From a virus: 55,185 nt of DNA. This document shows positions 1-55,185 of the stretch, in pieces; positions within the stretch are counted from its first letter, which is position 1; every line of letters starts with the position of its first letter. Below the pieces are notes generated by a model. The model was not told where the DNA came from, searched no databases, and saw only the letters and a program-made list of their open reading frames with translations. The translations under genes and the position numbers were made by a program. Where the stretch lies: IMG/VR virus record IMGVR_UViG_3300031673_004168, positions 1 through 55,185 of that record; one strand, given 5' to 3'.

Positions 1-13
1 CCCGCCCCGGAGA

Positions 14-27
14 AGTCCGCGCGGACT
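14..27. repeat. GC-rich perfect palindrome at the left end
   Basis: AGTCCGCGCGGACT is a perfect 14-base dyad inside a markedly GC-rich first 30 bases, unlike the AT-rich remainder. The octamer GCGGACTG (21-28) recurs at 84-91. Possible roles are a packaging (cos-like) end, a transcription stop, or an assembly break point. The sequence alone does not decide. Confidence 0.35.
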
Positions 28-33
28 GTAAAC

Positions 34-147
34 CTATGTCACCAAAGAACTTATACCAAAACCCAAAACCCATATAATTACAAGCGGACTGGGAACTCTA
101 AGCACAAATTCTATGCTGTAGTTAACATAACGCTTATTATCGGACAT
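34..147 (-). CDS. Tiny single-pass membrane protein (37 aa)
   Basis: This is a 37-residue leftward reading frame with an AGGAG Shine-Dalgarno core (153-157) just before its ATG at 147. A hydrophilic start (MSDNKRYVNYS) is followed by a hydrophobic stretch around PLVIIWVLGFG that could span the membrane once. A good promoter lies directly upstream on the same strand (163-191). It is probably the first gene of the leftward operon if the window ends join. I do not recognise the family. The size is small, but promoter, ribosome site and frame agree. Confidence 0.5.
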   Translation of the reverse strand: MSDNKRYVNYSIEFVLRVPSPLVIIWVLGFGISSLVT

Positions 148-162
148 TGACACTCCTAACTA

Positions 163-191
163 TGTATAAATAAAAGGCTTACAACTGTCAA
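163..191 (-). promoter_or_regulatory. Leftward sigma70-type promoter
   Basis: Read on the minus strand there is a perfect -35 TTGACA (186-191), a 17-base spacer and a TATACA -10 (163-168). Transcription would begin near 156, only about 10 bases before the ATG at 147, so the leader is very short and the Shine-Dalgarno sits at its 5' end. TGTCAAC occurs at 186-192 and 215-221 and inverted (GTTGACA) at 284-290. ATAACC/GGTTAT (196-201, 207-212) is an inverted repeat between the first two. These could be operator sites. Confidence 0.65.
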
Positions 192-439
192 CTTCATAAC
201 CTTTTAGGTTATTATGTCAACTACGTATGCGGGCATGTATTCTCTTGTTGTCGCAACTATAACAAATATAAGCACTTACAATGGTTGACATCTGTTGAGA
301 TATTTAAAATTCACATAATATTCCGACCTCATTTGAATGCCCTGTAGCACACTTCAAGAAGTTTTTATTTTTTCCGAACCGCCCCTATTTTCTATGGAGA
401 ATTACAATATCCCCACCGTGTGAGTAAAACAGCAGACAT
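192..439. other. Intergenic divergent control region
   Basis: I see no convincing gene here. It holds the TGTCAAC copies and small inverted repeat described with the leftward promoter. A weak hairpin (ACTT-CAAG-AAGT, 351-362) is followed by a T-rich run, which might stop rightward transcription. The stretch separates the leftward promoter from the rightward promoter at 486-514. Confidence 0.4.
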
Positions 440-554
440 TTTGTTGAACATTCATAACCTGTTTATTTATATGCAGATAAAAAACTTGCATTGTTGAACA
501 AAGTGTGATATACTTGTTGAACAAAATAATGTTGAACAAAATTTGTTGAACAAA
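440..554. repeat. Five-site dyad array overlapping the rightward promoter
   Basis: Five copies of a 13-base near-palindrome with consensus TTTGTTGAACAAA lie at 440-452, 490-502, 513-525, 528-540 and 542-554. The half-sites TTTGTT and AACAAA surround one central base. Site 2 lies between the -35 and -10 of the promoter at 486-514, site 3 overlaps the -10 and start point, and sites 4 and 5 lie in the leader. This is the layout of repressor operators, although iteron or centromere-type binding is also possible. A related array (TTTGTCAGACAAA) lies inside the next gene. Confidence 0.7.
486..514 (+). promoter_or_regulatory. Rightward early promoter with extended -10
   Basis: TTGCAT (486-491), a 17-base spacer and TATACT (509-514), preceded by TG one base upstream, make a strong extended -10 promoter. 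Start of transcription is expected near 521. Two of the 13-base dyads lie within or across it, so it is probably repressible. It drives the gene at 568 and perhaps the whole early block. Confidence 0.7.
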
Positions 555-567
555 AGAAAGGTATGAT

Positions 568-903
568 ATGAAAGAGGTAAGCAGGCGGGAATTTGTGTTA
601 AACATCTGTAAGTATTTACGTAGTAAGGGGTTGTACAGGTTGAGTGGCAGGGAAGGTGATATAGAGGTAGAGATAAGAGGTTTGTCAGACAAAAAGCAGT
701 TGTCAGACAAAAAGCCTAAAGCGTCGAAGAAGTTGTCAGACAAGTCGAGTTTGTCAGACAAAGTAGAAGAAGGTTTGTCGGACAAAAAAGAAGAGACAGA
801 AGTCTTTCCAGTGCGACCGGAAAACAAATCCCTGACGGAATACGGATGCGGATGTAAGAGGGTAGAAGGGAAAGTCTACTGTCCGAAGCACGGAAGGATG
901 TAA
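568..903 (+). CDS. LSDK-repeat protein with C-terminal Cys/His cluster
   Basis: This is a 111-residue protein preceded by GAAAGG. Residues 1-37 form a possible small folded domain (MKEVSRREFVLNICKYLRSK). The middle has five LSDK repeats joined by Lys/Ser-rich linkers and should be disordered. The end carries CGCKRVEGKVYCPKHG, a probable zinc site (Cys x3, His). Each LSDK is encoded by TTGTCAGACAAA-like DNA that is itself a dyad, so the repeat may have been kept for its DNA rather than its protein. Because of the dyad symmetry, the reverse strand also reads LSDK. First gene of the rightward early block; function unknown. Confidence 0.75.
   Translation: MKEVSRREFVLNICKYLRSKGLYRLSGREGDIEVEIRGLSDKKQLSDKKPKASKKLSDKSSLSDKVEEGLSDKKEETEVFPVRPENKSLTEYGCGCKRVEGKVYCPKHGRM
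681..786. repeat. In-gene TTTGTCAGACAAA dyad array
   Basis: Five 13-base dyads sit at 681-693, 699-711, 732-744, 750-762 and 774-786; the last has a central G (TTTGTCGGACAAA). Spacings are multiples of three (18, 33, 18, 24), so each copy encodes LSDK. They share the half-site plan TTTGTY-n-RACAAA with the upstream promoter array. Confidence 0.75.
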
Positions 904-910
904 AGAGAAT

Positions 911-950
911 CAGCCGAATAGATGAGTGGTGGCGGCTGAAAAAAAATTTA
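911..950 (+). repeat. Direct repeat, copy 1 (copy 2 at 1153-1190)
   Basis: CAGCCGAA, then GAGTGGTGG, then TG followed by an A-run and TTT occur in the same order at 911-950 and 1153-1190. Copy 1 is in the gap after the LSDK gene and can pair CAGCC with GGCTG. Copy 2 forms the end of the Cys-rich gene and the gap after it. The repeat may mark an old duplication of a gene-end module or a recombination joint. Confidence 0.5.
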
Positions 951-974
951 AATATTTAAACTAAGGGGGCGGAA

Positions 975-1181
975 ATGAGTGAAAAAAGTATTTGTAAATA
1001 TTATAGTTATTCTCAGGGTAGATGTTTTCCTGTAAACGTAAGCAATATGACTGTATACGAAGATTGCGAAGAATGTCCGGTATTAAAAGCTGGGAAAGAA
1101 TGTGCTAATTTTAAATATTATGGTGATGTATATGGATGTATAGAAAGGGAACCAGCCGAACAAAAGAGTGGTGGTGTTTGA
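975..1181 (+). CDS. Small cysteine-rich protein (68 aa)
   Basis: The start ATG follows a GGGGGCGGAA ribosome site. The protein has Cys at about residues 7, 17, 31, 34, 43 and 55, spaced as C-x9-C, CEEC and single Cys, which suggests a metal-binding or disulphide-knotted mini-domain. No signal peptide is visible. The last residues (PAEQKSGGV) lie in copy 2 of the 911/1153 DNA repeat, so the end may have been added by duplication. It lies between the LSDK gene and a DNA methyltransferase. I do not recognise the family. Confidence 0.65.
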   Translation: MSEKSICKYYSYSQGRCFPVNVSNMTVYEDCEECPVLKAGKECANFKYYGDVYGCIEREPAEQKSGGV

Positions 1182-1216
1182 AAAAAAATTTTTAGTTTTT
1201 TTGAAAAGAGGTGAAC

Positions 1217-2137
1217 GTGGAGAAGATAATCTGCGGAGATTGTTTGGAAGTATTAAAGGATATGGAATCGGAAAGCGTAAATTGCGTAATGACTTCTCCG
1301 CCGTATTGGGCACTTAGAGATTACAAAGTAGAAGGGCAACTCGGATTGGAACCCACGTTCCAAGAATATATCAATAGGCTATGCGACATCTTTGACGAAG
1401 TTAAACGGGTTTTGCGTAAAGACGGTACTTGCTGGGTTAATCTCGGCGATACTTATGGAGGAAGTGGAGCGGGAACTGGTGGCAAGGAAGATATAACGGC
1501 TTGCAAAGAAAGTTTTTTATTGCCAAAAGGGTGCAATAAGAGTAGCAAATTACGTGGAACAAGTTTGCAAAAATGCCTACTTCAAATCCCATCCAGATTC
1601 TCAATAGAAATGTGCGATAGGGGTTGGATATTAAGGAACGAAATAATATGGCACAAACCAAACTGCATGCCAGCAAGCGTTAAGGATAGATTTACGGTAG
1701 ACTTCGAGAAGATATTCTTCTTTGTGAAGAAAAAGAGGTATTGGTTTGAGACTCAGTATGAACCACACATAACTGGCGATAGAAAAATGATAAATTATAA
1801 AGCAAACGTGCCTTCTTCGGTTTCCACAAGAAGACATAACGAGGATAGAATTTATAAAAATAACCCCAAAGGTCGCAACAAACGCTGTGTGTGGAGAATA
1901 AACACCAAACCATTCAAGGGTGCTCACTTTGCCGTGTTCCCAGAAGAACTTATAGAAACACCGCTGAAGGCAGGGTGTCCGATAGATGGAACGGTTTTAG
2001 ACCCGTTTTCTGGTGCGGGTACAACAGGTGTGGTAGCTAAAAAACTCGGAAGAAACTTTATCGGTATTGAGTTAAATCCTGAATATGTGAAGATGTCGGA
2101 AGATAGAATAGCCAACACGCAACGCAGTATGTTTTAA
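1217..2137 (+). CDS. DNA methyltransferase, beta class (TSPPYW)
   Basis: A 306-residue amino-methyltransferase that would transfer a methyl group from SAM to N4 of cytosine or N6 of adenine in DNA. The catalytic motif TSPPYW is at residues 26-31 and the SAM-binding motif DPFSGAGTTG near residue 262, the order of the beta class. TSPPYW is more usual in N4-cytosine enzymes, but the target site cannot be read from sequence. GTG at 1217 is chosen because AAGAGG lies at normal distance; a GTG at 1211 overlaps that site. No restriction partner is adjacent, so protection against host restriction or regulation of phage DNA is likelier than a restriction-modification pair. Confidence 0.85.
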   Translation: MEKIICGDCLEVLKDMESESVNCVMTSPPYWALRDYKVEGQLGLEPTFQEYINRLCDIFDEVKRVLRKDGTCWVNLGDTYGGSGAGTGGKEDITACKESFLLPKGCNKSSKLRGTSLQKCLLQIPSRFSIEMCDRGWILRNEIIWHKPNCMPASVKDRFTVDFEKIFFFVKKKRYWFETQYEPHITGDRKMINYKANVPSSVSTRRHNEDRIYKNNPKGRNKRCVWRINTKPFKGAHFAVFPEELIETPLKAGCPIDGTVLDPFSGAGTTGVVAKKLGRNFIGIELNPEYVKMSEDRIANTQRSMF

Positions 2138-2154
2138 ATAAATTCGATTTCGAC

Positions 2155-2182
2155 TTGACAACTGAAAAAAGTCAGGTAAACT
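2155..2182 (+). promoter_or_regulatory. Promoter feeding the 2188-2281 RNA element
   Basis: TTGACA (2155-2160), a 16-base spacer and TAAACT (2177-2182). The expected start point, near 2189, coincides with the first bases of the long stem described for the RNA element. That match makes a dedicated small-RNA promoter more credible. Confidence 0.5.
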
Positions 2183-2187
2183 TTGGA

Positions 2188-2281
2188 TTGGACGTAACGT
2201 GGCGTGGTAGCCTGATGGAAACTCTTAAAGCTTGCACAGAGTAAATCGTAAATCGCAAACCAATTGCCGTTGCGTCCAAAA
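2188..2281 (+). ncRNA. Candidate structured RNA A (about 92 nt)
   Basis: The ends pair over 12 bases: 2188-2199 (TTGGACGTAACG) with 2268-2279 (CGTTGCGTCCAA), with one G-U pair. Inside are possible hairpins ACTCT/AGAGT (2221-2225, 2238-2242) and GGC/GCC (2201-2203, 2210-2212). A good promoter would start RNA at the first stem base. The gap of more than 200 bases has no long reading frame over the element. No T-loop or CCA end is seen, so it is not a recognisable tRNA. An A-run follows, not a T-run, so transcription probably continues. Confidence 0.5.
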
Positions 2282-2299
2282 AAAATTCAAAGGAAAGGC

Positions 2300-2404
2300 A
2301 TGTGCAATAAAAACAATACAAAAAGATTTGGGGGAATCCTGCCACCGTACCTGAAATTTAGCCATGAAAACATACATAACAACAGACACACATTTTTGCC
2401 ATGA
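2300..2404 (+). CDS. Possible 34-aa leader peptide
   Basis: The ATG at 2300 follows a strong AAAGGAAAGG ribosome site. The frame runs 34 codons and ends 40 bases inside the phosphoesterase gene in another frame. The phosphoesterase itself has a poor ribosome site, so this peptide may serve translational coupling. The sequence (MCNKNNTKRFGGILPPY at the start) resembles nothing I know. Confidence 0.3.
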   Translation: MCNKNNTKRFGGILPPYLKFSHENIHNNRHTFLP

Positions 2405-2867
2405 GAAAGTGAAAGAGTATTGTGGCAGACCAGAAAACTTTGAAGATTTGGTTTGGAACTCTTTTAGAAGTCTAAGGCGAGAACACATCTTAATACACTT
2501 AGGCGATGTTTGCTGGTACAACCATAAGAAAATAAATAATAGAATAGGATTGTTGCCTTGCAAAAAGATATTGGTGTTGGGCAACCACGACAAGAAATCC
2601 TATAATTGGTACATGAACAACGGTTGGGATTTTGTTTGCGAGACGTTTAGCATGGAACGACATGGTAAGATAGTATTGTTTTCGCATGAGCCTAAAGCGT
2701 GGGACGGATACTTTGATATAAACATATGCGGTCATTTACACAATTCGCAACACAGATTAGAAAACGAATTAAAAGGAATAGAACGGCATGGTCAATACGT
2801 TTTAAGTCTTGAAGATAACAAATACAAGTTATGGAGTTTAGATAAGATTGTAGGTTGTTTTAAATGA
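2364..2867 (+). CDS. Calcineurin-like metallophosphoesterase
   Basis: A 167-residue enzyme with the ordered metal motifs of the calcineurin-like family: TDTHFCH (about 8-14), HLGDVCW (about 47-53), VLGNHDK (about 72-78), SHEP (about 111) and GHLHN (about 123-127). These bind two metal ions to cut phosphate mono- or diesters. The length is typical of compact phage phosphoesterases whose substrate may be a nucleotide, cyclic nucleotide or nucleic-acid end. The substrate cannot be told from sequence. It lies alone between two structured non-coding stretches; expression may be coupled to the small frame at 2300. Confidence 0.85.
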   Translation: MKTYITTDTHFCHEKVKEYCGRPENFEDLVWNSFRSLRREHILIHLGDVCWYNHKKINNRIGLLPCKKILVLGNHDKKSYNWYMNNGWDFVCETFSMERHGKIVLFSHEPKAWDGYFDINICGHLHNSQHRLENELKGIERHGQYVLSLEDNKYKLWSLDKIVGCFK

Positions 2868-2879
2868 AAGGCAATCACA

Positions 2880-3110
2880 GCGGAGCTGGGGTTGTTGAAA
2901 GGTACCTATTTACCGAAAGAACCCCAAACGATAGTAGAAGGTTTGGCTGAACTATCCAGCATAGGTAGATAGGTCTGGCACAGGCAGGCAATTATAGGTT
3001 AAGGGGCTATTTCCGCATAACAGTCACTTAACGAGACTCAGGAGCGGAGACACGTTGCGGATAAGTTTGTCACGCTGGGCAGGGGATAAACCCTGTTGTC
3101 TGTGCCAATT
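2880..3110 (+). ncRNA. Candidate structured RNA B (about 230 nt)
   Basis: No long frame covers this gap, but many stems can be drawn. GGGGTT/AACCCC (2888-2893, 2920-2925) encloses GGTA/TACC. CCAAAC/GTTTGG and GATAGT/ACTATC compete just after. TGGCACAG/CTGTGCCA (2976-2983, 3100-3107) pairs over a long range and encloses GTTAAG/CTTAAC, AGTC/GACT and CAGGG/CCCTG. A separate promoter is not evident. A structured RNA or a long leader controlling the zinc-ribbon gene are both possible. Confidence 0.45.
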
Positions 3111-3126
3111 AAAATTTAGGAAGTGA

Positions 3127-3276
3127 AAAATAAAAACACAAATCTTTATTCAAATACATTGTCCCACGTGTGGTGAGTGGGTACTAAGAAAAGATGATTA
3201 CGAATTTTCGTGTTGTCCGTATTGTGGGGCAGTCGTAGAAACTGATAAAGCCAAGAAAGTATATTATGAGAAAATT
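3127..3276 (+). other. Coding extension upstream of the zinc-ribbon gene
   Basis: The frame of the gene at 3277 stays open back to a TGA at 3124-3126, and the 50 extra codons encode another zinc ribbon (CPTCGEW, then CCPYCG). No ATG, GTG or TTG occurs in it. AGGAAG (3118-3123) lies at the right distance from an ATA at 3130. A GTG at 3123 would enter this frame if one A were removed from the AAAAA at 3126-3130. Either a rare start codon or a one-base error or mutation is implied. Confidence 0.55.
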
Positions 3277-4086
3277 ATGAAAAATTATATCTGTAAAGGT
3301 TGTGGAGAAGAAATTAATCCATATTTTAATAGTACATGCTCTTACTGTGGCACAGAAAATCCTGTTATGACTAAACCAAAGATGCCCAAGATAGAATCAG
3401 CATACGGTGAAAGCCCATTAGCGGAATTGTATAAATATTACCAAAGGAACAAACGTATATTTTCATCATATCTAATGAACGAAGGAAAAGATGAGGAGAA
3501 AAAGAAGCCAAACTTTCCAAAAGAGATTGGCGGTCTACACGCTTCCAAGATATGGATAGACGAAGCAAGCGGCTTCGACGATTGCATGGGAAAAACTCTT
3601 TTTGTCAAATGCCCAAAATGCGGCAAGAAACAACTTTTTTGTGATAATATTTTTTATTATAGGTGCATGAATTGTTATGAGATGTATACCAAAGAGCAAT
3701 ATTATAAGGAGGCTAAAATGCCAGTTGAAGAATTGTATGTAGATTATTTTGTAGATTGTCCCGAATGTGGCAATAGGATTAGGGTAGACGAAGCGATTGT
3801 TCGGTCTACTCTTTGGATAACTACGTGTAGGTGCGGTCACGAATTTAGAACGGAGACTGAATTGTTTAAACGGTCAAAACAAAAGGAGAAAAAAATGCTA
3901 AAAGTAATTTCAGACGTGTACGAGAAGACAAGCGATGCGGTGTTGGTGGAGAAACATTTTGGAATTTGTCATGGTGTTTTCAATGATAGCAATCCAATGG
4001 ACGCAATTTTAATCAATGGATTCAAAGAAGAAATTTTAAAGAAAGCGAAAGAGCTTGAGAAAGCGGAGAATGACAAAAAAGTATAA
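3277..4086 (+). CDS. Multi zinc-ribbon protein
   Basis: A protein of 269 residues from the first ATG, but probably longer (see 3127-3276), because no ribosome site precedes this ATG. Cys pairs form successive ribbons: CKGC/CSYC (about 6-24), CPKC/CMNC (about 112-133) and CPEC/CRC (about 162-186). A Lys/Glu-rich helical tail follows. Ribbon arrays of this kind bind nucleic acid or protein partners, for example RNA polymerase; no enzyme motif is seen. The end overlaps the next gene by 17 bases. Confidence 0.7.
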   Translation: MKNYICKGCGEEINPYFNSTCSYCGTENPVMTKPKMPKIESAYGESPLAELYKYYQRNKRIFSSYLMNEGKDEEKKKPNFPKEIGGLHASKIWIDEASGFDDCMGKTLFVKCPKCGKKQLFCDNIFYYRCMNCYEMYTKEQYYKEAKMPVEELYVDYFVDCPECGNRIRVDEAIVRSTLWITTCRCGHEFRTETELFKRSKQKEKKMLKVISDVYEKTSDAVLVEKHFGICHGVFNDSNPMDAILINGFKEEILKKAKELEKAENDKKV

Positions 4087-4294
4087 ATCCCTGACCAAAT
4101 ACAAATTAGGCGATAAGCAAATTTTCATAGTTGAGAATGACGAACGCAGAAAAAACTTTGATGATTTGGTCGGCAGGAAAGTAATCATAGACGGCGTGAA
4201 ATATAAATGTTTAGGCGTGGAAAGAAAACTTCACGCACCGCCGTGGGTTGTTGGAGAAAAAATAGGGTTAATGGTAAATGAGAAAAACAAATAG
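4070..4294 (+). CDS. Small basic protein of unknown function (74 aa)
   Basis: The ATG at 4070 follows GCGGAG and lies inside the end of the preceding gene. The protein begins MTKKYKSLTKYKLGDK and looks like a compact beta-rich fold (KVIIDGVKYKCLGVE). It overlaps the release-factor-like gene by 17 bases, so the three are translated as a unit. The family is not recognised. Confidence 0.65.
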   Translation: MTKKYKSLTKYKLGDKQIFIVENDERRKNFDDLVGRKVIIDGVKYKCLGVERKLHAPPWVVGEKIGLMVNEKNK

Positions 4295-4634
4295 AGAACC
4301 ATTATTAAGTCTAACAAAAAAAGATTTTAGGGTAGACACTTTTAAGTCTGGCGGAAAAGGCGGTCAACATCAGAATAAAACAAATTCTGGAGTAAGAATA
4401 ACGCATATAGCAACTGGTATTTCTTACGAATGCAGAGAAGAACGGGAACAAAGCCGAAATAAGAAAAAAGCTTTTAAAAAATTATGTGCTGATAAAAAAT
4501 TTCTGTTATGGATTAAACAAGAAAGCTTTAAAAAGGAAAACGAAGAGAGAGATAAAGAAAAATATTCTATTACGGAAGAGAATATAATAGTAGAACACAG
4601 GGGAAATGGCAAATGGGAAAAGGAGAAGCAATGA
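4278..4634 (+). CDS. Stand-alone GGQ domain, release-factor-like
   Basis: A 118-residue protein matching the catalytic domain of class I release factors. It has SGGKGGQHQNKTNSGVRITH (about 24-43), with the GGQ at 28-30 that hydrolyses peptidyl-tRNA in the ribosome, and the following EEREQSRNKKKA helix. It lacks the codon-reading domains and so resembles the ArfB/PrfH-like group that rescues stalled or damaged ribosomes. A Lys/Glu-rich tail replaces the ArfB tail. Possible roles are rescue during host takeover or release on damaged ribosomes. Overlaps neighbours on both sides (ATGA with the next gene). Confidence 0.8.
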   Translation: MRKTNREPLLSLTKKDFRVDTFKSGGKGGQHQNKTNSGVRITHIATGISYECREEREQSRNKKKAFKKLCADKKFLLWIKQESFKKENEERDKEKYSITEENIIVEHRGNGKWEKEKQ

Positions 4635-4738
4635 AACGGATGCACCCGCAAATTATAGGAGTCTACGTAGTTGTAATGATAGGAGGAATAATACTGATGT
4701 GTTGTTTCTTCGGATTCTTGAGTTCACTTTGTAGATAA
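4631..4738 (+). CDS. Tiny single-pass membrane protein (35 aa)
   Basis: The ATG overlaps the stop of the GGQ gene (ATGA) and follows AAAAGGAGAAG. The 35 residues contain one strong hydrophobic segment (IIGVYVVVMIGGIILM) and then CC, FF and a short end. Such peptides act in membrane association or lysis timing in phages, but no family is recognised. Confidence 0.55.
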   Translation: MKRMHPQIIGVYVVVMIGGIILMCCFFGFLSSLCR

Positions 4739-4742
4739 AAAT

Positions 4743-4770
4743 TTGCATTCCCAAAAAAGTAGTGTATACT
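4743..4770 (+). promoter_or_regulatory. Rightward promoter TTGCAT-16-TATACT
   Basis: TTGCAT (4743-4748) and TATACT (4765-4770) have the same two hexamers as the promoter at 486-514, here with a 16-base spacer. It lies in the only gap between the genes at 4631 and 4790. It probably starts a transcript covering 4790 onward, including structured RNA C. None of the 13-base dyads is present. Confidence 0.65.
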
Positions 4771-4789
4771 TTGTAAAAAGGAGGAAGAA

Positions 4790-5047
4790 GTGAATAGACG
4801 AGAAATGGAAGAAAAAATAGCAAATTTAGCAACAGAAGTTTGCAATCTTAAAACAAAGATGGGTATGGTCAATAATGTTTTACAAAATTTGTTTGGTTCT
4901 TTTTATTATTCTGAATCTCGCACATTAGAAGAAATAAAGAAATCCATTCTTCTTTTAGCCGAAACCTTAGGCTACGAGTTCAAGCCAGAAAGCACAAAGA
5001 AAGAGCCGGCGAAGTTTGTCAAGAAAGAAACCAAGAAAAATACATGA
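4790..5047 (+). CDS. Small coiled-coil protein (85 aa)
   Basis: GTG start at 4790, nine bases after an AAGGAGG site. The first 30 residues have heptad-like hydrophobic spacing (MEEKIANLATEVCNLKTKM) suggesting a coiled coil. The last 20 are Lys/Glu-rich. It overlaps the next tiny gene by ATGA. Function unknown. Confidence 0.65.
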   Translation: MNRREMEEKIANLATEVCNLKTKMGMVNNVLQNLFGSFYYSESRTLEEIKKSILLLAETLGYEFKPESTKKEPAKFVKKETKKNT

Positions 5048-5148
5048 AACGCTTTCTTATAATAACAGCAATGACAATAGTAAAAGGCTTCCTTGATATT
5101 TTAGTTAAGTTGTACCGTTTTTTGGAGGAGAAAAACAATGGCATATAA
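5044..5148 (+). CDS. Tiny amphipathic or membrane peptide (34 aa)
   Basis: The ATG overlaps the preceding stop (ATGA) and the end overlaps the next gene by 11 bases, a tight translational chain. The sequence starts MKRFLIITAMTIVKGFLDIL, with a hydrophobic amino half and a basic/acidic end. It could associate with the membrane. No family is recognised. Confidence 0.45.
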   Translation: MKRFLIITAMTIVKGFLDILVKLYRFLEEKNNGI

Positions 5149-5359
5149 AAAAGTAGATACAGCTGAAGGGTTCAGGAATATAATTACCTGTACTGATGAA
5201 GATGAAATTGAAGAAATAAGAATTACTTTTACAAGAAAAAACAAGTTATTTAAAAAGAAAACACCGCATTCTCTTATATACATAAAAGGTAATGCTGACC
5301 TTAGAATAATAATCGAGGACAAGCCCATGTGGGGCAAACCGATAGTGGATGACAATTAA
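5138..5359 (+). CDS. Small protein of unknown function (73 aa)
   Basis: The ATG follows TTGGAGGAG. It is a short soluble protein with alternating charged and hydrophobic residues. The phrase LIYIKGN recurs in the unrelated-looking protein encoded at 5951, perhaps a shared strand or domain fragment. Last gene before structured RNA C. Confidence 0.6.
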   Translation: MAYKKVDTAEGFRNIITCTDEDEIEEIRITFTRKNKLFKKKTPHSLIYIKGNADLRIIIEDKPMWGKPIVDDN

Positions 5360-5369
5360 AAAAATAACC

Positions 5370-5739
5370 AAGTGGCTGAATATGCGTGCCAGAGCATAAA
5401 GCACAGAGTGGATAGCTGAAAAGCTATTCGGGCTGGTTGTACAGGTTTATGGGCATAATGCTAAAAAAGCTTTGAGTTGGTCAACTCTTAGCCTCGTAAG
5501 AACAGGACAAATCGCATTAAACTAATGATGATGGCTGTATCCTGTTGGAGGTACTCAATCCTTCCGTTCATTAAGACTAAGCATGACGATACTTAGTTGA
5601 ACGTGGCAGAATAATTCTTGTAAATCGATGGCTTGTGGGTAGTCAGGAATCCCACCTTGGTTAAAAATTTTAGAGTTAAAGTCGACATTGAAGCCGATAT
5701 TTAGGCAGAGTCAAATCTGTTTAGGTATCGGCTTTTTTT
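5370..5739 (+). ncRNA. Candidate structured RNA C (about 350 nt) with its own terminator
   Basis: The gap is about 400 bases with no plausible gene and dense pairing. TAGCT-GAAA-AGCTA (5413-5426) has a GNRA loop. GAGTT-GGTC-AACTC lies at 5474-5487. AACAGGA/TCCTGTT (5501-5507, 5540-5546) encloses CATTA-AAC-TAATG (5515-5527). CGTTCA/TGAACG (5565-5570, 5598-5603) encloses ACTAAG/CTTAGT (5576-5581, 5592-5597). GTGGG/CCCAC lies at 5635-5655. A classic terminator ends the stretch. I do not match it to tmRNA, RNase P RNA or a group I intron core. Confidence 0.6.
5691..5739 (+). terminator. Rho-independent terminator of RNA C
   Basis: AAGCCGATA (5691-5699) pairs with TATCGGCTT (5726-5734). An inner CAGA/TCTG stem extends the hairpin, and a run of seven T follows. 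The next gene starts about 20 bases later with its own ribosome site. Confidence 0.8.
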
Positions 5740-5759
5740 GTTTTAAAAAGGAGGAATTT

Positions 5760-5954
5760 ATGGGAAGCAAAAAGAAAGACAAGCAATTGGGTAAAATTGT
5801 TATGTCCGCAACTCAATTAAGAAGAATGGCAAATGAAATACAACAAAGTTATGGGACTAAGGACAATGTTGAGATTAAGGCTGTTCTAAGCTATAGGGGA
5901 AAAGGAAATGAAAAAACATTAGGAATAATATATAGAAAAGGAGAAACCATATGA
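5760..5954 (+). CDS. Small basic protein of unknown function (64 aa)
   Basis: ATG at 5760 is preceded by AAAAAGGAGGAATTT. An upstream in-frame ATG at 5688 would place the start inside the terminator stem and is rejected. The protein is Lys-rich at the front (MGSKKKDKQLGK) and then mixed alpha/beta. It overlaps the next gene by ATGA. Family not recognised. Confidence 0.65.
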   Translation: MGSKKKDKQLGKIVMSATQLRRMANEIQQSYGTKDNVEIKAVLSYRGKGNEKTLGIIYRKGETI

Positions 5955-6544
5955 GCACAGAGAAAGAATTAAAAAAATTGGCAGATAAAGAAGCTAAGAG
6001 AGTTCGGGAAATGAATTTTAGGATTATAACGTATCTTCTATATGTAAATCCAAGAGGGAAAAGATATAATTATAGAATTGGAAGCAGATTATGTTTAAAC
6101 GAAAATATGAAGGAATTTGAAAAATCGATAGAAGAAGAAAACAGTTTTCTGTTTGAAACTATGGAAGATGTTTCCAAAGATTTGGTAAAGAAAAGAACTA
6201 AATGGCACATTTTATATAAAAAATTTAAGTATAACAAAATCGTTAAAAAGTTCAGAAACTCTAAAGATATTCCAAAGAGTGCACATATTTTAATTTTTAT
6301 TGATATGTACGAAAACATCACTTGTGTTTGGTTGAAACAAAAAAACGGAGTTCGTAAGTTAAATTGTAGGCAATGGGAAAGTTTGATAAAAAAAATAAAA
6401 AAAGGCAAAGGCGAGAATTTAATATACATCAAAGGCAACGACAAAAAAAGCGTAATTAAAAAAGGGATACTTAAAGCTAAAGAATTTGAAAGAAAATTAA
6501 AGGAGAAAAATGAACAAAGTAAAAATCAAGTCAGTAGAGATTGA
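5951..6544 (+). CDS. Lysine-rich protein of unknown function (197 aa)
   Basis: Translation probably starts by coupling at the ATGA overlap, after AAAAGGAGA. The protein is strongly basic, with long helical stretches (about 35-90 and 165-197) and a central beta-like part (HILIFIDMYENITCVWL, about 116-132). LIYIKGN near residue 157 matches the small protein encoded at 5138. No motif of a known enzyme is visible. It overlaps the next gene by 35 bases. Confidence 0.65.
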   Translation: MSTEKELKKLADKEAKRVREMNFRIITYLLYVNPRGKRYNYRIGSRLCLNENMKEFEKSIEEENSFLFETMEDVSKDLVKKRTKWHILYKKFKYNKIVKKFRNSKDIPKSAHILIFIDMYENITCVWLKQKNGVRKLNCRQWESLIKKIKKGKGENLIYIKGNDKKSVIKKGILKAKEFERKLKEKNEQSKNQVSRD

Positions 6545-6791
6545 AGTTGGCAAAAAGAAGTTCAATTTAACAGTTGAAGAAGCAAAGAAGCTGAAGAATG
6601 TTTTAGACGAACTTTTTGGTAAAGAGATTATCAGAGAGGTAAAAGAAATCCACCACCATGACGGGCATTCGCATCCGTGGTATTGGTATCCGCCATGTAG
6701 TACTACTACGCTTGAAATTCCACCGCCAACAGTTTATTTCGATAGCGGTTCAGTCGGATATGAAAATTATGCACTTAAAATAACATGCTAA
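6510..6791 (+). CDS. Small His- and aromatic-rich protein (93 aa)
   Basis: The ATG follows TTAAAGGAGAAAA. Residues 1-45 look like a charged helical or beta mini-domain. Residues 48-62 carry HHHDGHSHPWYWYPPC, five His and several aromatic residues that could bind a metal ion. The rest is beta-prone. It sits just before the sugar-nucleotide dehydratase but no link is evident. Confidence 0.6.
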   Translation: MNKVKIKSVEIEVGKKKFNLTVEEAKKLKNVLDELFGKEIIREVKEIHHHDGHSHPWYWYPPCSTTTLEIPPPTVYFDSGSVGYENYALKITC

Positions 6792-6800
6792 GGAGGAAAA

Positions 6801-7823
6801 ATGGTACTAACATCACCAAACTTAAAACCAGAAAGCGTTCTAATAACCGAAGAAAGCGACAGAGCGTTTGGCAGAGCGTTAATTACAGGAGTTTCAGGAT
6901 TTGTGGGCAGGCATTTAGTTGAATTTCTTCAACGTGAACATCCTGAAATAGAAATTCATGGGCTTGTTAGGTACAGGTCAAATGTAGAAAAACTTGATGG
7001 GATAAACTTGCATTATGGCGACCTTAACGATTTTTCGTCATTGTCATGTTTGATTGCGGAAACAAGACCTGATTGCATCTACCACCTTGCGGCGATGAGT
7101 TACGTCGACCAGAGTTTTAAGGCTCCAGCGGATACATTAAAGACGAATATTATCGGCACATGTAATCTTTTGGAATCCGTGAAATGTCTTAAATCGGATT
7201 TAGGATATGACCCAGTAATAGCAATAATCTCATCAAGCGAAGTGTATGGGCAGGTAAAAGAAGATGAGTTGCCGATAAATGAAATGAATCAATTTAGACC
7301 TGCTTCGCCATATGCCGTGAGTAAGGTCGGAGAGGATATGTGTGCCCTTCAGTACCACCTATCTTGGGGCTTAAAAACCTTGCGTAGCAGGGCGTTTACT
7401 CATTCGGGTTCGGGCAGAGGGGAGCAATTCTGCCTATCAAGTTTCGCCAAACAAATAGCAGAAATAGAAAAAGGCAAACGAGAATTTATTTCGGTAGGCA
7501 ATTTAGATTCCGTAAGAACACTTTGCGATGTAAGAGATATGGTAAGAGCGTACTGGCTTATGGTAACGAAATGCGAATATGGTCATGTTTACAATATCGG
7601 TGGCGATGAACATATGACGGTAGGCGAAGCGTTAGATGTTCTTCGTGGTATGTCAACAAAAGACATAGAAGTTAGAGTAGACCCGAAACGATTAAGACCG
7701 TCTGACGTTACTTTACAGTTACCAGACAGTTCAAAGTTCCGAGAAAAGACAGGCTGGAAACCTGAATATTCTGCTAAAGAGATGATGGAAAGCATCTTAA
7801 ACTTTTGGAGAGAACGAGTATGA
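6801..7823 (+). CDS. NDP-sugar 4,6-dehydratase-type SDR (GMD/RMD-like)
   Basis: A 340-residue extended short-chain dehydrogenase. The NAD(P)-binding GVSGFVGRH is near residue 32, SSSEVYG near 144 and catalytic YAVSK near 170. VGNLDSVRTLCDVRDMVRAY near 233 is typical of GDP-mannose 4,6-dehydratases and of the GDP-4-keto-6-deoxymannose reductases related to them. In this genome, which also encodes GmhA, HddC-like and HddA-like enzymes, a GDP-heptose (DmhA-like) substrate is plausible, but the residues do not settle dehydratase versus reductase. It lies 16 kb away from the other sugar genes. Overlaps the next gene by ATGA. Confidence 0.8.
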   Translation: MVLTSPNLKPESVLITEESDRAFGRALITGVSGFVGRHLVEFLQREHPEIEIHGLVRYRSNVEKLDGINLHYGDLNDFSSLSCLIAETRPDCIYHLAAMSYVDQSFKAPADTLKTNIIGTCNLLESVKCLKSDLGYDPVIAIISSSEVYGQVKEDELPINEMNQFRPASPYAVSKVGEDMCALQYHLSWGLKTLRSRAFTHSGSGRGEQFCLSSFAKQIAEIEKGKREFISVGNLDSVRTLCDVRDMVRAYWLMVTKCEYGHVYNIGGDEHMTVGEALDVLRGMSTKDIEVRVDPKRLRPSDVTLQLPDSSKFREKTGWKPEYSAKEMMESILNFWRERV

Positions 7824-8506
7824 TTAAGTTGATACGTGGAGATTGTTTGGAAGAAATGAAGAAGATGCCGGATAAGAGTATAGACATGATTTTAACTGAC
7901 CCTCCGTATGGAATATCTTTCAAGTCCCACAGACAAACTTATCAAAAAGCAATAAAAAATGACGGCTTTGATGAATGGATTTTGCTATTACCAAACATGT
8001 TAAAAGAGTTTAAGCGTTTATTAACTGATACTGGTTGTTGTTGTTGTTGTTGTTGTGGTGGTGGAAAAACTCCAGTAACAGCAATTTTCACTATTGAATC
8101 ACTTAAATATTTTAATCTCATACAAACTTTAGTTTGGAAAAAGTTTATTGGATTAGGTTGGAAATATAGACCGAGTTATGAAAATATAGTTGTATTAAGT
8201 AAAGATTCCAAAAACTATAATTTTTATGATACAAGCAAAAAATGTTCAAATGTTATAGAAGGTATAAACCAAAAAATACCAAGAAAAGGCGAGCATCCTA
8301 CCGTTAAACCAATTAAATTGATGGAAAAATTGATTGAAATACATTCTATACAAAACATGACAATCCTTGACCCCTTCATGGGAAGTGGTACTACTGGAAT
8401 TGCATGCAAAAAGTTAAACCGTAATTTTATAGGCATAGAAATTGATAAAGATTATTTTAAATTGGCAGAACAACGAATAAAAAATACAAGTTTGAGGTTG
8501 TTATGA
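7820..8506 (+). CDS. DNA methyltransferase, beta class (TDPPYG), with poly-Cys run
   Basis: A 228-residue amino-methyltransferase: catalytic TDPPYG at 26-31, SAM-binding DPFMGSGTTG near 186, and a KPIKLMEKLI helix before it. TDPPYG is close to the N6-adenine consensus (DPPY). ATG at 7820 overlaps the preceding stop and is preferred to the in-frame upstream start. Residues 73-79 are seven Cys in a row encoded by seven TGT triplets, followed by three Gly. That lies between the catalytic and SAM motifs. Solitary, without a nuclease partner. Confidence 0.85.
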   Translation: MIKLIRGDCLEEMKKMPDKSIDMILTDPPYGISFKSHRQTYQKAIKNDGFDEWILLLPNMLKEFKRLLTDTGCCCCCCCGGGKTPVTAIFTIESLKYFNLIQTLVWKKFIGLGWKYRPSYENIVVLSKDSKNYNFYDTSKKCSNVIEGINQKIPRKGEHPTVKPIKLMEKLIEIHSIQNMTILDPFMGSGTTGIACKKLNRNFIGIEIDKDYFKLAEQRIKNTSLRLL

Positions 8507-8904
8507 TTAAAGAAGAACGTATAAAAATATCCAAACTTAAAGATTCAAACGGCAATCCTTTTTCAGTAATTCAGGCACAGACATTTAGCGAAGACCAATG
8601 GGTTACTATACTTAAAACCGCACAGAAAGAAATTAACCGAGCTTGTAATGGAGATTTAAAGTTTACGTCAGATTATTGGCTGAAAAAGTTAAGTCTTTAT
8701 AACTCAATGTTCAGGATACAAGCTATGGTAAGAAACGCTAAACTTTATGGCGACCTTCCACCGATAGATGTTATTTATGGGTACAAAGATATAGACGGGT
8801 ATGTTTTGGTAGACGGTCGTCATAGATGTTGGGCTTATGTTTTATGTGGCAGGGAAGAAATAAATGCAAGAGTTACTTACAGAAAAGGTTATAAAGGAGA
8901 TTGA
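8503..8904 (+). CDS. ParB/sulfiredoxin-fold protein
   Basis: A 133-residue protein whose last third, around residues 90-128, has the ParB-type nuclease signature: a polar strand, then VLVDGRHRCWAYVLCG and a final strand. This DGRHR box binds phosphate (CTP/ATP or DNA backbone) in ParB and related small nucleases. The amino part is helical and unassigned. A second protein with this box is encoded at 12819. Possible roles are nuclease, nucleotide switch or DNA partition; the sequence does not decide. It overlaps the methyltransferase by four bases. Confidence 0.7.
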   Translation: MIKEERIKISKLKDSNGNPFSVIQAQTFSEDQWVTILKTAQKEINRACNGDLKFTSDYWLKKLSLYNSMFRIQAMVRNAKLYGDLPPIDVIYGYKDIDGYVLVDGRHRCWAYVLCGREEINARVTYRKGYKGD

Positions 8905-8905
8905 A

Positions 8906-9121
8906 ATGTATGCGTATGAATTTATGGATTTTCTCGATTACATTTTTTCAATGAAATCTTCAAAAGACCGTATGTTTGCTATATGTTTAATGTCTGGAAT
9001 GACGCAACAAGAAGTAGCGATTATGGCGAATTGCACACAACCTTATGTATGCAAAAGACTTAAAAAAATAAAAAGTAGTTATAAAAAGAGTGATTTATTT
9101 CGTTATAACTATGATAGGTAA
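8906..9121 (+). CDS. Sigma-factor region 4-like HTH protein
   Basis: 71 residues; ATG at 8906 follows AAAGGAG. Residues about 22-55 (DRMFAICLMSGMTQQEVAIM, then a turn and PYVCKRLKKI) match the helix-turn-helix of sigma70 region 4, which reads the -35 element and touches the polymerase flap. No region 2 is present here, but the very next gene looks like region 2. Together they would be a sigma factor in two pieces and in reverse order, or a pair like T4 gp33/gp55. A simple HTH regulator is the alternative. Confidence 0.65.
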   Translation: MYAYEFMDFLDYIFSMKSSKDRMFAICLMSGMTQQEVAIMANCTQPYVCKRLKKIKSSYKKSDLFRYNYDR

Positions 9122-9125
9122 AAAT

Positions 9126-9389
9126 ATGTTTATCAAAAGTATTTATGAAATTAACGTAAAAAAGATTTCTTCGTTGCTATCAAAAGATTTGCACATGCGT
9201 GAAGATTTGCAACAGGAGATGTTGTTAGAAATATTTAAACAGGGCAGGTATTACGATAAAGAAATTGATAGCTATGTACTTTGGGTGGCAAAAAATAGAG
9301 CAATAGATTACATAAGAAAGTTTAATAAAAAAGAAATACCTTACGGTTCCATGAACGACATAGATAATCTATTAAATTCAGAAAAGTGA
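9126..9389 (+). CDS. Sigma-factor region 2-like protein
   Basis: 87 residues; the ATG at 9126 follows AGGTAAAA and comes four bases after the preceding stop (ATG at 9111 is an alternative). REDLQQEMLLEIFKQ (about 24-38) and YVLWVAKNRAIDYIRKF (about 50-66) match sigma region 2, which binds the polymerase clamp and melts the -10. It lacks region 4. The position directly before terminase genes suggests control of late transcription. Confidence 0.65.
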   Translation: MFIKSIYEINVKKISSLLSKDLHMREDLQQEMLLEIFKQGRYYDKEIDSYVLWVAKNRAIDYIRKFNKKEIPYGSMNDIDNLLNSEK

Positions 9390-9634
9390 TTTTTAGATGC
9401 GTTTTTCACTATAATAATAAAACGCTCACCCCTTTTATGTCGAACTTAATAACACATTTTGAAAAGTATATTCAGAAAGATGAGTTCGATAAAATAAGTA
9501 AGAAAGTTCTCGTAAAGTTTTTCATTATATTCATAGATTTTTTTAATAAACAAGGGTATCAAATAATTTATCGAGGCAAAAAATGGGTTTCGAGCCAAAA
9601 TATAAAGACCATAAATACAAAGACAAGATTATAG
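9386..9634 (+). CDS. Small protein of unknown function (82 aa or shorter)
   Basis: GTG at 9386 overlaps the preceding stop (GTGA). An internal ATG at 9437 would give 65 residues. The middle has a hydrophobic, aromatic segment (VLVKFFIIFIDFF). The end overlaps the following gene by 52 bases in another frame, which is unusual here and lowers confidence. Family not recognised. Confidence 0.4.
   Translation: MIFRCVFHYNNKTLTPFMSNLITHFEKYIQKDEFDKISKKVLVKFFIIFIDFFNKQGYQIIYRGKKWVSSQNIKTINTKTRL
9399..9425 (+). promoter_or_regulatory. Hairpin with TATAAT, possible late promoter
   Basis: GCGTTTT (9399-9405) pairs with AAAACGC (9419-9425). The loop contains TATAATAATA (9410-9419), which could be a -10 or a T4-late-type element. 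No good -35 is seen. It lies just after the split sigma genes and before the terminase genes. Confidence 0.3.
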
Positions 9635-10023
9635 AACATTTCGAGAAGGGTACACCTCTATCTAAAATATCATCTTGGTTGTCTGCTTTAGGTCCAGAAC
9701 ACGCAATATCAACATATACACTTAGACATCACAAAAAAAAGTATACTGATAGCAAGCGTAGCGATGATGAACTTGCTAAAGCCAAGAACGAGTTTGGCGA
9801 TACAACAGACTTAGAATACTATCTAATAGAAACCATAGTTCAGTGTAGAATAAAAAAAGAACAAAAAAACCTTAGAAGCTATGACTATCAGAAATACGAC
9901 CAGCAAATGCAAATGGCGATAAAACTACTTAACGAACTAAGAAGTTCAGACCAAAGAGGCATGAGTATGGAAGAAGTCTTTACTAAACTTGCGGATAAAG
10001 TAAAAACAAATGACGCAAAATGA
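9583..10023 (+). CDS. Probable small terminase subunit
   Basis: A 146-residue protein encoded directly upstream of, and overlapping, the large terminase gene, where the DNA-recognition subunit normally lies. The front (KIIEHFEKGTPLSKISSWLS, then ISTYTLRHHKKKY) looks like a helix-turn-helix. The rest is helical, as expected for oligomerisation. No specific family signature is certain, so the call rests on position and fold pattern. Confidence 0.6.
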   Translation: MGFEPKYKDHKYKDKIIEHFEKGTPLSKISSWLSALGPEHAISTYTLRHHKKKYTDSKRSDDELAKAKNEFGDTTDLEYYLIETIVQCRIKKEQKNLRSYDYQKYDQQMQMAIKLLNELRSSDQRGMSMEEVFTKLADKVKTNDAK

Positions 10024-11389
10024 ACTTGAACGAGAAATTATAATACAGTTTCTTGAAACCTTTACAAAGGTAGAGGGTTCGGATTGTAAACTTTATGATT
10101 ATCAAAAAAAGTTCATAAGGGATTTAAGCACGTTCAGGATAGTCAACAAAGCAAGGCAATTGGGGTTTTCGTTTATACTGGCAGGTGAAGGGCTTGTGGA
10201 ATCTATTATGAATCCAGAAGCCGTAATTCTGTTTATATCAACTTCGGAAAACTCCGCTAAGCGTGTGCTTGACTATTGCAAACAAATTTATCATTCGATA
10301 CCTGTTGGAATAAGACCGAAGACGTTTAAAAATTCTCAAACAGAACTACAATTTTTGGGTAAAGATAGAAAACCAGCTGGTCATTTAGTATCATTGCCAA
10401 ATAATGCCTCAACTTGTCGTGGTTTTAATGCCAACCGAATTTATATAGACGAAGCGGCACATTTCAAAGAAGAAGATAAACTTTTTCGTGCGATACAACC
10501 GTCAATTTCTCGTGGAGGCAAGATGACGGTATCGTCGACTCCGCTTGGGCGTGGAAATACCTTCTACGATATTTGGGCTAACAATAAAGAGTACAGCAAA
10601 CACCTTGTACCATATACTTTATGTCCAGACCCAGTTTATCAAAAACGCATAAAAGATATGCAATTGACTATGGACGAACTGTCGTTTGCTCAAGAATTTT
10701 TATGCGAGTTTAGAGAAGACGCATACGCATATTTTCCAGAAAAAATACTTGCACCATGTATAGATAACGAGTTAGGTCAATACTTTCAGATTAAACGTCA
10801 AGGTGTTGTCCATATGGGTATAGATTGGGCAAAGAAAGAAGATTCAACAGCAGTTGTAGTTGTAGAACATCTTGATAAAGATAAACTTTGCATAGTTAGA
10901 CGTATAGAATTTTACAAAAGAATGCCATACGAAAAGCAGTTAAGCCATGTCTACGAAATTTGCAGAGAACTTGAAGTAGAAAAAATATTCTGCGACCAGA
11001 CAGGTGTTGGCGAGAAACTTTACGAAGATTTGGTAAACAATTCAGGGGTTTTAGTAGAAGGTATAAATTTCACAGTTGCGACCAAAGAACTTTTGATAAC
11101 AAAGTTACGCCAACTTTTCGAGGGCGAATCTATACGCATACCACGCCATAAAGAACTTATAACACAACTAAGAAGTCTTGAACGAACTTATACCGAGCAA
11201 GGTAACGTGCGATTTAGGCATGTAAGCAACGAACACGATGATGCGGTCTGGGGTTTGGCAATGGCGGCATCGGAGTTCAAAAAAGCAGGAAGAGACTTTG
11301 CGTTTAAGTTAGGTCCAGAACGTGAATCCGTGAAAATGTACGACAAAGACGAAAACGAAGATATGGCAAAAATAAGAAAACTTTTTTAA
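10010..11389 (+). CDS. terL: Large terminase subunit
   Basis: The 459-residue packaging motor. The ATPase part has KARQLGFS (47-54, the variant P-loop of this family) and Walker B IYIDEAA (145-151). The RNase H-like nuclease part has its first aspartate in GIDWAKKED (Asp 273), a second in FCDQTG (Asp 330) and DDAVWG near the end. It cuts concatemers and drives DNA into the prohead through the portal encoded next. It starts inside the end of the preceding gene. Confidence 0.93.
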   Translation: MTQNELEREIIIQFLETFTKVEGSDCKLYDYQKKFIRDLSTFRIVNKARQLGFSFILAGEGLVESIMNPEAVILFISTSENSAKRVLDYCKQIYHSIPVGIRPKTFKNSQTELQFLGKDRKPAGHLVSLPNNASTCRGFNANRIYIDEAAHFKEEDKLFRAIQPSISRGGKMTVSSTPLGRGNTFYDIWANNKEYSKHLVPYTLCPDPVYQKRIKDMQLTMDELSFAQEFLCEFREDAYAYFPEKILAPCIDNELGQYFQIKRQGVVHMGIDWAKKEDSTAVVVVEHLDKDKLCIVRRIEFYKRMPYEKQLSHVYEICRELEVEKIFCDQTGVGEKLYEDLVNNSGVLVEGINFTVATKELLITKLRQLFEGESIRIPRHKELITQLRSLERTYTEQGNVRFRHVSNEHDDAVWGLAMAASEFKKAGRDFAFKLGPERESVKMYDKDENEDMAKIRKLF

Positions 11390-11400
11390 GGGAGGAAGTA

Positions 11401-12822
11401 GTGGGGTTTTTAGACAGATTTAAAAAAACTAAACCAGACGTTACGAAATACGCTGACGGTGTTGAAGTTAGAGAAAAACCTAATGTACGTGAATATGGCG
11501 TGCAAGGTAATCTCACTGCGAATTGGAATAAGTTTCTTGGTTTGGGAGACGCATTAAATCCAGACGAAATAGGCATACAGACTTATAAGGAAATGATGCA
11601 AGATGCCGAAGTTCGTGTTGGGTTTAATTTTATTCGGAACAGTATATTATCAAGAAAATGGAAAGTATCATACCCTGAAAAAAACTCAAACAAAGACACT
11701 TTAAATATTTTAGAATTTATTAAATTTTCTTTTGGAAACATAGATGATAATGCTCAATTTGAAAGGTCGCTTGGTAAACTTTTATACGCTATCCCTTATG
11801 GGTTCTCTGTAATAGAAATTGTTTGGAAAATTATTAAAGGTGGTAAGTTTTCTGGAAAGATAGGAATAAAGAAACTTAAAGATTTAGACCCAGAAAACAT
11901 AGAATTTGAAACAAACAAGTTTGGAGATATAGAAAAAATAGTTCAGAAAACTGGAGACAATGACAAAATTACAATCCCGCTTGAAAAAGCTATTGTCTAC
12001 ACCCCAGATAAAGAGTTTGGTAACCATTATGGAGTTTCGAGGTTAAGGTCGGTACATAAAAACTGGTTTGTAAAAAAAGTTGTTATAAAGTTCTGGAATA
12101 TAGCTTTAGAACGATTTGGTATGCCTATTCTCGTTGGAACAGTTCCTTCCAAGAATGAGTTAGACAAAATGCTTACCTTGCTTGACGATGTGCAAACAAG
12201 GTCGTCTGTTGCCAAAACAGATGGTTGGGAAATTGACGCATTAGAAACTGGCGTTGGTCGTTCCGCTGGTGGAGACTATAAATCCGCTTTAGAATACCAT
12301 AACTCACAGATATTAAGAGGAATGTTGGTCCCACCACTCCTCATAACAAGTCAAGGCGGTGGAGGTAGTTACGCTCTTTCAAACACACAATTTGGATTAT
12401 TCCAGACAATGCTAAAGTGTCTTGAAATAGATGTTGGCAATATAGTCGAAGAAAAGATTATCAAACCGTTGGTTATTTATAATTTTGGTGTACAGGACGT
12501 TTATCCACAGTTTGTTTTTGAACCTATGACAAAAGAAGATTTACTTAATTTAAGTAAGATATTCGCATTGCTTGTCAAGAACGGAGTGGTTGGTAATGAC
12601 GAACAGTGGATGCGAGATATGATGGGCGTTCCCCATAGAGATGTTGCGGAAGTTACACGAGATACTATTAAGGACAAGACTAAAGAAAAAGGTACTACCA
12701 AACCACTGCCTATCCCGGGAGCAACCGGAACTAAAGGAACACAACAGGTTAAGGTCGGAAAGACACCAACGACAGGCGGAAAAATTTCAGGCGTAAAAGG
12801 AGGGGTTAAGACACCAGTATGA
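11401..12822 (+). CDS. Portal protein (DUF935/Mu gp29-like)
   Basis: A 473-residue protein starting at GTG after GGGAGGAAGTA. The front (ALNPDEIGIQTYKEMMQDA, RVGFNFIRNSILSRKW) and the central LGMPILVG- and GGSYALSNTQ-like segments fit the DUF935 portal family typified by Mu gp29. The last 50 residues are Lys/Thr/Gly/Pro-rich and probably disordered. The portal forms the ring for DNA entry at one capsid vertex. Position after terL supports this. Confidence 0.88.
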   Translation: MGFLDRFKKTKPDVTKYADGVEVREKPNVREYGVQGNLTANWNKFLGLGDALNPDEIGIQTYKEMMQDAEVRVGFNFIRNSILSRKWKVSYPEKNSNKDTLNILEFIKFSFGNIDDNAQFERSLGKLLYAIPYGFSVIEIVWKIIKGGKFSGKIGIKKLKDLDPENIEFETNKFGDIEKIVQKTGDNDKITIPLEKAIVYTPDKEFGNHYGVSRLRSVHKNWFVKKVVIKFWNIALERFGMPILVGTVPSKNELDKMLTLLDDVQTRSSVAKTDGWEIDALETGVGRSAGGDYKSALEYHNSQILRGMLVPPLLITSQGGGGSYALSNTQFGLFQTMLKCLEIDVGNIVEEKIIKPLVIYNFGVQDVYPQFVFEPMTKEDLLNLSKIFALLVKNGVVGNDEQWMRDMMGVPHRDVAEVTRDTIKDKTKEKGTTKPLPIPGATGTKGTQQVKVGKTPTTGGKISGVKGGVKTPV

Positions 12823-13274
12823 TGAAAAAAAATATATTTAATGATTTAGGAACTTATTATGTTGAATGGCTTAAAGAAGAACGTCCTTTAATAGACTTGT
12901 TAATAGATGGCATTTACTGTAAACACGAACGTAATTATGTTCATTATCATAATAACTATCGTAATCAGTTGAAGGGTTTGCTATACGACTTTGAAAATGA
13001 AAGATTTGTTATTGAACGTGAACGTAACAATCGTCTTGTAAAAATACTTGAAAGCACTGGTGAGCTTTACCCAATAGCAGTTTATGATTATGAAAACGGA
13101 TTCATGTGCGTAGACGGACATCACAGAATAATGGCACATTTAACATGTAAATATGATTATATCCCAGCCATAATCTATAAAGATTGCCATGAAGCAGGTC
13201 AGGCAAAAGCTAACGCTATAAATACAGACTATTATAAAGACCTCATGGAGATAGATAAGGAGATAGGTGCATGA
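12819..13274 (+). CDS. ParB-like protein, second copy
   Basis: 151 residues. The carboxy half (YPIAVYDYENGFMCVDGHHR, then IMAHLTCKYDYIPAIIY) matches the ParB/Srx fold with DGHHR in place of the DGRHR of the protein encoded at 8503. The remainder differs. Lying between portal and protease, it may be a virion or DNA-processing accessory protein. It overlaps neighbours at both ends. Confidence 0.65.
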   Translation: MMKKNIFNDLGTYYVEWLKEERPLIDLLIDGIYCKHERNYVHYHNNYRNQLKGLLYDFENERFVIERERNNRLVKILESTGELYPIAVYDYENGFMCVDGHHRIMAHLTCKYDYIPAIIYKDCHEAGQAKANAINTDYYKDLMEIDKEIGA

Positions 13275-13924
13275 GACCATCTATCGAAGCGGCAAAAAAA
13301 TATTTTAAAGACAAACCCATAATTTGTGCAGAATTAGGAGTATCAGTTGGAGATAATGCGTTAGATATGCTAACCAACTATCCAGAGATACAAAAAATAC
13401 ATCTTGTAGACAATTATTTTGGAATAAATGCACGATGCCAACACGTCGCAAAAGAAAAACTAAAAAAATTTAACGATAAAATAGTTTGGCATTATGCGAC
13501 TACAGTAGAGGCGGCTAAACAAATAAAAGATGAAAGTGTAGATTTTGTATATGTAGATGATGGTCATGCGGATTTTGAAGTAGAACAGGATATACGGTCA
13601 TGGTTTCCCAAAATAAAAAAAGATGGAATGATGGGTGGACATGATTTTAATATAAACGGAAGAATGAGTGGAATAGAGAAATCATGCAGAAAAATGTTTG
13701 CTGAAATAAATTTACCATTAAGTATTGTTTTGACATTTTCAGACCCAAGAGAAAAAAGACCATGTGATGATAGACATACACGAAAGGTGAGATGCCCAAT
13801 ATTGTCAGATTGGTGGGTTTATAAGATAGAAACCACATATCCTTATATTTTAAATGGTATTCTACAAAAACAGGAACAAGACGATATTCCAATTCCAGAA
13901 CCAAAAATTCATAAGGAGAATTAA
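13271..13924 (+). CDS. Class I SAM methyltransferase (Methyltransf_24-like)
   Basis: 217 residues. SAM-binding motif I is ICAELGVSVGDNALDM (about 17-32), motif II ends in IHLVDNY, and DFVYVDDGH (about 94-102) is the acidic loop seen in this family, followed by GGHDF. It resembles the two small methyltransferases at 30602 and 31099 in the sugar island, although here it is placed within the head genes. Substrate is probably a sugar or small molecule. The extra 40-residue end (CPILSDWWVYK) echoes SDWWIYKC in the 31099 protein. Confidence 0.75.
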   Translation: MRPSIEAAKKYFKDKPIICAELGVSVGDNALDMLTNYPEIQKIHLVDNYFGINARCQHVAKEKLKKFNDKIVWHYATTVEAAKQIKDESVDFVYVDDGHADFEVEQDIRSWFPKIKKDGMMGGHDFNINGRMSGIEKSCRKMFAEINLPLSIVLTFSDPREKRPCDDRHTRKVRCPILSDWWVYKIETTYPYILNGILQKQEQDDIPIPEPKIHKEN

Positions 13925-13925
13925 G

Positions 13926-15302
13926 ATGCGTAAGAAATTAAATTATGCAGAAAAGGATAAGAAAGAATTAAAGAATGATACCGTTCACATAACATTCAGC
14001 ATGACAAAGAAAAACATTAAAGATGTGGAAACCGAAGAAGTTGATGATGGTCTTTTACTTAAAGATATACCAGTATTTAAGGCTGGAACGCATAGGGGTA
14101 CAGAATACACGGAAAAATATATTGATAACGTATTGATAAACCAGTTTGACGTTAAAGAGAATGTTCCAATACAAGCCGACCATTCCGAAAGCTATGTAGA
14201 CACTTTAGGATATGTTAAAAAACTTGTACGGAAAGGAACCATGCTTTATGCCGATATGTTTCTATTAGATGACAACGCTATTAGCCGATGGAAACGTGGT
14301 CTTATGAAGAAATGGTCAGTAGGAATGTATTGGGACGGAAGAGGTCTAAGAGAAATATCTGCCGTAGCGTTCCCTTATATTAAGGAAGCTTCAGTGCTTT
14401 CCGAGACCGTAGACTCAAAAAATATAAATCTTGATGCTGAAAACTTAACGGAAGATATTGTTGGAAAAAATGGAACTATAAAATATGACAAAGAAAATGA
14501 AGTTTATTTTTTAGACATCAGCGGTAAAGAAAAAGTTTCCGTTTGGACAGAAGAATATATAAACTCACTTCCTGACTCGGCTTTCGCACTTGTTAAAGAA
14601 ACAGTCAAAGACAAGGCACGAGACAGAGCATTGCCCTACAAAGATAAAGAAGGAAACATTGATAAAGATAACGCTAAAAACTCGTTATCACAAATCAACG
14701 AGATGAAAGATTTTTCATCTGAACAAATGGCGAAAGCTAAAATTACTTTAAACTATGCCATAGAAGGCAATAATAAAGTTAATAAGGAAGAAGGAGATAA
14801 TGATATGGACGAAGTAAAATTGAATGAACTTGCTGACTTGAAAGCAAAAGAGATGTTGAAGGAAGCTTCAGAAAATGAAGAGAAGCTTAACGAACAGATT
14901 AAAGAGAAAGACGCTAAACTCGCGGAAGCTGTACAGGAAAAAGAAAAGTTGGAAAAACAGCTCGACTTATCTGAAGTTAGAGAAACCGTAACCAAACTTA
15001 AAGAAGACGGCAAAATAACACCTGCCGAAGAAGCGAGTGTAGTAGATTTCATGACAGGTCTTTCTAAAGAACAGAGAGTAAAGTATGCCGAAATGCTTAA
15101 AAAGACTGATTCTAAAGTTAATTTAGAGGAAAGTGGAACACAGCATTCTAAAAAAGACGAGAAAGACGAGTTCAAAATGGATTTCGACGAAATGGAAGCT
15201 GATGAGATTGAAAAAGTAGTCGGAAAATACGCAGAGAAAGAAGGTATTCCTGTAGATGATGCCCGTGACGTACTCTACGAGAAGAACACTGCGAAAAAAT
15301 AA
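13926..15302 (+). CDS. Prohead protease with scaffold domain
   Basis: 458 residues from the ATG at 13926. The front 170 residues fit a serine protease of the prohead-maturation type: ADHSES (His, about 81) and KKWSVGMYW (Ser, about 133), then ISAVAFPYIKEASV. The last 165 residues are highly charged and helical (KEKDAKLAEAVQEKEKLEKQ), as in scaffolds, and a strong internal start at 14805 would make that part alone. The protease would trim scaffold and capsid proteins. The catalytic assignment is by pattern, not proof. Confidence 0.72.
   Translation: MRKKLNYAEKDKKELKNDTVHITFSMTKKNIKDVETEEVDDGLLLKDIPVFKAGTHRGTEYTEKYIDNVLINQFDVKENVPIQADHSESYVDTLGYVKKLVRKGTMLYADMFLLDDNAISRWKRGLMKKWSVGMYWDGRGLREISAVAFPYIKEASVLSETVDSKNINLDAENLTEDIVGKNGTIKYDKENEVYFLDISGKEKVSVWTEEYINSLPDSAFALVKETVKDKARDRALPYKDKEGNIDKDNAKNSLSQINEMKDFSSEQMAKAKITLNYAIEGNNKVNKEEGDNDMDEVKLNELADLKAKEMLKEASENEEKLNEQIKEKDAKLAEAVQEKEKLEKQLDLSEVRETVTKLKEDGKITPAEEASVVDFMTGLSKEQRVKYAEMLKKTDSKVNLEESGTQHSKKDEKDEFKMDFDEMEADEIEKVVGKYAEKEGIPVDDARDVLYEKNTAKK
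14805..15302 (+). CDS. Nested scaffold protein (internal start)
   Basis: AAGAAGGAGATAATGAT precedes an in-frame ATG at 14805, giving a 165-residue coiled-coil scaffold identical to the end of the protease. Lambda (C/Nu3) and Mu (I/Z) use the same nested plan. The ribosome site is among the strongest in the window, too good to expect by chance inside a gene. Confidence 0.65.
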   Translation: MDEVKLNELADLKAKEMLKEASENEEKLNEQIKEKDAKLAEAVQEKEKLEKQLDLSEVRETVTKLKEDGKITPAEEASVVDFMTGLSKEQRVKYAEMLKKTDSKVNLEESGTQHSKKDEKDEFKMDFDEMEADEIEKVVGKYAEKEGIPVDDARDVLYEKNTAKK

Positions 15303-15337
15303 GACAACAGTCTTAAAATACAATTGGGAAACCAATT
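15301..15337 (+). promoter_or_regulatory. Two hairpins before the decoration gene
   Basis: AAGAC-AACA-GTCTT (15301-15314) and AATTGG-GAAA-CCAATT (15322-15337) follow one another in the 60-base gap. Neither has a full T-run. They may protect or separate the very abundant decoration/capsid message from the upstream part. Confidence 0.4.
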
Positions 15338-15362
15338 ATAGATATAAATTGAGGAGAAAAAG

Positions 15363-15794
15363 ATGGCTTTAACAGAAACATATGCCGGAAATATAGTGGT
15401 GGTCGCCAGTCCATTTGAGTTCTCCGCTAAAGCTTCAGGTGCTTTGAACGAAGGCAGAGTTGTACAACTTAACACTGCTGTTACGTTTCTTGAAGAAGGT
15501 ATACCTTGTGTTGAGCAAGCGTCAGCGAACGCCGCTACTCCCATAGGGTACGTTACTGCCGATTGGGAAGCAAATGATGTTTGTGTTGTTTACACAGGCG
15601 GTATTGCAAGACTTGAAGATAGTGGAAGCGGATTATCCGTTGGAGCGAGAGCTATGTGCGACGCTGACGGTAAAATAAAAACATACGCATCAGGAACTGC
15701 TGGTGCAATAGTAGGTGTTGCAATGGAAACTATTACTGCTTCGACTTTTGGTCAGGTATTAGTTAATATTTCGCACAACACTGATGTCGCATAA
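15363..15794 (+). CDS. Capsid decoration protein
   Basis: 143 residues between protease and capsid genes. The beta-rich pattern SAKASGALNEGRVVQLN, PIGYVTADWEANDVCVVYTG and GVAMETITAS fits the DUF2190/lambda gpD-like stabilising proteins that sit on capsid trimers. Strong GAGGAG ribosome site. Confidence 0.78.
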   Translation: MALTETYAGNIVVVASPFEFSAKASGALNEGRVVQLNTAVTFLEEGIPCVEQASANAATPIGYVTADWEANDVCVVYTGGIARLEDSGSGLSVGARAMCDADGKIKTYASGTAGAIVGVAMETITASTFGQVLVNISHNTDVA

Positions 15795-15810
15795 AGGATG
15801 GTGATATAAA

Positions 15811-16758
15811 ATGATTAGTTATGAAATTCAAGCTGACCTGCATCCAAAGAAACTAACTGGTATCGCCATCAAGAAAACACAGGGGATGCTTTTTGCTCCT
15901 GATTTTCTTCCTGAACGCTTGTACCCCGAATGGTCTGGTTACTACAAATCATACGGTGATATAGCGTTTGGACAGTTGGCTCCAGAAGTTGGTGAAGGCG
16001 GATTAGATAGGCTCTTAAATACTAACTATACGGAAAGTTCTTTCACGATGAAAGAATATCGTATAGGAGGTAGGCTTTCAGAAAGAGCTATAAAGTTCTT
16101 GATGAACAAGAATTCCAAAGTTGCGGTTGCCTCTGGTAGACAGCTTGTAACTGACGAAATCGAGTTCTTAGCCGAAACGTTAGCACTTCGAGAAGAGTAC
16201 ACCATTCTCAATGCGTTAACAAGCAATGCTCCGTCAGGGAACAAAGTTACAGCTTCCTTTGATTGGAGTGGAACTCAATCAACACCGTTATCAGACTTAC
16301 GTAATGCTTGTAAGAATATTCTTGCCAACCAGCATACGCAAGGCGATACGCTTATTATAAGTCCTGATACGGAACTTAACTTGATGAACCACGCAGATAT
16401 TAAGGATATATACAAATATTCTGGTAATACTACGAATCTAACCGCAAAGATTGCGGAAGGAAGAAGTAGAGCTATCCCGAATGTAGCAGGATTAGATGTA
16501 TATGTTTCTGCGGCTGTTAAAACAGCCAATACTGCGGCGGGTCTTCTGTCAGGTGCGACCGAAACAGCTCTTGTAGGCGATGATTATGCTATCGTTTGTA
16601 AGAGAGGTACAAGTCTCGGTTACACTTACGTAGCGGAACCGCTTGAAGTTAGGCGTTGGGCTGAAGAAGAGAGACGTTCTGTGCGAGTACAATTGTTCAA
16701 GACGTTCATTCCTGTAGTATTTAGGGTGAATCAGATTGCTACGATTGTGTCTGTATAG
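15811..16758 (+). CDS. Major capsid protein
   Basis: 315 residues, the expected size and place for a HK97-fold capsid protein of the group with Mu-type portals. It has long helical KEYRIGGRLSERAIKFLMNK- and FLAETLALREEYTIL-like segments, then TLIISPDTELNLM and the final RVQLFKTFIPVVF strand. No long delta domain is visible; scaffolding is by the nested protein encoded upstream. A hairpin follows the stop. Confidence 0.82.
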   Translation: MISYEIQADLHPKKLTGIAIKKTQGMLFAPDFLPERLYPEWSGYYKSYGDIAFGQLAPEVGEGGLDRLLNTNYTESSFTMKEYRIGGRLSERAIKFLMNKNSKVAVASGRQLVTDEIEFLAETLALREEYTILNALTSNAPSGNKVTASFDWSGTQSTPLSDLRNACKNILANQHTQGDTLIISPDTELNLMNHADIKDIYKYSGNTTNLTAKIAEGRSRAIPNVAGLDVYVSAAVKTANTAAGLLSGATETALVGDDYAIVCKRGTSLGYTYVAEPLEVRRWAEEERRSVRVQLFKTFIPVVFRVNQIATIVSV

Positions 16759-16773
16759 TACGTAAATAAATCA

Positions 16774-16812
16774 GTGTGGGGAGTGATGGTTTGTAACCGT
16801 TGCTTCCCACAC
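16774..16812 (+). terminator. Stem-loop after the capsid gene
   Basis: GTGTGGGGA (16774-16782) pairs with TTCCCACAC (16804-16812), one G-U pair included. An inner GGTT-TGT-AACC hairpin fits the loop. No T-run follows, so partial termination or message protection is more likely than full termination. Confidence 0.55.
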
Positions 16813-16831
16813 AAACTAAAAGGAGTAAAAA

Positions 16832-17068
16832 ATGGCTCAAGTAGACCCAAGAAATCTTAGCGTTGTAGAACTAAAGTCTTTGATTTTAGACGAACAGGAC
16901 AAATCGGAACTTGCTGGGAGGAACGCACAAATTTTAAGAGCGGAACTTCAAGGCAGAACAAAAGTAACGAACATGGTAGAAAAAGCCGAGGAAGTTAACG
17001 GCGTAGAAGAAAAACCAGTTGACCCAGAAAAGCCAGTAGAACCCATATCAGAAGAACCCAAACAATAA
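16832..17068 (+). CDS. Small head-region protein (78 aa)
   Basis: AAAAGGAG precedes the ATG. Residues 1-45 are helical (LSVVELKSLILDEQDKSELA); the end is Pro/Glu/Lys-rich (EKPVDPEKPVEPISEEP). The position after the capsid gene fits a head completion or accessory protein, but no family is recognised. Confidence 0.6.
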   Translation: MAQVDPRNLSVVELKSLILDEQDKSELAGRNAQILRAELQGRTKVTNMVEKAEEVNGVEEKPVDPEKPVEPISEEPKQ

Positions 17069-17078
17069 GGATTAGTCT

Positions 17079-17648
17079 ATGAGGTGTCCGCATGATGGTA
17101 GCACGCTTTACAAATTAGGCATAAGCTTATGTTGCAAAAGGTGTGAATACAAAATAATCCAGCCAAACAAAAAATGGGTTCCTGAACTTCATTGGAAAAA
17201 AAGTTTTCCCGCAGATTACGCTTGGAGTTTGTTCGACACCACAAACGCTACAATCTCTGGTGATACCGCAACAATTTCAATAGGCGAAACTCAAGCTATT
17301 TTAATAAGCCCTCAATTTACGAATTTGACACGTTCAAATACGCAGTTGAGGGATTTTACTAAAATAAAGATAGACAAAACAACTGGTTCTTTAAATGACG
17401 GTAAAATATCTCTTTCTGCATCGAACGACGGTGGCACAGTTTGGACACGCATTAAAGATAATGGGCATATCTACGAACTTAACTATGGCAATGAATGTGC
17501 TTGCGGTGGCACAAAACAATCCAAATACAACGATTTAAGGGTACGAATAATACTTAAACGCCCATCAATTTCGGACACCTCACCATCAATTTCTCTATTC
17601 AATATTTCATACAATCACATTCCAGATGACGGTAGGAGGGTTTATTAG
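17079..17648 (+). CDS. Zinc-ribbon plus beta-sandwich protein
   Basis: 189 residues. The front has a ribbon CPHD...CCKRC (about 3-23), and an extra CACGG pair lies near residue 145. The middle (SGDTATISIGETQAILISP, KISLSASNDGGTVWTRIKDN) looks like a beta sandwich as in virion surface or carbohydrate-binding modules. Probably a virion accessory protein near the fibre genes. It shares one base with the next gene. Confidence 0.55.
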   Translation: MRCPHDGSTLYKLGISLCCKRCEYKIIQPNKKWVPELHWKKSFPADYAWSLFDTTNATISGDTATISIGETQAILISPQFTNLTRSNTQLRDFTKIKIDKTTGSLNDGKISLSASNDGGTVWTRIKDNGHIYELNYGNECACGGTKQSKYNDLRVRIILKRPSISDTSPSISLFNISYNHIPDDGRRVY

Positions 17649-17962
17649 TGAAAGGCAAATTCAAACAAACAGTATTTTACGGAGCGGACAATAAAAAAAT
17701 AACACCAGAAGGTCTGGAAGAAAAAGAACTCACAGAGATAGTTGAGAACTCTTATTTCTTTGGGCAGTTTATGGCTTACTACATGGTGTTGTTATTAGTA
17801 AAAAAGATAGGCGTTGAACAGGCACTCAAGTTTGCGGATAAAAAGTTTCAGGATATAGGATTTGCGAATGAAGAATTTATAATTCAAGCCGAAAAAGCAG
17901 AAAAAAATGTGAAACAGTACTATACAGATACTATGGAAGGGAAAACATCTAAGATAAAATAA
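17648..17962 (+). CDS. Helical protein of unknown function (104 aa)
   Basis: GTG start overlapping the preceding TAG by one base, after GGAGGGTTTATTA. The middle has a hydrophobic helix (YFFGQFMAYYMVLLLVKKIG); the rest is charged and helical. It could associate with a membrane or be a buried virion helix. Family not recognised. Confidence 0.55.
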   Translation: MKGKFKQTVFYGADNKKITPEGLEEKELTEIVENSYFFGQFMAYYMVLLLVKKIGVEQALKFADKKFQDIGFANEEFIIQAEKAEKNVKQYYTDTMEGKTSKIK

Positions 17963-17972
17963 GGGGCATTCA

Positions 17973-18266
17973 ATGGTTGATGAAAAAGGCAATAGGGTAA
18001 CAATAGAATGGTTTAGGTTAATAACACCTGTTTTGGTTACTGTTAGTATCTTTCTTTTGGGAAGTATAAATTTCAAAGTAAACAGTATTGACACAAAACT
18101 ATTCCAGCATTTGACCAACCATGAACTTCATTATCCACGTTCACTTATAGTAAGTGACGCAGTTTTTAAAGAACATAATAGAGTTAGCGAAGAACGATAT
18201 AAAAACATGGAAAAGAATTTAGACAAGTTTGAATTAAGGATTTTACGGGCGATAGAAAATAAATAG
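17973..18266 (+). CDS. Membrane-anchored coiled-coil protein, holin-like
   Basis: 97 residues with one transmembrane segment (LITPVLVTVSIFLLGSINF, about 16-34) and a long charged helix after it. This topology occurs in some holins and spanins, and in phage proteins that anchor to the inner membrane. A second holin candidate lies at 49096. The stop is followed at once by a three-way-junction RNA element. Confidence 0.5.
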   Translation: MVDEKGNRVTIEWFRLITPVLVTVSIFLLGSINFKVNSIDTKLFQHLTNHELHYPRSLIVSDAVFKEHNRVSEERYKNMEKNLDKFELRILRAIENK

Positions 18267-18332
18267 CGTCCCCAGACGTGTGTCGTGCCCACACACGATA
18301 CCTTTGCGATAGCGAAAGGTTTTCTGGGGACG
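18267..18332 (+). ncRNA. Three-way-junction RNA element (66 nt)
   Basis: CGTCCCCAGA (18267-18276) pairs perfectly with TCTGGGGACG (18323-18332). Inside are CGTGTGT/ACACACG (18277-18283, 18291-18297, 7-base loop) and ACCTTTGC/GC(g)AAAGGT (18300-18307, 18312-18320, GATA loop, one bulged G). The element begins right after one stop codon and ends 17 bases before the next ATG. No T-run follows, so it is not a simple terminator. It could be a message-stability or processing element, or an unusual attenuator. Confidence 0.7.
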
Positions 18333-18348
18333 GTAAATCGGGAGAGTT

Positions 18349-18795
18349 ATGGAAAACATAGAAATGCTTCAGAAAGAATTGGATTCAAAGCAAGCGGAAG
18401 AAACAAAACTGGTTAACGAAATAAAAGAATCCGAACGAACTCTATTGAACAGCAACAAATCTTTAAAAGAATATCAAAACATACAAGACAAGATAAACAA
18501 TGTAACTTTGTCGAATCAAAGAAGCAGAGAACTTTTAAAGTCCATCAAAGGCAAAATAGAAAACGTAGACAATCTGATAGGCACAGATACATTTAAAAGT
18601 TTAAACGAAAAACTTGAAGGGTTACATGCTGAATCTGGCAAGATTAAAGTGAAAATAGATGAAACCAATTATGAACTTACGATAAAATCTCAAGAACAGC
18701 GTAAAATACACGAAATGAAACGCAAGATAGAAGAACAGGAAAAGCGTAATTCTGGATTGAAAGAAAAACTCAATTCACTCAAAGCGAATAAATAA
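18349..18795 (+). CDS. Coiled-coil protein (148 aa)
   Basis: Start after GGGAGAG. Almost the whole chain is a charged helix with heptad spacing (EMLQKELDSKQAEETKLVNE, KIDETNYELTIKSQEQRKIH). It probably forms a rod or clamps another virion part. The three-way-junction element ends just before its ribosome site, so its translation may be affected by that fold. Confidence 0.6.
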   Translation: MENIEMLQKELDSKQAEETKLVNEIKESERTLLNSNKSLKEYQNIQDKINNVTLSNQRSRELLKSIKGKIENVDNLIGTDTFKSLNEKLEGLHAESGKIKVKIDETNYELTIKSQEQRKIHEMKRKIEEQEKRNSGLKEKLNSLKANK

Positions 18796-18804
18796 GGATA
18801 CAAA

Positions 18805-19125
18805 ATGTCAACAATCACACCTGATATAACAAGACTTTTATATACAATAGCTGTAGCCAGTGGTAGTGGCGGAACTGCGTTACCATCAGATATGGCAAAC
18901 GAAATATTACAGATTATAGTTGTTCCACCTTTATCTACAGACACGTATAAAGTTTACATGAGAGATACATTAGACAGTATAGAAACTTTCAGGAGAGATG
19001 ATGAAATTGTAGGAACTTTTAACGAGATATTTGCACCAGTTATACCTATATGCGGTAAATATGAATTTTATATTACAAACGCCTCAAGTGATGGCAACTA
19101 CAAATTGAGGATAATATACAGATGA
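18805..19125 (+). CDS. Small beta-rich virion protein (106 aa)
   Basis: The protein starts MSTITPDITRLLYTIAVASG, then a Gly-rich turn and strand-rich end (GKYEFYITNASSDGNYKLRI). Located among fibre-associated genes and overlapping the next by four bases, so a fibre or tail accessory is likely. Family not recognised. Confidence 0.5.
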   Translation: MSTITPDITRLLYTIAVASGSGGTALPSDMANEILQIIVVPPLSTDTYKVYMRDTLDSIETFRRDDEIVGTFNEIFAPVIPICGKYEFYITNASSDGNYKLRIIYR

Positions 19126-19538
19126 GCGAAGCAGGGGTAAACAAAACTTTTAATTATGAATGGGACGATACCTTAAAGAAGTGGATTAAACAAGTATCAT
19201 CTTCAACGGGTACAACTCAAGTAAACATTGAAAATGTTACTCCAGTAAATGGTAGGTTGCCGGTAGATACAGAACTTACAATATCAGGTGATGTAATAGT
19301 TGATAGAGTAAATATACAGAGTATTCCTTTAACAGAAGTATATCCAAGTGGCACATACGCACAACTTTTAACTTCTGATGATTTAGTTACTACAATCCAA
19401 TACCATGAAAGCGATGCTATTTTTGGAAGCAACTCTACGATAAGTGGAATAACGTATAGTTCTGTTACTTTAGGCACGACAGCATACGAAACTTTTGCAA
19501 GTGGTACAAATACATTGGTTATTACAAGGGGATTATAA
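19122..19538 (+). CDS. Fibre-associated protein (138 aa)
   Basis: Beta-rich, Ser/Thr-rich chain (TLGTTAYETFASGTNTLVIT at the end) of the type found at the front of phage fibres. It ends just before the ATG of the long fibre. It may be a fibre adaptor or neck-whisker part; no specific signature. Confidence 0.5.
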   Translation: MSEAGVNKTFNYEWDDTLKKWIKQVSSSTGTTQVNIENVTPVNGRLPVDTELTISGDVIVDRVNIQSIPLTEVYPSGTYAQLLTSDDLVTTIQYHESDAIFGSNSTISGITYSSVTLGTTAYETFASGTNTLVITRGL

Positions 19539-22500
19539 ATGATTTCAGAACATCTTAAAGAACATGAAATCTTAGGTATAAAAGGAAACACCGATTCACG
19601 CTACGTCAACATCTCCGGAGATACAATGACCGGACCGCTTATTGTTCAGGGAGCTATAACTGGCACATCTCTAACAGACGGCACAGCAACACTATCTTCT
19701 GGCAACCTAACCGGCATGGGAAACATCACAGGCGATGATGTAGATTTATCACTTGGCACAGGCAATATAACCACATCAGGTTTAGCGACCGTAGACGACA
19801 TACTTCTCCCAAATGGCGGAACAGTAGGCACCGCAACCTACAAATGGCTCTTTGACGAGACTAATGGGGATATAACGGCTACCGGCAACGTCGGCATAGG
19901 GACGACGAGTCCTGAATATATACTTGATATAAATGGTGGGACTAATGACAATGATTCTACAATTAGAATAGGTAATTCTGATGATACTACGATACTTTGG
20001 ATAGCTGGAACAAGGGGGGCTTATGGATATAATAGAAGTGCTAATTTATTTACATTACAGGCAGGTGTTGGGAAAAGTTTAACTTTTAACACTGGTGCAT
20101 CTACATTTGGAAATAATGAAAGAATGAGAATAACAAGTGACGGCAACGTCGGCATAGGCGAGACAGACCCCGAAACCCTAACCGAATGGAGTTCTACAGT
20201 TCCATACCTAACGCTACACAATACCACAGAGGAGGACACAGATTACGGCAGGGAAAGCCGAATCATCGCAAAAGGCGAGCAAAGTGGGACAGAAGAAACC
20301 ACTCTCGGCTATCTTGAATTTGCCCACGACGGGACTGGAGATGACCAGAAAGGCATATTCACGCTTGCTTTGAACGACGGCACAGACGGAGACACGCCGA
20401 CAGCAGTGATGACGGTAGATAGTGCGGGCAACGTCGGCATAGGTACGACGGCGCCTGGGGCGAATTTAGAAGTGGGCGGTAGCGCAAATGAGAAGTTGAG
20501 GTTAGTTGATACAAATAGTGATGGAAATCCATTTTTAAGTTTTTACCAATCAACTGCTGAGAGGGCTAGGATACAGTATTTAGACAGTGGAGACCAAATG
20601 TATTTTTATAGTCAAAAGAAATTTTCATTTCGTCCGCAGAATGTAGAAGCAATGGTAATTGATGATGGCGGCAACGTCGGCATAGGCGATACGAGCCCAT
20701 CCACGCTAACCGAATGGAGTTCCACAGTTCCTTACTTAACTCTGCACAACACCACCGAGGAAGATACCGACTACGGCAGGGAAAGCAGAATCATCGCAAA
20801 AGGCGAGCAAAGTGGGACAGAAGAAACCACTCTCGGCTATCTTGAATTTGCCCACGACGGGACTGGAGATGATGAAAAAGGTATATTCACACTTAAACTG
20901 AACGACGGCACGGACGGAGATACACCAACAAGCGTGGTAACGGTAGACAGTGCGGGCAACGTCGGCATCGGGACGACGGGACCGGGGGCACCATTGCATA
21001 TAAATTCAACAAGCGGAGAGAGTATAGCCCTTCTCATTTTAGAATCGGATGTATCAGGGGGGGGATATAATGAAATTCAATCAAAGGTTGTCGGGGGATT
21101 AAATTTTGGCGGCATACGTTTTTATGCAGAATCAGGTGCCTATGATTCTTCTATAAGATTTGTTACTCAAACGGCTAGTGATAGCCTAACAGAACAGATG
21201 GTTATTCAACATGACGGCAACGTCGGCATAGGCGTAACCGACCCAGACACTAAACTTGAAATTCTAAACGGCGGAACTCAGGCTAAACTATCATATGACG
21301 CTACAAACTACATCACATTAGCCACTCAATCTGACGGTGATTTGACCATTGATAGTAATAAGACGAGTTATGTTTTGGATTTGGGCGATGGCACAATCGA
21401 AACTACTGGAGCTGATTGGGTAAAGGACACTCATATAGATTGGGGAACTGGAGCAAATCAAGTCAGTGCGGCAGATGTTCCGGTAACAATTCTAAGCGGG
21501 GCTACTTACGACGATATTCAGAATTTTATTGACACAACACAATCAGCAGGAATAATATCTGGCGGTGAGGTTACGGTAAATTCTCCCGAAGATGGCATGG
21601 TCGACGTAGCCGCTGGAACAGGAATGATTCGTTCAGCCGATACAACTACAAGTCCGCTTTTATTCTTCGATTGGGATGCTACGGAAAATGTGGAATTAAC
21701 CGATAATGTTTTAAATTATATCATAATGAATTATCACGCCACTACTCCATTCGTTTCAGTAATAACTTCTCTTGAGGATTATGATAAAAACACTCAAATA
21801 CCCATTGATATAGTGTTTCGTAAGGGCGATGAAGTAGAAATAGACGGAAGTGCTGGTATGTTTCTGCCTAACTATAAACAGAATATGTGGCATAGGTTGA
21901 TACATCGAGGGATAGAACAGATAAATGGTACAGCTCTTGTTGCTGAAAGCGGGACAAGGTACCTGACCATAACGGAAGGTATTTATTATTATTGGGTAGA
22001 ATCTGTTGTTGACGCAATAGACACAACGGGAGCAGGAAGATTTAAACCAGTATATCGTGACGGAGGGACGGGTTGGACTTACGGTGCCGAGGCACAACAA
22101 TTTTCCAATATTCTCTATGATGACGGAGATGGAACACCTGGCGATATTGGAGTAGCGAAATATGCCACATACTACGTTTACCAGTGTCTTGAGGGAGATA
22201 TGTATATCCAATATGGTCAAGGACAGAATAACACACTCACGATAGCACAGAATGAAGATATACCGTCACCTCCAAATTATCTCGATAAGTGGGCTACGTT
22301 AAGGGCTAAAATAATAATCCTAAATGGTGCAACAAACGCTACATCAATAAGCAACTATTCATCAACCGCATTTACTTCATACGCCGCTGGAGTGCATAGC
22401 GAATTGACTGGGTTAGCATGGACTTCTTCGGGGCATACAGGTACAGCAACAAGATTAGCAGGGTTTGAAGGTGCAGGTGCGGCATCAGAATACACTATGA

Positions 22501-23795
22501 GTGGAACTGGTACTGAAATTCCAACTACAGTCTCTCCGACATTCACGACACCTAATCTTGGAACACCATCGGCATTAGTCGGAACAAATATTTCTGGTAC
22601 TGGTGCGAACTTTACAGCAGGTACAGTATCCACAATTACAGGCTTAGCCCCCGACACACAGAACACTTACGCTCGAACACAATATTTAATACCTTACGCT
22701 TCATCAACGACAGCTTTTGGCGAGATAGCCATAGGCACTGACGGTCAAGTTTTGACTTCAGGCGGTGCGGGAGTTGCGCCTAGTTTTGAAGACGCGGCAG
22801 GTGGTTCAACTGCAACACGAGAAGAAGTCAACTCATTACTCAATGCTTACCGAATAGCGGTAAATGGGTCTTTGGTAAAGTTTAATCTTATGGACGGTAT
22901 CATGGACGAGTTTGAGGACGAAAGCGGCGTAGATACTGGCACATCTACAAACGAAGACTATGACAGTTCAAATGATTTATACAGTCCTGATGTAGTAGAG
23001 ACGAAATCTATCAGTCAAGAGACCAGCAATGACTATGTTCAACAAGGTGATGTTGGCGGGCAAGAACGTAGAAATGCACAAAGTTTTACGCTATCTGCGC
23101 AGAAAACCATTGATGCTATTGGCATAGAATTGGATGCAAATTCGGGTTCCCCGTCAGGTGATGTTACGATACGAATAGAAACTGACAGTTCTAACGTGCC
23201 ATCAGGCACTTTGGCGAATGTAAATGCCACAAAAGCAGTAACTGTCACAGCGAGTCAATGGAACAAGTTTTCCTTTGATACTCCTTTTTCGTTATCTTCC
23301 GGAACGTATTGGATAGTTTTCACTTGTGCAGACCAATCAAACAATGCTTATTGGACTTGGAAAACAAGCACATCAAGCTTATACGCTGGCGGTAACATGG
23401 CATATTCTACAGATGGCGGAAGCTCTTGGACTGCTTTAGGAACATACGACCAGACATTCCGAGTTTACACAGACGAACCCGGCAACATGACGCTTGTATC
23501 AAATTCTACCGAAGCTGAAGCGAATCCTGACACGGTGAGAATCGTAGTCTTTGAAGAAGACGTTGACGCTATTACTGAAAATACCGACTTGAAAGCCTAC
23601 GCCTCAAGGGACAACGGAGGAAATTGGGTACAGGCAACCTTAACTGACGAAGGCGATTACGAATCAGGACAAAGATTATTGACTGGTGAAGCAGATGTGT
23701 CAGGTCAGGCAAGTGATAAAACGGTTAAATGGAAAGTAGAAACCTTAAACGAAAAAGACTGTAAGATACATGGTATAGGATATTTATTAAAATAA
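19539..23795 (+). CDS. Long tail or head fibre (1418 aa)
   Basis: The front holds a fibre-type GDTMTGPL motif near residue 29. Then come repeated GNVGIGTT(S/A)P-like units (about residues 115-570), the triple-helical shaft pattern of many fibres. Two long copies of a TEWSSTVPYLTLHNTTEEDT-containing module lie at about 213-305 and 390-480. The end (SFTLSAQKTIDAIGIELDAN, SSGTYWIVFTCADQS) is a jelly-roll-like carbohydrate-binding domain. It probably binds a surface glycan. The sugar island starts 320 bases later, so fibre and glycan genes may be linked. Confidence 0.85.
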   Translation: MISEHLKEHEILGIKGNTDSRYVNISGDTMTGPLIVQGAITGTSLTDGTATLSSGNLTGMGNITGDDVDLSLGTGNITTSGLATVDDILLPNGGTVGTATYKWLFDETNGDITATGNVGIGTTSPEYILDINGGTNDNDSTIRIGNSDDTTILWIAGTRGAYGYNRSANLFTLQAGVGKSLTFNTGASTFGNNERMRITSDGNVGIGETDPETLTEWSSTVPYLTLHNTTEEDTDYGRESRIIAKGEQSGTEETTLGYLEFAHDGTGDDQKGIFTLALNDGTDGDTPTAVMTVDSAGNVGIGTTAPGANLEVGGSANEKLRLVDTNSDGNPFLSFYQSTAERARIQYLDSGDQMYFYSQKKFSFRPQNVEAMVIDDGGNVGIGDTSPSTLTEWSSTVPYLTLHNTTEEDTDYGRESRIIAKGEQSGTEETTLGYLEFAHDGTGDDEKGIFTLKLNDGTDGDTPTSVVTVDSAGNVGIGTTGPGAPLHINSTSGESIALLILESDVSGGGYNEIQSKVVGGLNFGGIRFYAESGAYDSSIRFVTQTASDSLTEQMVIQHDGNVGIGVTDPDTKLEILNGGTQAKLSYDATNYITLATQSDGDLTIDSNKTSYVLDLGDGTIETTGADWVKDTHIDWGTGANQVSAADVPVTILSGATYDDIQNFIDTTQSAGIISGGEVTVNSPEDGMVDVAAGTGMIRSADTTTSPLLFFDWDATENVELTDNVLNYIIMNYHATTPFVSVITSLEDYDKNTQIPIDIVFRKGDEVEIDGSAGMFLPNYKQNMWHRLIHRGIEQINGTALVAESGTRYLTITEGIYYYWVESVVDAIDTTGAGRFKPVYRDGGTGWTYGAEAQQFSNILYDDGDGTPGDIGVAKYATYYVYQCLEGDMYIQYGQGQNNTLTIAQNEDIPSPPNYLDKWATLRAKIIILNGATNATSISNYSSTAFTSYAAGVHSELTGLAWTSSGHTGTATRLAGFEGAGAASEYTMSGTGTEIPTTVSPTFTTPNLGTPSALVGTNISGTGANFTAGTVSTITGLAPDTQNTYARTQYLIPYASSTTAFGEIAIGTDGQVLTSGGAGVAPSFEDAAGGSTATREEVNSLLNAYRIAVNGSLVKFNLMDGIMDEFEDESGVDTGTSTNEDYDSSNDLYSPDVVETKSISQETSNDYVQQGDVGGQERRNAQSFTLSAQKTIDAIGIELDANSGSPSGDVTIRIETDSSNVPSGTLANVNATKAVTVTASQWNKFSFDTPFSLSSGTYWIVFTCADQSNNAYWTWKTSTSSLYAGGNMAYSTDGGSSWTALGTYDQTFRVYTDEPGNMTLVSNSTEAEANPDTVRIVVFEEDVDAITENTDLKAYASRDNGGNWVQATLTDEGDYESGQRLLTGEADVSGQASDKTVKWKVETLNEKDCKIHGIGYLLK
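19884..21232 (+). repeat. Fibre DNA repeats: six 17-mers and one long pair
   Basis: GGCAACGTCGGCATAGG occurs at 19884, 20142, 20427, 20670 and 21216, and with one change (ATCGG) at 20955. A 273-base segment at 20178-20450 recurs at 20706-20978 with few differences. The 17-mer is GC-rich and nearly invariant even at silent positions, which suggests recent spread or recombination rather than protein selection only. Confidence 0.85.
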
Positions 23796-23806
23796 AGGAG
23801 AAACAC

Positions 23807-24094
23807 ATGGAAAAAACATTCGCATTAGTTCCAGACCAAAGCGACAAAACAGAACGAGATGATGTAGCAGTAAAAGTTACTGTCGAAAAAACGTTTGTTG
23901 AAGACACTATCAGGACGGCAACCGATATCAAAAATGAAAAAGCCCGACTTTTAACAAAACGTGATGTCATTGACGCAGAAATAGCAGTACTCGACGCTGA
24001 ACTGGTGTCGTATTACGTTGAGGCGGATAAATACGAAATTGTTCCGGTTGTGATACCGGAGGAAGAACCTGTCGAGGAAATTATTAAATCTTAA
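23807..24094 (+). CDS. Small coiled-coil protein after the fibre (95 aa)
   Basis: Begins MEKTFALVPDQSDKTERDD and has a helix KNEKARLLTKRDVIDAEIAV with heptad pattern, then an acidic end. It could trimerise or cap the fibre, as small genes after fibres often do; this is inference from position. Confidence 0.55.
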   Translation: MEKTFALVPDQSDKTERDDVAVKVTVEKTFVEDTIRTATDIKNEKARLLTKRDVIDAEIAVLDAELVSYYVEADKYEIVPVVIPEEEPVEEIIKS

Positions 24095-24114
24095 ATTTTA
24101 GGAGGGCATAGGGC

Positions 24115-27100
24115 ATGGCTAATAGCGAAAACACAGGCAAACCAAGAATACTCTTAATCGGAGATTCTGCATCACTCCATACTGGCATGGGAATAGCCGT
24201 CAAGGAAATAGCAACACGTCTTTATCGTATGGATAAATACGAAATAAGAACTTTCGGTTGGTTTGCACATACAGCAGAACAACGTGGCGTTAAATGGAAT
24301 TTTCCATGGCGACAATATACTACTTCAGACCATACAAGATCTTATGGACATCCTCAAGGATACCCTGCTGAACCTAATTGGGAATCGTGTCCAATGGTTA
24401 AGGTAATAGACGATTATAAGCCTGATGTTGTTATCGTTATCGGCGATTATTGGATGGCGGACTTCATTTTAGACATGCCGAACAGAAGACAAACTAAGAT
24501 AATTTGGGAATTTCCAATCGATGGAAAACCTGTCCCCAAGTCATGGATAAAGACTTTCAAAAAAGCCGACATACCGATAGTAATGTCAGAGTTTGCGGAA
24601 CAAGCAATAAAAGACGTTGATGAATATTTTAAAGTTGAACGCAACCCAAGAGGATTAGATACAAGCATATTCTTTCCACAGACATTAGACAGACCAAAAG
24701 ATTTTCTAAGAAAGAATTTCATGCCTTCCGCAATAGGCAGATTTGTAGTAGGAGTTTTTAATAGGTTTCAGGACAGAAAACAAATAGGTAGGGCAATAGA
24801 AGCATTTAGCAAATTTATTAAGAAATATAAACATGACGATTGTGATTTATATATTCATTGCGACCTTAATGATTCCGCAAGTATCCAACAAGGTAAAACT
24901 CTTATAGGCGAAGATGGACTTTTAAAACGATACGGACTTGACGGAAAGATTCTGTTTAATAAAAACATTACAGTTGAACAAGGCATTTCTGCACCAGAAC
25001 TTGCGGCGACTTATAATTGTTGTGATGTTATTTTGAATACTACACAAGGCGAGGGATGGGGTCTCTCGATTTTGGAAAGTTTAGCTTGTGGCGTTCCAAA
25101 TATAGCTACAAATTACACTACACCACATGAATTTGCAAAGTCAGGTGGCATAAAACTTATAGACGTTATCACTACAATAACTGGAATGTATAACGTGGAA
25201 AGAGCCTTAGCCGATACAGACCACGCCGCTGATTTGCTCGAAGAACTTTACAGGTCGCCATCTACAAGAAAAGATATGGGAATAAAATGTGCTGAATGGG
25301 CAAAACAGTTTAATTGGGAAAATAATATACAGAACTGGGTATCGTATATTGAGAGATGTTTAAAGGGTACGGAATATAAAGCTATTTCCAAGACCAAAGA
25401 GAGGGTACTCGACCTTGAACCTAACGTAAACATTCAAGGTGCTGTATTCGAGAACACAGGGTTTAGTATAGTTACAAAAAACCTTGCCAAAGCATTAGAT
25501 GCCGTAGGCGTAAACGTAAGCCTCGAACCAAGAGTTCCACATCTTGCCAAGTTTTTTAAAGTTGAAGACCAAATAACTGAACTCATAAGCAAAGAAAAGA
25601 ATACCGTATTTGAGTTTATAAACCATATGGGGCAAGAACAACTCGAAAGACTTCCTGCAAGTAAAGCCAAATATAAAATAGCGTATTTCCCGTGGGAACT
25701 TACAAATATCAAAAACGAATGGGTAGACGGATTAAATAAATACGCAGACGCAGTATGGTGCAATTCACAGTTTACATCTGATATTTATAAGAACGCAGGT
25801 ATACAGGAAGATAAACTATTTGTGATTCCAAATGGCAAATGTTTGCCAGAAGTTGAAAGAAACCGAGACGTAGAAGATAAAACATACAAGTTTCTATGTG
25901 TAGGAAATCTCGGGGATAAACGCAAGAACGTAGAAACTCTTATCCAATCCTACCTTAGTGAGTTTAGTAGCGATGACGATGTGGAACTTATTTTGAAATC
26001 ACAGCCAGGTCATCTTGATAGCGACCCTACAGAACTCGTTGAATTTCTATCGAGAACAAAACAAAAAGCTCCTAAAATAACAGTTATTCACGAAGATTAC
26101 ACAGATAAAGCGTTGGCACAGCTTATGGCAGATTGCGATTGTTTTGTTACAGCAAGTCATGCTGAAGGATTTTGTGCGCCGATTTTGGAGGCAACTTCAA
26201 TAGGTATGCCAGTAATAGCACCTATGTATGGCGGGTATTTAGAGTTTGCACAGAATGGTAAGTTTTTTGGCGTTGCAGTAGACATATCAGAAGCAACCAA
26301 ATCGCCAGTATATTATTACAATTCCAAATGGTCGAATGTTAAGTTTAAAGAACTAATGCGAGTTATGCGTGAAGTCTTTGTAAACAAAGTTTTACCAGAT
26401 GGTGTTAATTATGTTCCTGACCATACTTGGGAAAACACAGCTACAAAGATGAAAAACGAGCTAAAAAACGTAGCCAAACGTGCTTCACAAAAAAAGGTTA
26501 AGATATATTATCATAACTTCGCTTACAACCTTTGGAATAACGACAACAAGCTAAACTTTGTAAGGTATGCACCTTCTAACATAGAGTTCGTAGACGATTT
26601 TGAAAGTGCGGATTTGCAAATAATAGACATTACAAGACTTAGCGATAAACACAACATCAAATGTAAAAATTATATAGCTCTGATGCACTGTTTTGGCGAA
26701 TGGTCTAATGAGAATGCAATGTATTATTCAGATATTTTTGAAAATGCAGTTATGGTTTATTCCCATTTAGATTTAAAGGGCATAATGACAGGTTCGGATA
26801 AATGGACAGAGAAAGAGTTTGACAAAAAGATAAACTTTGTTCGTGGACCGTGGGGAGTTGACGAAGACTTGTTTTTTAACATGGGAAACAATCCAAAAGC
26901 ATATACTATGCTAACAACAGGTGCAGTAGCTCCTACCGAAGCCATAGCAGAATGTTTGTATTCTTGTCAAGCTGTAAAAGGCAAACTTCTTCATGTCGGT
27001 CCGAATATGTTTCCAAACGCAGAAGGATATTTGAATACACGCAACCTAACTATACGAGAAATGTGTGCTTCATATTCGTTGAGTTTTTATACGAACTCTA

Positions 27101-27411
27101 TGAGAAGGATTGAAGGATTTGAAAAAACTTTTTCGGAGGGTGTACTTTCAGGGTCTCGTCCGATATGCTTTGATACTCCACTTTATAGGCATTGGTATAA
27201 AGACATTCCTTTGTATGTAAAAGAAGGAACTCCCGATGAAGTAATAAAAGAACTTATAGATATATTCAAATCTCCATATAAACCAATAACAGAAGTAGAA
27301 AAACAATTTGTAATAGACAATTTCTCTTGGATAAAGGTATCTAAGAATTTCTGGAAAAACTTCAAGAAGATTTGGAGGTCAAAAGATGACAAATCTAATG
27401 GACTGGTCTAA
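24115..27411 (+). CDS. Multi-domain glycosyltransferase (1098 aa)
   Basis: It contains at least two GT-B glycosyltransferase units of the GT4 type. Unit 1 (about 1-430) starts ILLIGDSASLHTGMGIAVKE and has the donor-site NTTQGEGWGLSILESLACGV. Unit 2 (about 435-780) has VFENTGFSIVTKNLAKAL and SHAEGFCAPILEATSIGMPV. A third, more divergent GT-B-like part (about 790-1098) ends in RIEGFEKTFSEGVLSG. The E-x7-E pattern binds the NDP-sugar phosphate. It may add two or more sugars in turn. It is the first gene of the sugar island and overlaps the next by 26 bases. Confidence 0.85.
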   Translation: MANSENTGKPRILLIGDSASLHTGMGIAVKEIATRLYRMDKYEIRTFGWFAHTAEQRGVKWNFPWRQYTTSDHTRSYGHPQGYPAEPNWESCPMVKVIDDYKPDVVIVIGDYWMADFILDMPNRRQTKIIWEFPIDGKPVPKSWIKTFKKADIPIVMSEFAEQAIKDVDEYFKVERNPRGLDTSIFFPQTLDRPKDFLRKNFMPSAIGRFVVGVFNRFQDRKQIGRAIEAFSKFIKKYKHDDCDLYIHCDLNDSASIQQGKTLIGEDGLLKRYGLDGKILFNKNITVEQGISAPELAATYNCCDVILNTTQGEGWGLSILESLACGVPNIATNYTTPHEFAKSGGIKLIDVITTITGMYNVERALADTDHAADLLEELYRSPSTRKDMGIKCAEWAKQFNWENNIQNWVSYIERCLKGTEYKAISKTKERVLDLEPNVNIQGAVFENTGFSIVTKNLAKALDAVGVNVSLEPRVPHLAKFFKVEDQITELISKEKNTVFEFINHMGQEQLERLPASKAKYKIAYFPWELTNIKNEWVDGLNKYADAVWCNSQFTSDIYKNAGIQEDKLFVIPNGKCLPEVERNRDVEDKTYKFLCVGNLGDKRKNVETLIQSYLSEFSSDDDVELILKSQPGHLDSDPTELVEFLSRTKQKAPKITVIHEDYTDKALAQLMADCDCFVTASHAEGFCAPILEATSIGMPVIAPMYGGYLEFAQNGKFFGVAVDISEATKSPVYYYNSKWSNVKFKELMRVMREVFVNKVLPDGVNYVPDHTWENTATKMKNELKNVAKRASQKKVKIYYHNFAYNLWNNDNKLNFVRYAPSNIEFVDDFESADLQIIDITRLSDKHNIKCKNYIALMHCFGEWSNENAMYYSDIFENAVMVYSHLDLKGIMTGSDKWTEKEFDKKINFVRGPWGVDEDLFFNMGNNPKAYTMLTTGAVAPTEAIAECLYSCQAVKGKLLHVGPNMFPNAEGYLNTRNLTIREMCASYSLSFYTNSMRRIEGFEKTFSEGVLSGSRPICFDTPLYRHWYKDIPLYVKEGTPDEVIKELIDIFKSPYKPITEVEKQFVIDNFSWIKVSKNFWKNFKKIWRSKDDKSNGLV

Positions 27412-28444
27412 AGAAAAGAAAATAGCGTTTTTATCACCATACAACACGCCAAGAGGAAGATTAAATAAAGAGATAGTAAACGGAATTACTGGAGTGCCGT
27501 TTACATTTAAAGAAGAAGGTGCGGACTTTTATTGGTATCACGATATTAAGAACTTACCACATGACGAGTTAGTAGAAATATTTAATCAATATGATATTTG
27601 GATTTATCCAGTATATCCTGAATATTTCGATATGGTTATAAATATTCGTGATGAATATAAGGGTAAAATAATTGGCGTAACTGATATTCAAACACATCAA
27701 TTAAGTTATTGGAATTTACCTGACCTATCAAAGTTTGTATCTGCCGTTAATTGTTATGACGCAATAATGGCAACTAACCAAGACGAAGTAGAGACTTTCA
27801 GAGGGTGTCTTAAAGATAAGAAGAAAATAGAATACACAGGTTGGAGTTTGTATCCTAACGAAATTCACACTAAATATTTTAGACCTAAAGAACAAAGGGA
27901 CAAGAATTTGGTAAGCGTAGGCATATCAAACCCAGGCGATTTCAATAGAGATATATTAACAAACCTTACAGTCTACAATGAACTCAAAAAACTTAAACCT
28001 GAAATAAAAGGGTTTATGTATTATGTAACACCAAACAAAGTTTCAGGGCTAAGGGAAATTGTAACAAAAATTGGGTGCAAAGATTTCGCTTTGGTTACAG
28101 AACTTCCTTACGATGTTTCAATGGACTATCTGTCAAAAGCATATTTAGCGATACATATGTATACATTTAAAGTTGTAGGAAGATTAGCTCAAGATTGTGC
28201 GGCTTTAGGTGTGCCTATGGTAGGAACAATAGCTAACCTTCCGAATAGGTTATGTTTCCCAGATACCAGCGTGTTCGATTATGACGTAAAAAGTGCCGTA
28301 AAATTAGCCTATGACCTTTTAAATGACGAAGGACTTTACGACCACGTATCAGATAAAGCAAGACAAACAGCATATTCTTTTTATGGATTAGAAGCTACAA
28401 GAGACAGAATTTTAAAACTTTTACAGCAGAACAACTTAGCATAA
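27386..28444 (+). CDS. Glycosyltransferase-like protein (352 aa)
   Basis: GT-B-like fold: front KIAFLSPYNTPRGRLNKEIV, middle KNLVSVGISNPGDFNRDIL and donor-side LAIHMYTFKVVGRLAQDCAA followed by LGVPMVGT. The usual EG..E signature is weak (VVGRLAQDCAALGVP takes its place), so it may be a divergent or non-classical member. It starts inside the end of the preceding glycosyltransferase gene. Confidence 0.65.
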   Translation: MTNLMDWSKEKKIAFLSPYNTPRGRLNKEIVNGITGVPFTFKEEGADFYWYHDIKNLPHDELVEIFNQYDIWIYPVYPEYFDMVINIRDEYKGKIIGVTDIQTHQLSYWNLPDLSKFVSAVNCYDAIMATNQDEVETFRGCLKDKKKIEYTGWSLYPNEIHTKYFRPKEQRDKNLVSVGISNPGDFNRDILTNLTVYNELKKLKPEIKGFMYYVTPNKVSGLREIVTKIGCKDFALVTELPYDVSMDYLSKAYLAIHMYTFKVVGRLAQDCAALGVPMVGTIANLPNRLCFPDTSVFDYDVKSAVKLAYDLLNDEGLYDHVSDKARQTAYSFYGLEATRDRILKLLQQNNLA

Positions 28445-28454
28445 AGGGGCATAC

Positions 28455-29030
28455 ATGATTAAAGACCAGTTGCTGGAAATCTTTGATAGGCACATGGCAG
28501 TTTTTTATGATTTTTACTTCTCGGAAAGTAATCTAAATTTAATAACAAAAGCATCACGTGCGATAGTAGATTGTTTTAAAAGAGATGGGGAAACCATTAT
28601 TTGTGGTAATGGTGGCAGTGCTTCCGATTCGCAACATTTTGCGGCAGAACTTGTGGGTAGGTTTGAAAAAGAAAGAAAAGCAATCAATGCCATAGCCATC
28701 ACAACAAACACTTCCATATTGACAGCTATCGGTAACGATTATAGTTTTGACGGTATATTTTCAAGACAGGTAGAAGCGATAGGAACAGACAAAGATGTTC
28801 TAATTGGCATTTCAACAAGTGGCAATTCAAAGAATGTTATAAAAGCATTTGATGTAGCTAATGCTAAAGGAATGTTCACAATTTCGCTAACTGGAAATGA
28901 CGGTGGTAGATTAAAAGAAGTTTCTGATTTAAACTTGAATGTTAATTGCGACAATACTGCTACTATACAAGAGATACATATAACTATAATTCACGCTATT
29001 TCAAAGATTGTTGAGGATTTATCATGTTAA
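28455..29030 (+). CDS. gmhA: Sedoheptulose 7-phosphate isomerase
   Basis: 191 residues, the normal length for GmhA. CGNGGSASDSQHFAAELVGR (about 50-69) is the family signature of the SIS fold and contains the catalytic-site residues. STSGNSKNVIKA (about 117-128) binds the phosphate, and the QEIHITIIHAI end holds the active-site Glu/His. It makes D-glycero-D-manno-heptose 7-phosphate, the first step of ADP- and GDP-heptose formation. HddC-like and HddA-like genes lie 5 kb downstream, so the GDP branch is indicated. Confidence 0.9.
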   Translation: MIKDQLLEIFDRHMAVFYDFYFSESNLNLITKASRAIVDCFKRDGETIICGNGGSASDSQHFAAELVGRFEKERKAINAIAITTNTSILTAIGNDYSFDGIFSRQVEAIGTDKDVLIGISTSGNSKNVIKAFDVANAKGMFTISLTGNDGGRLKEVSDLNLNVNCDNTATIQEIHITIIHAISKIVEDLSC

Positions 29031-30043
29031 ATAACGTGCTTTTAAGGGGCGAATTGGGAGACAACCAATCTTGTGGAATAGTAAATATAGGATTGTGTTA
29101 TGGATTCGAGAAGAATAACGTAAACGTAAGTATTGACCCGAAGTCTTTGTATGCAACTATTCCAAAATTTGCTACAGATAGAATAAGACGCAAACTTATG
29201 TTTGATACTGTAATAGAACACGGGTTACCACACCATATGCAAGGATTAGGCAAGAACAGACCGTGGAAACGTGTTGCATTAAACTTTTGGGACAGCGATT
29301 TAGTAACAAATGAAGCGGCGGATTGCTTGAACGAGTATGCGGATAAAATCATAGTGCATAGCGAATTTAATAAAAAAGGACTACTGAACGCAGGCGTTGA
29401 TAAAGAAATTGCGATTGGTGCGGCGGGAGTATTCACAGAACGATACAGAGGTATAGAAAAGAAACCAAAAGACAAGTTTAGGTTTGTATTCACAGGAGTG
29501 GCACAGGGAAGAAAGGGCGTACAGGAAGCCATATCAGCGTTTGAAGAAGTTCTTGGCGGCAAGAAAGACGTTGAACTGGTTATTAAAAGCAATTCATGGG
29601 GAAAACTATGCGATTATACTGTAAAAAGTGATAATGTCATAAGGATTTACGAAGAATTTCCACGTGGAAAGTTTATTGAGTTTATGACTAATGCGGATTG
29701 TTTTGTATGCCCATCTAAGGGTGATGGACTAAACTTCCCCGGGTTAGAAGCTATGGCTTGTGGTTTGCCTTTGGTAATGACAGATTTTGGTGGACCGACA
29801 GAATATTGCAATGAAAAAACTGGGTATCCAGTTAAATATGACCTTGTTGATTGTCATTATCTTCCAGGACATCAAGCGGAACCAGACATGGAGCATCTAA
29901 AAGAAACTCTACTTCACGTCTACAACAACCAAGAAGAAGCCAGAAACAAAGGCATGTACGGGTATAAATGGGCGCAAGAATATTGGGATTGGGAACATGA
30001 TTGTAAACGGTTAATTAACGCGTTGGAGGGTACGAATGATTGA
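29024..30043 (+). CDS. GT4-type glycosyltransferase
   Basis: 339 residues. The donor half is clear: FRFVFTGVAQGRKGVQEAIS, ELVIKSNSWG and CPSKGDGLNFPGLEAMACGL with the E-x7-E-like spacing of GT4. The acceptor half starts directly at the first codon and seems short. It resembles units of the 24115 protein. Acceptor and sugar unknown, with GDP-heptose a fair candidate donor. Overlaps gmhA by seven bases. Confidence 0.8.
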   Translation: MLNNVLLRGELGDNQSCGIVNIGLCYGFEKNNVNVSIDPKSLYATIPKFATDRIRRKLMFDTVIEHGLPHHMQGLGKNRPWKRVALNFWDSDLVTNEAADCLNEYADKIIVHSEFNKKGLLNAGVDKEIAIGAAGVFTERYRGIEKKPKDKFRFVFTGVAQGRKGVQEAISAFEEVLGGKKDVELVIKSNSWGKLCDYTVKSDNVIRIYEEFPRGKFIEFMTNADCFVCPSKGDGLNFPGLEAMACGLPLVMTDFGGPTEYCNEKTGYPVKYDLVDCHYLPGHQAEPDMEHLKETLLHVYNNQEEARNKGMYGYKWAQEYWDWEHDCKRLINALEGTND

Positions 30044-30602
30044 TTTAAAAGAGTTTAATTATGATGCAGACGGTAAAGTGAAGCTTCATTTGGGGTGTGG
30101 AAATCAAGACTATCACGATAATGGATTTATAAATGTAGACATAAGACCGCTTTCACACGTAGATATAATTACTGATTTGAATAAAGATATTGATTTGCTT
30201 GACAATTCTGTTGATGAAATAGTTGCTTATAGCGTTTTAGAACATTTTCCTATGGGGGATTTACATGGTGACGACCCATTTGCAAATTCAATCAGAATAT
30301 TAAAAGAATGGAAACGTATACTAAAAGACAGAGGTACTATAACTTGCAAAGTTCCAAACATGTTCGCTCTTTGTAATGATTATGTTAGAGGAAAAATAGA
30401 CGTTTTGGAGTTCTTCCGCTATGTTTACGGAGCGCAGAATTATCCTGCCAATGTGCATCTTGCAGGATTTGATAAAGTAGTTTTTTCAATGATTGCTGAA
30501 TTAGTCGGGTTTAAACATATGGAATTTTTACATCACGAAAAAGACGAAGATACTTTTAACGAATTAACAGATTGGGAAATGAGAGTGAGGTTCATAAAAT
30601 AA
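30036..30602 (+). CDS. Class I SAM methyltransferase
   Basis: 188 residues. Motif I KLHLGCGNQDY (about 15-25), INVDIRP (about 31), DEIVAYSVLEHFP (about 66-78) and WKRILKDRGTITCKVPN fit the Methyltransf_11-like group, common in O-antigen and capsule loci, where they methylate sugars. Shares one base with the next gene. Confidence 0.8.
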   Translation: MIDLKEFNYDADGKVKLHLGCGNQDYHDNGFINVDIRPLSHVDIITDLNKDIDLLDNSVDEIVAYSVLEHFPMGDLHGDDPFANSIRILKEWKRILKDRGTITCKVPNMFALCNDYVRGKIDVLEFFRYVYGAQNYPANVHLAGFDKVVFSMIAELVGFKHMEFLHHEKDEDTFNELTDWEMRVRFIK

Positions 30603-31102
30603 TGAGACCAGCATTAAAAGAAGCTAAAAGATTATTGAGTGGTAAGCAGAATTTGGTTGTTGCAGAGATAGGTGTATTGAGAGGCGAGAACGCAAGAGAG
30701 ATTTTAAGAGAGTGGAGCGAAGTTGAAAGATTGTATCTCATAGACAATTATTGTTGTGGTATGAATGAATTTGAAACCGCAAAGAAAATTATATATCCAT
30801 GGGTTAATAGATGCATTTGGATGCTTCAAGATTCAGTTGAGGCGATAAACGACATAGAAGATAATTTGTTGGATTGCGTATATATTGACGGCGACCATTC
30901 TTACGAAGGTGTCAAGCGAGATATATTAGCAAGCTGGGCTAAACTAAAGTCTGGCGGAGTTTTATGTGGGCATGATTATTCAACACGTTGGGACAGTCTT
31001 GCAGGTGCAGTAAAAGCCGTAGATGAGTTTGTTGCGGAAAACAAATTGGAATTATGGTCAGCGACTACTGGAAGTTCAAGCGATTGGGTGGTGGTTAAAT
31101 GA
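30602..31102 (+). CDS. Methyltransf_24-like methyltransferase
   Basis: 166 residues from ATG 30602 (TAATG overlap). VVAEIGVLRGENAREIL is motif I, LYLIDNY motif II, DCVYIDGDHSYEGVKRD the acidic loop, and GGVLCGHDY follows. Same architecture as the genes at 31099 and 13271. Probably O-methylates a sugar hydroxyl. Confidence 0.8.
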   Translation: MRPALKEAKRLLSGKQNLVVAEIGVLRGENAREILREWSEVERLYLIDNYCCGMNEFETAKKIIYPWVNRCIWMLQDSVEAINDIEDNLLDCVYIDGDHSYEGVKRDILASWAKLKSGGVLCGHDYSTRWDSLAGAVKAVDEFVAENKLELWSATTGSSSDWVVVK

Positions 31103-31593
31103 GGCTGGCAATAGAAGCTGTAATAAATCATTGTAAAAAAGATATAATCGGTGCTGAAGTTGGCGTTTACGAAGGCGGAAATGCAGTTGATATGTTAAAA
31201 AATGATAACATAAAAAAACTGTATTTAATTGATATAGTAGAATTTCCAAAACTAAAACAAAACATATCGCCTTTTCTTGACAAAATAAATTTGATGATAC
31301 CTATGTCTTCCGAAGATGCGTCCAAAAAAATAGCAGATAAAAGTTTAGATTTTGTTTATGTAGACGCAGACCATACTTACGAGAACTGCAAAAACGATTT
31401 AAACTTGTGGTGGGGTAAAGTTAAAGATAATGGAATTTTATGCGGTCATGATTTTTCAGTTGAAATGTTAGGAACTGTAAGGGCTATTGTAGAATTTGCA
31501 ATATCAAATAGATTATTATTAAATCATGTAAATACTTATGACCCTATACAAAAAACTTGTTCAAAAAGTGATTGGTGGATATACAAATGTTAA
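31099..31593 (+). CDS. Methyltransf_24-like methyltransferase, tandem paralogue
   Basis: 164 residues. IIGAEVGVYEGGNAVDML, LYLIDIV, DFVYVDADHTYENCKND and NGILCGHDF follow in the same order as in the preceding gene, which it overlaps by ATGA. The end SKSDWWIYKC recurs as SDWWVYK in the 13271 protein. A tandem duplication with drift is likely, perhaps for methylation at different positions. Confidence 0.8.
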   Translation: MRLAIEAVINHCKKDIIGAEVGVYEGGNAVDMLKNDNIKKLYLIDIVEFPKLKQNISPFLDKINLMIPMSSEDASKKIADKSLDFVYVDADHTYENCKNDLNLWWGKVKDNGILCGHDFSVEMLGTVRAIVEFAISNRLLLNHVNTYDPIQKTCSKSDWWIYKC

Positions 31594-31626
31594 ATAATTT
31601 TAAATCGAAAGTTGAGAATAAATAAT

Positions 31627-32328
31627 ATGGGAAGAATATTTAAGTTGCCATATCAACCTTATGTTGCAGGACCTAAACCTAACGGTCATAACGAAAGATG
31701 CGTAGAAGTTCCTTGGGCGTTATCGGTTATTCCAGACGAAGGCGGCACAATATTAGACGTAGGATATGCTTATGCAGAGGCAAGATGGTTACATCAATTG
31801 CTTGAGATGAGTAATCTTGATATTTATGGAGTAGACGTAGCCGACCCTTGCCCAAGACATAATGGTATGCTACAGAAATATGATTTAAAACAAATCAAGC
31901 ATGATATTAGATTCCCGATGGAAGCTAAGTATAAAGATATGTTTGATGTAGTATTCTGCATTTCAACAATAGAACACCTTGGGTATGATAACGATTGGTA
32001 TTTTGATAAGAAAGAAACGCCTTATGAATCAACTGCTATTGACGATAAAATAGCTTTAAGAAATATGATGGATGTATTAAAACCCGGAGGAAAACTTGCA
32101 CTTACAGTTCCTTATGGAAAATACCAAGAGCATAGGCATTTCAGACAGTATGACAGACCGAGATTCGGGGCTTTGATTAAACCGTATAAAATAGACAGAT
32201 ACGATTTGTTCTACTATGACGGAACTGGATGGAGACCCGCTACCGAAGAACAATGTGCAGATAAATATTATGGACATTATGGATTTGTTTCCTCTTCGGC
32301 GTTGGCGTGTGTGTTATTAACAAAGTAG
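31627..32328 (+). CDS. Class I SAM methyltransferase (233 aa)
   Basis: The ATG at 31627 (MGRIFKLPY) is preferred over an upstream TTG at 31612. ILDVGYAYAEARW is a motif I variant; DVVFCISTIEHLGYDNDW and LKPGGKLALTVPYG are the post-I and central motifs. It fits sugar or lipid-linked glycan methyltransferases. Ribosome site weak (TTGAG). Confidence 0.75.
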   Translation: MGRIFKLPYQPYVAGPKPNGHNERCVEVPWALSVIPDEGGTILDVGYAYAEARWLHQLLEMSNLDIYGVDVADPCPRHNGMLQKYDLKQIKHDIRFPMEAKYKDMFDVVFCISTIEHLGYDNDWYFDKKETPYESTAIDDKIALRNMMDVLKPGGKLALTVPYGKYQEHRHFRQYDRPRFGALIKPYKIDRYDLFYYDGTGWRPATEEQCADKYYGHYGFVSSSALACVLLTK

Positions 32329-32335
32329 GTACTAA

Positions 32336-32959
32336 ATGGTAGACGCAACATACTTCGATAAAGATTATTTCACTAATGGTATTGAAACACACAAGTCGGG
32401 TTATGACAAAGATGCTTTCTTGATTAAAAATGACGTGTTCAAACATCAAGCTAACATGCTTAATGAAATTCTTAAATTGAAAGAAAACAACAAATCTGTT
32501 TTAGACGTTGGGTGTGCGAGAAACAACTTAGTGTATTACCTTAGAGAATTAGGCATTTTCGCTTACGGTCAGGATATATCAGAATGGACTTATGGGAATA
32601 GCCATGCAAAAGATTTTCATTTCTGTGGCAATGTTCAGGATAAGGTTCAGGGCAACAACTTTGACTGCGTAGTTTCGTTTGAAGTCTTTGAACATTTCGA
32701 CAAACCAGAACAAGCCATAAAAAACATTTATGATTCTATGGTTAAAGGTGGAATACTTTTTTGCACTATTGGCACGGACGCAAGACCTGAAGAAAAGAAT
32801 ATGGACAAATCTCACGTTATGATACGGTCAAGAGATTTCTGGCATAAACTTTTTGTTAAGAACGGATTTGTGGAACGTAAAGATATTTACGACAAATTTT
32901 TCTGGCATGATTTAGTTAAACGGTTTAAATGGGACGTATTTTCATATGAAAGAAGTTAA
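32336..32959 (+). CDS. Class I SAM methyltransferase (207 aa)
   Basis: SVLDVGCARNNLVYYL is motif I, DCVVSFEVFEHFDKPEQAI the central motif, and MVKGGILFCTIGTDA the motif III region (Methyltransf_23 type). The end overlaps the next gene by 14 bases. The target is probably the glycan made by this island. Confidence 0.78.
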   Translation: MVDATYFDKDYFTNGIETHKSGYDKDAFLIKNDVFKHQANMLNEILKLKENNKSVLDVGCARNNLVYYLRELGIFAYGQDISEWTYGNSHAKDFHFCGNVQDKVQGNNFDCVVSFEVFEHFDKPEQAIKNIYDSMVKGGILFCTIGTDARPEEKNMDKSHVMIRSRDFWHKLFVKNGFVERKDIYDKFFWHDLVKRFKWDVFSYERS

Positions 32960-33236
32960 ATCGGTTTTTATCCAACAGACGGATAAAGATAAAAGTATAT
33001 TTATGGATACCTTCAAGGTAATGGTTAAAGAGCATCCTAATATACTTGTTTATCATGGCGGTCCGGTAGTCGAAGAAATTAAAGATAGAAATGTTGTTGT
33101 TACAACGAATTATTATAGAGACCAAGACTTAATAAAAGATTTTGGGTGTAAATATGTAATTGTGTGTCGTGGAGATGATGTTAATTTAATTATAAAAAGA
33201 ATAGTAGAAACTGCGAGGAGTAATAATGATAAGTAA
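32946..33236 (+). CDS. Small alpha/beta protein of unknown function (96 aa)
   Basis: Alternating strand and helix (KSVFIQQTDKDKSIFMDTFK, NILVYHGGPVVEEI, NVVVTTNYYRDQDLIK, YVIVCRGDDVNLI) suggests a small Rossmann-like or regulatory fold. It lies in the sugar island and overlaps both neighbours. No known family recognised. Confidence 0.55.
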   Translation: MKEVKSVFIQQTDKDKSIFMDTFKVMVKEHPNILVYHGGPVVEEIKDRNVVVTTNYYRDQDLIKDFGCKYVIVCRGDDVNLIIKRIVETARSNNDK

Positions 33237-33696
33237 TTACCAATGTCCCTTATGCGAAGAAAAAAATCTTAATAAAAGATTGTCTAACACTTCACTTTAC
33301 TGGATAGCTAAATGCGATATTTGTGGAAAGATTATAGCAGTTTATCAAGAGCATGTTAAACAAGTCGAAGCTTATGTTGTTGACGAGATGAAACAGGAAT
33401 GTAGGAGATTATTTGGTAGTTGTAATTATAAGATAAGTTTTGAAAACCAACACGTTGATGGGCATTTTCACTTTCATTTAGAACCTTTAAAAGAAGAAGT
33501 TTTAGAAAGCATACCAGAGGTTCAAGACAATGTTATGCCTGAAGAAGAAGTCAAAGAAAAAAGAGAATATAAGAAGAAGAAAAAAAAGAAGAAGAAGGAA
33601 AAAGTAAAAGCTATACCCGAAGTACCAGTAGAACCATTGTCAGAGCCTCAAGAAGAACCGCCAGTAGAAATTCCATTAGAAACCCAAGAACAGTAA
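33226..33696 (+). CDS. Zinc ribbon plus HxHxH protein
   Basis: 156 residues. CPLC/CDIC (about 7-36) is a zinc ribbon. NQHVDGHFHFHLEP (about 79-92) has the HxHxH core seen in HIT-family nucleotide hydrolases and transferases, but the rest of a HIT domain is not clear. The last 60 residues are a Lys run and a Pro/Glu-rich tail. It could act on nucleotide sugars, or be a structural zinc protein. Confidence 0.45.
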   Translation: MISNYQCPLCEEKNLNKRLSNTSLYWIAKCDICGKIIAVYQEHVKQVEAYVVDEMKQECRRLFGSCNYKISFENQHVDGHFHFHLEPLKEEVLESIPEVQDNVMPEEEVKEKREYKKKKKKKKKEKVKAIPEVPVEPLSEPQEEPPVEIPLETQEQ

Positions 33697-33706
33697 GGGA
33701 CGTATT

Positions 33707-34312
33707 ATGAGAATAGTAATAATGGCAGGTGGCAAGAGTACAAGGTTGAGACCGTTAACAGATTATATGCCAAAGATAATGGTTCCCATACATGGAAAAC
33801 CTTTTCTTTTTTATCTTGTAAAGCGATACGGTAACGCAGAATTGGTATTATCCGTAAACTATCTTAAAGAAAGTATAAAAAATTGGTGTCGTCAAACTAA
33901 AAACTATCTTGAGTTTGTTGAAGAACCTGAATTTCTTGGAACTGGAGGTGGTTTGAGGATATGCGAACCATTCGTATGTGATTGTAAAAAGTTTATAGTC
34001 ATGAATGGCGATACTTGTTTTGATGAAGACATAGAAAAAATATACAGATTACATAATTCAAAAAAGCATGTAGCAACTGTAATTTACGCAAAAAATAAAC
34101 TTACTCGTGAAATTAGAAACTCTGGATTTTATGTATTCAGCCAAGAAGTTTTCAAGTATTTAAAATCACCGAAAATATTTAAAATAGAAGATAAACTAAA
34201 CGATATTCCGCATAAAATATATGAAAGCAAAAAAGAGTATGTCGATATAGGAACTTTTGAAGGACTTAAATATGCTAAACAAAACCTATTGAAGGAGTTG
34301 ATATGTGTATAA
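33707..34312 (+). CDS. hddC: Sugar-1-phosphate nucleotidyltransferase, HddC-like
   Basis: 201 residues. IMAGGKSTRLRPLTDYMPKI (about 5-24) is the nucleotide-binding loop with its Arg and Lys. FLGTGGGLR (about 76) and MNGDTCFDED (about 103-112, the metal Asp) follow. The length and the neighbouring HddA-like kinase point to D-glycero-alpha-D-manno-heptose 1-phosphate guanylyltransferase, giving GDP-heptose. A hexose-1-phosphate enzyme is the alternative. It overlaps hddA by ten bases. Confidence 0.8.
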   Translation: MRIVIMAGGKSTRLRPLTDYMPKIMVPIHGKPFLFYLVKRYGNAELVLSVNYLKESIKNWCRQTKNYLEFVEEPEFLGTGGGLRICEPFVCDCKKFIVMNGDTCFDEDIEKIYRLHNSKKHVATVIYAKNKLTREIRNSGFYVFSQEVFKYLKSPKIFKIEDKLNDIPHKIYESKKEYVDIGTFEGLKYAKQNLLKELICV

Positions 34313-35334
34313 TTCATAGTGTTGCTCCATTAAGAATTGGTATTGGTGGTGGGTCTTCTGATTTATCGCAGTTTGTGCATAAGTATGGTGGTGAAGTTCT
34401 TAACGTAACCATAAACAAATGTGTGTATTCTACCTTAGTACCAAGAAAAGACGATAAGATAACAATACATTCAGAAGATTATGATATTAAAGATGAGTAC
34501 GATATACATAAAGAACTGCCTTATGACGGCGAGTTAAGTTTAGTTTGTGGAACTATAAACAGAGTTAAAAAAGATTTTGATATTCCGAATGTTGGATTTG
34601 ATATTTATTTGAGAAGTGATGCACCACCAGGTGCAGGATTGGGAACGTCTTCCGCAGTAGTAGTTTCTATATTAGGGCTTTTCAGGCAATGGTGTAACCT
34701 TGATATAAAACCTTACGAACTGGCACATTTAGCATGGAGTATCGAACGGGAAGATATGAAAATGGCTGGTGGCAAGCAAGATGAATACTCCGCAGTATTT
34801 GGTGGCTTCAACGTGATGAGTTTCAATAAAGACGACAGCGTTTTAATCCTTCCATTACGCATACCAAGAAATACAGAACTTGAACTAAGAAACAATCTTC
34901 TTCTTATATATTCAGGAATGACGCATAAATCAGGCGATATAATAATGTCGCAGACACCAAATAACGAATATAAATTTAATTGGATAAATCATATAAAGAA
35001 CATATCACATGCTATGGCTGAAGATATATTACGAAAAGATTTGCAGAATTTTGGAGAGCTATTAAGTCTCGAATGGGAATACAAGAAAAAGCTATCAATA
35101 AAAGTTACTAATGCCCATCTTGAAAAGTTATATAAAATAGCAATGGATAATGGTGCCGATGGTGCAAAAATCACTGGTGCCGGAGGTGGAGGCATGTTTG
35201 TCATTTATGCTAATTGGGATAAGAGATGCAAGATAATAAAAGCTATGGAAGCCAACGGTTGTAAAAATATTGATTTTAATTTTAGACAAGAAGGGTTACA
35301 GACTTGGAGTATACGAGATGAAAAAAATAACTAA
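34303..35334 (+). CDS. hddA: GHMP kinase, D-glycero-alpha-D-manno-heptose 7-phosphate kinase
   Basis: 343 residues. SVAPLRIGIGGGSSDLSQFV (about 6-25) is the sugar-binding start and DAPPGAGLGTSSAVVVS (about 107-123) the ATP loop of GHMP kinases in HddA style. KITGAGGGGMFVIY (about 290-303) is the third motif. It phosphorylates C1 of heptose 7-phosphate. GmhA, HddA and HddC are all here, but the phosphatase GmhB that acts between them is not seen and may come from the host. Confidence 0.88.
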   Translation: MCIIHSVAPLRIGIGGGSSDLSQFVHKYGGEVLNVTINKCVYSTLVPRKDDKITIHSEDYDIKDEYDIHKELPYDGELSLVCGTINRVKKDFDIPNVGFDIYLRSDAPPGAGLGTSSAVVVSILGLFRQWCNLDIKPYELAHLAWSIEREDMKMAGGKQDEYSAVFGGFNVMSFNKDDSVLILPLRIPRNTELELRNNLLLIYSGMTHKSGDIIMSQTPNNEYKFNWINHIKNISHAMAEDILRKDLQNFGELLSLEWEYKKKLSIKVTNAHLEKLYKIAMDNGADGAKITGAGGGGMFVIYANWDKRCKIIKAMEANGCKNIDFNFRQEGLQTWSIRDEKNN

Positions 35335-35488
35335 AGTTCGTAGATGTAAAGATAAAAAACATTGCCAATATAAAAACGTATGGTGGGACGCAACACAATG
35401 CCTTGCAGAATTTCATGTGTGGAACACTTGTCGGGCGAAAGACACTATAGAAAAAAGAACAAAGGAAATAAAGAATGGGGGTGAGTAA
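35318..35488 (+). CDS. Small Cys/Trp-rich protein (56 aa)
   Basis: ATG at 35318 lies inside the end of hddA. MKKITKVRRCKDKKHCQYKN, then WWDATQC and WNTC: four Cys that could bind one zinc, in a basic chain. The end overlaps the HNH gene. Unknown role. Confidence 0.5.
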   Translation: MKKITKVRRCKDKKHCQYKNVWWDATQCLAEFHVWNTCRAKDTIEKRTKEIKNGGE

Positions 35489-36149
35489 CCAAAGACAATA
35501 TATAACCAAAGAACAAATTGAATCATTATATTGGGTTGGTGGATTGCCTTTAAGAGAAACAGCTAGAAAACTTGGAACTAATACGGATAGCTTGTGTAAA
35601 AGAATGAAGGAAGTTGGTTTAAAAACTAGAAATTTATCAGAGTCGCATATTGGTCATATTCCGTACAATAAGGGAATTAACTTTCAGTCTAATACTGGAA
35701 AAACCCATTTCAAAAAAAATCATATTCCATGGAATAAAGGACTAACTAAAAAAGATGACCCTAGAATAAAATCCAACCCAGGTCCACATGGGAAGATACC
35801 CTGGAATAAAGGATTAAACAAAGAAAATTGCGATATATATAAGAAACTTAGTGAGGAAAGAAGTGGCGAAAATCATTGGATGTGGAAGGGTGGAGTAACT
35901 AGTAAACGAAAGAGTATATTTTGTAGCAATGAATATCAGAAATTTAGAAAAACTATACTAAAAAAGTTTAATTATACTTGCTTGTCTTGTGGCGAAAAGA
36001 AAAAACTACATGTTCACCATATAGAACGATTTGCTGATATGCCTCAAAAAGTTATGGATGAAAATAATTGTATTGTTCTGTGTAAAAAATGTCATCAATC
36101 ATTGGGTGCAGAACATTCCACACCGCTTAATATTAAGGAGAAATTATGA
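35475..36149 (+). mobile_element. HNH homing endonuclease with NUMOD3 motifs
   Basis: This 224-residue protein-coding gene has an HTH-like front (LPLRETARKLGTNTDSLCKR), then IPYNKG, IPWNKG and IPWNKG units of the NUMOD3 DNA-binding type and HWMWKGG. The HNH nuclease follows: CLSCGEKKKLHVHHIERF and CIVLCKKCHQSLG. Free-standing homing endonucleases of this design copy themselves into cognate phage sites. It sits exactly between the sugar island and the connector genes, so it may have promoted transfer of the island. The start could instead be GTG at 35481. Confidence 0.85.
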
Positions 36150-36628
36150 GCAGGTCAGAAAGATATTGTACGGCTGATGATGATGTCAGAATACTTTTGG
36201 AGAAGATTACAGACGCTGTAATATCTGATACTGTAGTTGAATACATGATAGACATAGCCTGCGATATTATAGATTCAAAACTTGTCTATAAATACACAGT
36301 ACCGTTTACGACAACACCACCTTTAGTGAAAACTATCGCAACACATCTATCGTCATACCTTGTTTTGAGACGTATTTATTCCAATACAAGAGGTGAAGGT
36401 TTCGCAGAGTGGTTAAACATGTTTAAAGATTTCGCTGATAATTTATTGAAGTCTATTTTTGATGGCGAGTGTATTCTCATAGATTCTTCAGGTAATGAAT
36501 TGTCTATTAAAAGCAATTACGGTATAAAAATATCAACTGCGAATTATGTGCCTATATTCAACGAAGGCGGAGAATTGGATTGGGAAGTAGATGATAGCAA
36601 AGTTGATGCCGCAATAAAGGGAAGATAA
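36146..36628 (+). CDS. Head-tail connector (Mu gp36/DUF1320-like)
   Basis: 160 residues. The front RYCTADDDVRILLEKI and the helix VVEYMIDIACDIIDSKL, then PPLVKTIATHLSSYLVLRRI, fit the DUF1320 adaptor family that forms a ring below the portal. Overlaps the HNH gene by four bases. Confidence 0.72.
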   Translation: MSRSERYCTADDDVRILLEKITDAVISDTVVEYMIDIACDIIDSKLVYKYTVPFTTTPPLVKTIATHLSSYLVLRRIYSNTRGEGFAEWLNMFKDFADNLLKSIFDGECILIDSSGNELSIKSNYGIKISTANYVPIFNEGGELDWEVDDSKVDAAIKGR

Positions 36629-36630
36629 CT

Positions 36631-37077
36631 ATGGCTAACACACCTCAATTTACAACACTCATTTCTGGAGTTGTTTCTGGTTTACAAACAGATTCAAGGC
36701 TTTCGGCAGTTCCTGACACTTCGATTTATTACGGTCCAGAACCGAATATACCTTTGTTCCCTGCAATAACAGTTGAACTTTTAGAAGCCAGAGAAGAATG
36801 GAAAACTTTTGGAAGTACAGGTGGGAAAGATTTAGAGGCTACCTTCGTAATAAGAGTTTTTGATGAAGCCTATGATTATGTAACAGGGCTACAAAGTGTA
36901 GAAACCATAGCTAAAAATGTAAGTGACGTATTACAAGCTAAAACTGGAATTAGTGGATTGTCGTATCAGGCATACCCAGGAACAAAAAGGTTTGGTACTG
37001 TAGAATTTAACAATGTACCAGTTTTCGCTTGCGAAATAGAGCTGTTGACAAAATCGAGATTTGCACCAGCTTCGTAA
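36631..37077 (+). CDS. Tail completion or neck protein
   Basis: 148 residues, following the connector gene by two bases. IPLFPAITVELLEAREEW and ATFVIRVFDEAYDYV with the beta-rich end FNNVPVFACEIELL fit tail-terminator-type proteins. Family by position and pattern only. Confidence 0.6.
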   Translation: MANTPQFTTLISGVVSGLQTDSRLSAVPDTSIYYGPEPNIPLFPAITVELLEAREEWKTFGSTGGKDLEATFVIRVFDEAYDYVTGLQSVETIAKNVSDVLQAKTGISGLSYQAYPGTKRFGTVEFNNVPVFACEIELLTKSRFAPAS

Positions 37078-37213
37078 GGGTTAGCTTCACGGACTAACTA
37101 AAAAATAGAAAACGTAAGAAAATATAATATAAATAAACAACTTGTTATAACTACTAAAGATATTAAGTATATTTGTTTTCTCGCAACATATAGATATATA
37201 AGGAGTATAAAAA
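37078..37213 (+). promoter_or_regulatory. AT-rich gap before the tail tube gene
   Basis: GTTAG/CTAAC forms a small hairpin just after the stop (37081-37099). TATAATATAAATA (37123-37135) contains TATAAATA, the sequence of T4-type late promoters. In AT-rich DNA such an octamer is expected a few times by chance. The gap is one of few in the late block, so a late promoter is plausible. Confidence 0.3.
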
Positions 37214-38188
37214 ATGAGTACCATTGGTAGCAATGCCTCATTCGGGTATGTAGAAGAAACCGTATGGGCGAGTGGTACGCCAACGATAAATACCTTCATT
37301 CCGTTTATTTCGGAAAGTCTCAAACTTGAACGAAACATAGTCGCAAGCGATGCCATAAGAGGTAACTCCGCAAGGAGTATATGGCGAGAAGGTGCTGAAA
37401 GAGTTAGTGGAGATTTGAGTGTTGAGATTCAGCCGACTGCGTCTATGGGAACGCTATTGAAACACGCTTTAGGGCGTGTAGAGACAGCCGGACCAAGCGG
37501 AACGGATAGTTATTATGTTCACGACATATATCCTTCAGGAAGTTTACCTGCCGGCATTAGAGTGCAGGTAGATAGAGACAGTAAATATTTTGTCTACAAA
37601 GGATGTAAAGTTAATGAGCTATCGTTAGAGTGTGCTGTAGGAGACCCTTTAATGGCAACATTTTCGTTCTTGGGTCATAGCGAAGAATACTCTGCTTTAG
37701 GTACTGCTTCAACAAGTATATCTACCTTAAACCCTTTAACTTTTGACGAAGGTGCGTTTACACTTGATGGGACAAGTGCTGAAGTTCAGTCTTTCTCATT
37801 AACCGTAGCAAACAACCTCAAAGAAGATAAAGGACAGTTAGGTAGTCGTTATAGAGCTGATATACCTCGTAGTGGATTTAGAGACGTTACGGGAACTTTA
37901 AATCTTGAGTTCGATGATTTTACGATGTATAGCAAATACTATAACGGTACTGAAGCGGCTATGGCATTGAAGTTCACTGCTGATGATAAGATAGATACAT
38001 CTGACGCTTATCAGCTTTGGATAGAATGTCCAAGAATAGTATTCACTGGTGAAACCCCGACTGTAGACGGTCCAGATATAGTTTATCACGATATGCCTTT
38101 CACAGCTTTTGCAACTGACAGTCCTTCCGAGGAATGGCAGAGGTACGAAGTTAGGATGAAACTGATAAACGGAGATTCGTCTATCTAA
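37214..38188 (+). CDS. Major tail (tube) protein
   Basis: 324 residues. MSTIGSNASFGYVEETVWAS at the front is typical of tube proteins; VSGDLSVEIQPTASMGTLLK, GCKVNELSLECAVGDPLMAT and FSLTVANNLKEDKGQLGSRY follow the tube-fold order. It polymerises on the tape measure to make the tail. A strong AAGGAG ribosome site and a terminator-like hairpin after it suggest high, discrete expression. Confidence 0.85.
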   Translation: MSTIGSNASFGYVEETVWASGTPTINTFIPFISESLKLERNIVASDAIRGNSARSIWREGAERVSGDLSVEIQPTASMGTLLKHALGRVETAGPSGTDSYYVHDIYPSGSLPAGIRVQVDRDSKYFVYKGCKVNELSLECAVGDPLMATFSFLGHSEEYSALGTASTSISTLNPLTFDEGAFTLDGTSAEVQSFSLTVANNLKEDKGQLGSRYRADIPRSGFRDVTGTLNLEFDDFTMYSKYYNGTEAAMALKFTADDKIDTSDAYQLWIECPRIVFTGETPTVDGPDIVYHDMPFTAFATDSPSEEWQRYEVRMKLINGDSSI

Positions 38189-38191
38189 AAT

Positions 38192-38238
38192 GAGCTTAGG
38201 GGGAATGTAAAAAGTTCCCCCGGCTCCACTTCAATTTT
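38192..38238 (+). terminator. Terminator-like hairpin after the tube gene
   Basis: GGGGGAA (38199-38205) pairs with TTCCCCC (38215-38221). GAGC/GCTC (38192-38195, 38223-38226) extends it. A short TTTT follows nine bases later, so termination is probably partial. Confidence 0.6.
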
Positions 38239-38241
38239 CAT

Positions 38242-38688
38242 ATGCCAACATCAAGATTCGTATACACAGATTTCAACACTTTTTTTTCTAAATGGAAAAA
38301 TGCCATGTCTCGTATGCAAAGACAACTTAGAACTCCATTAAGAATGTCAGCTGAGTGGTATATGAAGAATCCGTTGCTTGAACGGTTCAATAAAGAGAGA
38401 ACTCCACAGGGACATAGATGGAAAGCACTAACACCAAGAACGCAGAAAGAAAGAACGGAATTAGGGTACAATCCTACGCACCCGATATTAAGAAGAACAG
38501 GTGCATTGCGTGGAAGTTTCTATAGAGATTTTATAGGACCGTATAAGATTAAAATAGATAACCGAATGGAAAAAGCTAAAAAGCTACATCCAAAACGACC
38601 GTTTTTGGGGTTCAATCGGAAAGATACAACAGGCGTTAAAGACGTATTTGTAAGGTGGTCTTACGATACGCTTACTAAAAGTTTATAA
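38242..38688 (+). CDS. Virion morphogenesis protein (Mu gpG-like)
   Basis: 148 residues. FFSKWKNAMSRMQRQLRTPL, FNKERTPQGHRWKALTPRT and HPILRRTGALRGSF are the ordered motifs of the phage virion morphogenesis family (PF05069), needed for head or head-tail completion. The start has no good ribosome site; translation may depend on the tube gene upstream. Confidence 0.82.
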   Translation: MPTSRFVYTDFNTFFSKWKNAMSRMQRQLRTPLRMSAEWYMKNPLLERFNKERTPQGHRWKALTPRTQKERTELGYNPTHPILRRTGALRGSFYRDFIGPYKIKIDNRMEKAKKLHPKRPFLGFNRKDTTGVKDVFVRWSYDTLTKSL

Positions 38689-38702
38689 CCAAAGGATACA
38701 CA

Positions 38703-39002
38703 ATGTCAAAACTATTTGCAGAACTATATTCAAAGACAGAAGTTATTGAGGGCGAGAAGTTTACCATATCGAAACTGTCGCTAAAAGACCAGCTTGAAGT
38801 GTCTAAATCGCTTGAAAACGACCTTTCAAGTGGAAGCGTTACAATGATAAAAAGCAGTCTTAAAAAATGGGAAACAGAAGATGGTACAGAGATTGAAATA
38901 AATGATGATAACATTTTAAGATTGCGAAGCGATGTTGTAATGAGCCTTGCAAACGCAATAACTTCGTACAATAACTTGGGCAAAGATAAAGAAAAAAACT
39001 AA
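38703..39002 (+). CDS. Tail assembly chaperone, short form (G-like)
   Basis: 99 residues, just before the tape measure region, in lambda gpG position. SKLSLKDQLEVSKSLENDL matches the helical chaperone pattern. The last codons GAA AAA AAC TAA contain the slippery heptamer A-AAA-AAC in the right frame, so a fraction of ribosomes should shift by -1 and make a 177-residue fusion with the next frame. Confidence 0.82.
   Translation: MSKLFAELYSKTEVIEGEKFTISKLSLKDQLEVSKSLENDLSSGSVTMIKSSLKKWETEDGTEIEINDDNILRLRSDVVMSLANAITSYNNLGKDKEKN
38993..38999 (+). other. Programmed -1 frameshift site A-AAA-AAC
   Basis: Codons of the upstream gene read GAA-AAA-AAC-TAA, so the heptamer has the canonical X-XXY-YYZ phase. 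After the slip, reading goes on as CTA AGA AGG GCG GTA GTG, in frame with the gene at 39014 to its stop at 39235. Confidence 0.88.
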
Positions 39003-39013
39003 GAAGGGCGGTA

Positions 39014-39235
39014 GTGGTAGCGTATAACAACGCAAGCCTGAAAGAGACCCCGCCCGAATATATAATGTTCAGAATATCCGAGAAGTTTGGTTGGACAATA
39101 AACGAGATTTTAGACCAACCGGCAGAAACATTACAGTCATACATAGTTTTAATAAGCGAAGATAACGTACAACAAAAAAGAAAGGCTGATAGTTCCAAAA
39201 GCAAATCAAGCTCTTCAAATTTTAGACGAAAGTAG
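39014..39235 (+). CDS. Tail chaperone extension (GT part)
   Basis: This frame has only a GTG near its start and no clear ribosome site, as expected if it is reached by frameshift from the preceding gene. ETPPEYIMFRISEKFGWTIN and DQPAETLQSYIVLISEDNVQ fit the T domains that bind tube protein and tape measure. Fusion product: 99 + 78 residues. Confidence 0.8.
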   Translation: MVAYNNASLKETPPEYIMFRISEKFGWTINEILDQPAETLQSYIVLISEDNVQQKRKADSSKSKSSSSNFRRK

Positions 39236-39240
39236 AATAG

Positions 39241-42159
39241 ATGGCTAACGAGATTTTTGTAACCATAGGTGCTAAATTCCAAAGCGACATGAACGCACAG
39301 TTAGGTAGTGTCCAGAAGAAAGGCATGGCGGCACAGAACTCTATGAATGGGTTAGGTCGTGCGGCGTTTTTCGCAGGATTTGGGCTGAAACAAATGGGTC
39401 GAGAGATGCTTACCGCAGGCATGGCTTTAGGTAGCTTGGCTGTTATGGCGGCAAAAGCGTTCGCAGACTTTGAAGATGCCGTTATGACTACTGGTGCTAC
39501 GGCACAGCTTACGTCTGAACAGTACAAAGAAATGGGTACGGTTATACTTGATTTGGCACGAAGTACGGTATTCACAGCTAACGAAATTGGTAAAGCTACA
39601 GTAGTCTTGGCACAGGCAGGATTGGCGTTTGACGAAATTAAGTTTGCGATTAAAGGTGTAACGCAACTATCTACTGCGTTTGCTACTGACTTGGAATCTA
39701 CGTCTAAAGCGGTTGTTCAGACAATAAGACAGTTCGGGTTAGAGTTTAGCGAGACAGAACGAGTAGTAAACCTTTTTGCGGCGGCGGCAACTTCGAGTAG
39801 ATTGACAGTTAAGACTTTAGGTCAAGCTATGTCTAATGTCGGTCCGGTCGCAAAGGTATTAGGCGTAAGTTTAGAAACCGTAACTGCTATTTTAGGACAC
39901 ATGGCTAATGTCGGCATAGACGGCACGAAAAGTGGTAGACAGTTAAGAATAATGATGTTACGTTTGGCAACTGCTATGCCACATACTTCTTCTAAGAAAA
40001 TAAATGACGCTTTAAAAGATTTAACCCTTACGTTCAACGACATAAACCCAGCCACCAATGATTTTATAGATATATTGCTGAAACTAAAGAAGGCTAATAT
40101 AGGTGCGTCAGAAGCCAGTGTATTATTCAGGCAAAGAGCGGCGGCAACAGGATTAAGCCTTGTTGAGAATGCCGAAAAGATAGCAGAACTTAGGGATAGA
40201 ATAACAGGCACTCAAAGAGCGTATGAAGTATTTGGATTGAGAATGGTAACGCTTACCGCTAAGGCAGAGATATTTAAAGATTCAATTATAGCTTTAGGTG
40301 TTTCTATTGGGAAACTTTTAGAAGGTGGAATTAAAGTCATTGTAGACAAAGGCACAGATTTTGTAAAGGGTTTAATCGAGAATGATGAACAAGTTAAAAA
40401 CATAACAGAATCTATTATTAAATGGACAGGTGCATTAGTCGGTGGCGGTGGTCTTTTGATTGCTGTTGGAAGCCTTATAGGTTTCATGGCGATTTTAAGT
40501 GTTATGGGTGCTCCAATTTGGGCGGCGTTTCTTGCACTTGCAGGTATCTTTGGTGCGGCAAGTTGGGCTGGCAATAAATTATCAGAAAGTATCTTAGGTG
40601 TAAGTAACGCTTTCGAGGAAAGCCAAACTAAAATAAAACAGGATTTAATGGCGACAGATAGGCTCATAAACGAATATGAGATATTAAGAGGCAAAGCCGA
40701 TTCAAGTAGAGGTGCACAGAAAAAGTTAAAAGAGATAACAGATGAACTCAAAGAAACATATCCAGAATTGGTTGAGCAAATAAATGAGTTTGCTGAAGGG
40801 CTAAGAAAAGGGTCTGAATTTCAGAAAGATGTTTTTAATGAAGCAACAAGAAAATCTATTGAAGCACATACTAAAAAGATAAAAGAACTTAATGATGAAT
40901 TAAATAGACAAGAAGAATCTAACATTGTATGGCGTGGAATGTTAGCTATTTTTGATGAAGCGAAAGAAAAAGCCGAAGAAGGAAGTAATTTTATATCTAA
41001 AAAGTTTCAACAAATTCAAGGTAATGTAAAAAAGTCTATTGATGAAGGCGGTAAATTACATTTTCTTACAGAAGCAAATGAAGCTTTAGAATCATGGTAT
41101 AAAAATTTAGTAACTGGTGGAGATAGATTTAAAAAAGATGTAGCTGACCCTATAAAAACAGAAATAGATGTTTTGAAAGGCAAAATTGAAGATTTGAATG
41201 AGACATCTTCTCTAAAAGAATTTGTCGAAGAAGCTAAAAAAGCACCCATGACTTTAAACGAGATTAAAGCTCTTACAGACCAAATAGATACTAACTTAAA
41301 AAGCTGGGAAATTCCAGTATCTGATACAACTAAAAAACTTGATGACTTAAAAAGGGAATTTGATGATGCGGTAGCCTCAAATCTGGCTTCTCAAAAATTA
41401 TTAGACGACCAACTAAAAAACAGCAAAGCTGGTTTGATTTCCCTTACAACAGACCAAATATTAGCAACTGAAGAAGGTGCTACTAAAAACAAAGTGGCTT
41501 TAGAACAAATAACAGAAGCATATCGAAGAATGGTTGCCGACACACATGGTCTTAATCGAGAGTTCAAAATGGACTTTATGAGCCTTACAGGCGATATGGT
41601 AGATTTCTGGACAGACGCTATTGACGGCATGATAACCAAAACAAAGACTTGGCAAGACGTTTGGCAGGATATACTCACACAAGCACGCAGATTTTTTATT
41701 CAGTCTTTTCTTCAGATTATATTCAATAAATGGCGAGAAACAATGGGTGCCATGCAAACTGGTGGTAGCGGTGGAAGTTGGGTAGACATACTATTAAAAA
41801 GTATAGGAATGTTCGCCGGAATTAAGGGTGGTGGCACACCTGCAACAACTTCAAATGCCGCAAGTGCTTCTTATTTTTCAAATCTTCAGCGTTCAGATGT
41901 TGGGTTCGCAAGCGGAGGTATAGCAACAGCTCCAACAGCTGGAATATTCGGTGAAGCAGGACCAGAAGCACTCATACCATTAGACAGATTAAACGAGTTT
42001 ACAGGTGCGAAAACTCAAGAGATAACAGTAGTAAACGTAATAGACCCATCATTCGTGCCAGCTTCAATAGTAAAAGACCCACGAGTAATTATAAACATAA
42101 TCAACCAAGACTTAATTGAAGCTGGGTCAACTCGTAGAACTTTAAGGAGAAGCCAGTAG
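39241..42159 (+). CDS. Tape measure protein
   Basis: 972 residues, the ruler of tail length. The front (about 20-340) is the PhageMin_Tail/TP901 core, e.g. FADFEDAVMTTGATAQLTSE and VTAILGHMANVGIDGTKSG. Hydrophobic segments near 395-450 (VGGGGLLIAVGSLIGFMAIL, GAPIWAAFLALAGIFGAASW) could cross the host membrane. A long coiled part follows, and the end has GIFGEAGPEALIPLDRL, typical of tape measures. Confidence 0.93.
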   Translation: MANEIFVTIGAKFQSDMNAQLGSVQKKGMAAQNSMNGLGRAAFFAGFGLKQMGREMLTAGMALGSLAVMAAKAFADFEDAVMTTGATAQLTSEQYKEMGTVILDLARSTVFTANEIGKATVVLAQAGLAFDEIKFAIKGVTQLSTAFATDLESTSKAVVQTIRQFGLEFSETERVVNLFAAAATSSRLTVKTLGQAMSNVGPVAKVLGVSLETVTAILGHMANVGIDGTKSGRQLRIMMLRLATAMPHTSSKKINDALKDLTLTFNDINPATNDFIDILLKLKKANIGASEASVLFRQRAAATGLSLVENAEKIAELRDRITGTQRAYEVFGLRMVTLTAKAEIFKDSIIALGVSIGKLLEGGIKVIVDKGTDFVKGLIENDEQVKNITESIIKWTGALVGGGGLLIAVGSLIGFMAILSVMGAPIWAAFLALAGIFGAASWAGNKLSESILGVSNAFEESQTKIKQDLMATDRLINEYEILRGKADSSRGAQKKLKEITDELKETYPELVEQINEFAEGLRKGSEFQKDVFNEATRKSIEAHTKKIKELNDELNRQEESNIVWRGMLAIFDEAKEKAEEGSNFISKKFQQIQGNVKKSIDEGGKLHFLTEANEALESWYKNLVTGGDRFKKDVADPIKTEIDVLKGKIEDLNETSSLKEFVEEAKKAPMTLNEIKALTDQIDTNLKSWEIPVSDTTKKLDDLKREFDDAVASNLASQKLLDDQLKNSKAGLISLTTDQILATEEGATKNKVALEQITEAYRRMVADTHGLNREFKMDFMSLTGDMVDFWTDAIDGMITKTKTWQDVWQDILTQARRFFIQSFLQIIFNKWRETMGAMQTGGSGGSWVDILLKSIGMFAGIKGGGTPATTSNAASASYFSNLQRSDVGFASGGIATAPTAGIFGEAGPEALIPLDRLNEFTGAKTQEITVVNVIDPSFVPASIVKDPRVIINIINQDLIEAGSTRRTLRRSQ

Positions 42160-42160
42160 T

Positions 42161-42496
42161 ATGGCGACATTCCCAAGCATAACCCCACAATATCCATTTG
42201 TTGAAGTTACGCAATACGGTAACTTAATAAACGATATTTGGGGTAAAGAAAAAAGACGTAACCTTTGGGGTCCGAAAAAAGGGTTTCATCTTAAATACGA
42301 CCATATAAGTTTATCTGACGCAAGAAGTATAGTTGAGTTTTTTGACGCAAGACGTGGTAACTACGAATCGTTTTCTTGGACGCATCCTTTAACTGATGTT
42401 TCTTATACAGTAAGGTTTGCAGAATCAAACATTACACGAAAAGAAGTTGGTGTGAACGCTTTTAATATAGAGTTTGATTTGGTAGAGGAGCTATGA
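42161..42496 (+). CDS. Distal tail protein, copy 1 (gpM/DUF2460-like)
   Basis: 111 residues. SLSDARSIVEFFDARRGNYE, then SFSWTHP and YTVRF, and a final FNIEFDLVEE strand, as in small lambda gpM-like or DUF2460-like tail-tip proteins. The protein encoded at 42765 has the same order of motifs, so this is a duplicated gene. Confidence 0.7.
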   Translation: MATFPSITPQYPFVEVTQYGNLINDIWGKEKRRNLWGPKKGFHLKYDHISLSDARSIVEFFDARRGNYESFSWTHPLTDVSYTVRFAESNITRKEVGVNAFNIEFDLVEEL

Positions 42497-42588
42497 TGGA
42501 AGTTTTATTTCATGGGTATCAACATTTGCCGATATATATTTATACGGTATTACTTTTAACAGAAATAATGAGGCGAAATGGAAGATAA
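42493..42588 (+). CDS. Tiny membrane peptide (31 aa)
   Basis: ATG at 42493 overlaps the preceding stop (ATGA) after GAGGAG. HLPIYIYTVLLLTEIM is a hydrophobic segment. The end overlaps the NrdD-like gene by 11 bases. A real gene on the strength of its ribosome site and overlaps; role unknown. Confidence 0.45.
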   Translation: MMEVLFHGYQHLPIYIYTVLLLTEIMRRNGR

Positions 42589-42772
42589 GAAAATATATGA
42601 ACGTGGCGTTGTTCCGCAGAAAGAGCCAAGAAAGAAATCCAACTGTTCGCTTGAGAGATACCAAAGAATTACGGGTTATTTCCAAAGCACACATGCATGG
42701 AACCCGGGCAAGGTTTCTGAACTAAAGGACAGAAAATATTACAATATCGAAGAGGAAAAACTAAATGGCTGA
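42578..42772 (+). CDS. Stand-alone NrdD-like glycyl-radical fragment (64 aa)
   Basis: Residues 23-57 (CSLERYQRITGYFQ, then HAWNPGK and ELKDRKYY) match the last part of anaerobic ribonucleotide reductase NrdD, including the RxxGY box whose Gly (33 here) carries the stable radical. The large catalytic part is absent. It may be a spare radical domain in the manner of YfiD/GrcA for a damaged host reductase, or a relic with another use. It lies among tail genes, overlapping both neighbours. Confidence 0.6.
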   Translation: MEDKKIYERGVVPQKEPRKKSNCSLERYQRITGYFQSTHAWNPGKVSELKDRKYYNIEEEKLNG

Positions 42773-43100
42773 TTTCGTATTGCAACCAAATTACGTCTAC
42801 ACCGAGGTAATAGGCTACAACACAAACATAGTCTCATTCACGTCTGGCAAAGAAGCACGATATTCCAAAGGTTCGGCTATCCATGAGTTTCAGTTAGTTT
42901 ACAGCATGGCAGATGATACGCAAAGAGACACTATTGTAGACTTTTTCAATGCAAAAACAGGAATTTTAACAACATTCACTTGGGACAACCCAACTGACAA
43001 CACAACTTATACAGTCCGATTTAAAGAAGATTCTTTATCGGTAGAAACTTATGATTATGGAATCCACAGAATAACTTTTTCATTTATAGAGGAAATTTAG
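42765..43100 (+). CDS. Distal tail protein, copy 2 (gpM/DUF2460-like)
   Basis: 111 residues, same length as copy 1 at 42161. AIHEFQLVYSMADDTQRDTI, VDFFNAKTG, TFTWDNP and YTVRF, then ITFSFIEEI. The two probably form one mixed ring, or one has changed role. Confidence 0.7.
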   Translation: MADFVLQPNYVYTEVIGYNTNIVSFTSGKEARYSKGSAIHEFQLVYSMADDTQRDTIVDFFNAKTGILTTFTWDNPTDNTTYTVRFKEDSLSVETYDYGIHRITFSFIEEI

Positions 43101-43101
43101 C

Positions 43102-43944
43102 ATGGCAAGAGATTTATCATCAAATTTAGTTACAGCGACAGAAGCGTCAGAATCCAGACCGATTGAACTATACATAATTCATCTTGATAGTGCCACACTT
43201 TATTTTGCGGCGAACGATACTAATGTAGATTTCTATGATTTAAACGGGGACGCTCAAGAATATACCGCTGTTGCTATTTCAAGAAACGATATTAGCAGTA
43301 ACATAGATATTCACGTAGACACCATGACAGTCAGATTAAACAATGTAAATCAAGCTATGTCAAGTTATGTAGCTAATAACGATTTCAGGGGCAGACGATT
43401 GGTTTGTTTAAAAGTATTTTCTGATTATCTTGATAACTCTGACGATTACACAGTTGTTTTTGACGGACTAATGGATAAACCAGTATTGGTAGAAACGCAA
43501 ATGCAAGTAAGCGTTGTGTCAAGATTGGGAACTTTAAATCTAAAGTGTCCAAGAAGAATGTATCAGGTAGCTTGCAATTGGGAGTTTGGTGCGACGGAAT
43601 GTGCATATGATATAGAAGCTACTGGTATATCAGGTCAGACCGCTACAAGTGGCAATACAACTACGTTCTGGGACGATAGCAGGGCAGAGGCTAACGATTA
43701 TTTCAAACATGGCGAAATATTATGGGTGTCAGCAGGGCTTAACTCTTCCGAGAAACGAAAAATAACAGTATCGAGTGGCACGAAATTTGTAATGGATTAT
43801 GCGTTACCTTCTGGTGTGAATCTAAACGATACGTATACAATGAAACGAGGGTGTCCTAAAACGCATTTATGGTGTAGTGGATTAAGTAACTTAGACAATT
43901 ACGGCGGATTTTCTAATCTTCCGTGGGAAATAATAATTCGTTAA
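43102..43944 (+). CDS. Tail-tip protein, lambda gpL-like with Cys cluster
   Basis: 280 residues. The first half (PIELYIIHLDSATLYFAAND, IDIHVDTMTVRLNNV) is a hub-type beta domain. The second has Cys at CPRRMYQVAC, FGATECAYD and RGCPKTHLWC, spacing as in gpL, where the Cys set binds an iron-sulphur cluster. Lies before a gpK-like peptidase and a gpJ-like protein, the lambda order L-K-J. Confidence 0.8.
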   Translation: MARDLSSNLVTATEASESRPIELYIIHLDSATLYFAANDTNVDFYDLNGDAQEYTAVAISRNDISSNIDIHVDTMTVRLNNVNQAMSSYVANNDFRGRRLVCLKVFSDYLDNSDDYTVVFDGLMDKPVLVETQMQVSVVSRLGTLNLKCPRRMYQVACNWEFGATECAYDIEATGISGQTATSGNTTTFWDDSRAEANDYFKHGEILWVSAGLNSSEKRKITVSSGTKFVMDYALPSGVNLNDTYTMKRGCPKTHLWCSGLSNLDNYGGFSNLPWEIIIR

Positions 43945-43953
43945 GGAGATAAA

Positions 43954-44376
43954 ATGTATCATTGGTCAGACGATTATGTAGGTAGAAGATTATTTGAAGA
44001 TGAACATGGATATAAAGGTCATAAGATGTGTCTTTTATTAGCTTTAGAAATCCTTGAAAAACATCTTAACTTTGCTGTGTATAAACCGACTAAACAACTT
44101 ATACGAGAAACAGAAGAAAACTGGTATGAAGATTATCCGTATATATTAGTAACTCACGCACATAGTTATGGTAACACGCTTAACAACATAAAAGACCTTA
44201 AAGAGTTTGATTTAGTATTTTTCAAGATAGACAACGCTATAAGACATTGTGGTGTAATGATAAACGATTACGGTAAATTCGTACACCAACTCAAAGACAG
44301 ACCAGTGCAGATAGACAGATTAAGTTCTAAACATTGGTCTAAACGATTTTTTTGTGGACTACGTATTAAAAGATGA
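43954..44376 (+). CDS. Tail-tip NlpC/P60-like peptidase (gpK-like)
   Basis: 140 residues. Cys 26 in GHKMCLLLALEILEKH, His 98 in IRHCGVMINDYGKFVHQL, and the SKHWSKRFFCGLR end are in NlpC/P60 order. It probably cuts peptidoglycan stem peptides during entry or tail-tip maturation. Position between gpL- and gpJ-like genes supports this. Sequence match is weak beyond the Cys/His set. Confidence 0.65.
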   Translation: MYHWSDDYVGRRLFEDEHGYKGHKMCLLLALEILEKHLNFAVYKPTKQLIRETEENWYEDYPYILVTHAHSYGNTLNNIKDLKEFDLVFFKIDNAIRHCGVMINDYGKFVHQLKDRPVQIDRLSSKHWSKRFFCGLRIKR

Positions 44377-47300
44377 GCAAATCTCCTGGATTTAGAATAA
44401 AAGAGTACCAAACACTAAAAGAACTTGCCGAAGAAAAACTATCGTCACCAAACGCAGATAAGAATTTAGTTGAAATAAAAGACGCTATTGACAAAAAAGA
44501 AATTGGCGATAGTGTAGGTCAGATGATAGGTGCTGTTGTAGGCGGTATTATTGGCGTAGCGTTAGCACCAGTAACTTTTGGTGCGAGTGCGTTTTGGTCT
44601 TTTGCTACTCTAACAGCCGTAATAGCAGGGGCTTCTTTAGGTTCTTCGGTTGGTGGAATAATAGACCCACCCAGACCGCCTTCATTAAGCCAAGACTTTT
44701 CTTCGGGTTCACCTACATATGCGTTTGACGCTTCATATAACACAACTTCTAATCAATATCCAGTACCAGTACTTTATGGAAAAGTTAAAGTAGCAGGTAA
44801 CAATATTTGGCTTAGCGACCCTGGGACAACAACGCTTCATAAATTTGTAGGCATATCAGAAGGCGAGATAAATAGCGTATCAGAAGTAAAACTTAACGAT
44901 ATAGACATAGATGATATAACAGGCTGTTCTTATGATTTATATACAGGGACTTCTTCGCAAACGGTAGACTCAAGGGCAGACGGTGCTGTTGACGGATTAC
45001 GATACACAGCTTACATGGCAGTAACAATGGAAACTGGCGATAAGTTGCGTGGCGGAAACCCTGTATTGACAGGTGTTTACGAAGGAATAAAGGTAAAAAC
45101 TTGGAACGGAAGTGCGTGGTCTGACGGTACTTCTTATAGCAACAACCCAGCGGCTTGCATAAGAGATTTTCTTACGAACACAAGATACGGTGCAGGCATT
45201 CCAGAAGCGTCTTTAGACGATACCACGTTTGGCGAGATATACGATTATTGTGATGTGTTAGTAGACAAAGCAGACGGTACAGGTCAAGAAAAACGGTATA
45301 CTTTAAATTTATGTATAGATAGCAGACAGTCCGTTCCTGATATGTTACAGATAATGTTATCTTGTTTTGGTGGATACTTAATTTTAAGTGGCACGACAGT
45401 AAAGTTAGGTATCGAGAAATCAGAAAGTACAACACAGAGTTTTACAGAAGATACTATCGTAGCAGGAAGTTTATCGCATAGCAAATTAGGCAAAGACGAA
45501 GTTGCCAATAGAATAAAGATTCAGTATGTAGACCCAGATTATAACTGGATAAAGATATACGCTTTAGCGGAAGATAAAATAAACCAAGATGAACGATATG
45601 ATTTAGGTTTAGGCGAAAAAGTTATTGAGAAAGAAATGTCTTTGCTTGGAATTACAAGTTTCAGTCAAGCGTCTCGATTAGCAAATATGTATCTTTATCT
45701 TGATAAACTTTGTGATTCGTATATTACTTTCAAAACCTCACTAAGAGGTGTAGTTTGCGAAGTTGGTGATGTGGTAAGCATTACGCACAGTATGCCTGGG
45801 TGGACTGCAAAGCTATTCAAAGTGCTTCAAATGCGGTTTGCTGAAAACGATACCATTGAAGTTACCGCAAGAGAATACAACGCTTCGATATATTCGGATA
45901 AGCCGGGACAAGAAATAGTAGTTCCTGATTATGGCACTGTAACAAACGAGTTAACACCGCCAGACGCTCCTGATACCGTTACAGCAACAGAAAGCGGATA
46001 CCTTAACGCGGACGGAACTTGGATACCTACAATATCAGCAGAATGGACAGACAACCAAAACAAGTCATATATCAGCCATTACGAAGTTCAATGGAAACGT
46101 GGCGGGGGAGACTATTTTACTTATAGCACAACGGCTGATTTGGCTATGGAACTTTCACCTGCACAGGTAGACGTTGTTTATGTGATAAGAGTTAGAGCTG
46201 TTACAATAGACGGTCTTAAATCAGATTTTACTTCAAGCAATAGCTTAACAATAAACGGCAGGTCAGACGAACCTAATGACGTTGACGCTTATTCATACAC
46301 GTTCAAGAAAAGCCTTATTATACGTTGGGACGGTGTAACTGATAACGATTTATCAGGATACGAAATAAGAGATATAGACGAAAGCTGGGGTGATTCTACT
46401 GGTCTTGTTTGGAGAGGTAATACCGAGAGCTGGAACGACCCGAACCCTTCAAGCACAAGTGATACCTACTATATAAAAGCGTTCAACAATAGCGGTTACT
46501 ATTCTGCTAACGCATTATCAATGCCGTTCATAAACGAAGCCCCGTTAAATGTAACAGGGTTTACAGGTACTTTTGATAACAATATCTCGTTGTCTTGGGA
46601 TAACATGGACACTAATAGCGATTTGGATAGATACGAGGTAAGAACTTCCGACGCTAATTGGGGAGTATCAGGAACTTCTAATTTGACGTTTAATGGCTAT
46701 GCCTTAACCGCAGAGAATATTGACCCATCAGGTGCAAGAAGTAGAACTTTCTATATTAAAGCGTTTGATGTGCATGGTCAAGAATCGGTAAGTGCTTCTG
46801 ATACAACTGTCGAGAATGACGTTCCTGAAACACCTACTTTAACAGGTACAGTATTCGCAGACATGGCAAGACTGTCTTGGAACGATTTATATGATATTGA
46901 CCTTAAATATTACGAAGTATGGGAAGACCAAGAAAACACTTGGGACGGTAGCGAATCTAAAATAGCAAGCATAAACACTACTCACTACGAGCTTACCAGC
47001 AATAGAGACTTTGTTGAAGGCATAACGAAGGGAACTCCTTCTTCAACTGTTATAGCATTATCTGGAACGAACGTAAGCACAGTAAACGATTATTATAATA
47101 GCGACAGGATTTTTATAAAAACTTCCGGCACAGTTTTTGAGGAACGAACAATATCTGACTACGATGGCACGGCAAGCGAAATTACCGTCTCCCCTGCTTT
47201 GACTTATATCCCCCCTGCCGGAGTAAGTTATCACATAGACAACACGGCATATTACAAAGTAGTAGGTGTAGACAACTTCGGGTCAGGCACTTTATCAAAC

Positions 47301-47915
47301 GCAGTTCAAATAGACTACACACAGATTTCAGGTTCGACAATTTCAGACGGTATAATTTCAGGTAGGAAACTTATAACAGGTGAAGTTATAACACTATCAG
47401 CACAGATACGCAACGCTATTATAGATGACGCACATATAAATTCCGTAAACGCCACTAAGATAGTTGCAGATTATCTATCAGCAATAAGTGCTAATTTGGG
47501 AACAATAAACGCAGGTACGATTCAAGGTGGAAACATCTATCTTGATACTCAAGGAGCGTTAAGAAGCAACACTACTGGAAACTATCCTTATCTTGAGTTT
47601 AGCAATGACGGTTTAATGCTAAAAGATTCTGATACTGGTGGTACGTATGGTACAGCGGAATATAGCACAGACAAATATGGTTATGGAGCTTTAGCGTGGC
47701 TCATGAACTCAACTATAGGGGTGCCGTGGGTAGAACTAAAAGAGCCGAGTATTTCAGGAACGACAGTAGCGAGTTTAAGACTTTACAACAGAGGTTCGGA
47801 CCCAGACGGTAAAGCTGAAGTTGGGGATTTGGCTGTTGTGAGCGGTAAGCTAAAAATTTGTATCGGAGCTGGGACTCCGGGGACGTTTCAAATTGTTGGC
47901 GACCAGACAGCTTAA
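44373..47915 (+). CDS. Central tail-tip (host-specificity) protein, gpJ-like
   Basis: 1180 residues. A Gly/Ala-rich hydrophobic part (about 45-90: MIGAVVGGIIGVALAPVTFG) is followed by the conserved tip-attachment core (SNQYPVPVLYGKVKVAGNNI, then FLTNTRYGAGIPEASLDD). Fibronectin-III-like repeats follow (about 530-980, e.g. PPDAPDTVTATESGYLN). The end (about 1000-1180) has collagen- or fibre-like IDDAHINSVNATKIVADYL typical of J proteins. It closes the tube and recognises the host. Confidence 0.9.
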   Translation: MSKSPGFRIKEYQTLKELAEEKLSSPNADKNLVEIKDAIDKKEIGDSVGQMIGAVVGGIIGVALAPVTFGASAFWSFATLTAVIAGASLGSSVGGIIDPPRPPSLSQDFSSGSPTYAFDASYNTTSNQYPVPVLYGKVKVAGNNIWLSDPGTTTLHKFVGISEGEINSVSEVKLNDIDIDDITGCSYDLYTGTSSQTVDSRADGAVDGLRYTAYMAVTMETGDKLRGGNPVLTGVYEGIKVKTWNGSAWSDGTSYSNNPAACIRDFLTNTRYGAGIPEASLDDTTFGEIYDYCDVLVDKADGTGQEKRYTLNLCIDSRQSVPDMLQIMLSCFGGYLILSGTTVKLGIEKSESTTQSFTEDTIVAGSLSHSKLGKDEVANRIKIQYVDPDYNWIKIYALAEDKINQDERYDLGLGEKVIEKEMSLLGITSFSQASRLANMYLYLDKLCDSYITFKTSLRGVVCEVGDVVSITHSMPGWTAKLFKVLQMRFAENDTIEVTAREYNASIYSDKPGQEIVVPDYGTVTNELTPPDAPDTVTATESGYLNADGTWIPTISAEWTDNQNKSYISHYEVQWKRGGGDYFTYSTTADLAMELSPAQVDVVYVIRVRAVTIDGLKSDFTSSNSLTINGRSDEPNDVDAYSYTFKKSLIIRWDGVTDNDLSGYEIRDIDESWGDSTGLVWRGNTESWNDPNPSSTSDTYYIKAFNNSGYYSANALSMPFINEAPLNVTGFTGTFDNNISLSWDNMDTNSDLDRYEVRTSDANWGVSGTSNLTFNGYALTAENIDPSGARSRTFYIKAFDVHGQESVSASDTTVENDVPETPTLTGTVFADMARLSWNDLYDIDLKYYEVWEDQENTWDGSESKIASINTTHYELTSNRDFVEGITKGTPSSTVIALSGTNVSTVNDYYNSDRIFIKTSGTVFEERTISDYDGTASEITVSPALTYIPPAGVSYHIDNTAYYKVVGVDNFGSGTLSNAVQIDYTQISGSTISDGIISGRKLITGEVITLSAQIRNAIIDDAHINSVNATKIVADYLSAISANLGTINAGTIQGGNIYLDTQGALRSNTTGNYPYLEFSNDGLMLKDSDTGGTYGTAEYSTDKYGYGALAWLMNSTIGVPWVELKEPSISGTTVASLRLYNRGSDPDGKAEVGDLAVVSGKLKICIGAGTPGTFQIVGDQTA

Positions 47916-47924
47916 AGGAGATAT

Positions 47925-48131
47925 ATGAACGAACTAACAATAAAAATGGGCGATATACAGCATAGAGTTCTTTGTAAACACGCCACAGCAAATAATACTA
48001 CACCTGAACAGTATGCCACAAACATAATTGTAGGTTGGCTAAACTCAAAAATCAAAGGTGTATTTATAGATAAAATGAAAGCTAAAGATTATGACGAACT
48101 TGAAACTATGTTAGGGAAGGTGGACGAATGA
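47925..48131 (+). CDS. Small helical protein (68 aa)
   Basis: AAAGGAGATAT precedes the ATG. NELTIKMGDIQHRVLCKHAT and a helical end. It overlaps the next gene by ATGA. Perhaps a tail-fibre assembly factor by position; no family recognised. Confidence 0.55.
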   Translation: MNELTIKMGDIQHRVLCKHATANNTTPEQYATNIIVGWLNSKIKGVFIDKMKAKDYDELETMLGKVDE

Positions 48132-48433
48132 AAGACGTAAAAATAGGAGAGAAAAGAACTTTTGAACTGTATCCAGGCGATTGGATAGTTGAAGAAATTA
48201 TCAAAGACAAAAACATTAAACATAATCTAATCTTGAGAAAAAACGGTCAGGAACTGCATAGCTGTCCGCATTGTGGCGGTGTTCTTGGTGAAAGAAAAGA
48301 TTATGTATTTAATCATATAGAAAAATTGAGGCAAGGAGATAAGGTATTGCACTTGGCGATTTCTGATTGTAACCGTACAGTATTGCTTGAAGAAGTTCTG
48401 CCTCAAGGAGGCGTGAATGGCATTTCCAACTAA
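48128..48433 (+). CDS. Small zinc-binding protein (101 aa)
   Basis: Strand-rich front (RTFELYPGDWIVEEIIKDKN) and CPHCGGVLG near residue 54, with a further Cys near 87. Probably a single half-ribbon. It overlaps the next fibre gene by 17 bases. Confidence 0.5.
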   Translation: MKDVKIGEKRTFELYPGDWIVEEIIKDKNIKHNLILRKNGQELHSCPHCGGVLGERKDYVFNHIEKLRQGDKVLHLAISDCNRTVLLEEVLPQGGVNGISN

Positions 48434-49085
48434 TTTAGACAGTTTTTCTGTCAAGACAAGCGGACAGACAATTTCAGAAAGTCACGTAAACGACGTTCAA
48501 ACCGCAATAGTAGCAACCGAAACAAAGATAGGCTACGGAGCAGACACCCCAGTAAGCGGAGATTTCTTCAAAGGCACAGGCACAGGAACTTCGGGTTGGA
48601 GTGCGTTTAGTTCTTCTGATTTGCCTGCTGGCTCTGTTGTTCAAGTAGTTAATACTCAAACCGGTGCAGAATCTCATATAGATACAACGCAAATGCCATA
48701 TGATGATACAATACCACAAAATGACGAGGGTAATGAATTTTTGACATTAGCAATAACACCAACGTCTGCTACAAATAAACTTATAATTGAATGTTATTTT
48801 ACAGGCTCTATTGCAGGCGTTGATAATGTAGTTGCCGCTTTGTTCCAAGATTCTACTGCAAATGCTTTGGCGGCAACGGCTGTATATCCTACGGCAACAG
48901 ATAATGCGTCTTTGGATATTTATTTGCCTCATTATATGGAAGCTGGTACAACAAGTGAAACTACATTTAAGTTAAGAGTTGGGAGTGCAAGTGCATATCT
49001 TATAACAATGAATGGGGCTTCTTCATCAAGAAAATTTGGTGGAGTTTGTGTGTCTGGAATTACTATTAAAGAAATCAAAGTATAA
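48417..49085 (+). CDS. Short tail fibre or receptor-binding protein (222 aa)
   Basis: AAGGAGGCGTGA precedes the ATG. The front SQTISESHVNDVQTAIVATE-like part is a fibre stem; about 85-222 is a beta jelly-roll-like globule (TPTSATNKLIIECYFTGSIA, VAALFQDSTANALA, TTFKLRVGSASAYLI). This end-domain type is frequent in phage fibres that bind surface sugars. Confidence 0.65.
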   Translation: MAFPTNLDSFSVKTSGQTISESHVNDVQTAIVATETKIGYGADTPVSGDFFKGTGTGTSGWSAFSSSDLPAGSVVQVVNTQTGAESHIDTTQMPYDDTIPQNDEGNEFLTLAITPTSATNKLIIECYFTGSIAGVDNVVAALFQDSTANALAATAVYPTATDNASLDIYLPHYMEAGTTSETTFKLRVGSASAYLITMNGASSSRKFGGVCVSGITIKEIKV

Positions 49086-49095
49086 GGAGAAATCT

Positions 49096-49491
49096 ATGGA
49101 TTTTATCAAAGAGTTTATAACTCAACACGCTCTAACAGTTGTCGTGTCTATCGTAGGAATTTTTGCGGCACGATACGTTTCTAAACTTATTGGAATAATA
49201 GAAGAAAAGTTTAGCATAGACATTGACGACAGAGTAGAACGGTTTATCGAAGATTTGGTTAAGAAATCTATTCGTATAGTTTACCAAACTTTTGTAAAAG
49301 AAAAGAAAAAAGCTGGAACTTGGAACGCAGTATCAAAAAAAGAGGCACTCATGGAAGCGTTTCATTTAGTCCAGAACGAAGTGCGTAGAAAAAAACTTGA
49401 ATATCATGTGCAAGACAGAAACTTAATCAACGACATCGAAGGTGCTATTTTAGAAGAAAAGAACGCAAATAAAAAACCTAAAACAATATAA
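49096..49491 (+). CDS. Holin, LLH-type
   Basis: 131 residues from the ATG at 49096 after AAGGAGAAATCT. One transmembrane helix (ALTVVVSIVGIFAARYVSKL, about 12-31), then a long amphipathic part (DRVERFIEDLVKKSIRIVYQ) and a end rich in charge (LINDIEGAILEEKN), as in the LLH holin family. It would form pores that release or activate a lysin. No lysin gene was found beside it. Confidence 0.65.
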   Translation: MDFIKEFITQHALTVVVSIVGIFAARYVSKLIGIIEEKFSIDIDDRVERFIEDLVKKSIRIVYQTFVKEKKKAGTWNAVSKKEALMEAFHLVQNEVRRKKLEYHVQDRNLINDIEGAILEEKNANKKPKTI

Positions 49492-49524
49492 CCATATGAT
49501 GAACCATATCAGGAGGGGTGGTAT

Positions 49525-49911
49525 GTGAATGAAGAAATCAAGCCTACTTTTGGGACACATCTTATCTTAGATTTAAGATGTTGTGATGAAAATAAACTTA
49601 AAGATTATAAATTGATATTTGATATTTTATATGAACTGCCTGAAAAAATAGGTATGACAAAGATTACACAACCCTATGTTTTCCCATACTCTGGGCTTGT
49701 TCCTGAAGATAAAGGAATAACTGGAATTGTAATTATCGCAGAAAGCCATATCTCTATACATACTTTTCAGGAGAAAGATTATTGTTTTGTAGATGTTTTT
49801 TCTTGTAAACCTTTTGATTATAGATATGCTTCAAACTTTATAGTAAACGTATTTAACTCAAAAGATTATGATGAAAAAGTAATAGAGCGAGGTATAAACT
49901 TTAGAAGATGA
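49525..49911 (+). CDS. speH: S-adenosylmethionine decarboxylase (SpeH-type)
   Basis: 128 residues. GTHLILDLRCC front, then ESHISIHTF with the Glu73-Ser74 self-cleavage site that yields the pyruvoyl group, and His79 and Cys94 (VDVFSC). The Ser-His-Cys spacing (5 and 15) is the same as in the Thermotoga enzyme. The reaction removes CO2 from SAM, for spermidine synthesis or to remove SAM. No spermidine synthase gene is seen. GTG start after AGGAGGGG. Confidence 0.88.
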   Translation: MNEEIKPTFGTHLILDLRCCDENKLKDYKLIFDILYELPEKIGMTKITQPYVFPYSGLVPEDKGITGIVIIAESHISIHTFQEKDYCFVDVFSCKPFDYRYASNFIVNVFNSKDYDEKVIERGINFRR

Positions 49912-50099
49912 ACATAATATCGTTGATTATTATACTTATAGAAGCAGGATTTAAGATAACTTTGTTTAGTACTGGACTTTCGTTTAATCCAGAATATCAA
50001 ATAAGAATGCCTGTATCTCAAGATTTATCACCTAAAGTAGAATACAACTTTGAGTATAGCTCAGAAGAATTTAAACCAACATTTAAGGAGAAAAAATGA
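49908..50099 (+). CDS. Small membrane-anchored protein (63 aa)
   Basis: Front IISLIIILIEAGFKITLF may be a signal-anchor; the rest is polar (PVSQDLSPKVEYNFEYSSEE). It overlaps both neighbours by ATGA. Could be a lysis accessory in the holin cluster; unknown. Confidence 0.5.
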   Translation: MNIISLIIILIEAGFKITLFSTGLSFNPEYQIRMPVSQDLSPKVEYNFEYSSEEFKPTFKEKK

Positions 50100-50380
50100 A
50101 TATAATGAAATCGTGGGAAAGTTTAAGCCAGAAACTTTGGAATAGCTTTGGAAGTAAACTAAACCCCACAGCGAAGAAAATAAGAGCGTGGAAATTACCT
50201 CCAAGAATAAGCGAACAGCTTGAAGATATTGCAAACAAGCTACCGCCAATTATAACCAATTTACTGTTAAACTTTGTAACGAAGATTTACAAAGACGCAG
50301 AAAAGATAGGCAACAATAAATTGGTAAACGCTAACTTAACAAAGGTAAGAGATTTTATTGACAAGATAATTTCTAAATAG
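50096..50380 (+). CDS. Helical protein at end of rightward block (94 aa)
   Basis: AAGGAGAAAA precedes the ATG. An amphipathic front (SWESLSQKLWNSFGSKLNPT) and helical end rich in Lys/Asn. Last rightward gene; a strong terminator follows 12 bases after its stop. Family not recognised. Confidence 0.55.
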   Translation: MNIMKSWESLSQKLWNSFGSKLNPTAKKIRAWKLPPRISEQLEDIANKLPPIITNLLLNFVTKIYKDAEKIGNNKLVNANLTKVRDFIDKIISK

Positions 50381-50391
50381 CATTAAATCGG

Positions 50392-50437
50392 AAAAGCCCC
50401 TCTACTTTGAACGGAAAAGAAGTAAAGGGGCTTTTTT
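50392..50437. terminator. Bidirectional terminator between convergent blocks
   Basis: AAAAGCCCCT (50392-50401) pairs with AGGGGCTTTT, and TACTT with AAGTA inside. TTTTTT follows rightward. On the other strand the same hairpin ends in TTTT, so it serves the leftward operon too. Confidence 0.88.
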
Positions 50438-50457
50438 GTTGTGCGTCAAGATAGCAG

Positions 50458-50604
50458 TTATGTTGTGTTGCGTGTTGGCTTTTCAAAAATACGCCTTACA
50501 AAATAACAAATAACACCTACTACAATTAAAAAAATGTTGAACATGAAATATCCAAAACACCATTGAAAAAATATCCTAAGGCTTTCTTTGATGAACTCAA
50601 TCAT
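50458..50604 (-). CDS. Tiny membrane protein (48 aa)
   Basis: The ATG overlaps the stop region of the preceding gene (ATGATTGA). MIEFIKESLRIFFQWCFGYF then FNIFLIVVGVICYFV (about 22-36) and a basic end. One membrane segment with the carboxy end probably inside. Last gene of the leftward operon. Confidence 0.6.
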   Translation of the reverse strand: MIEFIKESLRIFFQWCFGYFMFNIFLIVVGVICYFVRRIFEKPTRNTT

Positions 50605-50752
50605 TTTTTAAGTCTCTTTTTTTCGACCGTTCTATTATATGGTTGTCATGCAAAAGTCTTACAATAATAGTTCCATGATTTTCTTCAATTAACTCCGCTT
50701 TTACAAATCCTTTTTTATTCAATCTAACTTCTATAACGTCTCCCTTTTTCAT
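50597..50752 (-). CDS. Small basic beta protein (51 aa)
   Basis: GAAAGGCAAAC precedes the ATG at 50752. MKKGDVIEVRLNKKGFVKAE looks like a small beta-barrel with the end HDNHIIERSKKRDLKND. It may be an SH3-like nucleic-acid binder; inference only. Confidence 0.6.
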   Translation of the reverse strand: MKKGDVIEVRLNKKGFVKAELIEENHGTIIVRLLHDNHIIERSKKRDLKND

Positions 50753-50768
50753 GTTTGCCTTTCAGTAG

Positions 50769-50843
50769 TTACGACTGACGGTTAACGGGTATCCCCATTC
50801 TCTTTGAAGGCATGAAGCCGACTTTATTGACTTTCACAATCAT
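50769..50843 (-). CDS. Possible 24-aa peptide
   Basis: In the 120-base gap, ATG at 50843 with AAGG upstream opens a 24-codon frame (MIVKVNKVGFMPSKRMGIPV). Nothing else is seen in the gap. It is a weak call on length. Confidence 0.22.
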   Translation of the reverse strand: MIVKVNKVGFMPSKRMGIPVNRQS

Positions 50844-50872
50844 CAACCTTAACTATTAGTACCATAATATGT

Positions 50873-51166
50873 TTACCAACCTTCTTCTTCAAACCCGCTT
50901 TGTTGTTCAGCTTTGCCTGCGTCCTTGTTATATTCAGCAAGTACGATTTGTTCCAATTCTTCTCGTATCTCTTTTGTTTTCGGATATACTGTATCGTAAT
51001 ATTTGTCGTCTTTACCTTTTGAAGATGGCATGCCTACAAACAATCCGTTATTTCCGTTTATTATTTTTAACCCTTTCACAACAATAGCGTCTGCAATACA
51101 AATATCACAAAACGCTACGCATTTACCTAAATTAACTTTTTTTATTCGTTCTACTTTAAAGTTCAT
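50873..51166 (-). CDS. spoVG: SpoVG-like protein
   Basis: 97 residues. VAFCDICIADAIVVKGLKII, then NGNNGLFVGMPSSK, PKTKEIREELEQIVLAEYNK match the SpoVG fold (a small DNA/RNA-binding regulator in Firmicutes and others). Phages often carry copies near recombination genes. It overlaps the preceding gene by 11 bases. It may regulate phage or host genes after transcription. Confidence 0.85.
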   Translation of the reverse strand: MNFKVERIKKVNLGKCVAFCDICIADAIVVKGLKIINGNNGLFVGMPSSKGKDDKYYDTVYPKTKEIREELEQIVLAEYNKDAGKAEQQSGFEEEGW

Positions 51167-51536
51167 TGTTCTCCTTTAAAAAATTATAATGTGAATTCAT
51201 AAACTCAAGTTTAATGTCTAAAGTTTCTAAAGTCGATTCGCATACGTCACGAAAATATCTTATCGGGGCTACAGTAGCCTCCACAAGAGCCTTTCTTTCC
51301 AAATCAGTAGTTGTCTTTGTTCTTTCAGGCATGTATTCGTGAGTAGCTATATCCAAATACTTATTGAAATCTGCAAGTGCTGTACCTACGTTTAGTTTAG
51401 CTACTAAAAGTTTGTTGCCATATTCCTTAAACAAAGTTTCTTCGTTTGGTATCGCAATTGAAAGATGTTCTCTGATAGACATTAGTTTAGGACTAAACTT
51501 CGTAGAATAGTCTGCGAACTCTTGCATTACATTCAT
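51156..51536 (-). CDS. Helical protein of unknown function (126 aa)
   Basis: ATG at 51536 follows GGGAGGAAGAATAAC. Front MNVMQEFADYSTKFSPKLMS, rest mostly helix (VAPIRYFRDVCESTLETLDI). It lies between zinc-ribbon and SpoVG-like genes. It may be part of a recombination or SSB-type set; no family recognised. Confidence 0.6.
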   Translation of the reverse strand: MNVMQEFADYSTKFSPKLMSIREHLSIAIPNEETLFKEYGNKLLVAKLNVGTALADFNKYLDIATHEYMPERTKTTTDLERKALVEATVAPIRYFRDVCESTLETLDIKLEFMNSHYNFLKENNEL

Positions 51537-51537
51537 G

Positions 51538-51726
51538 TTATTCTTCCCTCCCGATAGTGGTGTCAATCTCGATTACTTCTCTTTTTCTTTGACCATTGAA
51601 TATACTATATTCGACTTGTTTTTGTGTTGCGGTATTAGAATAACCACATATATCGCATTTGATAATGCCTTTTGTTATGTGCATTCTATTATTACATTTT
51701 GGGCATGATAGCAGATTGTCTGGCAT
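51538..51726 (-). CDS. Zinc-ribbon protein (62 aa)
   Basis: CPKCNNRM and CDICGYSN (about 8-32) form one ribbon; the end is polar. AAGGAAG precedes the ATG and a promoter of its own lies at 51750-51777. Unknown role, possibly nucleic-acid binding. Confidence 0.7.
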   Translation of the reverse strand: MPDNLLSCPKCNNRMHITKGIIKCDICGYSNTATQKQVEYSIFNGQRKREVIEIDTTIGREE

Positions 51727-51749
51727 TTAAACTTCCTTGGTTAATATTA

Positions 51750-51777
51750 AGTATAATGATATTTTTTAGGTTGGCAA
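51750..51777 (-). promoter_or_regulatory. Internal leftward promoter TTGCCA-16-TATACT
   Basis: On the minus strand, TTGCCA (51772-51777), 16 bases, TATACT (51750-51755). The -10 is the same as in the promoters at 486-514 and 4743-4770. It gives separate expression to the 51726 to 50458 genes. Confidence 0.6.
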
Positions 51778-51782
51778 GTTTT

Positions 51783-52211
51783 TTATATAACTTTTTTTTC
51801 CAACTCCTCAACTTTTTTTGAAAACTTTTCAAGTAACAATTCTAAATCTGCAATGCTAAATTTTACCGAAAATTTACTTAACCGTCTTAACTCATCTACT
51901 CGTTTTTCTCCGTAGGTTTTGTACATGAAAGAAGCGTACTCTGATTTGTTTCCGTGAAGCATACAGTTACATGAAAAACATTGACAGTGCACCAAATCTT
52001 CTTCAAACAAAACTGCATTACTTCTACCGTCTATATAATGTCCAGCTTGCATTTCTCTCCAATGTTTTATTACACCACAGGTTATACATTTAACATATCC
52101 ATTTTCATTAGCATATTTCATTCTAATATACTTAGAAAACATATCCCAAGTTTTCTTTTTAAGTTTAGCCTTTGGAGATTTTTTTCGTTTTTTCAACGGT
52201 GTGCGTTTCAT
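51783..52211 (-). CDS. ninG: NinG/Rap-like recombination protein
   Basis: 142 residues from ATG 52211 after AAAGG. Basic front (MKRTPLKKRKKSPKAKLKKK), CITCGVIKHWREMQAGHYID, then HCQCFSCNCMLHGN. This Cys/His set is that of lambda NinG (Rap), which acts on recombination intermediates and structurally belongs to the HNH group. It shows that the leftward operon deals with DNA. Confidence 0.85.
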   Translation of the reverse strand: MKRTPLKKRKKSPKAKLKKKTWDMFSKYIRMKYANENGYVKCITCGVIKHWREMQAGHYIDGRSNAVLFEEDLVHCQCFSCNCMLHGNKSEYASFMYKTYGEKRVDELRRLSKFSVKFSIADLELLLEKFSKKVEELEKKVI

Positions 52212-52331
52212 TTTTTGCCTTTCTTTATTTTGTATCCACCACAAGCCAAGCACATCAAGCGTTGTCTTAGCTTTCTGTTTTTGTCATAATATCCTTGTTG
52301 ATTTGTTTTTGAATGACTATTCTTCTTTTTT
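52208..52331 (-). other. Second-frame zinc-knuckle segment upstream of ninG
   Basis: A frame without its own good start runs into a TGA that overlaps the ninG ATG (ATGA). It encodes NQQGYYDKNRKLRQRLMCLA, then CGGYKIKKGKK. It would continue the gene at 52446 if one base were lost or a -1 slip took place at the six-base homopolymer 52326-52331. The joined protein would have two Cys knuckles, i.e. a full zinc ribbon. Confidence 0.4.
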
Positions 52332-52446
52332 GCGACATTGAACGTATTGGTATTTCTAATGGATAATGCTCACATTCAGTAACATAGTTACCGTTCGCAC
52401 CTTCTCTTATTTCTACACCGCAATGTTCGCATATGAAATTGCTCAT
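52267..52446 (-). CDS. Small Cys-containing protein (59 aa), possibly frameshifted
   Basis: ATG at 52446 overlaps the preceding stop (ATGA). CEHCGVEIREGANGNYVTEC (about 6-25) is half a ribbon. After the A-run the residues (RRIVIQKQINKDIMTKTES) look non-specific, and the other frame looks more protein-like (see 52208-52331). Either the gene ends here or the window has a one-base shift. Confidence 0.5.
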   Translation of the reverse strand: MSNFICEHCGVEIREGANGNYVTECEHYPLEIPIRSMSQKRRIVIQKQINKDIMTKTES

Positions 52447-52736
52447 TTACGTTTTACCTCTATTGCTTTCATGATTGCTTCGGCAATAGTCTTTATTTTT
52501 TTATCAAATTCTATTGCAGATAAACTTCTCTCAGTCCATGGTAAAAGGGCTAATCTTGTAAGCTCGCTTTTTGATATAATTTCAGAAATCTCATCTACGC
52601 TAAGCACCGGACGTATCCAACCAGATGAACCACCACAATTCTGTTTTTCACAATCACATTCTGGCAGAATATTAGTATCACTTGGATATAAATACCTACC
52701 ACATTTAGGACATTGTGCTACATCACCTGTACTCAT
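52443..52736 (-). CDS. Zinc-ribbon protein with PVLSVDEI motif (97 aa)
   Basis: CPKCGRYL and CDCEKQNC make a zinc site (about 9-34). RPVLSVDEISEIISKS (about 42-57) and a helical end follow (TIAEAIMKAIEVKRK). The phrase PVLSVDEI also occurs in the next upstream gene, in DNA as well, so the two share a duplicated module. Confidence 0.65.
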   Translation of the reverse strand: MSTGDVAQCPKCGRYLYPSDTNILPECDCEKQNCGGSSGWIRPVLSVDEISEIISKSELTRLALLPWTERSLSAIEFDKKIKTIAEAIMKAIEVKRK

Positions 52737-52942
52737 TTCTTTCCCCTTTTCTTAACCATAGCCTTGTGGATTGCTTCGGCTTGCATTTTTCTTTCCCACC
52801 CAAACATTACTTCTCCAATTTCATTACCTTTAATTTTCATAACTTCATCAATTTCATCAACGCTAAGCACCGGAACTTCAAGCTCTCCAACATCATGAGC
52901 CGAATAACAGCCTTTCATGTCTACCAAGTCTTTAACTTTCAT
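52733..52942 (-). CDS. Small protein with PVLSVDEI motif (69 aa)
   Basis: GGAGGTG precedes ATG 52942 at the right distance (TTG at 52945 is too close). VPVLSVDEIDEVMKI (about 23-37) and an end AEAIHKAMVKKRGKK that parallels AEAIMKAIEVKRK of the neighbour. No zinc motif remains. It is a paralogue of the second half of the gene at 52443. Confidence 0.6.
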   Translation of the reverse strand: MKVKDLVDMKGCYSAHDVGELEVPVLSVDEIDEVMKIKGNEIGEVMFGWERKMQAEAIHKAMVKKRGKK

Positions 52943-52957
52943 CAAGCACCTCCGGCG

Positions 52958-53188
52958 TTACAGTTTTCTTGTTGTTGCTTTCATTGTAAGCGGGATAGGA
53001 GCCTCTACCATAAATTTCCCGTTACAATGGTCGCAAGTCCATTCTCCTAAAAATAGGGACACCACATAAGTAGCAAGTTCTTTGTCAAGATTTATAGTTT
53101 CCATCATACAATTAAAACTTTTCGTTTGGTCTTCCACAATTTTTTTACAATGCGGACAAGTTACAGTTACGTAATCAAACATTCCCAT
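52958..53188 (-). CDS. Zinc-ribbon protein (76 aa)
   Basis: GGAGGGG precedes the ATG. MGMFDYVTVTCPHCKKIVED, then CDHCNGKF: a split ribbon with a 40-residue insert. MGMFDY-type starts are common in small phage zinc proteins. Role unknown. Confidence 0.7.
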   Translation of the reverse strand: MGMFDYVTVTCPHCKKIVEDQTKSFNCMMETINLDKELATYVVSLFLGEWTCDHCNGKFMVEAPIPLTMKATTRKL

Positions 53189-53224
53189 TATTGTTCCCCT
53201 CCGGCGTTATTAGTTTCTGTTCGG

Positions 53225-53320
53225 TTAAATTCTTCCTAACCACCATCCAAAACAAAATGCTATAATATGTAATAGAGCTATTGCGCCTATAACCAGTCCA
53301 ATTTGGTATTTCTCTCTCAT
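53225..53320 (-). CDS. Tiny membrane peptide (31 aa)
   Basis: ATG overlaps the preceding stop (ATGA) after AAAGAGG. IGLVIGAIALLHIIAFCFGW is one membrane helix. Similar in style to the peptides at 34, 4631 and 50458. Confidence 0.5.
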   Translation of the reverse strand: MREKYQIGLVIGAIALLHIIAFCFGWWLGRI

Positions 53321-53451
53321 CTCAACCTCTTTCCGCAACGTGGGCAGATGTAATAATGCTTCACATCGCCGTGTACTGCGTTTATTACCTTGGTCTGAAC
53401 TTTTATTTTTGTCTTATGCCCCCACAGAAAACATATCAGCCGTTTAATCAT
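53317..53451 (-). CDS. Small zinc-binding protein (44 aa)
   Basis: MIKRLICFLWGHK, then HYYICPRCGKRLR: Cys 7, His 12 and the CxxC near the end fit a compact zinc site often seen in phage mini-proteins of this size. It overlaps both neighbours. Confidence 0.6.
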   Translation of the reverse strand: MIKRLICFLWGHKTKIKVQTKVINAVHGDVKHYYICPRCGKRLR

Positions 53452-54097
53452 CGCTCACCGCCTTCAAATTTATAAATTCATTTCCTATCGAGTTGTCGGG
53501 GAAAAAGTATTTATTATAATCTCCTTCTTCCAAAAAATAAACTTCGTTGGAATAATGCCTTTTTAATTTTTCAAACATTCCTTTATCATCATAAAAAGAT
53601 AATTGTTTGATAGTAAATTGCACATAACTCTTTTCACTAAATTTAATAAAGTTTTCAATTTCATTTACGTCAGTATATTCTGTCGCAACATGAACTATTC
53701 TAAGTTTACAAAATTCACGAATATAATCAAAATAATATATATCATCAGATAAATTGTCAGATGTAATTACAAGTTTGTTTATTCTCCTCCAAAATATATC
53801 TTCATATAATTTTTGCCTTGAATGGACATCGACTACCATATTATATTTGTGTGCTAATTCAAAAATTCTTGTCCACCAATGTACATTAGTTCTATATTCA
53901 AATAAACAATCTCCGCCTCCGGATATACTAAACTTTTTTTTATCTCTATTATCTGAAATAAATTGTTCGAGTTTTTTCCAATCCATTGGCAGATTTACAT
54001 TTTTTAAAGGATGATGTTGCCATATACAAAACCAACATTTTTGCTGACAACCCCAATTTGTTATTATTGATATATTTGGGCTAACTGACCGCAACAT
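53444..54097 (-). CDS. Radical SAM protein (217 aa)
   Basis: GCQQKCWFC gives Cys 17, 21 and 24 (CxxxCxxC), the 4Fe-4S site that cuts SAM to a 5'-deoxyadenosyl radical. SISGGGDCLF near residue 57 stands where GGEP is usual. The protein is short, near a minimal radical-SAM barrel. Substrate unknown. Activase, RNA/nucleotide modification or peptide modification are all possible. It overlaps the RlmN-like gene by 34 bases, so the two probably act together. Confidence 0.8.
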   Translation of the reverse strand: MLRSVSPNISIITNWGCQQKCWFCIWQHHPLKNVNLPMDWKKLEQFISDNRDKKKFSISGGGDCLFEYRTNVHWWTRIFELAHKYNMVVDVHSRQKLYEDIFWRRINKLVITSDNLSDDIYYFDYIREFCKLRIVHVATEYTDVNEIENFIKFSEKSYVQFTIKQLSFYDDKGMFEKLKRHYSNEVYFLEEGDYNKYFFPDNSIGNEFINLKAVSDD

Positions 54098-55044
54098 AAT
54101 CCCGCCTCCTCACATTTTGCTATTGCATCTATTACGACAGGAATATTATTTTTTTCAAATTCAAGTTTTAATTCTTCAAGTTTTTCATAATTTGAGTAAT
54201 TAGCATATGTTTTAAGGTTGAAATTATCTGCTTGATTAGTTTTGTTCAGCGGTATCAATTTAACCGAAAACTTTTCTTTACTTATTCCCATTTTTTTAAG
54301 TTTTTGTATGTCAATTTCAACACCATCCATAACTATAAAATTTAAAGTAACCGTTCTGTTGGTTATTCTATAATTATTGATATGTTTTACTATTTTATCA
54401 AGAGGCATAACGTCGGCACCGCCTAATAACTCTTTTCGTTTTTCTTCATCAGTCGAATTTATACTTAACTGAAAATGAAGAAATCCGTTAAAATGAATTT
54501 CTTTCATATCAATTACATCACCTATAACTTTGTCGGCAGAATATCCTTGTATCGTTTTGTTTGGTAATATCGTGTTAAAACATGGCAACCAATCATAATC
54601 AACACCACAATTTTTGCTCAATTCAGGCAAAGAATGTACAGCTCTTAGGACATTATCAAGATTATGAGCTGGTTCTCCCATTCTTGCAAATCCTATTTTA
54701 ACTTTATTACTTTGTTCAACATACGGAGTACAATATATAATCATCTCGATTTGTTTAAGTATTTGTTCTGTAGTTAAATTTCCTTTAAATTCTAATGGTG
54801 CAACATCGCAAAAGTTGCAATTATGAGGACATCCCTTTTGAGTAGATACTGTAAGCAACCATTTATCTTTAAAGTCTACCAAATGTTTCCATACAAGTTT
54901 TGGATTATTTGTTTCTCTAACTTCATAATGATTTTTTCCAGATACTGAAACATCTCTCATTTCAGTAAATTCGATTATATAGTTATCTAACTCTGCAATA
55001 AATATTCTGCCACTTGGTAAATATAATACATTTTTAATCTTCAT
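54064..55044 (-). CDS. RlmN/Cfr-like radical SAM protein, one catalytic Cys missing
   Basis: 326 residues. The cluster Cys are 72, 76 and 79 in GCPHNCNFC; KGNLTTEQILKQIE, FARMGEPAHNLDNVLRA, LNFIVMDGVEID, VKLIPLNKTNQ and the end CCGQLA (Cys 318) align with RlmN/Cfr, which methylate 23S rRNA A2503. The other catalytic Cys (Ec Cys118, seven residues before the first cluster Cys) is Thr 65 here. The family fit is good but the chemistry may differ. Confidence 0.78.
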   Translation of the reverse strand: MKIKNVLYLPSGRIFIAELDNYIIEFTEMRDVSVSGKNHYEVRETNNPKLVWKHLVDFKDKWLLTVSTQKGCPHNCNFCDVAPLEFKGNLTTEQILKQIEMIIYCTPYVEQSNKVKIGFARMGEPAHNLDNVLRAVHSLPELSKNCGVDYDWLPCFNTILPNKTIQGYSADKVIGDVIDMKEIHFNGFLHFQLSINSTDEEKRKELLGGADVMPLDKIVKHINNYRITNRTVTLNFIVMDGVEIDIQKLKKMGISKEKFSVKLIPLNKTNQADNFNLKTYANYSNYEKLEELKLEFEKNNIPVVIDAIAKCEEAGLCCGQLAQIYQ

Positions 55045-55185
55045 CGCTCACATCCTTTATCTCCCGTATCAATTCTGGAAAAATTCCATTAGGGGTATGT
55101 TTTATTAAAGCCGCATAAGTTATACACGCCCCCTGAGTCGTCTTTATTGTTATGCGATTGCCCGAAGCCCAAACTTCTATTGATG
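55034..55185 (-). CDS. Truncated gene at right end (about 50 aa, 3' part)
   Basis: An open leftward frame enters from beyond the window (first whole codon at 55183) and stops at 55034-55036. It encodes SIEVWASGNRITIKTTQGAC and ends LIREIKDVSDED. It overlaps the RlmN-like start by 11 bases. If the ends of the window join, the frame stays open to an ATG at 71-73. Family not recognised. Confidence 0.55.
   Translation of the reverse strand, partial: SIEVWASGNRITIKTTQGACITYAALIKHTPNGIFPELIREIKDVSDED

Follow-up and report, generated by a model that had tools for sequence, protein, structure and literature searches.

Sigma factors recognise the -35 element through region 4 and the -10 element through region 2, which also melts it. 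On RNA polymerase the two regions have separate docking sites, region 2 on the beta' clamp coiled-coil and region 4 on the beta flap (PMC2988020). The closest described system in which they are carried by separate proteins is SigO-RsoA (YvrI-YvrHa) of B. subtilis, where SigO supplies sigma-4, RsoA supplies sigma-2 and transcription needs both (PMC10028694); the operon is written yvrI-yvrHa (sigO-rsoA), i.e. with the sigma-4 gene first (PMC8103513). Among phages, T4 gp55 and gp33 have been described as a split sigma; gp33 shows neither recognisable homology to sigma factors nor recognition of a DNA sequence (PMC2988020). Phage SPO1 has two adjacent late-transcription genes, encoding gp33 and gp34, with the small one first and a 4-base overlap (NC_011421). 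Moreover, Gram-positive phages encode their late regulators at the boundary that precedes terS (PMC13123087), and small proteins of this kind (RinA, ArpU and Ltr) act, as far as described, without a region 2 partner.

We report that the IMG/VR virus record IMGVR_UViG_3300031673_004168 (55,185 bases from an uncultured phage, analysed over its whole length and referred to as the window) carries two separate, conserved genes, A and B, which bear region 4 (weak but specific) and region 2 (clear) sigma signatures, respectively. The plus strand carries a late region of the tailed-phage type, with genes for the large terminase subunit (TerL), a portal protein of the DUF935/phrog_113 kind, a head protease, the major capsid protein, a tape measure protein and a J-like tail protein. 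Among cultured phages the portal protein is 39% identical to that of Rossellomorea phage phiT1 and 31-33% identical to those of Bacillus phages such as Riggi, and the best TerL identity is about 28%; with cultured relatives no closer than these, the host may plausibly be Gram-positive. The features at and around the pair are as follows.

8503..8904, plus strand: ParB-like protein (phrog_1033, E=0.0014), 75% identical in the relative L002, upstream of A in the same order there
8906..9121, plus strand: gene A, sigma region 4-like helix-turn-helix (HTH) protein, 71 aa
9126..9389, plus strand: gene B, sigma region 2 only, 87 aa
9399..9425, plus strand: conserved non-coding element GCGTTTTTCACTATAATAATAAAACGC, 3' of B, candidate late promoter or operator
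9437..9634, plus strand: small ORF, 65 aa, separating B from the terminase genes, with a 50% identical homologue in L002
9583..10023, plus strand: presumed small terminase subunit (TerS), by position before TerL
10010..11389, plus strand: TerL (Terminase_6C, 5.8e-14; phrog_2, 3.3e-42)

A and B are separate ORFs in different frames with the region 4 gene first and a gap of four bases, and the arrangement described in the first-pass annotation, a region 4-like gene followed four bases on by a region 2-like gene, is thereby borne out. Its placing of the pair directly before the terminase genes needs correction, since the conserved small ORF 9437..9634 intervenes between B and the presumed TerS. 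The small ORF has no family match in a Pfam scan and the presumed TerS has none in Pfam or PHROG.

The region 2 assignment of B is clear. Pfam returned Sigma70_r2 (3.6e-8, above the gathering score) and no other domain, and the NCBIfam scan matched B to positions 6-74 of TIGR02937 (2.8e-7) as one of 28 matching models; the 25 of these 28 that were listed are all sigma factors, aligned over their region 2 part. B also matches the phage sigma family phrog_1740 at positions 69-128, retains the usual region 2 motifs (EDLQQEMLLEIFK and YVLWVAKNRAIDYIRK), and thus has the region 2 domain that marks the Sigma-70 family (ECF type). Region 4 is absent from B in the Pfam and NCBIfam scans. A predicted structure of B (pLDDT 47) was unusable and was set aside.

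The evidence for A is of a different kind. This basic protein (pI 9.2) has no Pfam match, including to Sigma70_r4, and its score against region 4 lies under every curated cut-off, that of TIGR02937 included. Its best matches among 18,950 NCBIfam models are nevertheless TIGR02937 (positions 112-160 of 165, E=0.005) and TIGR02999, both sigma factors and both matched over region 4, and it matches phrog_1740 at positions 157-214, the regulator family phrog_6831 (1.1e-4) and the region 4 pattern SGMTQQEVAIMANCTQPYVCKRLKKI. The AF2 model of A has four helices (pLDDT 68), and in a fold search its top PDB neighbour was region 4 of E. coli sigmaE, a weak hit (E=5.4, Z=3.0) that is suggestive only; PDB sequence searches gave nothing solid. 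Chance HTH scores of like height do occur, as seen in weak TIGR02937 matches in archaeal control genomes, and the assignment of A as a sigma region 4-like HTH protein, weak but specific, therefore rests on the score, the position in the model, the four-helix prediction and the neighbourhood combined. In the same vein, a match of the A2 profile in the L032 record (15.8 bits) proved to be a HAD hydrolase ORF and was discarded as a false positive. The matches to sigma region 2 and region 4 profiles that the first-pass annotation had called for were thus found, with the difference in strength just described.

The two proteins align to different, complementary stretches of a single sigma model. Specifically, when the full 55 kb were scanned in six frames with TIGR02937 (sigma-ECF), only B (model positions 4-74, 1.6e-8) and A (positions 97-159, 2.2e-4) matched, and the same scan of L002 also gave two matches in unchanged order. 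A and B do not form a single chain with region 2 first.

L002 (IMG/VR 3300014656_001973, 9.3 kb) is the sole close relative found, and its gene order, ParB-like / A / B / small ORF / TerS / TerL, matches that of the window. Identities between the two are 91% for the capsid protein, 84% for the portal, 81% for TerL, 69% for B and 58% for A; the L002 homologue of B matches Sigma70_r2 (7.8e-8), and the A-B gap is 35 bases in L002 versus four here. Compared with L002, pN was 0.23 and pS 0.64 for A, and pN 0.155 and pS about 0.63 for B. Both genes are under purifying selection, and since pN is several-fold lower than pS in each, both are maintained as proteins. This bears on whether the pair could be what is left of a once single-chain sigma factor that broke or was rearranged and no longer has a function. 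In favour of this, portal- or terminase-related records do have sigma matches in ORFs of single-chain length, but A and B are intact and selected in two diverged phages, and a simple break would have given the opposite gene order; we regard a remnant as very improbable.

Beyond L002 the pair is hard to find. No relatives of A or B were detected in 50,697 cultured-phage records and none of B in the genome-contig scan, and viral-contig scans returned L002 only. A search with the capsid protein added four further relatives (68-78%), of which only L035, a more distant relative (12 kb record), covers the region upstream of TerS. The slot before terS in L035 holds a 69-aa HTH protein (HTH_23, 9e-6; Sigma70_r4_2, 1.8e-5, just below cut-off), and no region 2 was found in that record. 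Conserved gene order in a related phage, one of the checks suggested in the first-pass annotation, was found in L002. Because the L035 slot has only the region 4-like HTH, the region 2 gene has been gained or lost within the phage group, and the HTH is the more widespread occupant of the slot.

The lone HTH protein of L035 also favours another reading, in which late activation falls to A alone, as a small DNA-binding HTH protein of the Ltr/RinA kind, and B is a separate accessory, e.g. a clamp-only binder or a competitor of the host sigma. The gene for A, like those for RinA, ArpU and Ltr, lies shortly before terS where early genes give way to late ones, and Gram-positive phages typically encode late regulators directly upstream of terS (PMC13123087). 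However, A has no RinA or ArpU match in NCBIfam, where A and its homologue yield sigma models plus one unrelated match, and B and A cover complementary stretches of one sigma model and are adjacent in both phages. We consider this reading doubtful.

By comparison with the known systems we hold it to be fairly probable that A and B instead make up, one subunit each, a two-part sigma factor that is encoded by the phage and serves the downstream late operon. SigO-RsoA is, judged by its published description, the closest known system in kind, in which sigma-4 and sigma-2 are each carried by a small protein of their own and the region 4 gene comes first, as in A/B; it differs in being cellular and controlling oxdC, and in the larger size of SigO. 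The reversed order emphasised in the first-pass annotation is real in that the region 4 gene comes first but is not unique, and since yvrI-yvrHa is also sigma-4 first it has a precedent and is no novelty by itself. The parallel drawn there with T4 is looser. A region 2-like protein and a separate flap-binding protein do drive the T4 late genes, but gp33 has no recognisable resemblance to sigma factors and reads no DNA, whereas A has a region 4-type HTH, and gp55/gp33 additionally require the sliding clamp gp45. SPO1 gp33/gp34 was rejected as a phage precedent: gp34 alone covers regions 2 and 4 (TIGR02937 4-163) and gp33 belongs to a separate family, PF25742, whereas B has no region 4 and A has no PF25742 match. 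A split region 4 / region 2 pair is rare in phages, with its bacterial counterpart known from SigO-RsoA, and we found no phage-encoded pair of this type in the open-access literature.

In the proposed two-part sigma factor, B, as region 2, would attach to the beta' clamp coiled-coil of the host RNA polymerase to recognise and melt the -10 element; A, as region 4, would occupy the beta flap and recognise a -35-like element. Acting jointly, as we infer, the two would bind polymerase and redirect it to late promoter(s) of the operon just downstream, with the small ORF, TerS, TerL, portal and capsid genes, and a role in late transcription fits the genomic place of the pair. The same docking sites could be put to the opposite use: region 2 and/or region 4 mimics might block the host sigma by binding to sigma or to core polymerase, as shut-off or decoy. 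Small single-domain proteins could fill the sigma docking sites, and phage proteins with such an effect are known (AsiA, and gp67 of G1; PMC11598898). A and B sit beside late genes, however, and not among the first early genes, and both retain the helices with which active sigma factors read DNA (region 2.4-like and the recognition helix of the HTH), and we judge a role against host transcription to be improbable.

If A and B do form a two-part sigma factor, this would be a phage sigma in two pieces whose second piece is a real region 4 and not an unrelated mimic as in T4, the link between the two reading heads would be dispensable for a phage sigma factor, and the pair, at only about 160 residues together, would serve as a natural switch with two inputs. 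Sigma-4 halves with overlooked partners might then also be present among the small HTH regulators that other phages encode before terS. As to its origin, a lineage with a lone region 4-like HTH late activator, as in L035, might have gained a separate region 2 gene, or kept it where others lost it, arriving independently of SigO-RsoA at a two-subunit sigma that acts as an AND gate for the late genes; this scenario strikes us as unlikely.

A possible target lies directly 3' of B. The element 9399..9425 aligns with L002 907-932 (0 of 1000 shuffles as good), and no sigma-70-type promoter was matched within positions 9330-9445 or L002 840-945. Sigma-70-like hexamer pairs are present in the early part of the window, e.g. 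TTGACA-16-TAAACT at 2155, with none before the terminase genes. Being conserved and having no such hexamer pair, the element is a candidate late promoter. It is only a weak lead, since the neighbouring gaps 15303-15362 and 16759-16831 show equal or better conservation and since the element stands alone: no second copy above chance was found in the window, for which reason it was rejected as a repeated late-promoter motif, and no other motif of this type repeated across the window was found. A hairpin in the element was not consistently predicted in L002.

Several other non-coding stretches were noted. The gap 15303-15362, before the capsid decoration gene, is near-identical in L002 and has a perfect AATTGG-GAAA-CCAATT hairpin. 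Strong hairpins also lie between structural genes at 16759-16831 (GTGTGGGGAGTGATGG...CCCACACA) and 18267-18348 (CCCCAGA...TCTGGGGACGG), possibly RNA processing or attenuation sites. Within 480-570, an early promoter-like sequence is surrounded by several copies of TTGTTGAACAAA that resemble phage repressor operators. Long early-region gaps at 2138-2363, 2868-3276 and 5360-5687 have no plus-strand ORF of at least 70 aa and look structured; they gave no Rfam family at threshold, and the scans of the window for Rfam families and tRNAs were empty.

With respect to sigma-like genes in other records, the matches in L023-L025 and L045-L047 were rejected as split pairs since the ORFs (about 190-250 aa) are long enough for a single-chain sigma. 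In a DUF935-portal phage (L040, IMGVR 3300048597_000170), a weak region 2-like ORF (863-1342; PF04542, 14 bits) is followed by an ORF in another frame (921-1514) ending in an HTH-like segment, just before the terminase genes, which may reflect a sigma gene that is split or frameshifted, or a mistake in the assembly.

Finally, the window encodes two ParB-like proteins, at 8503-8904 before A and at 12819-13274 after the portal gene, both with L002 homologues, as well as a release factor-like gene with an RF-1 domain (4278-4634) and an S-adenosylmethionine decarboxylase gene (49525-49911). The N6/N4 DNA methyltransferase gene at 7805-8506 contains, at about 8038-8061, a run of cysteine codons (CCCCCCC) that may be a repeat expansion.
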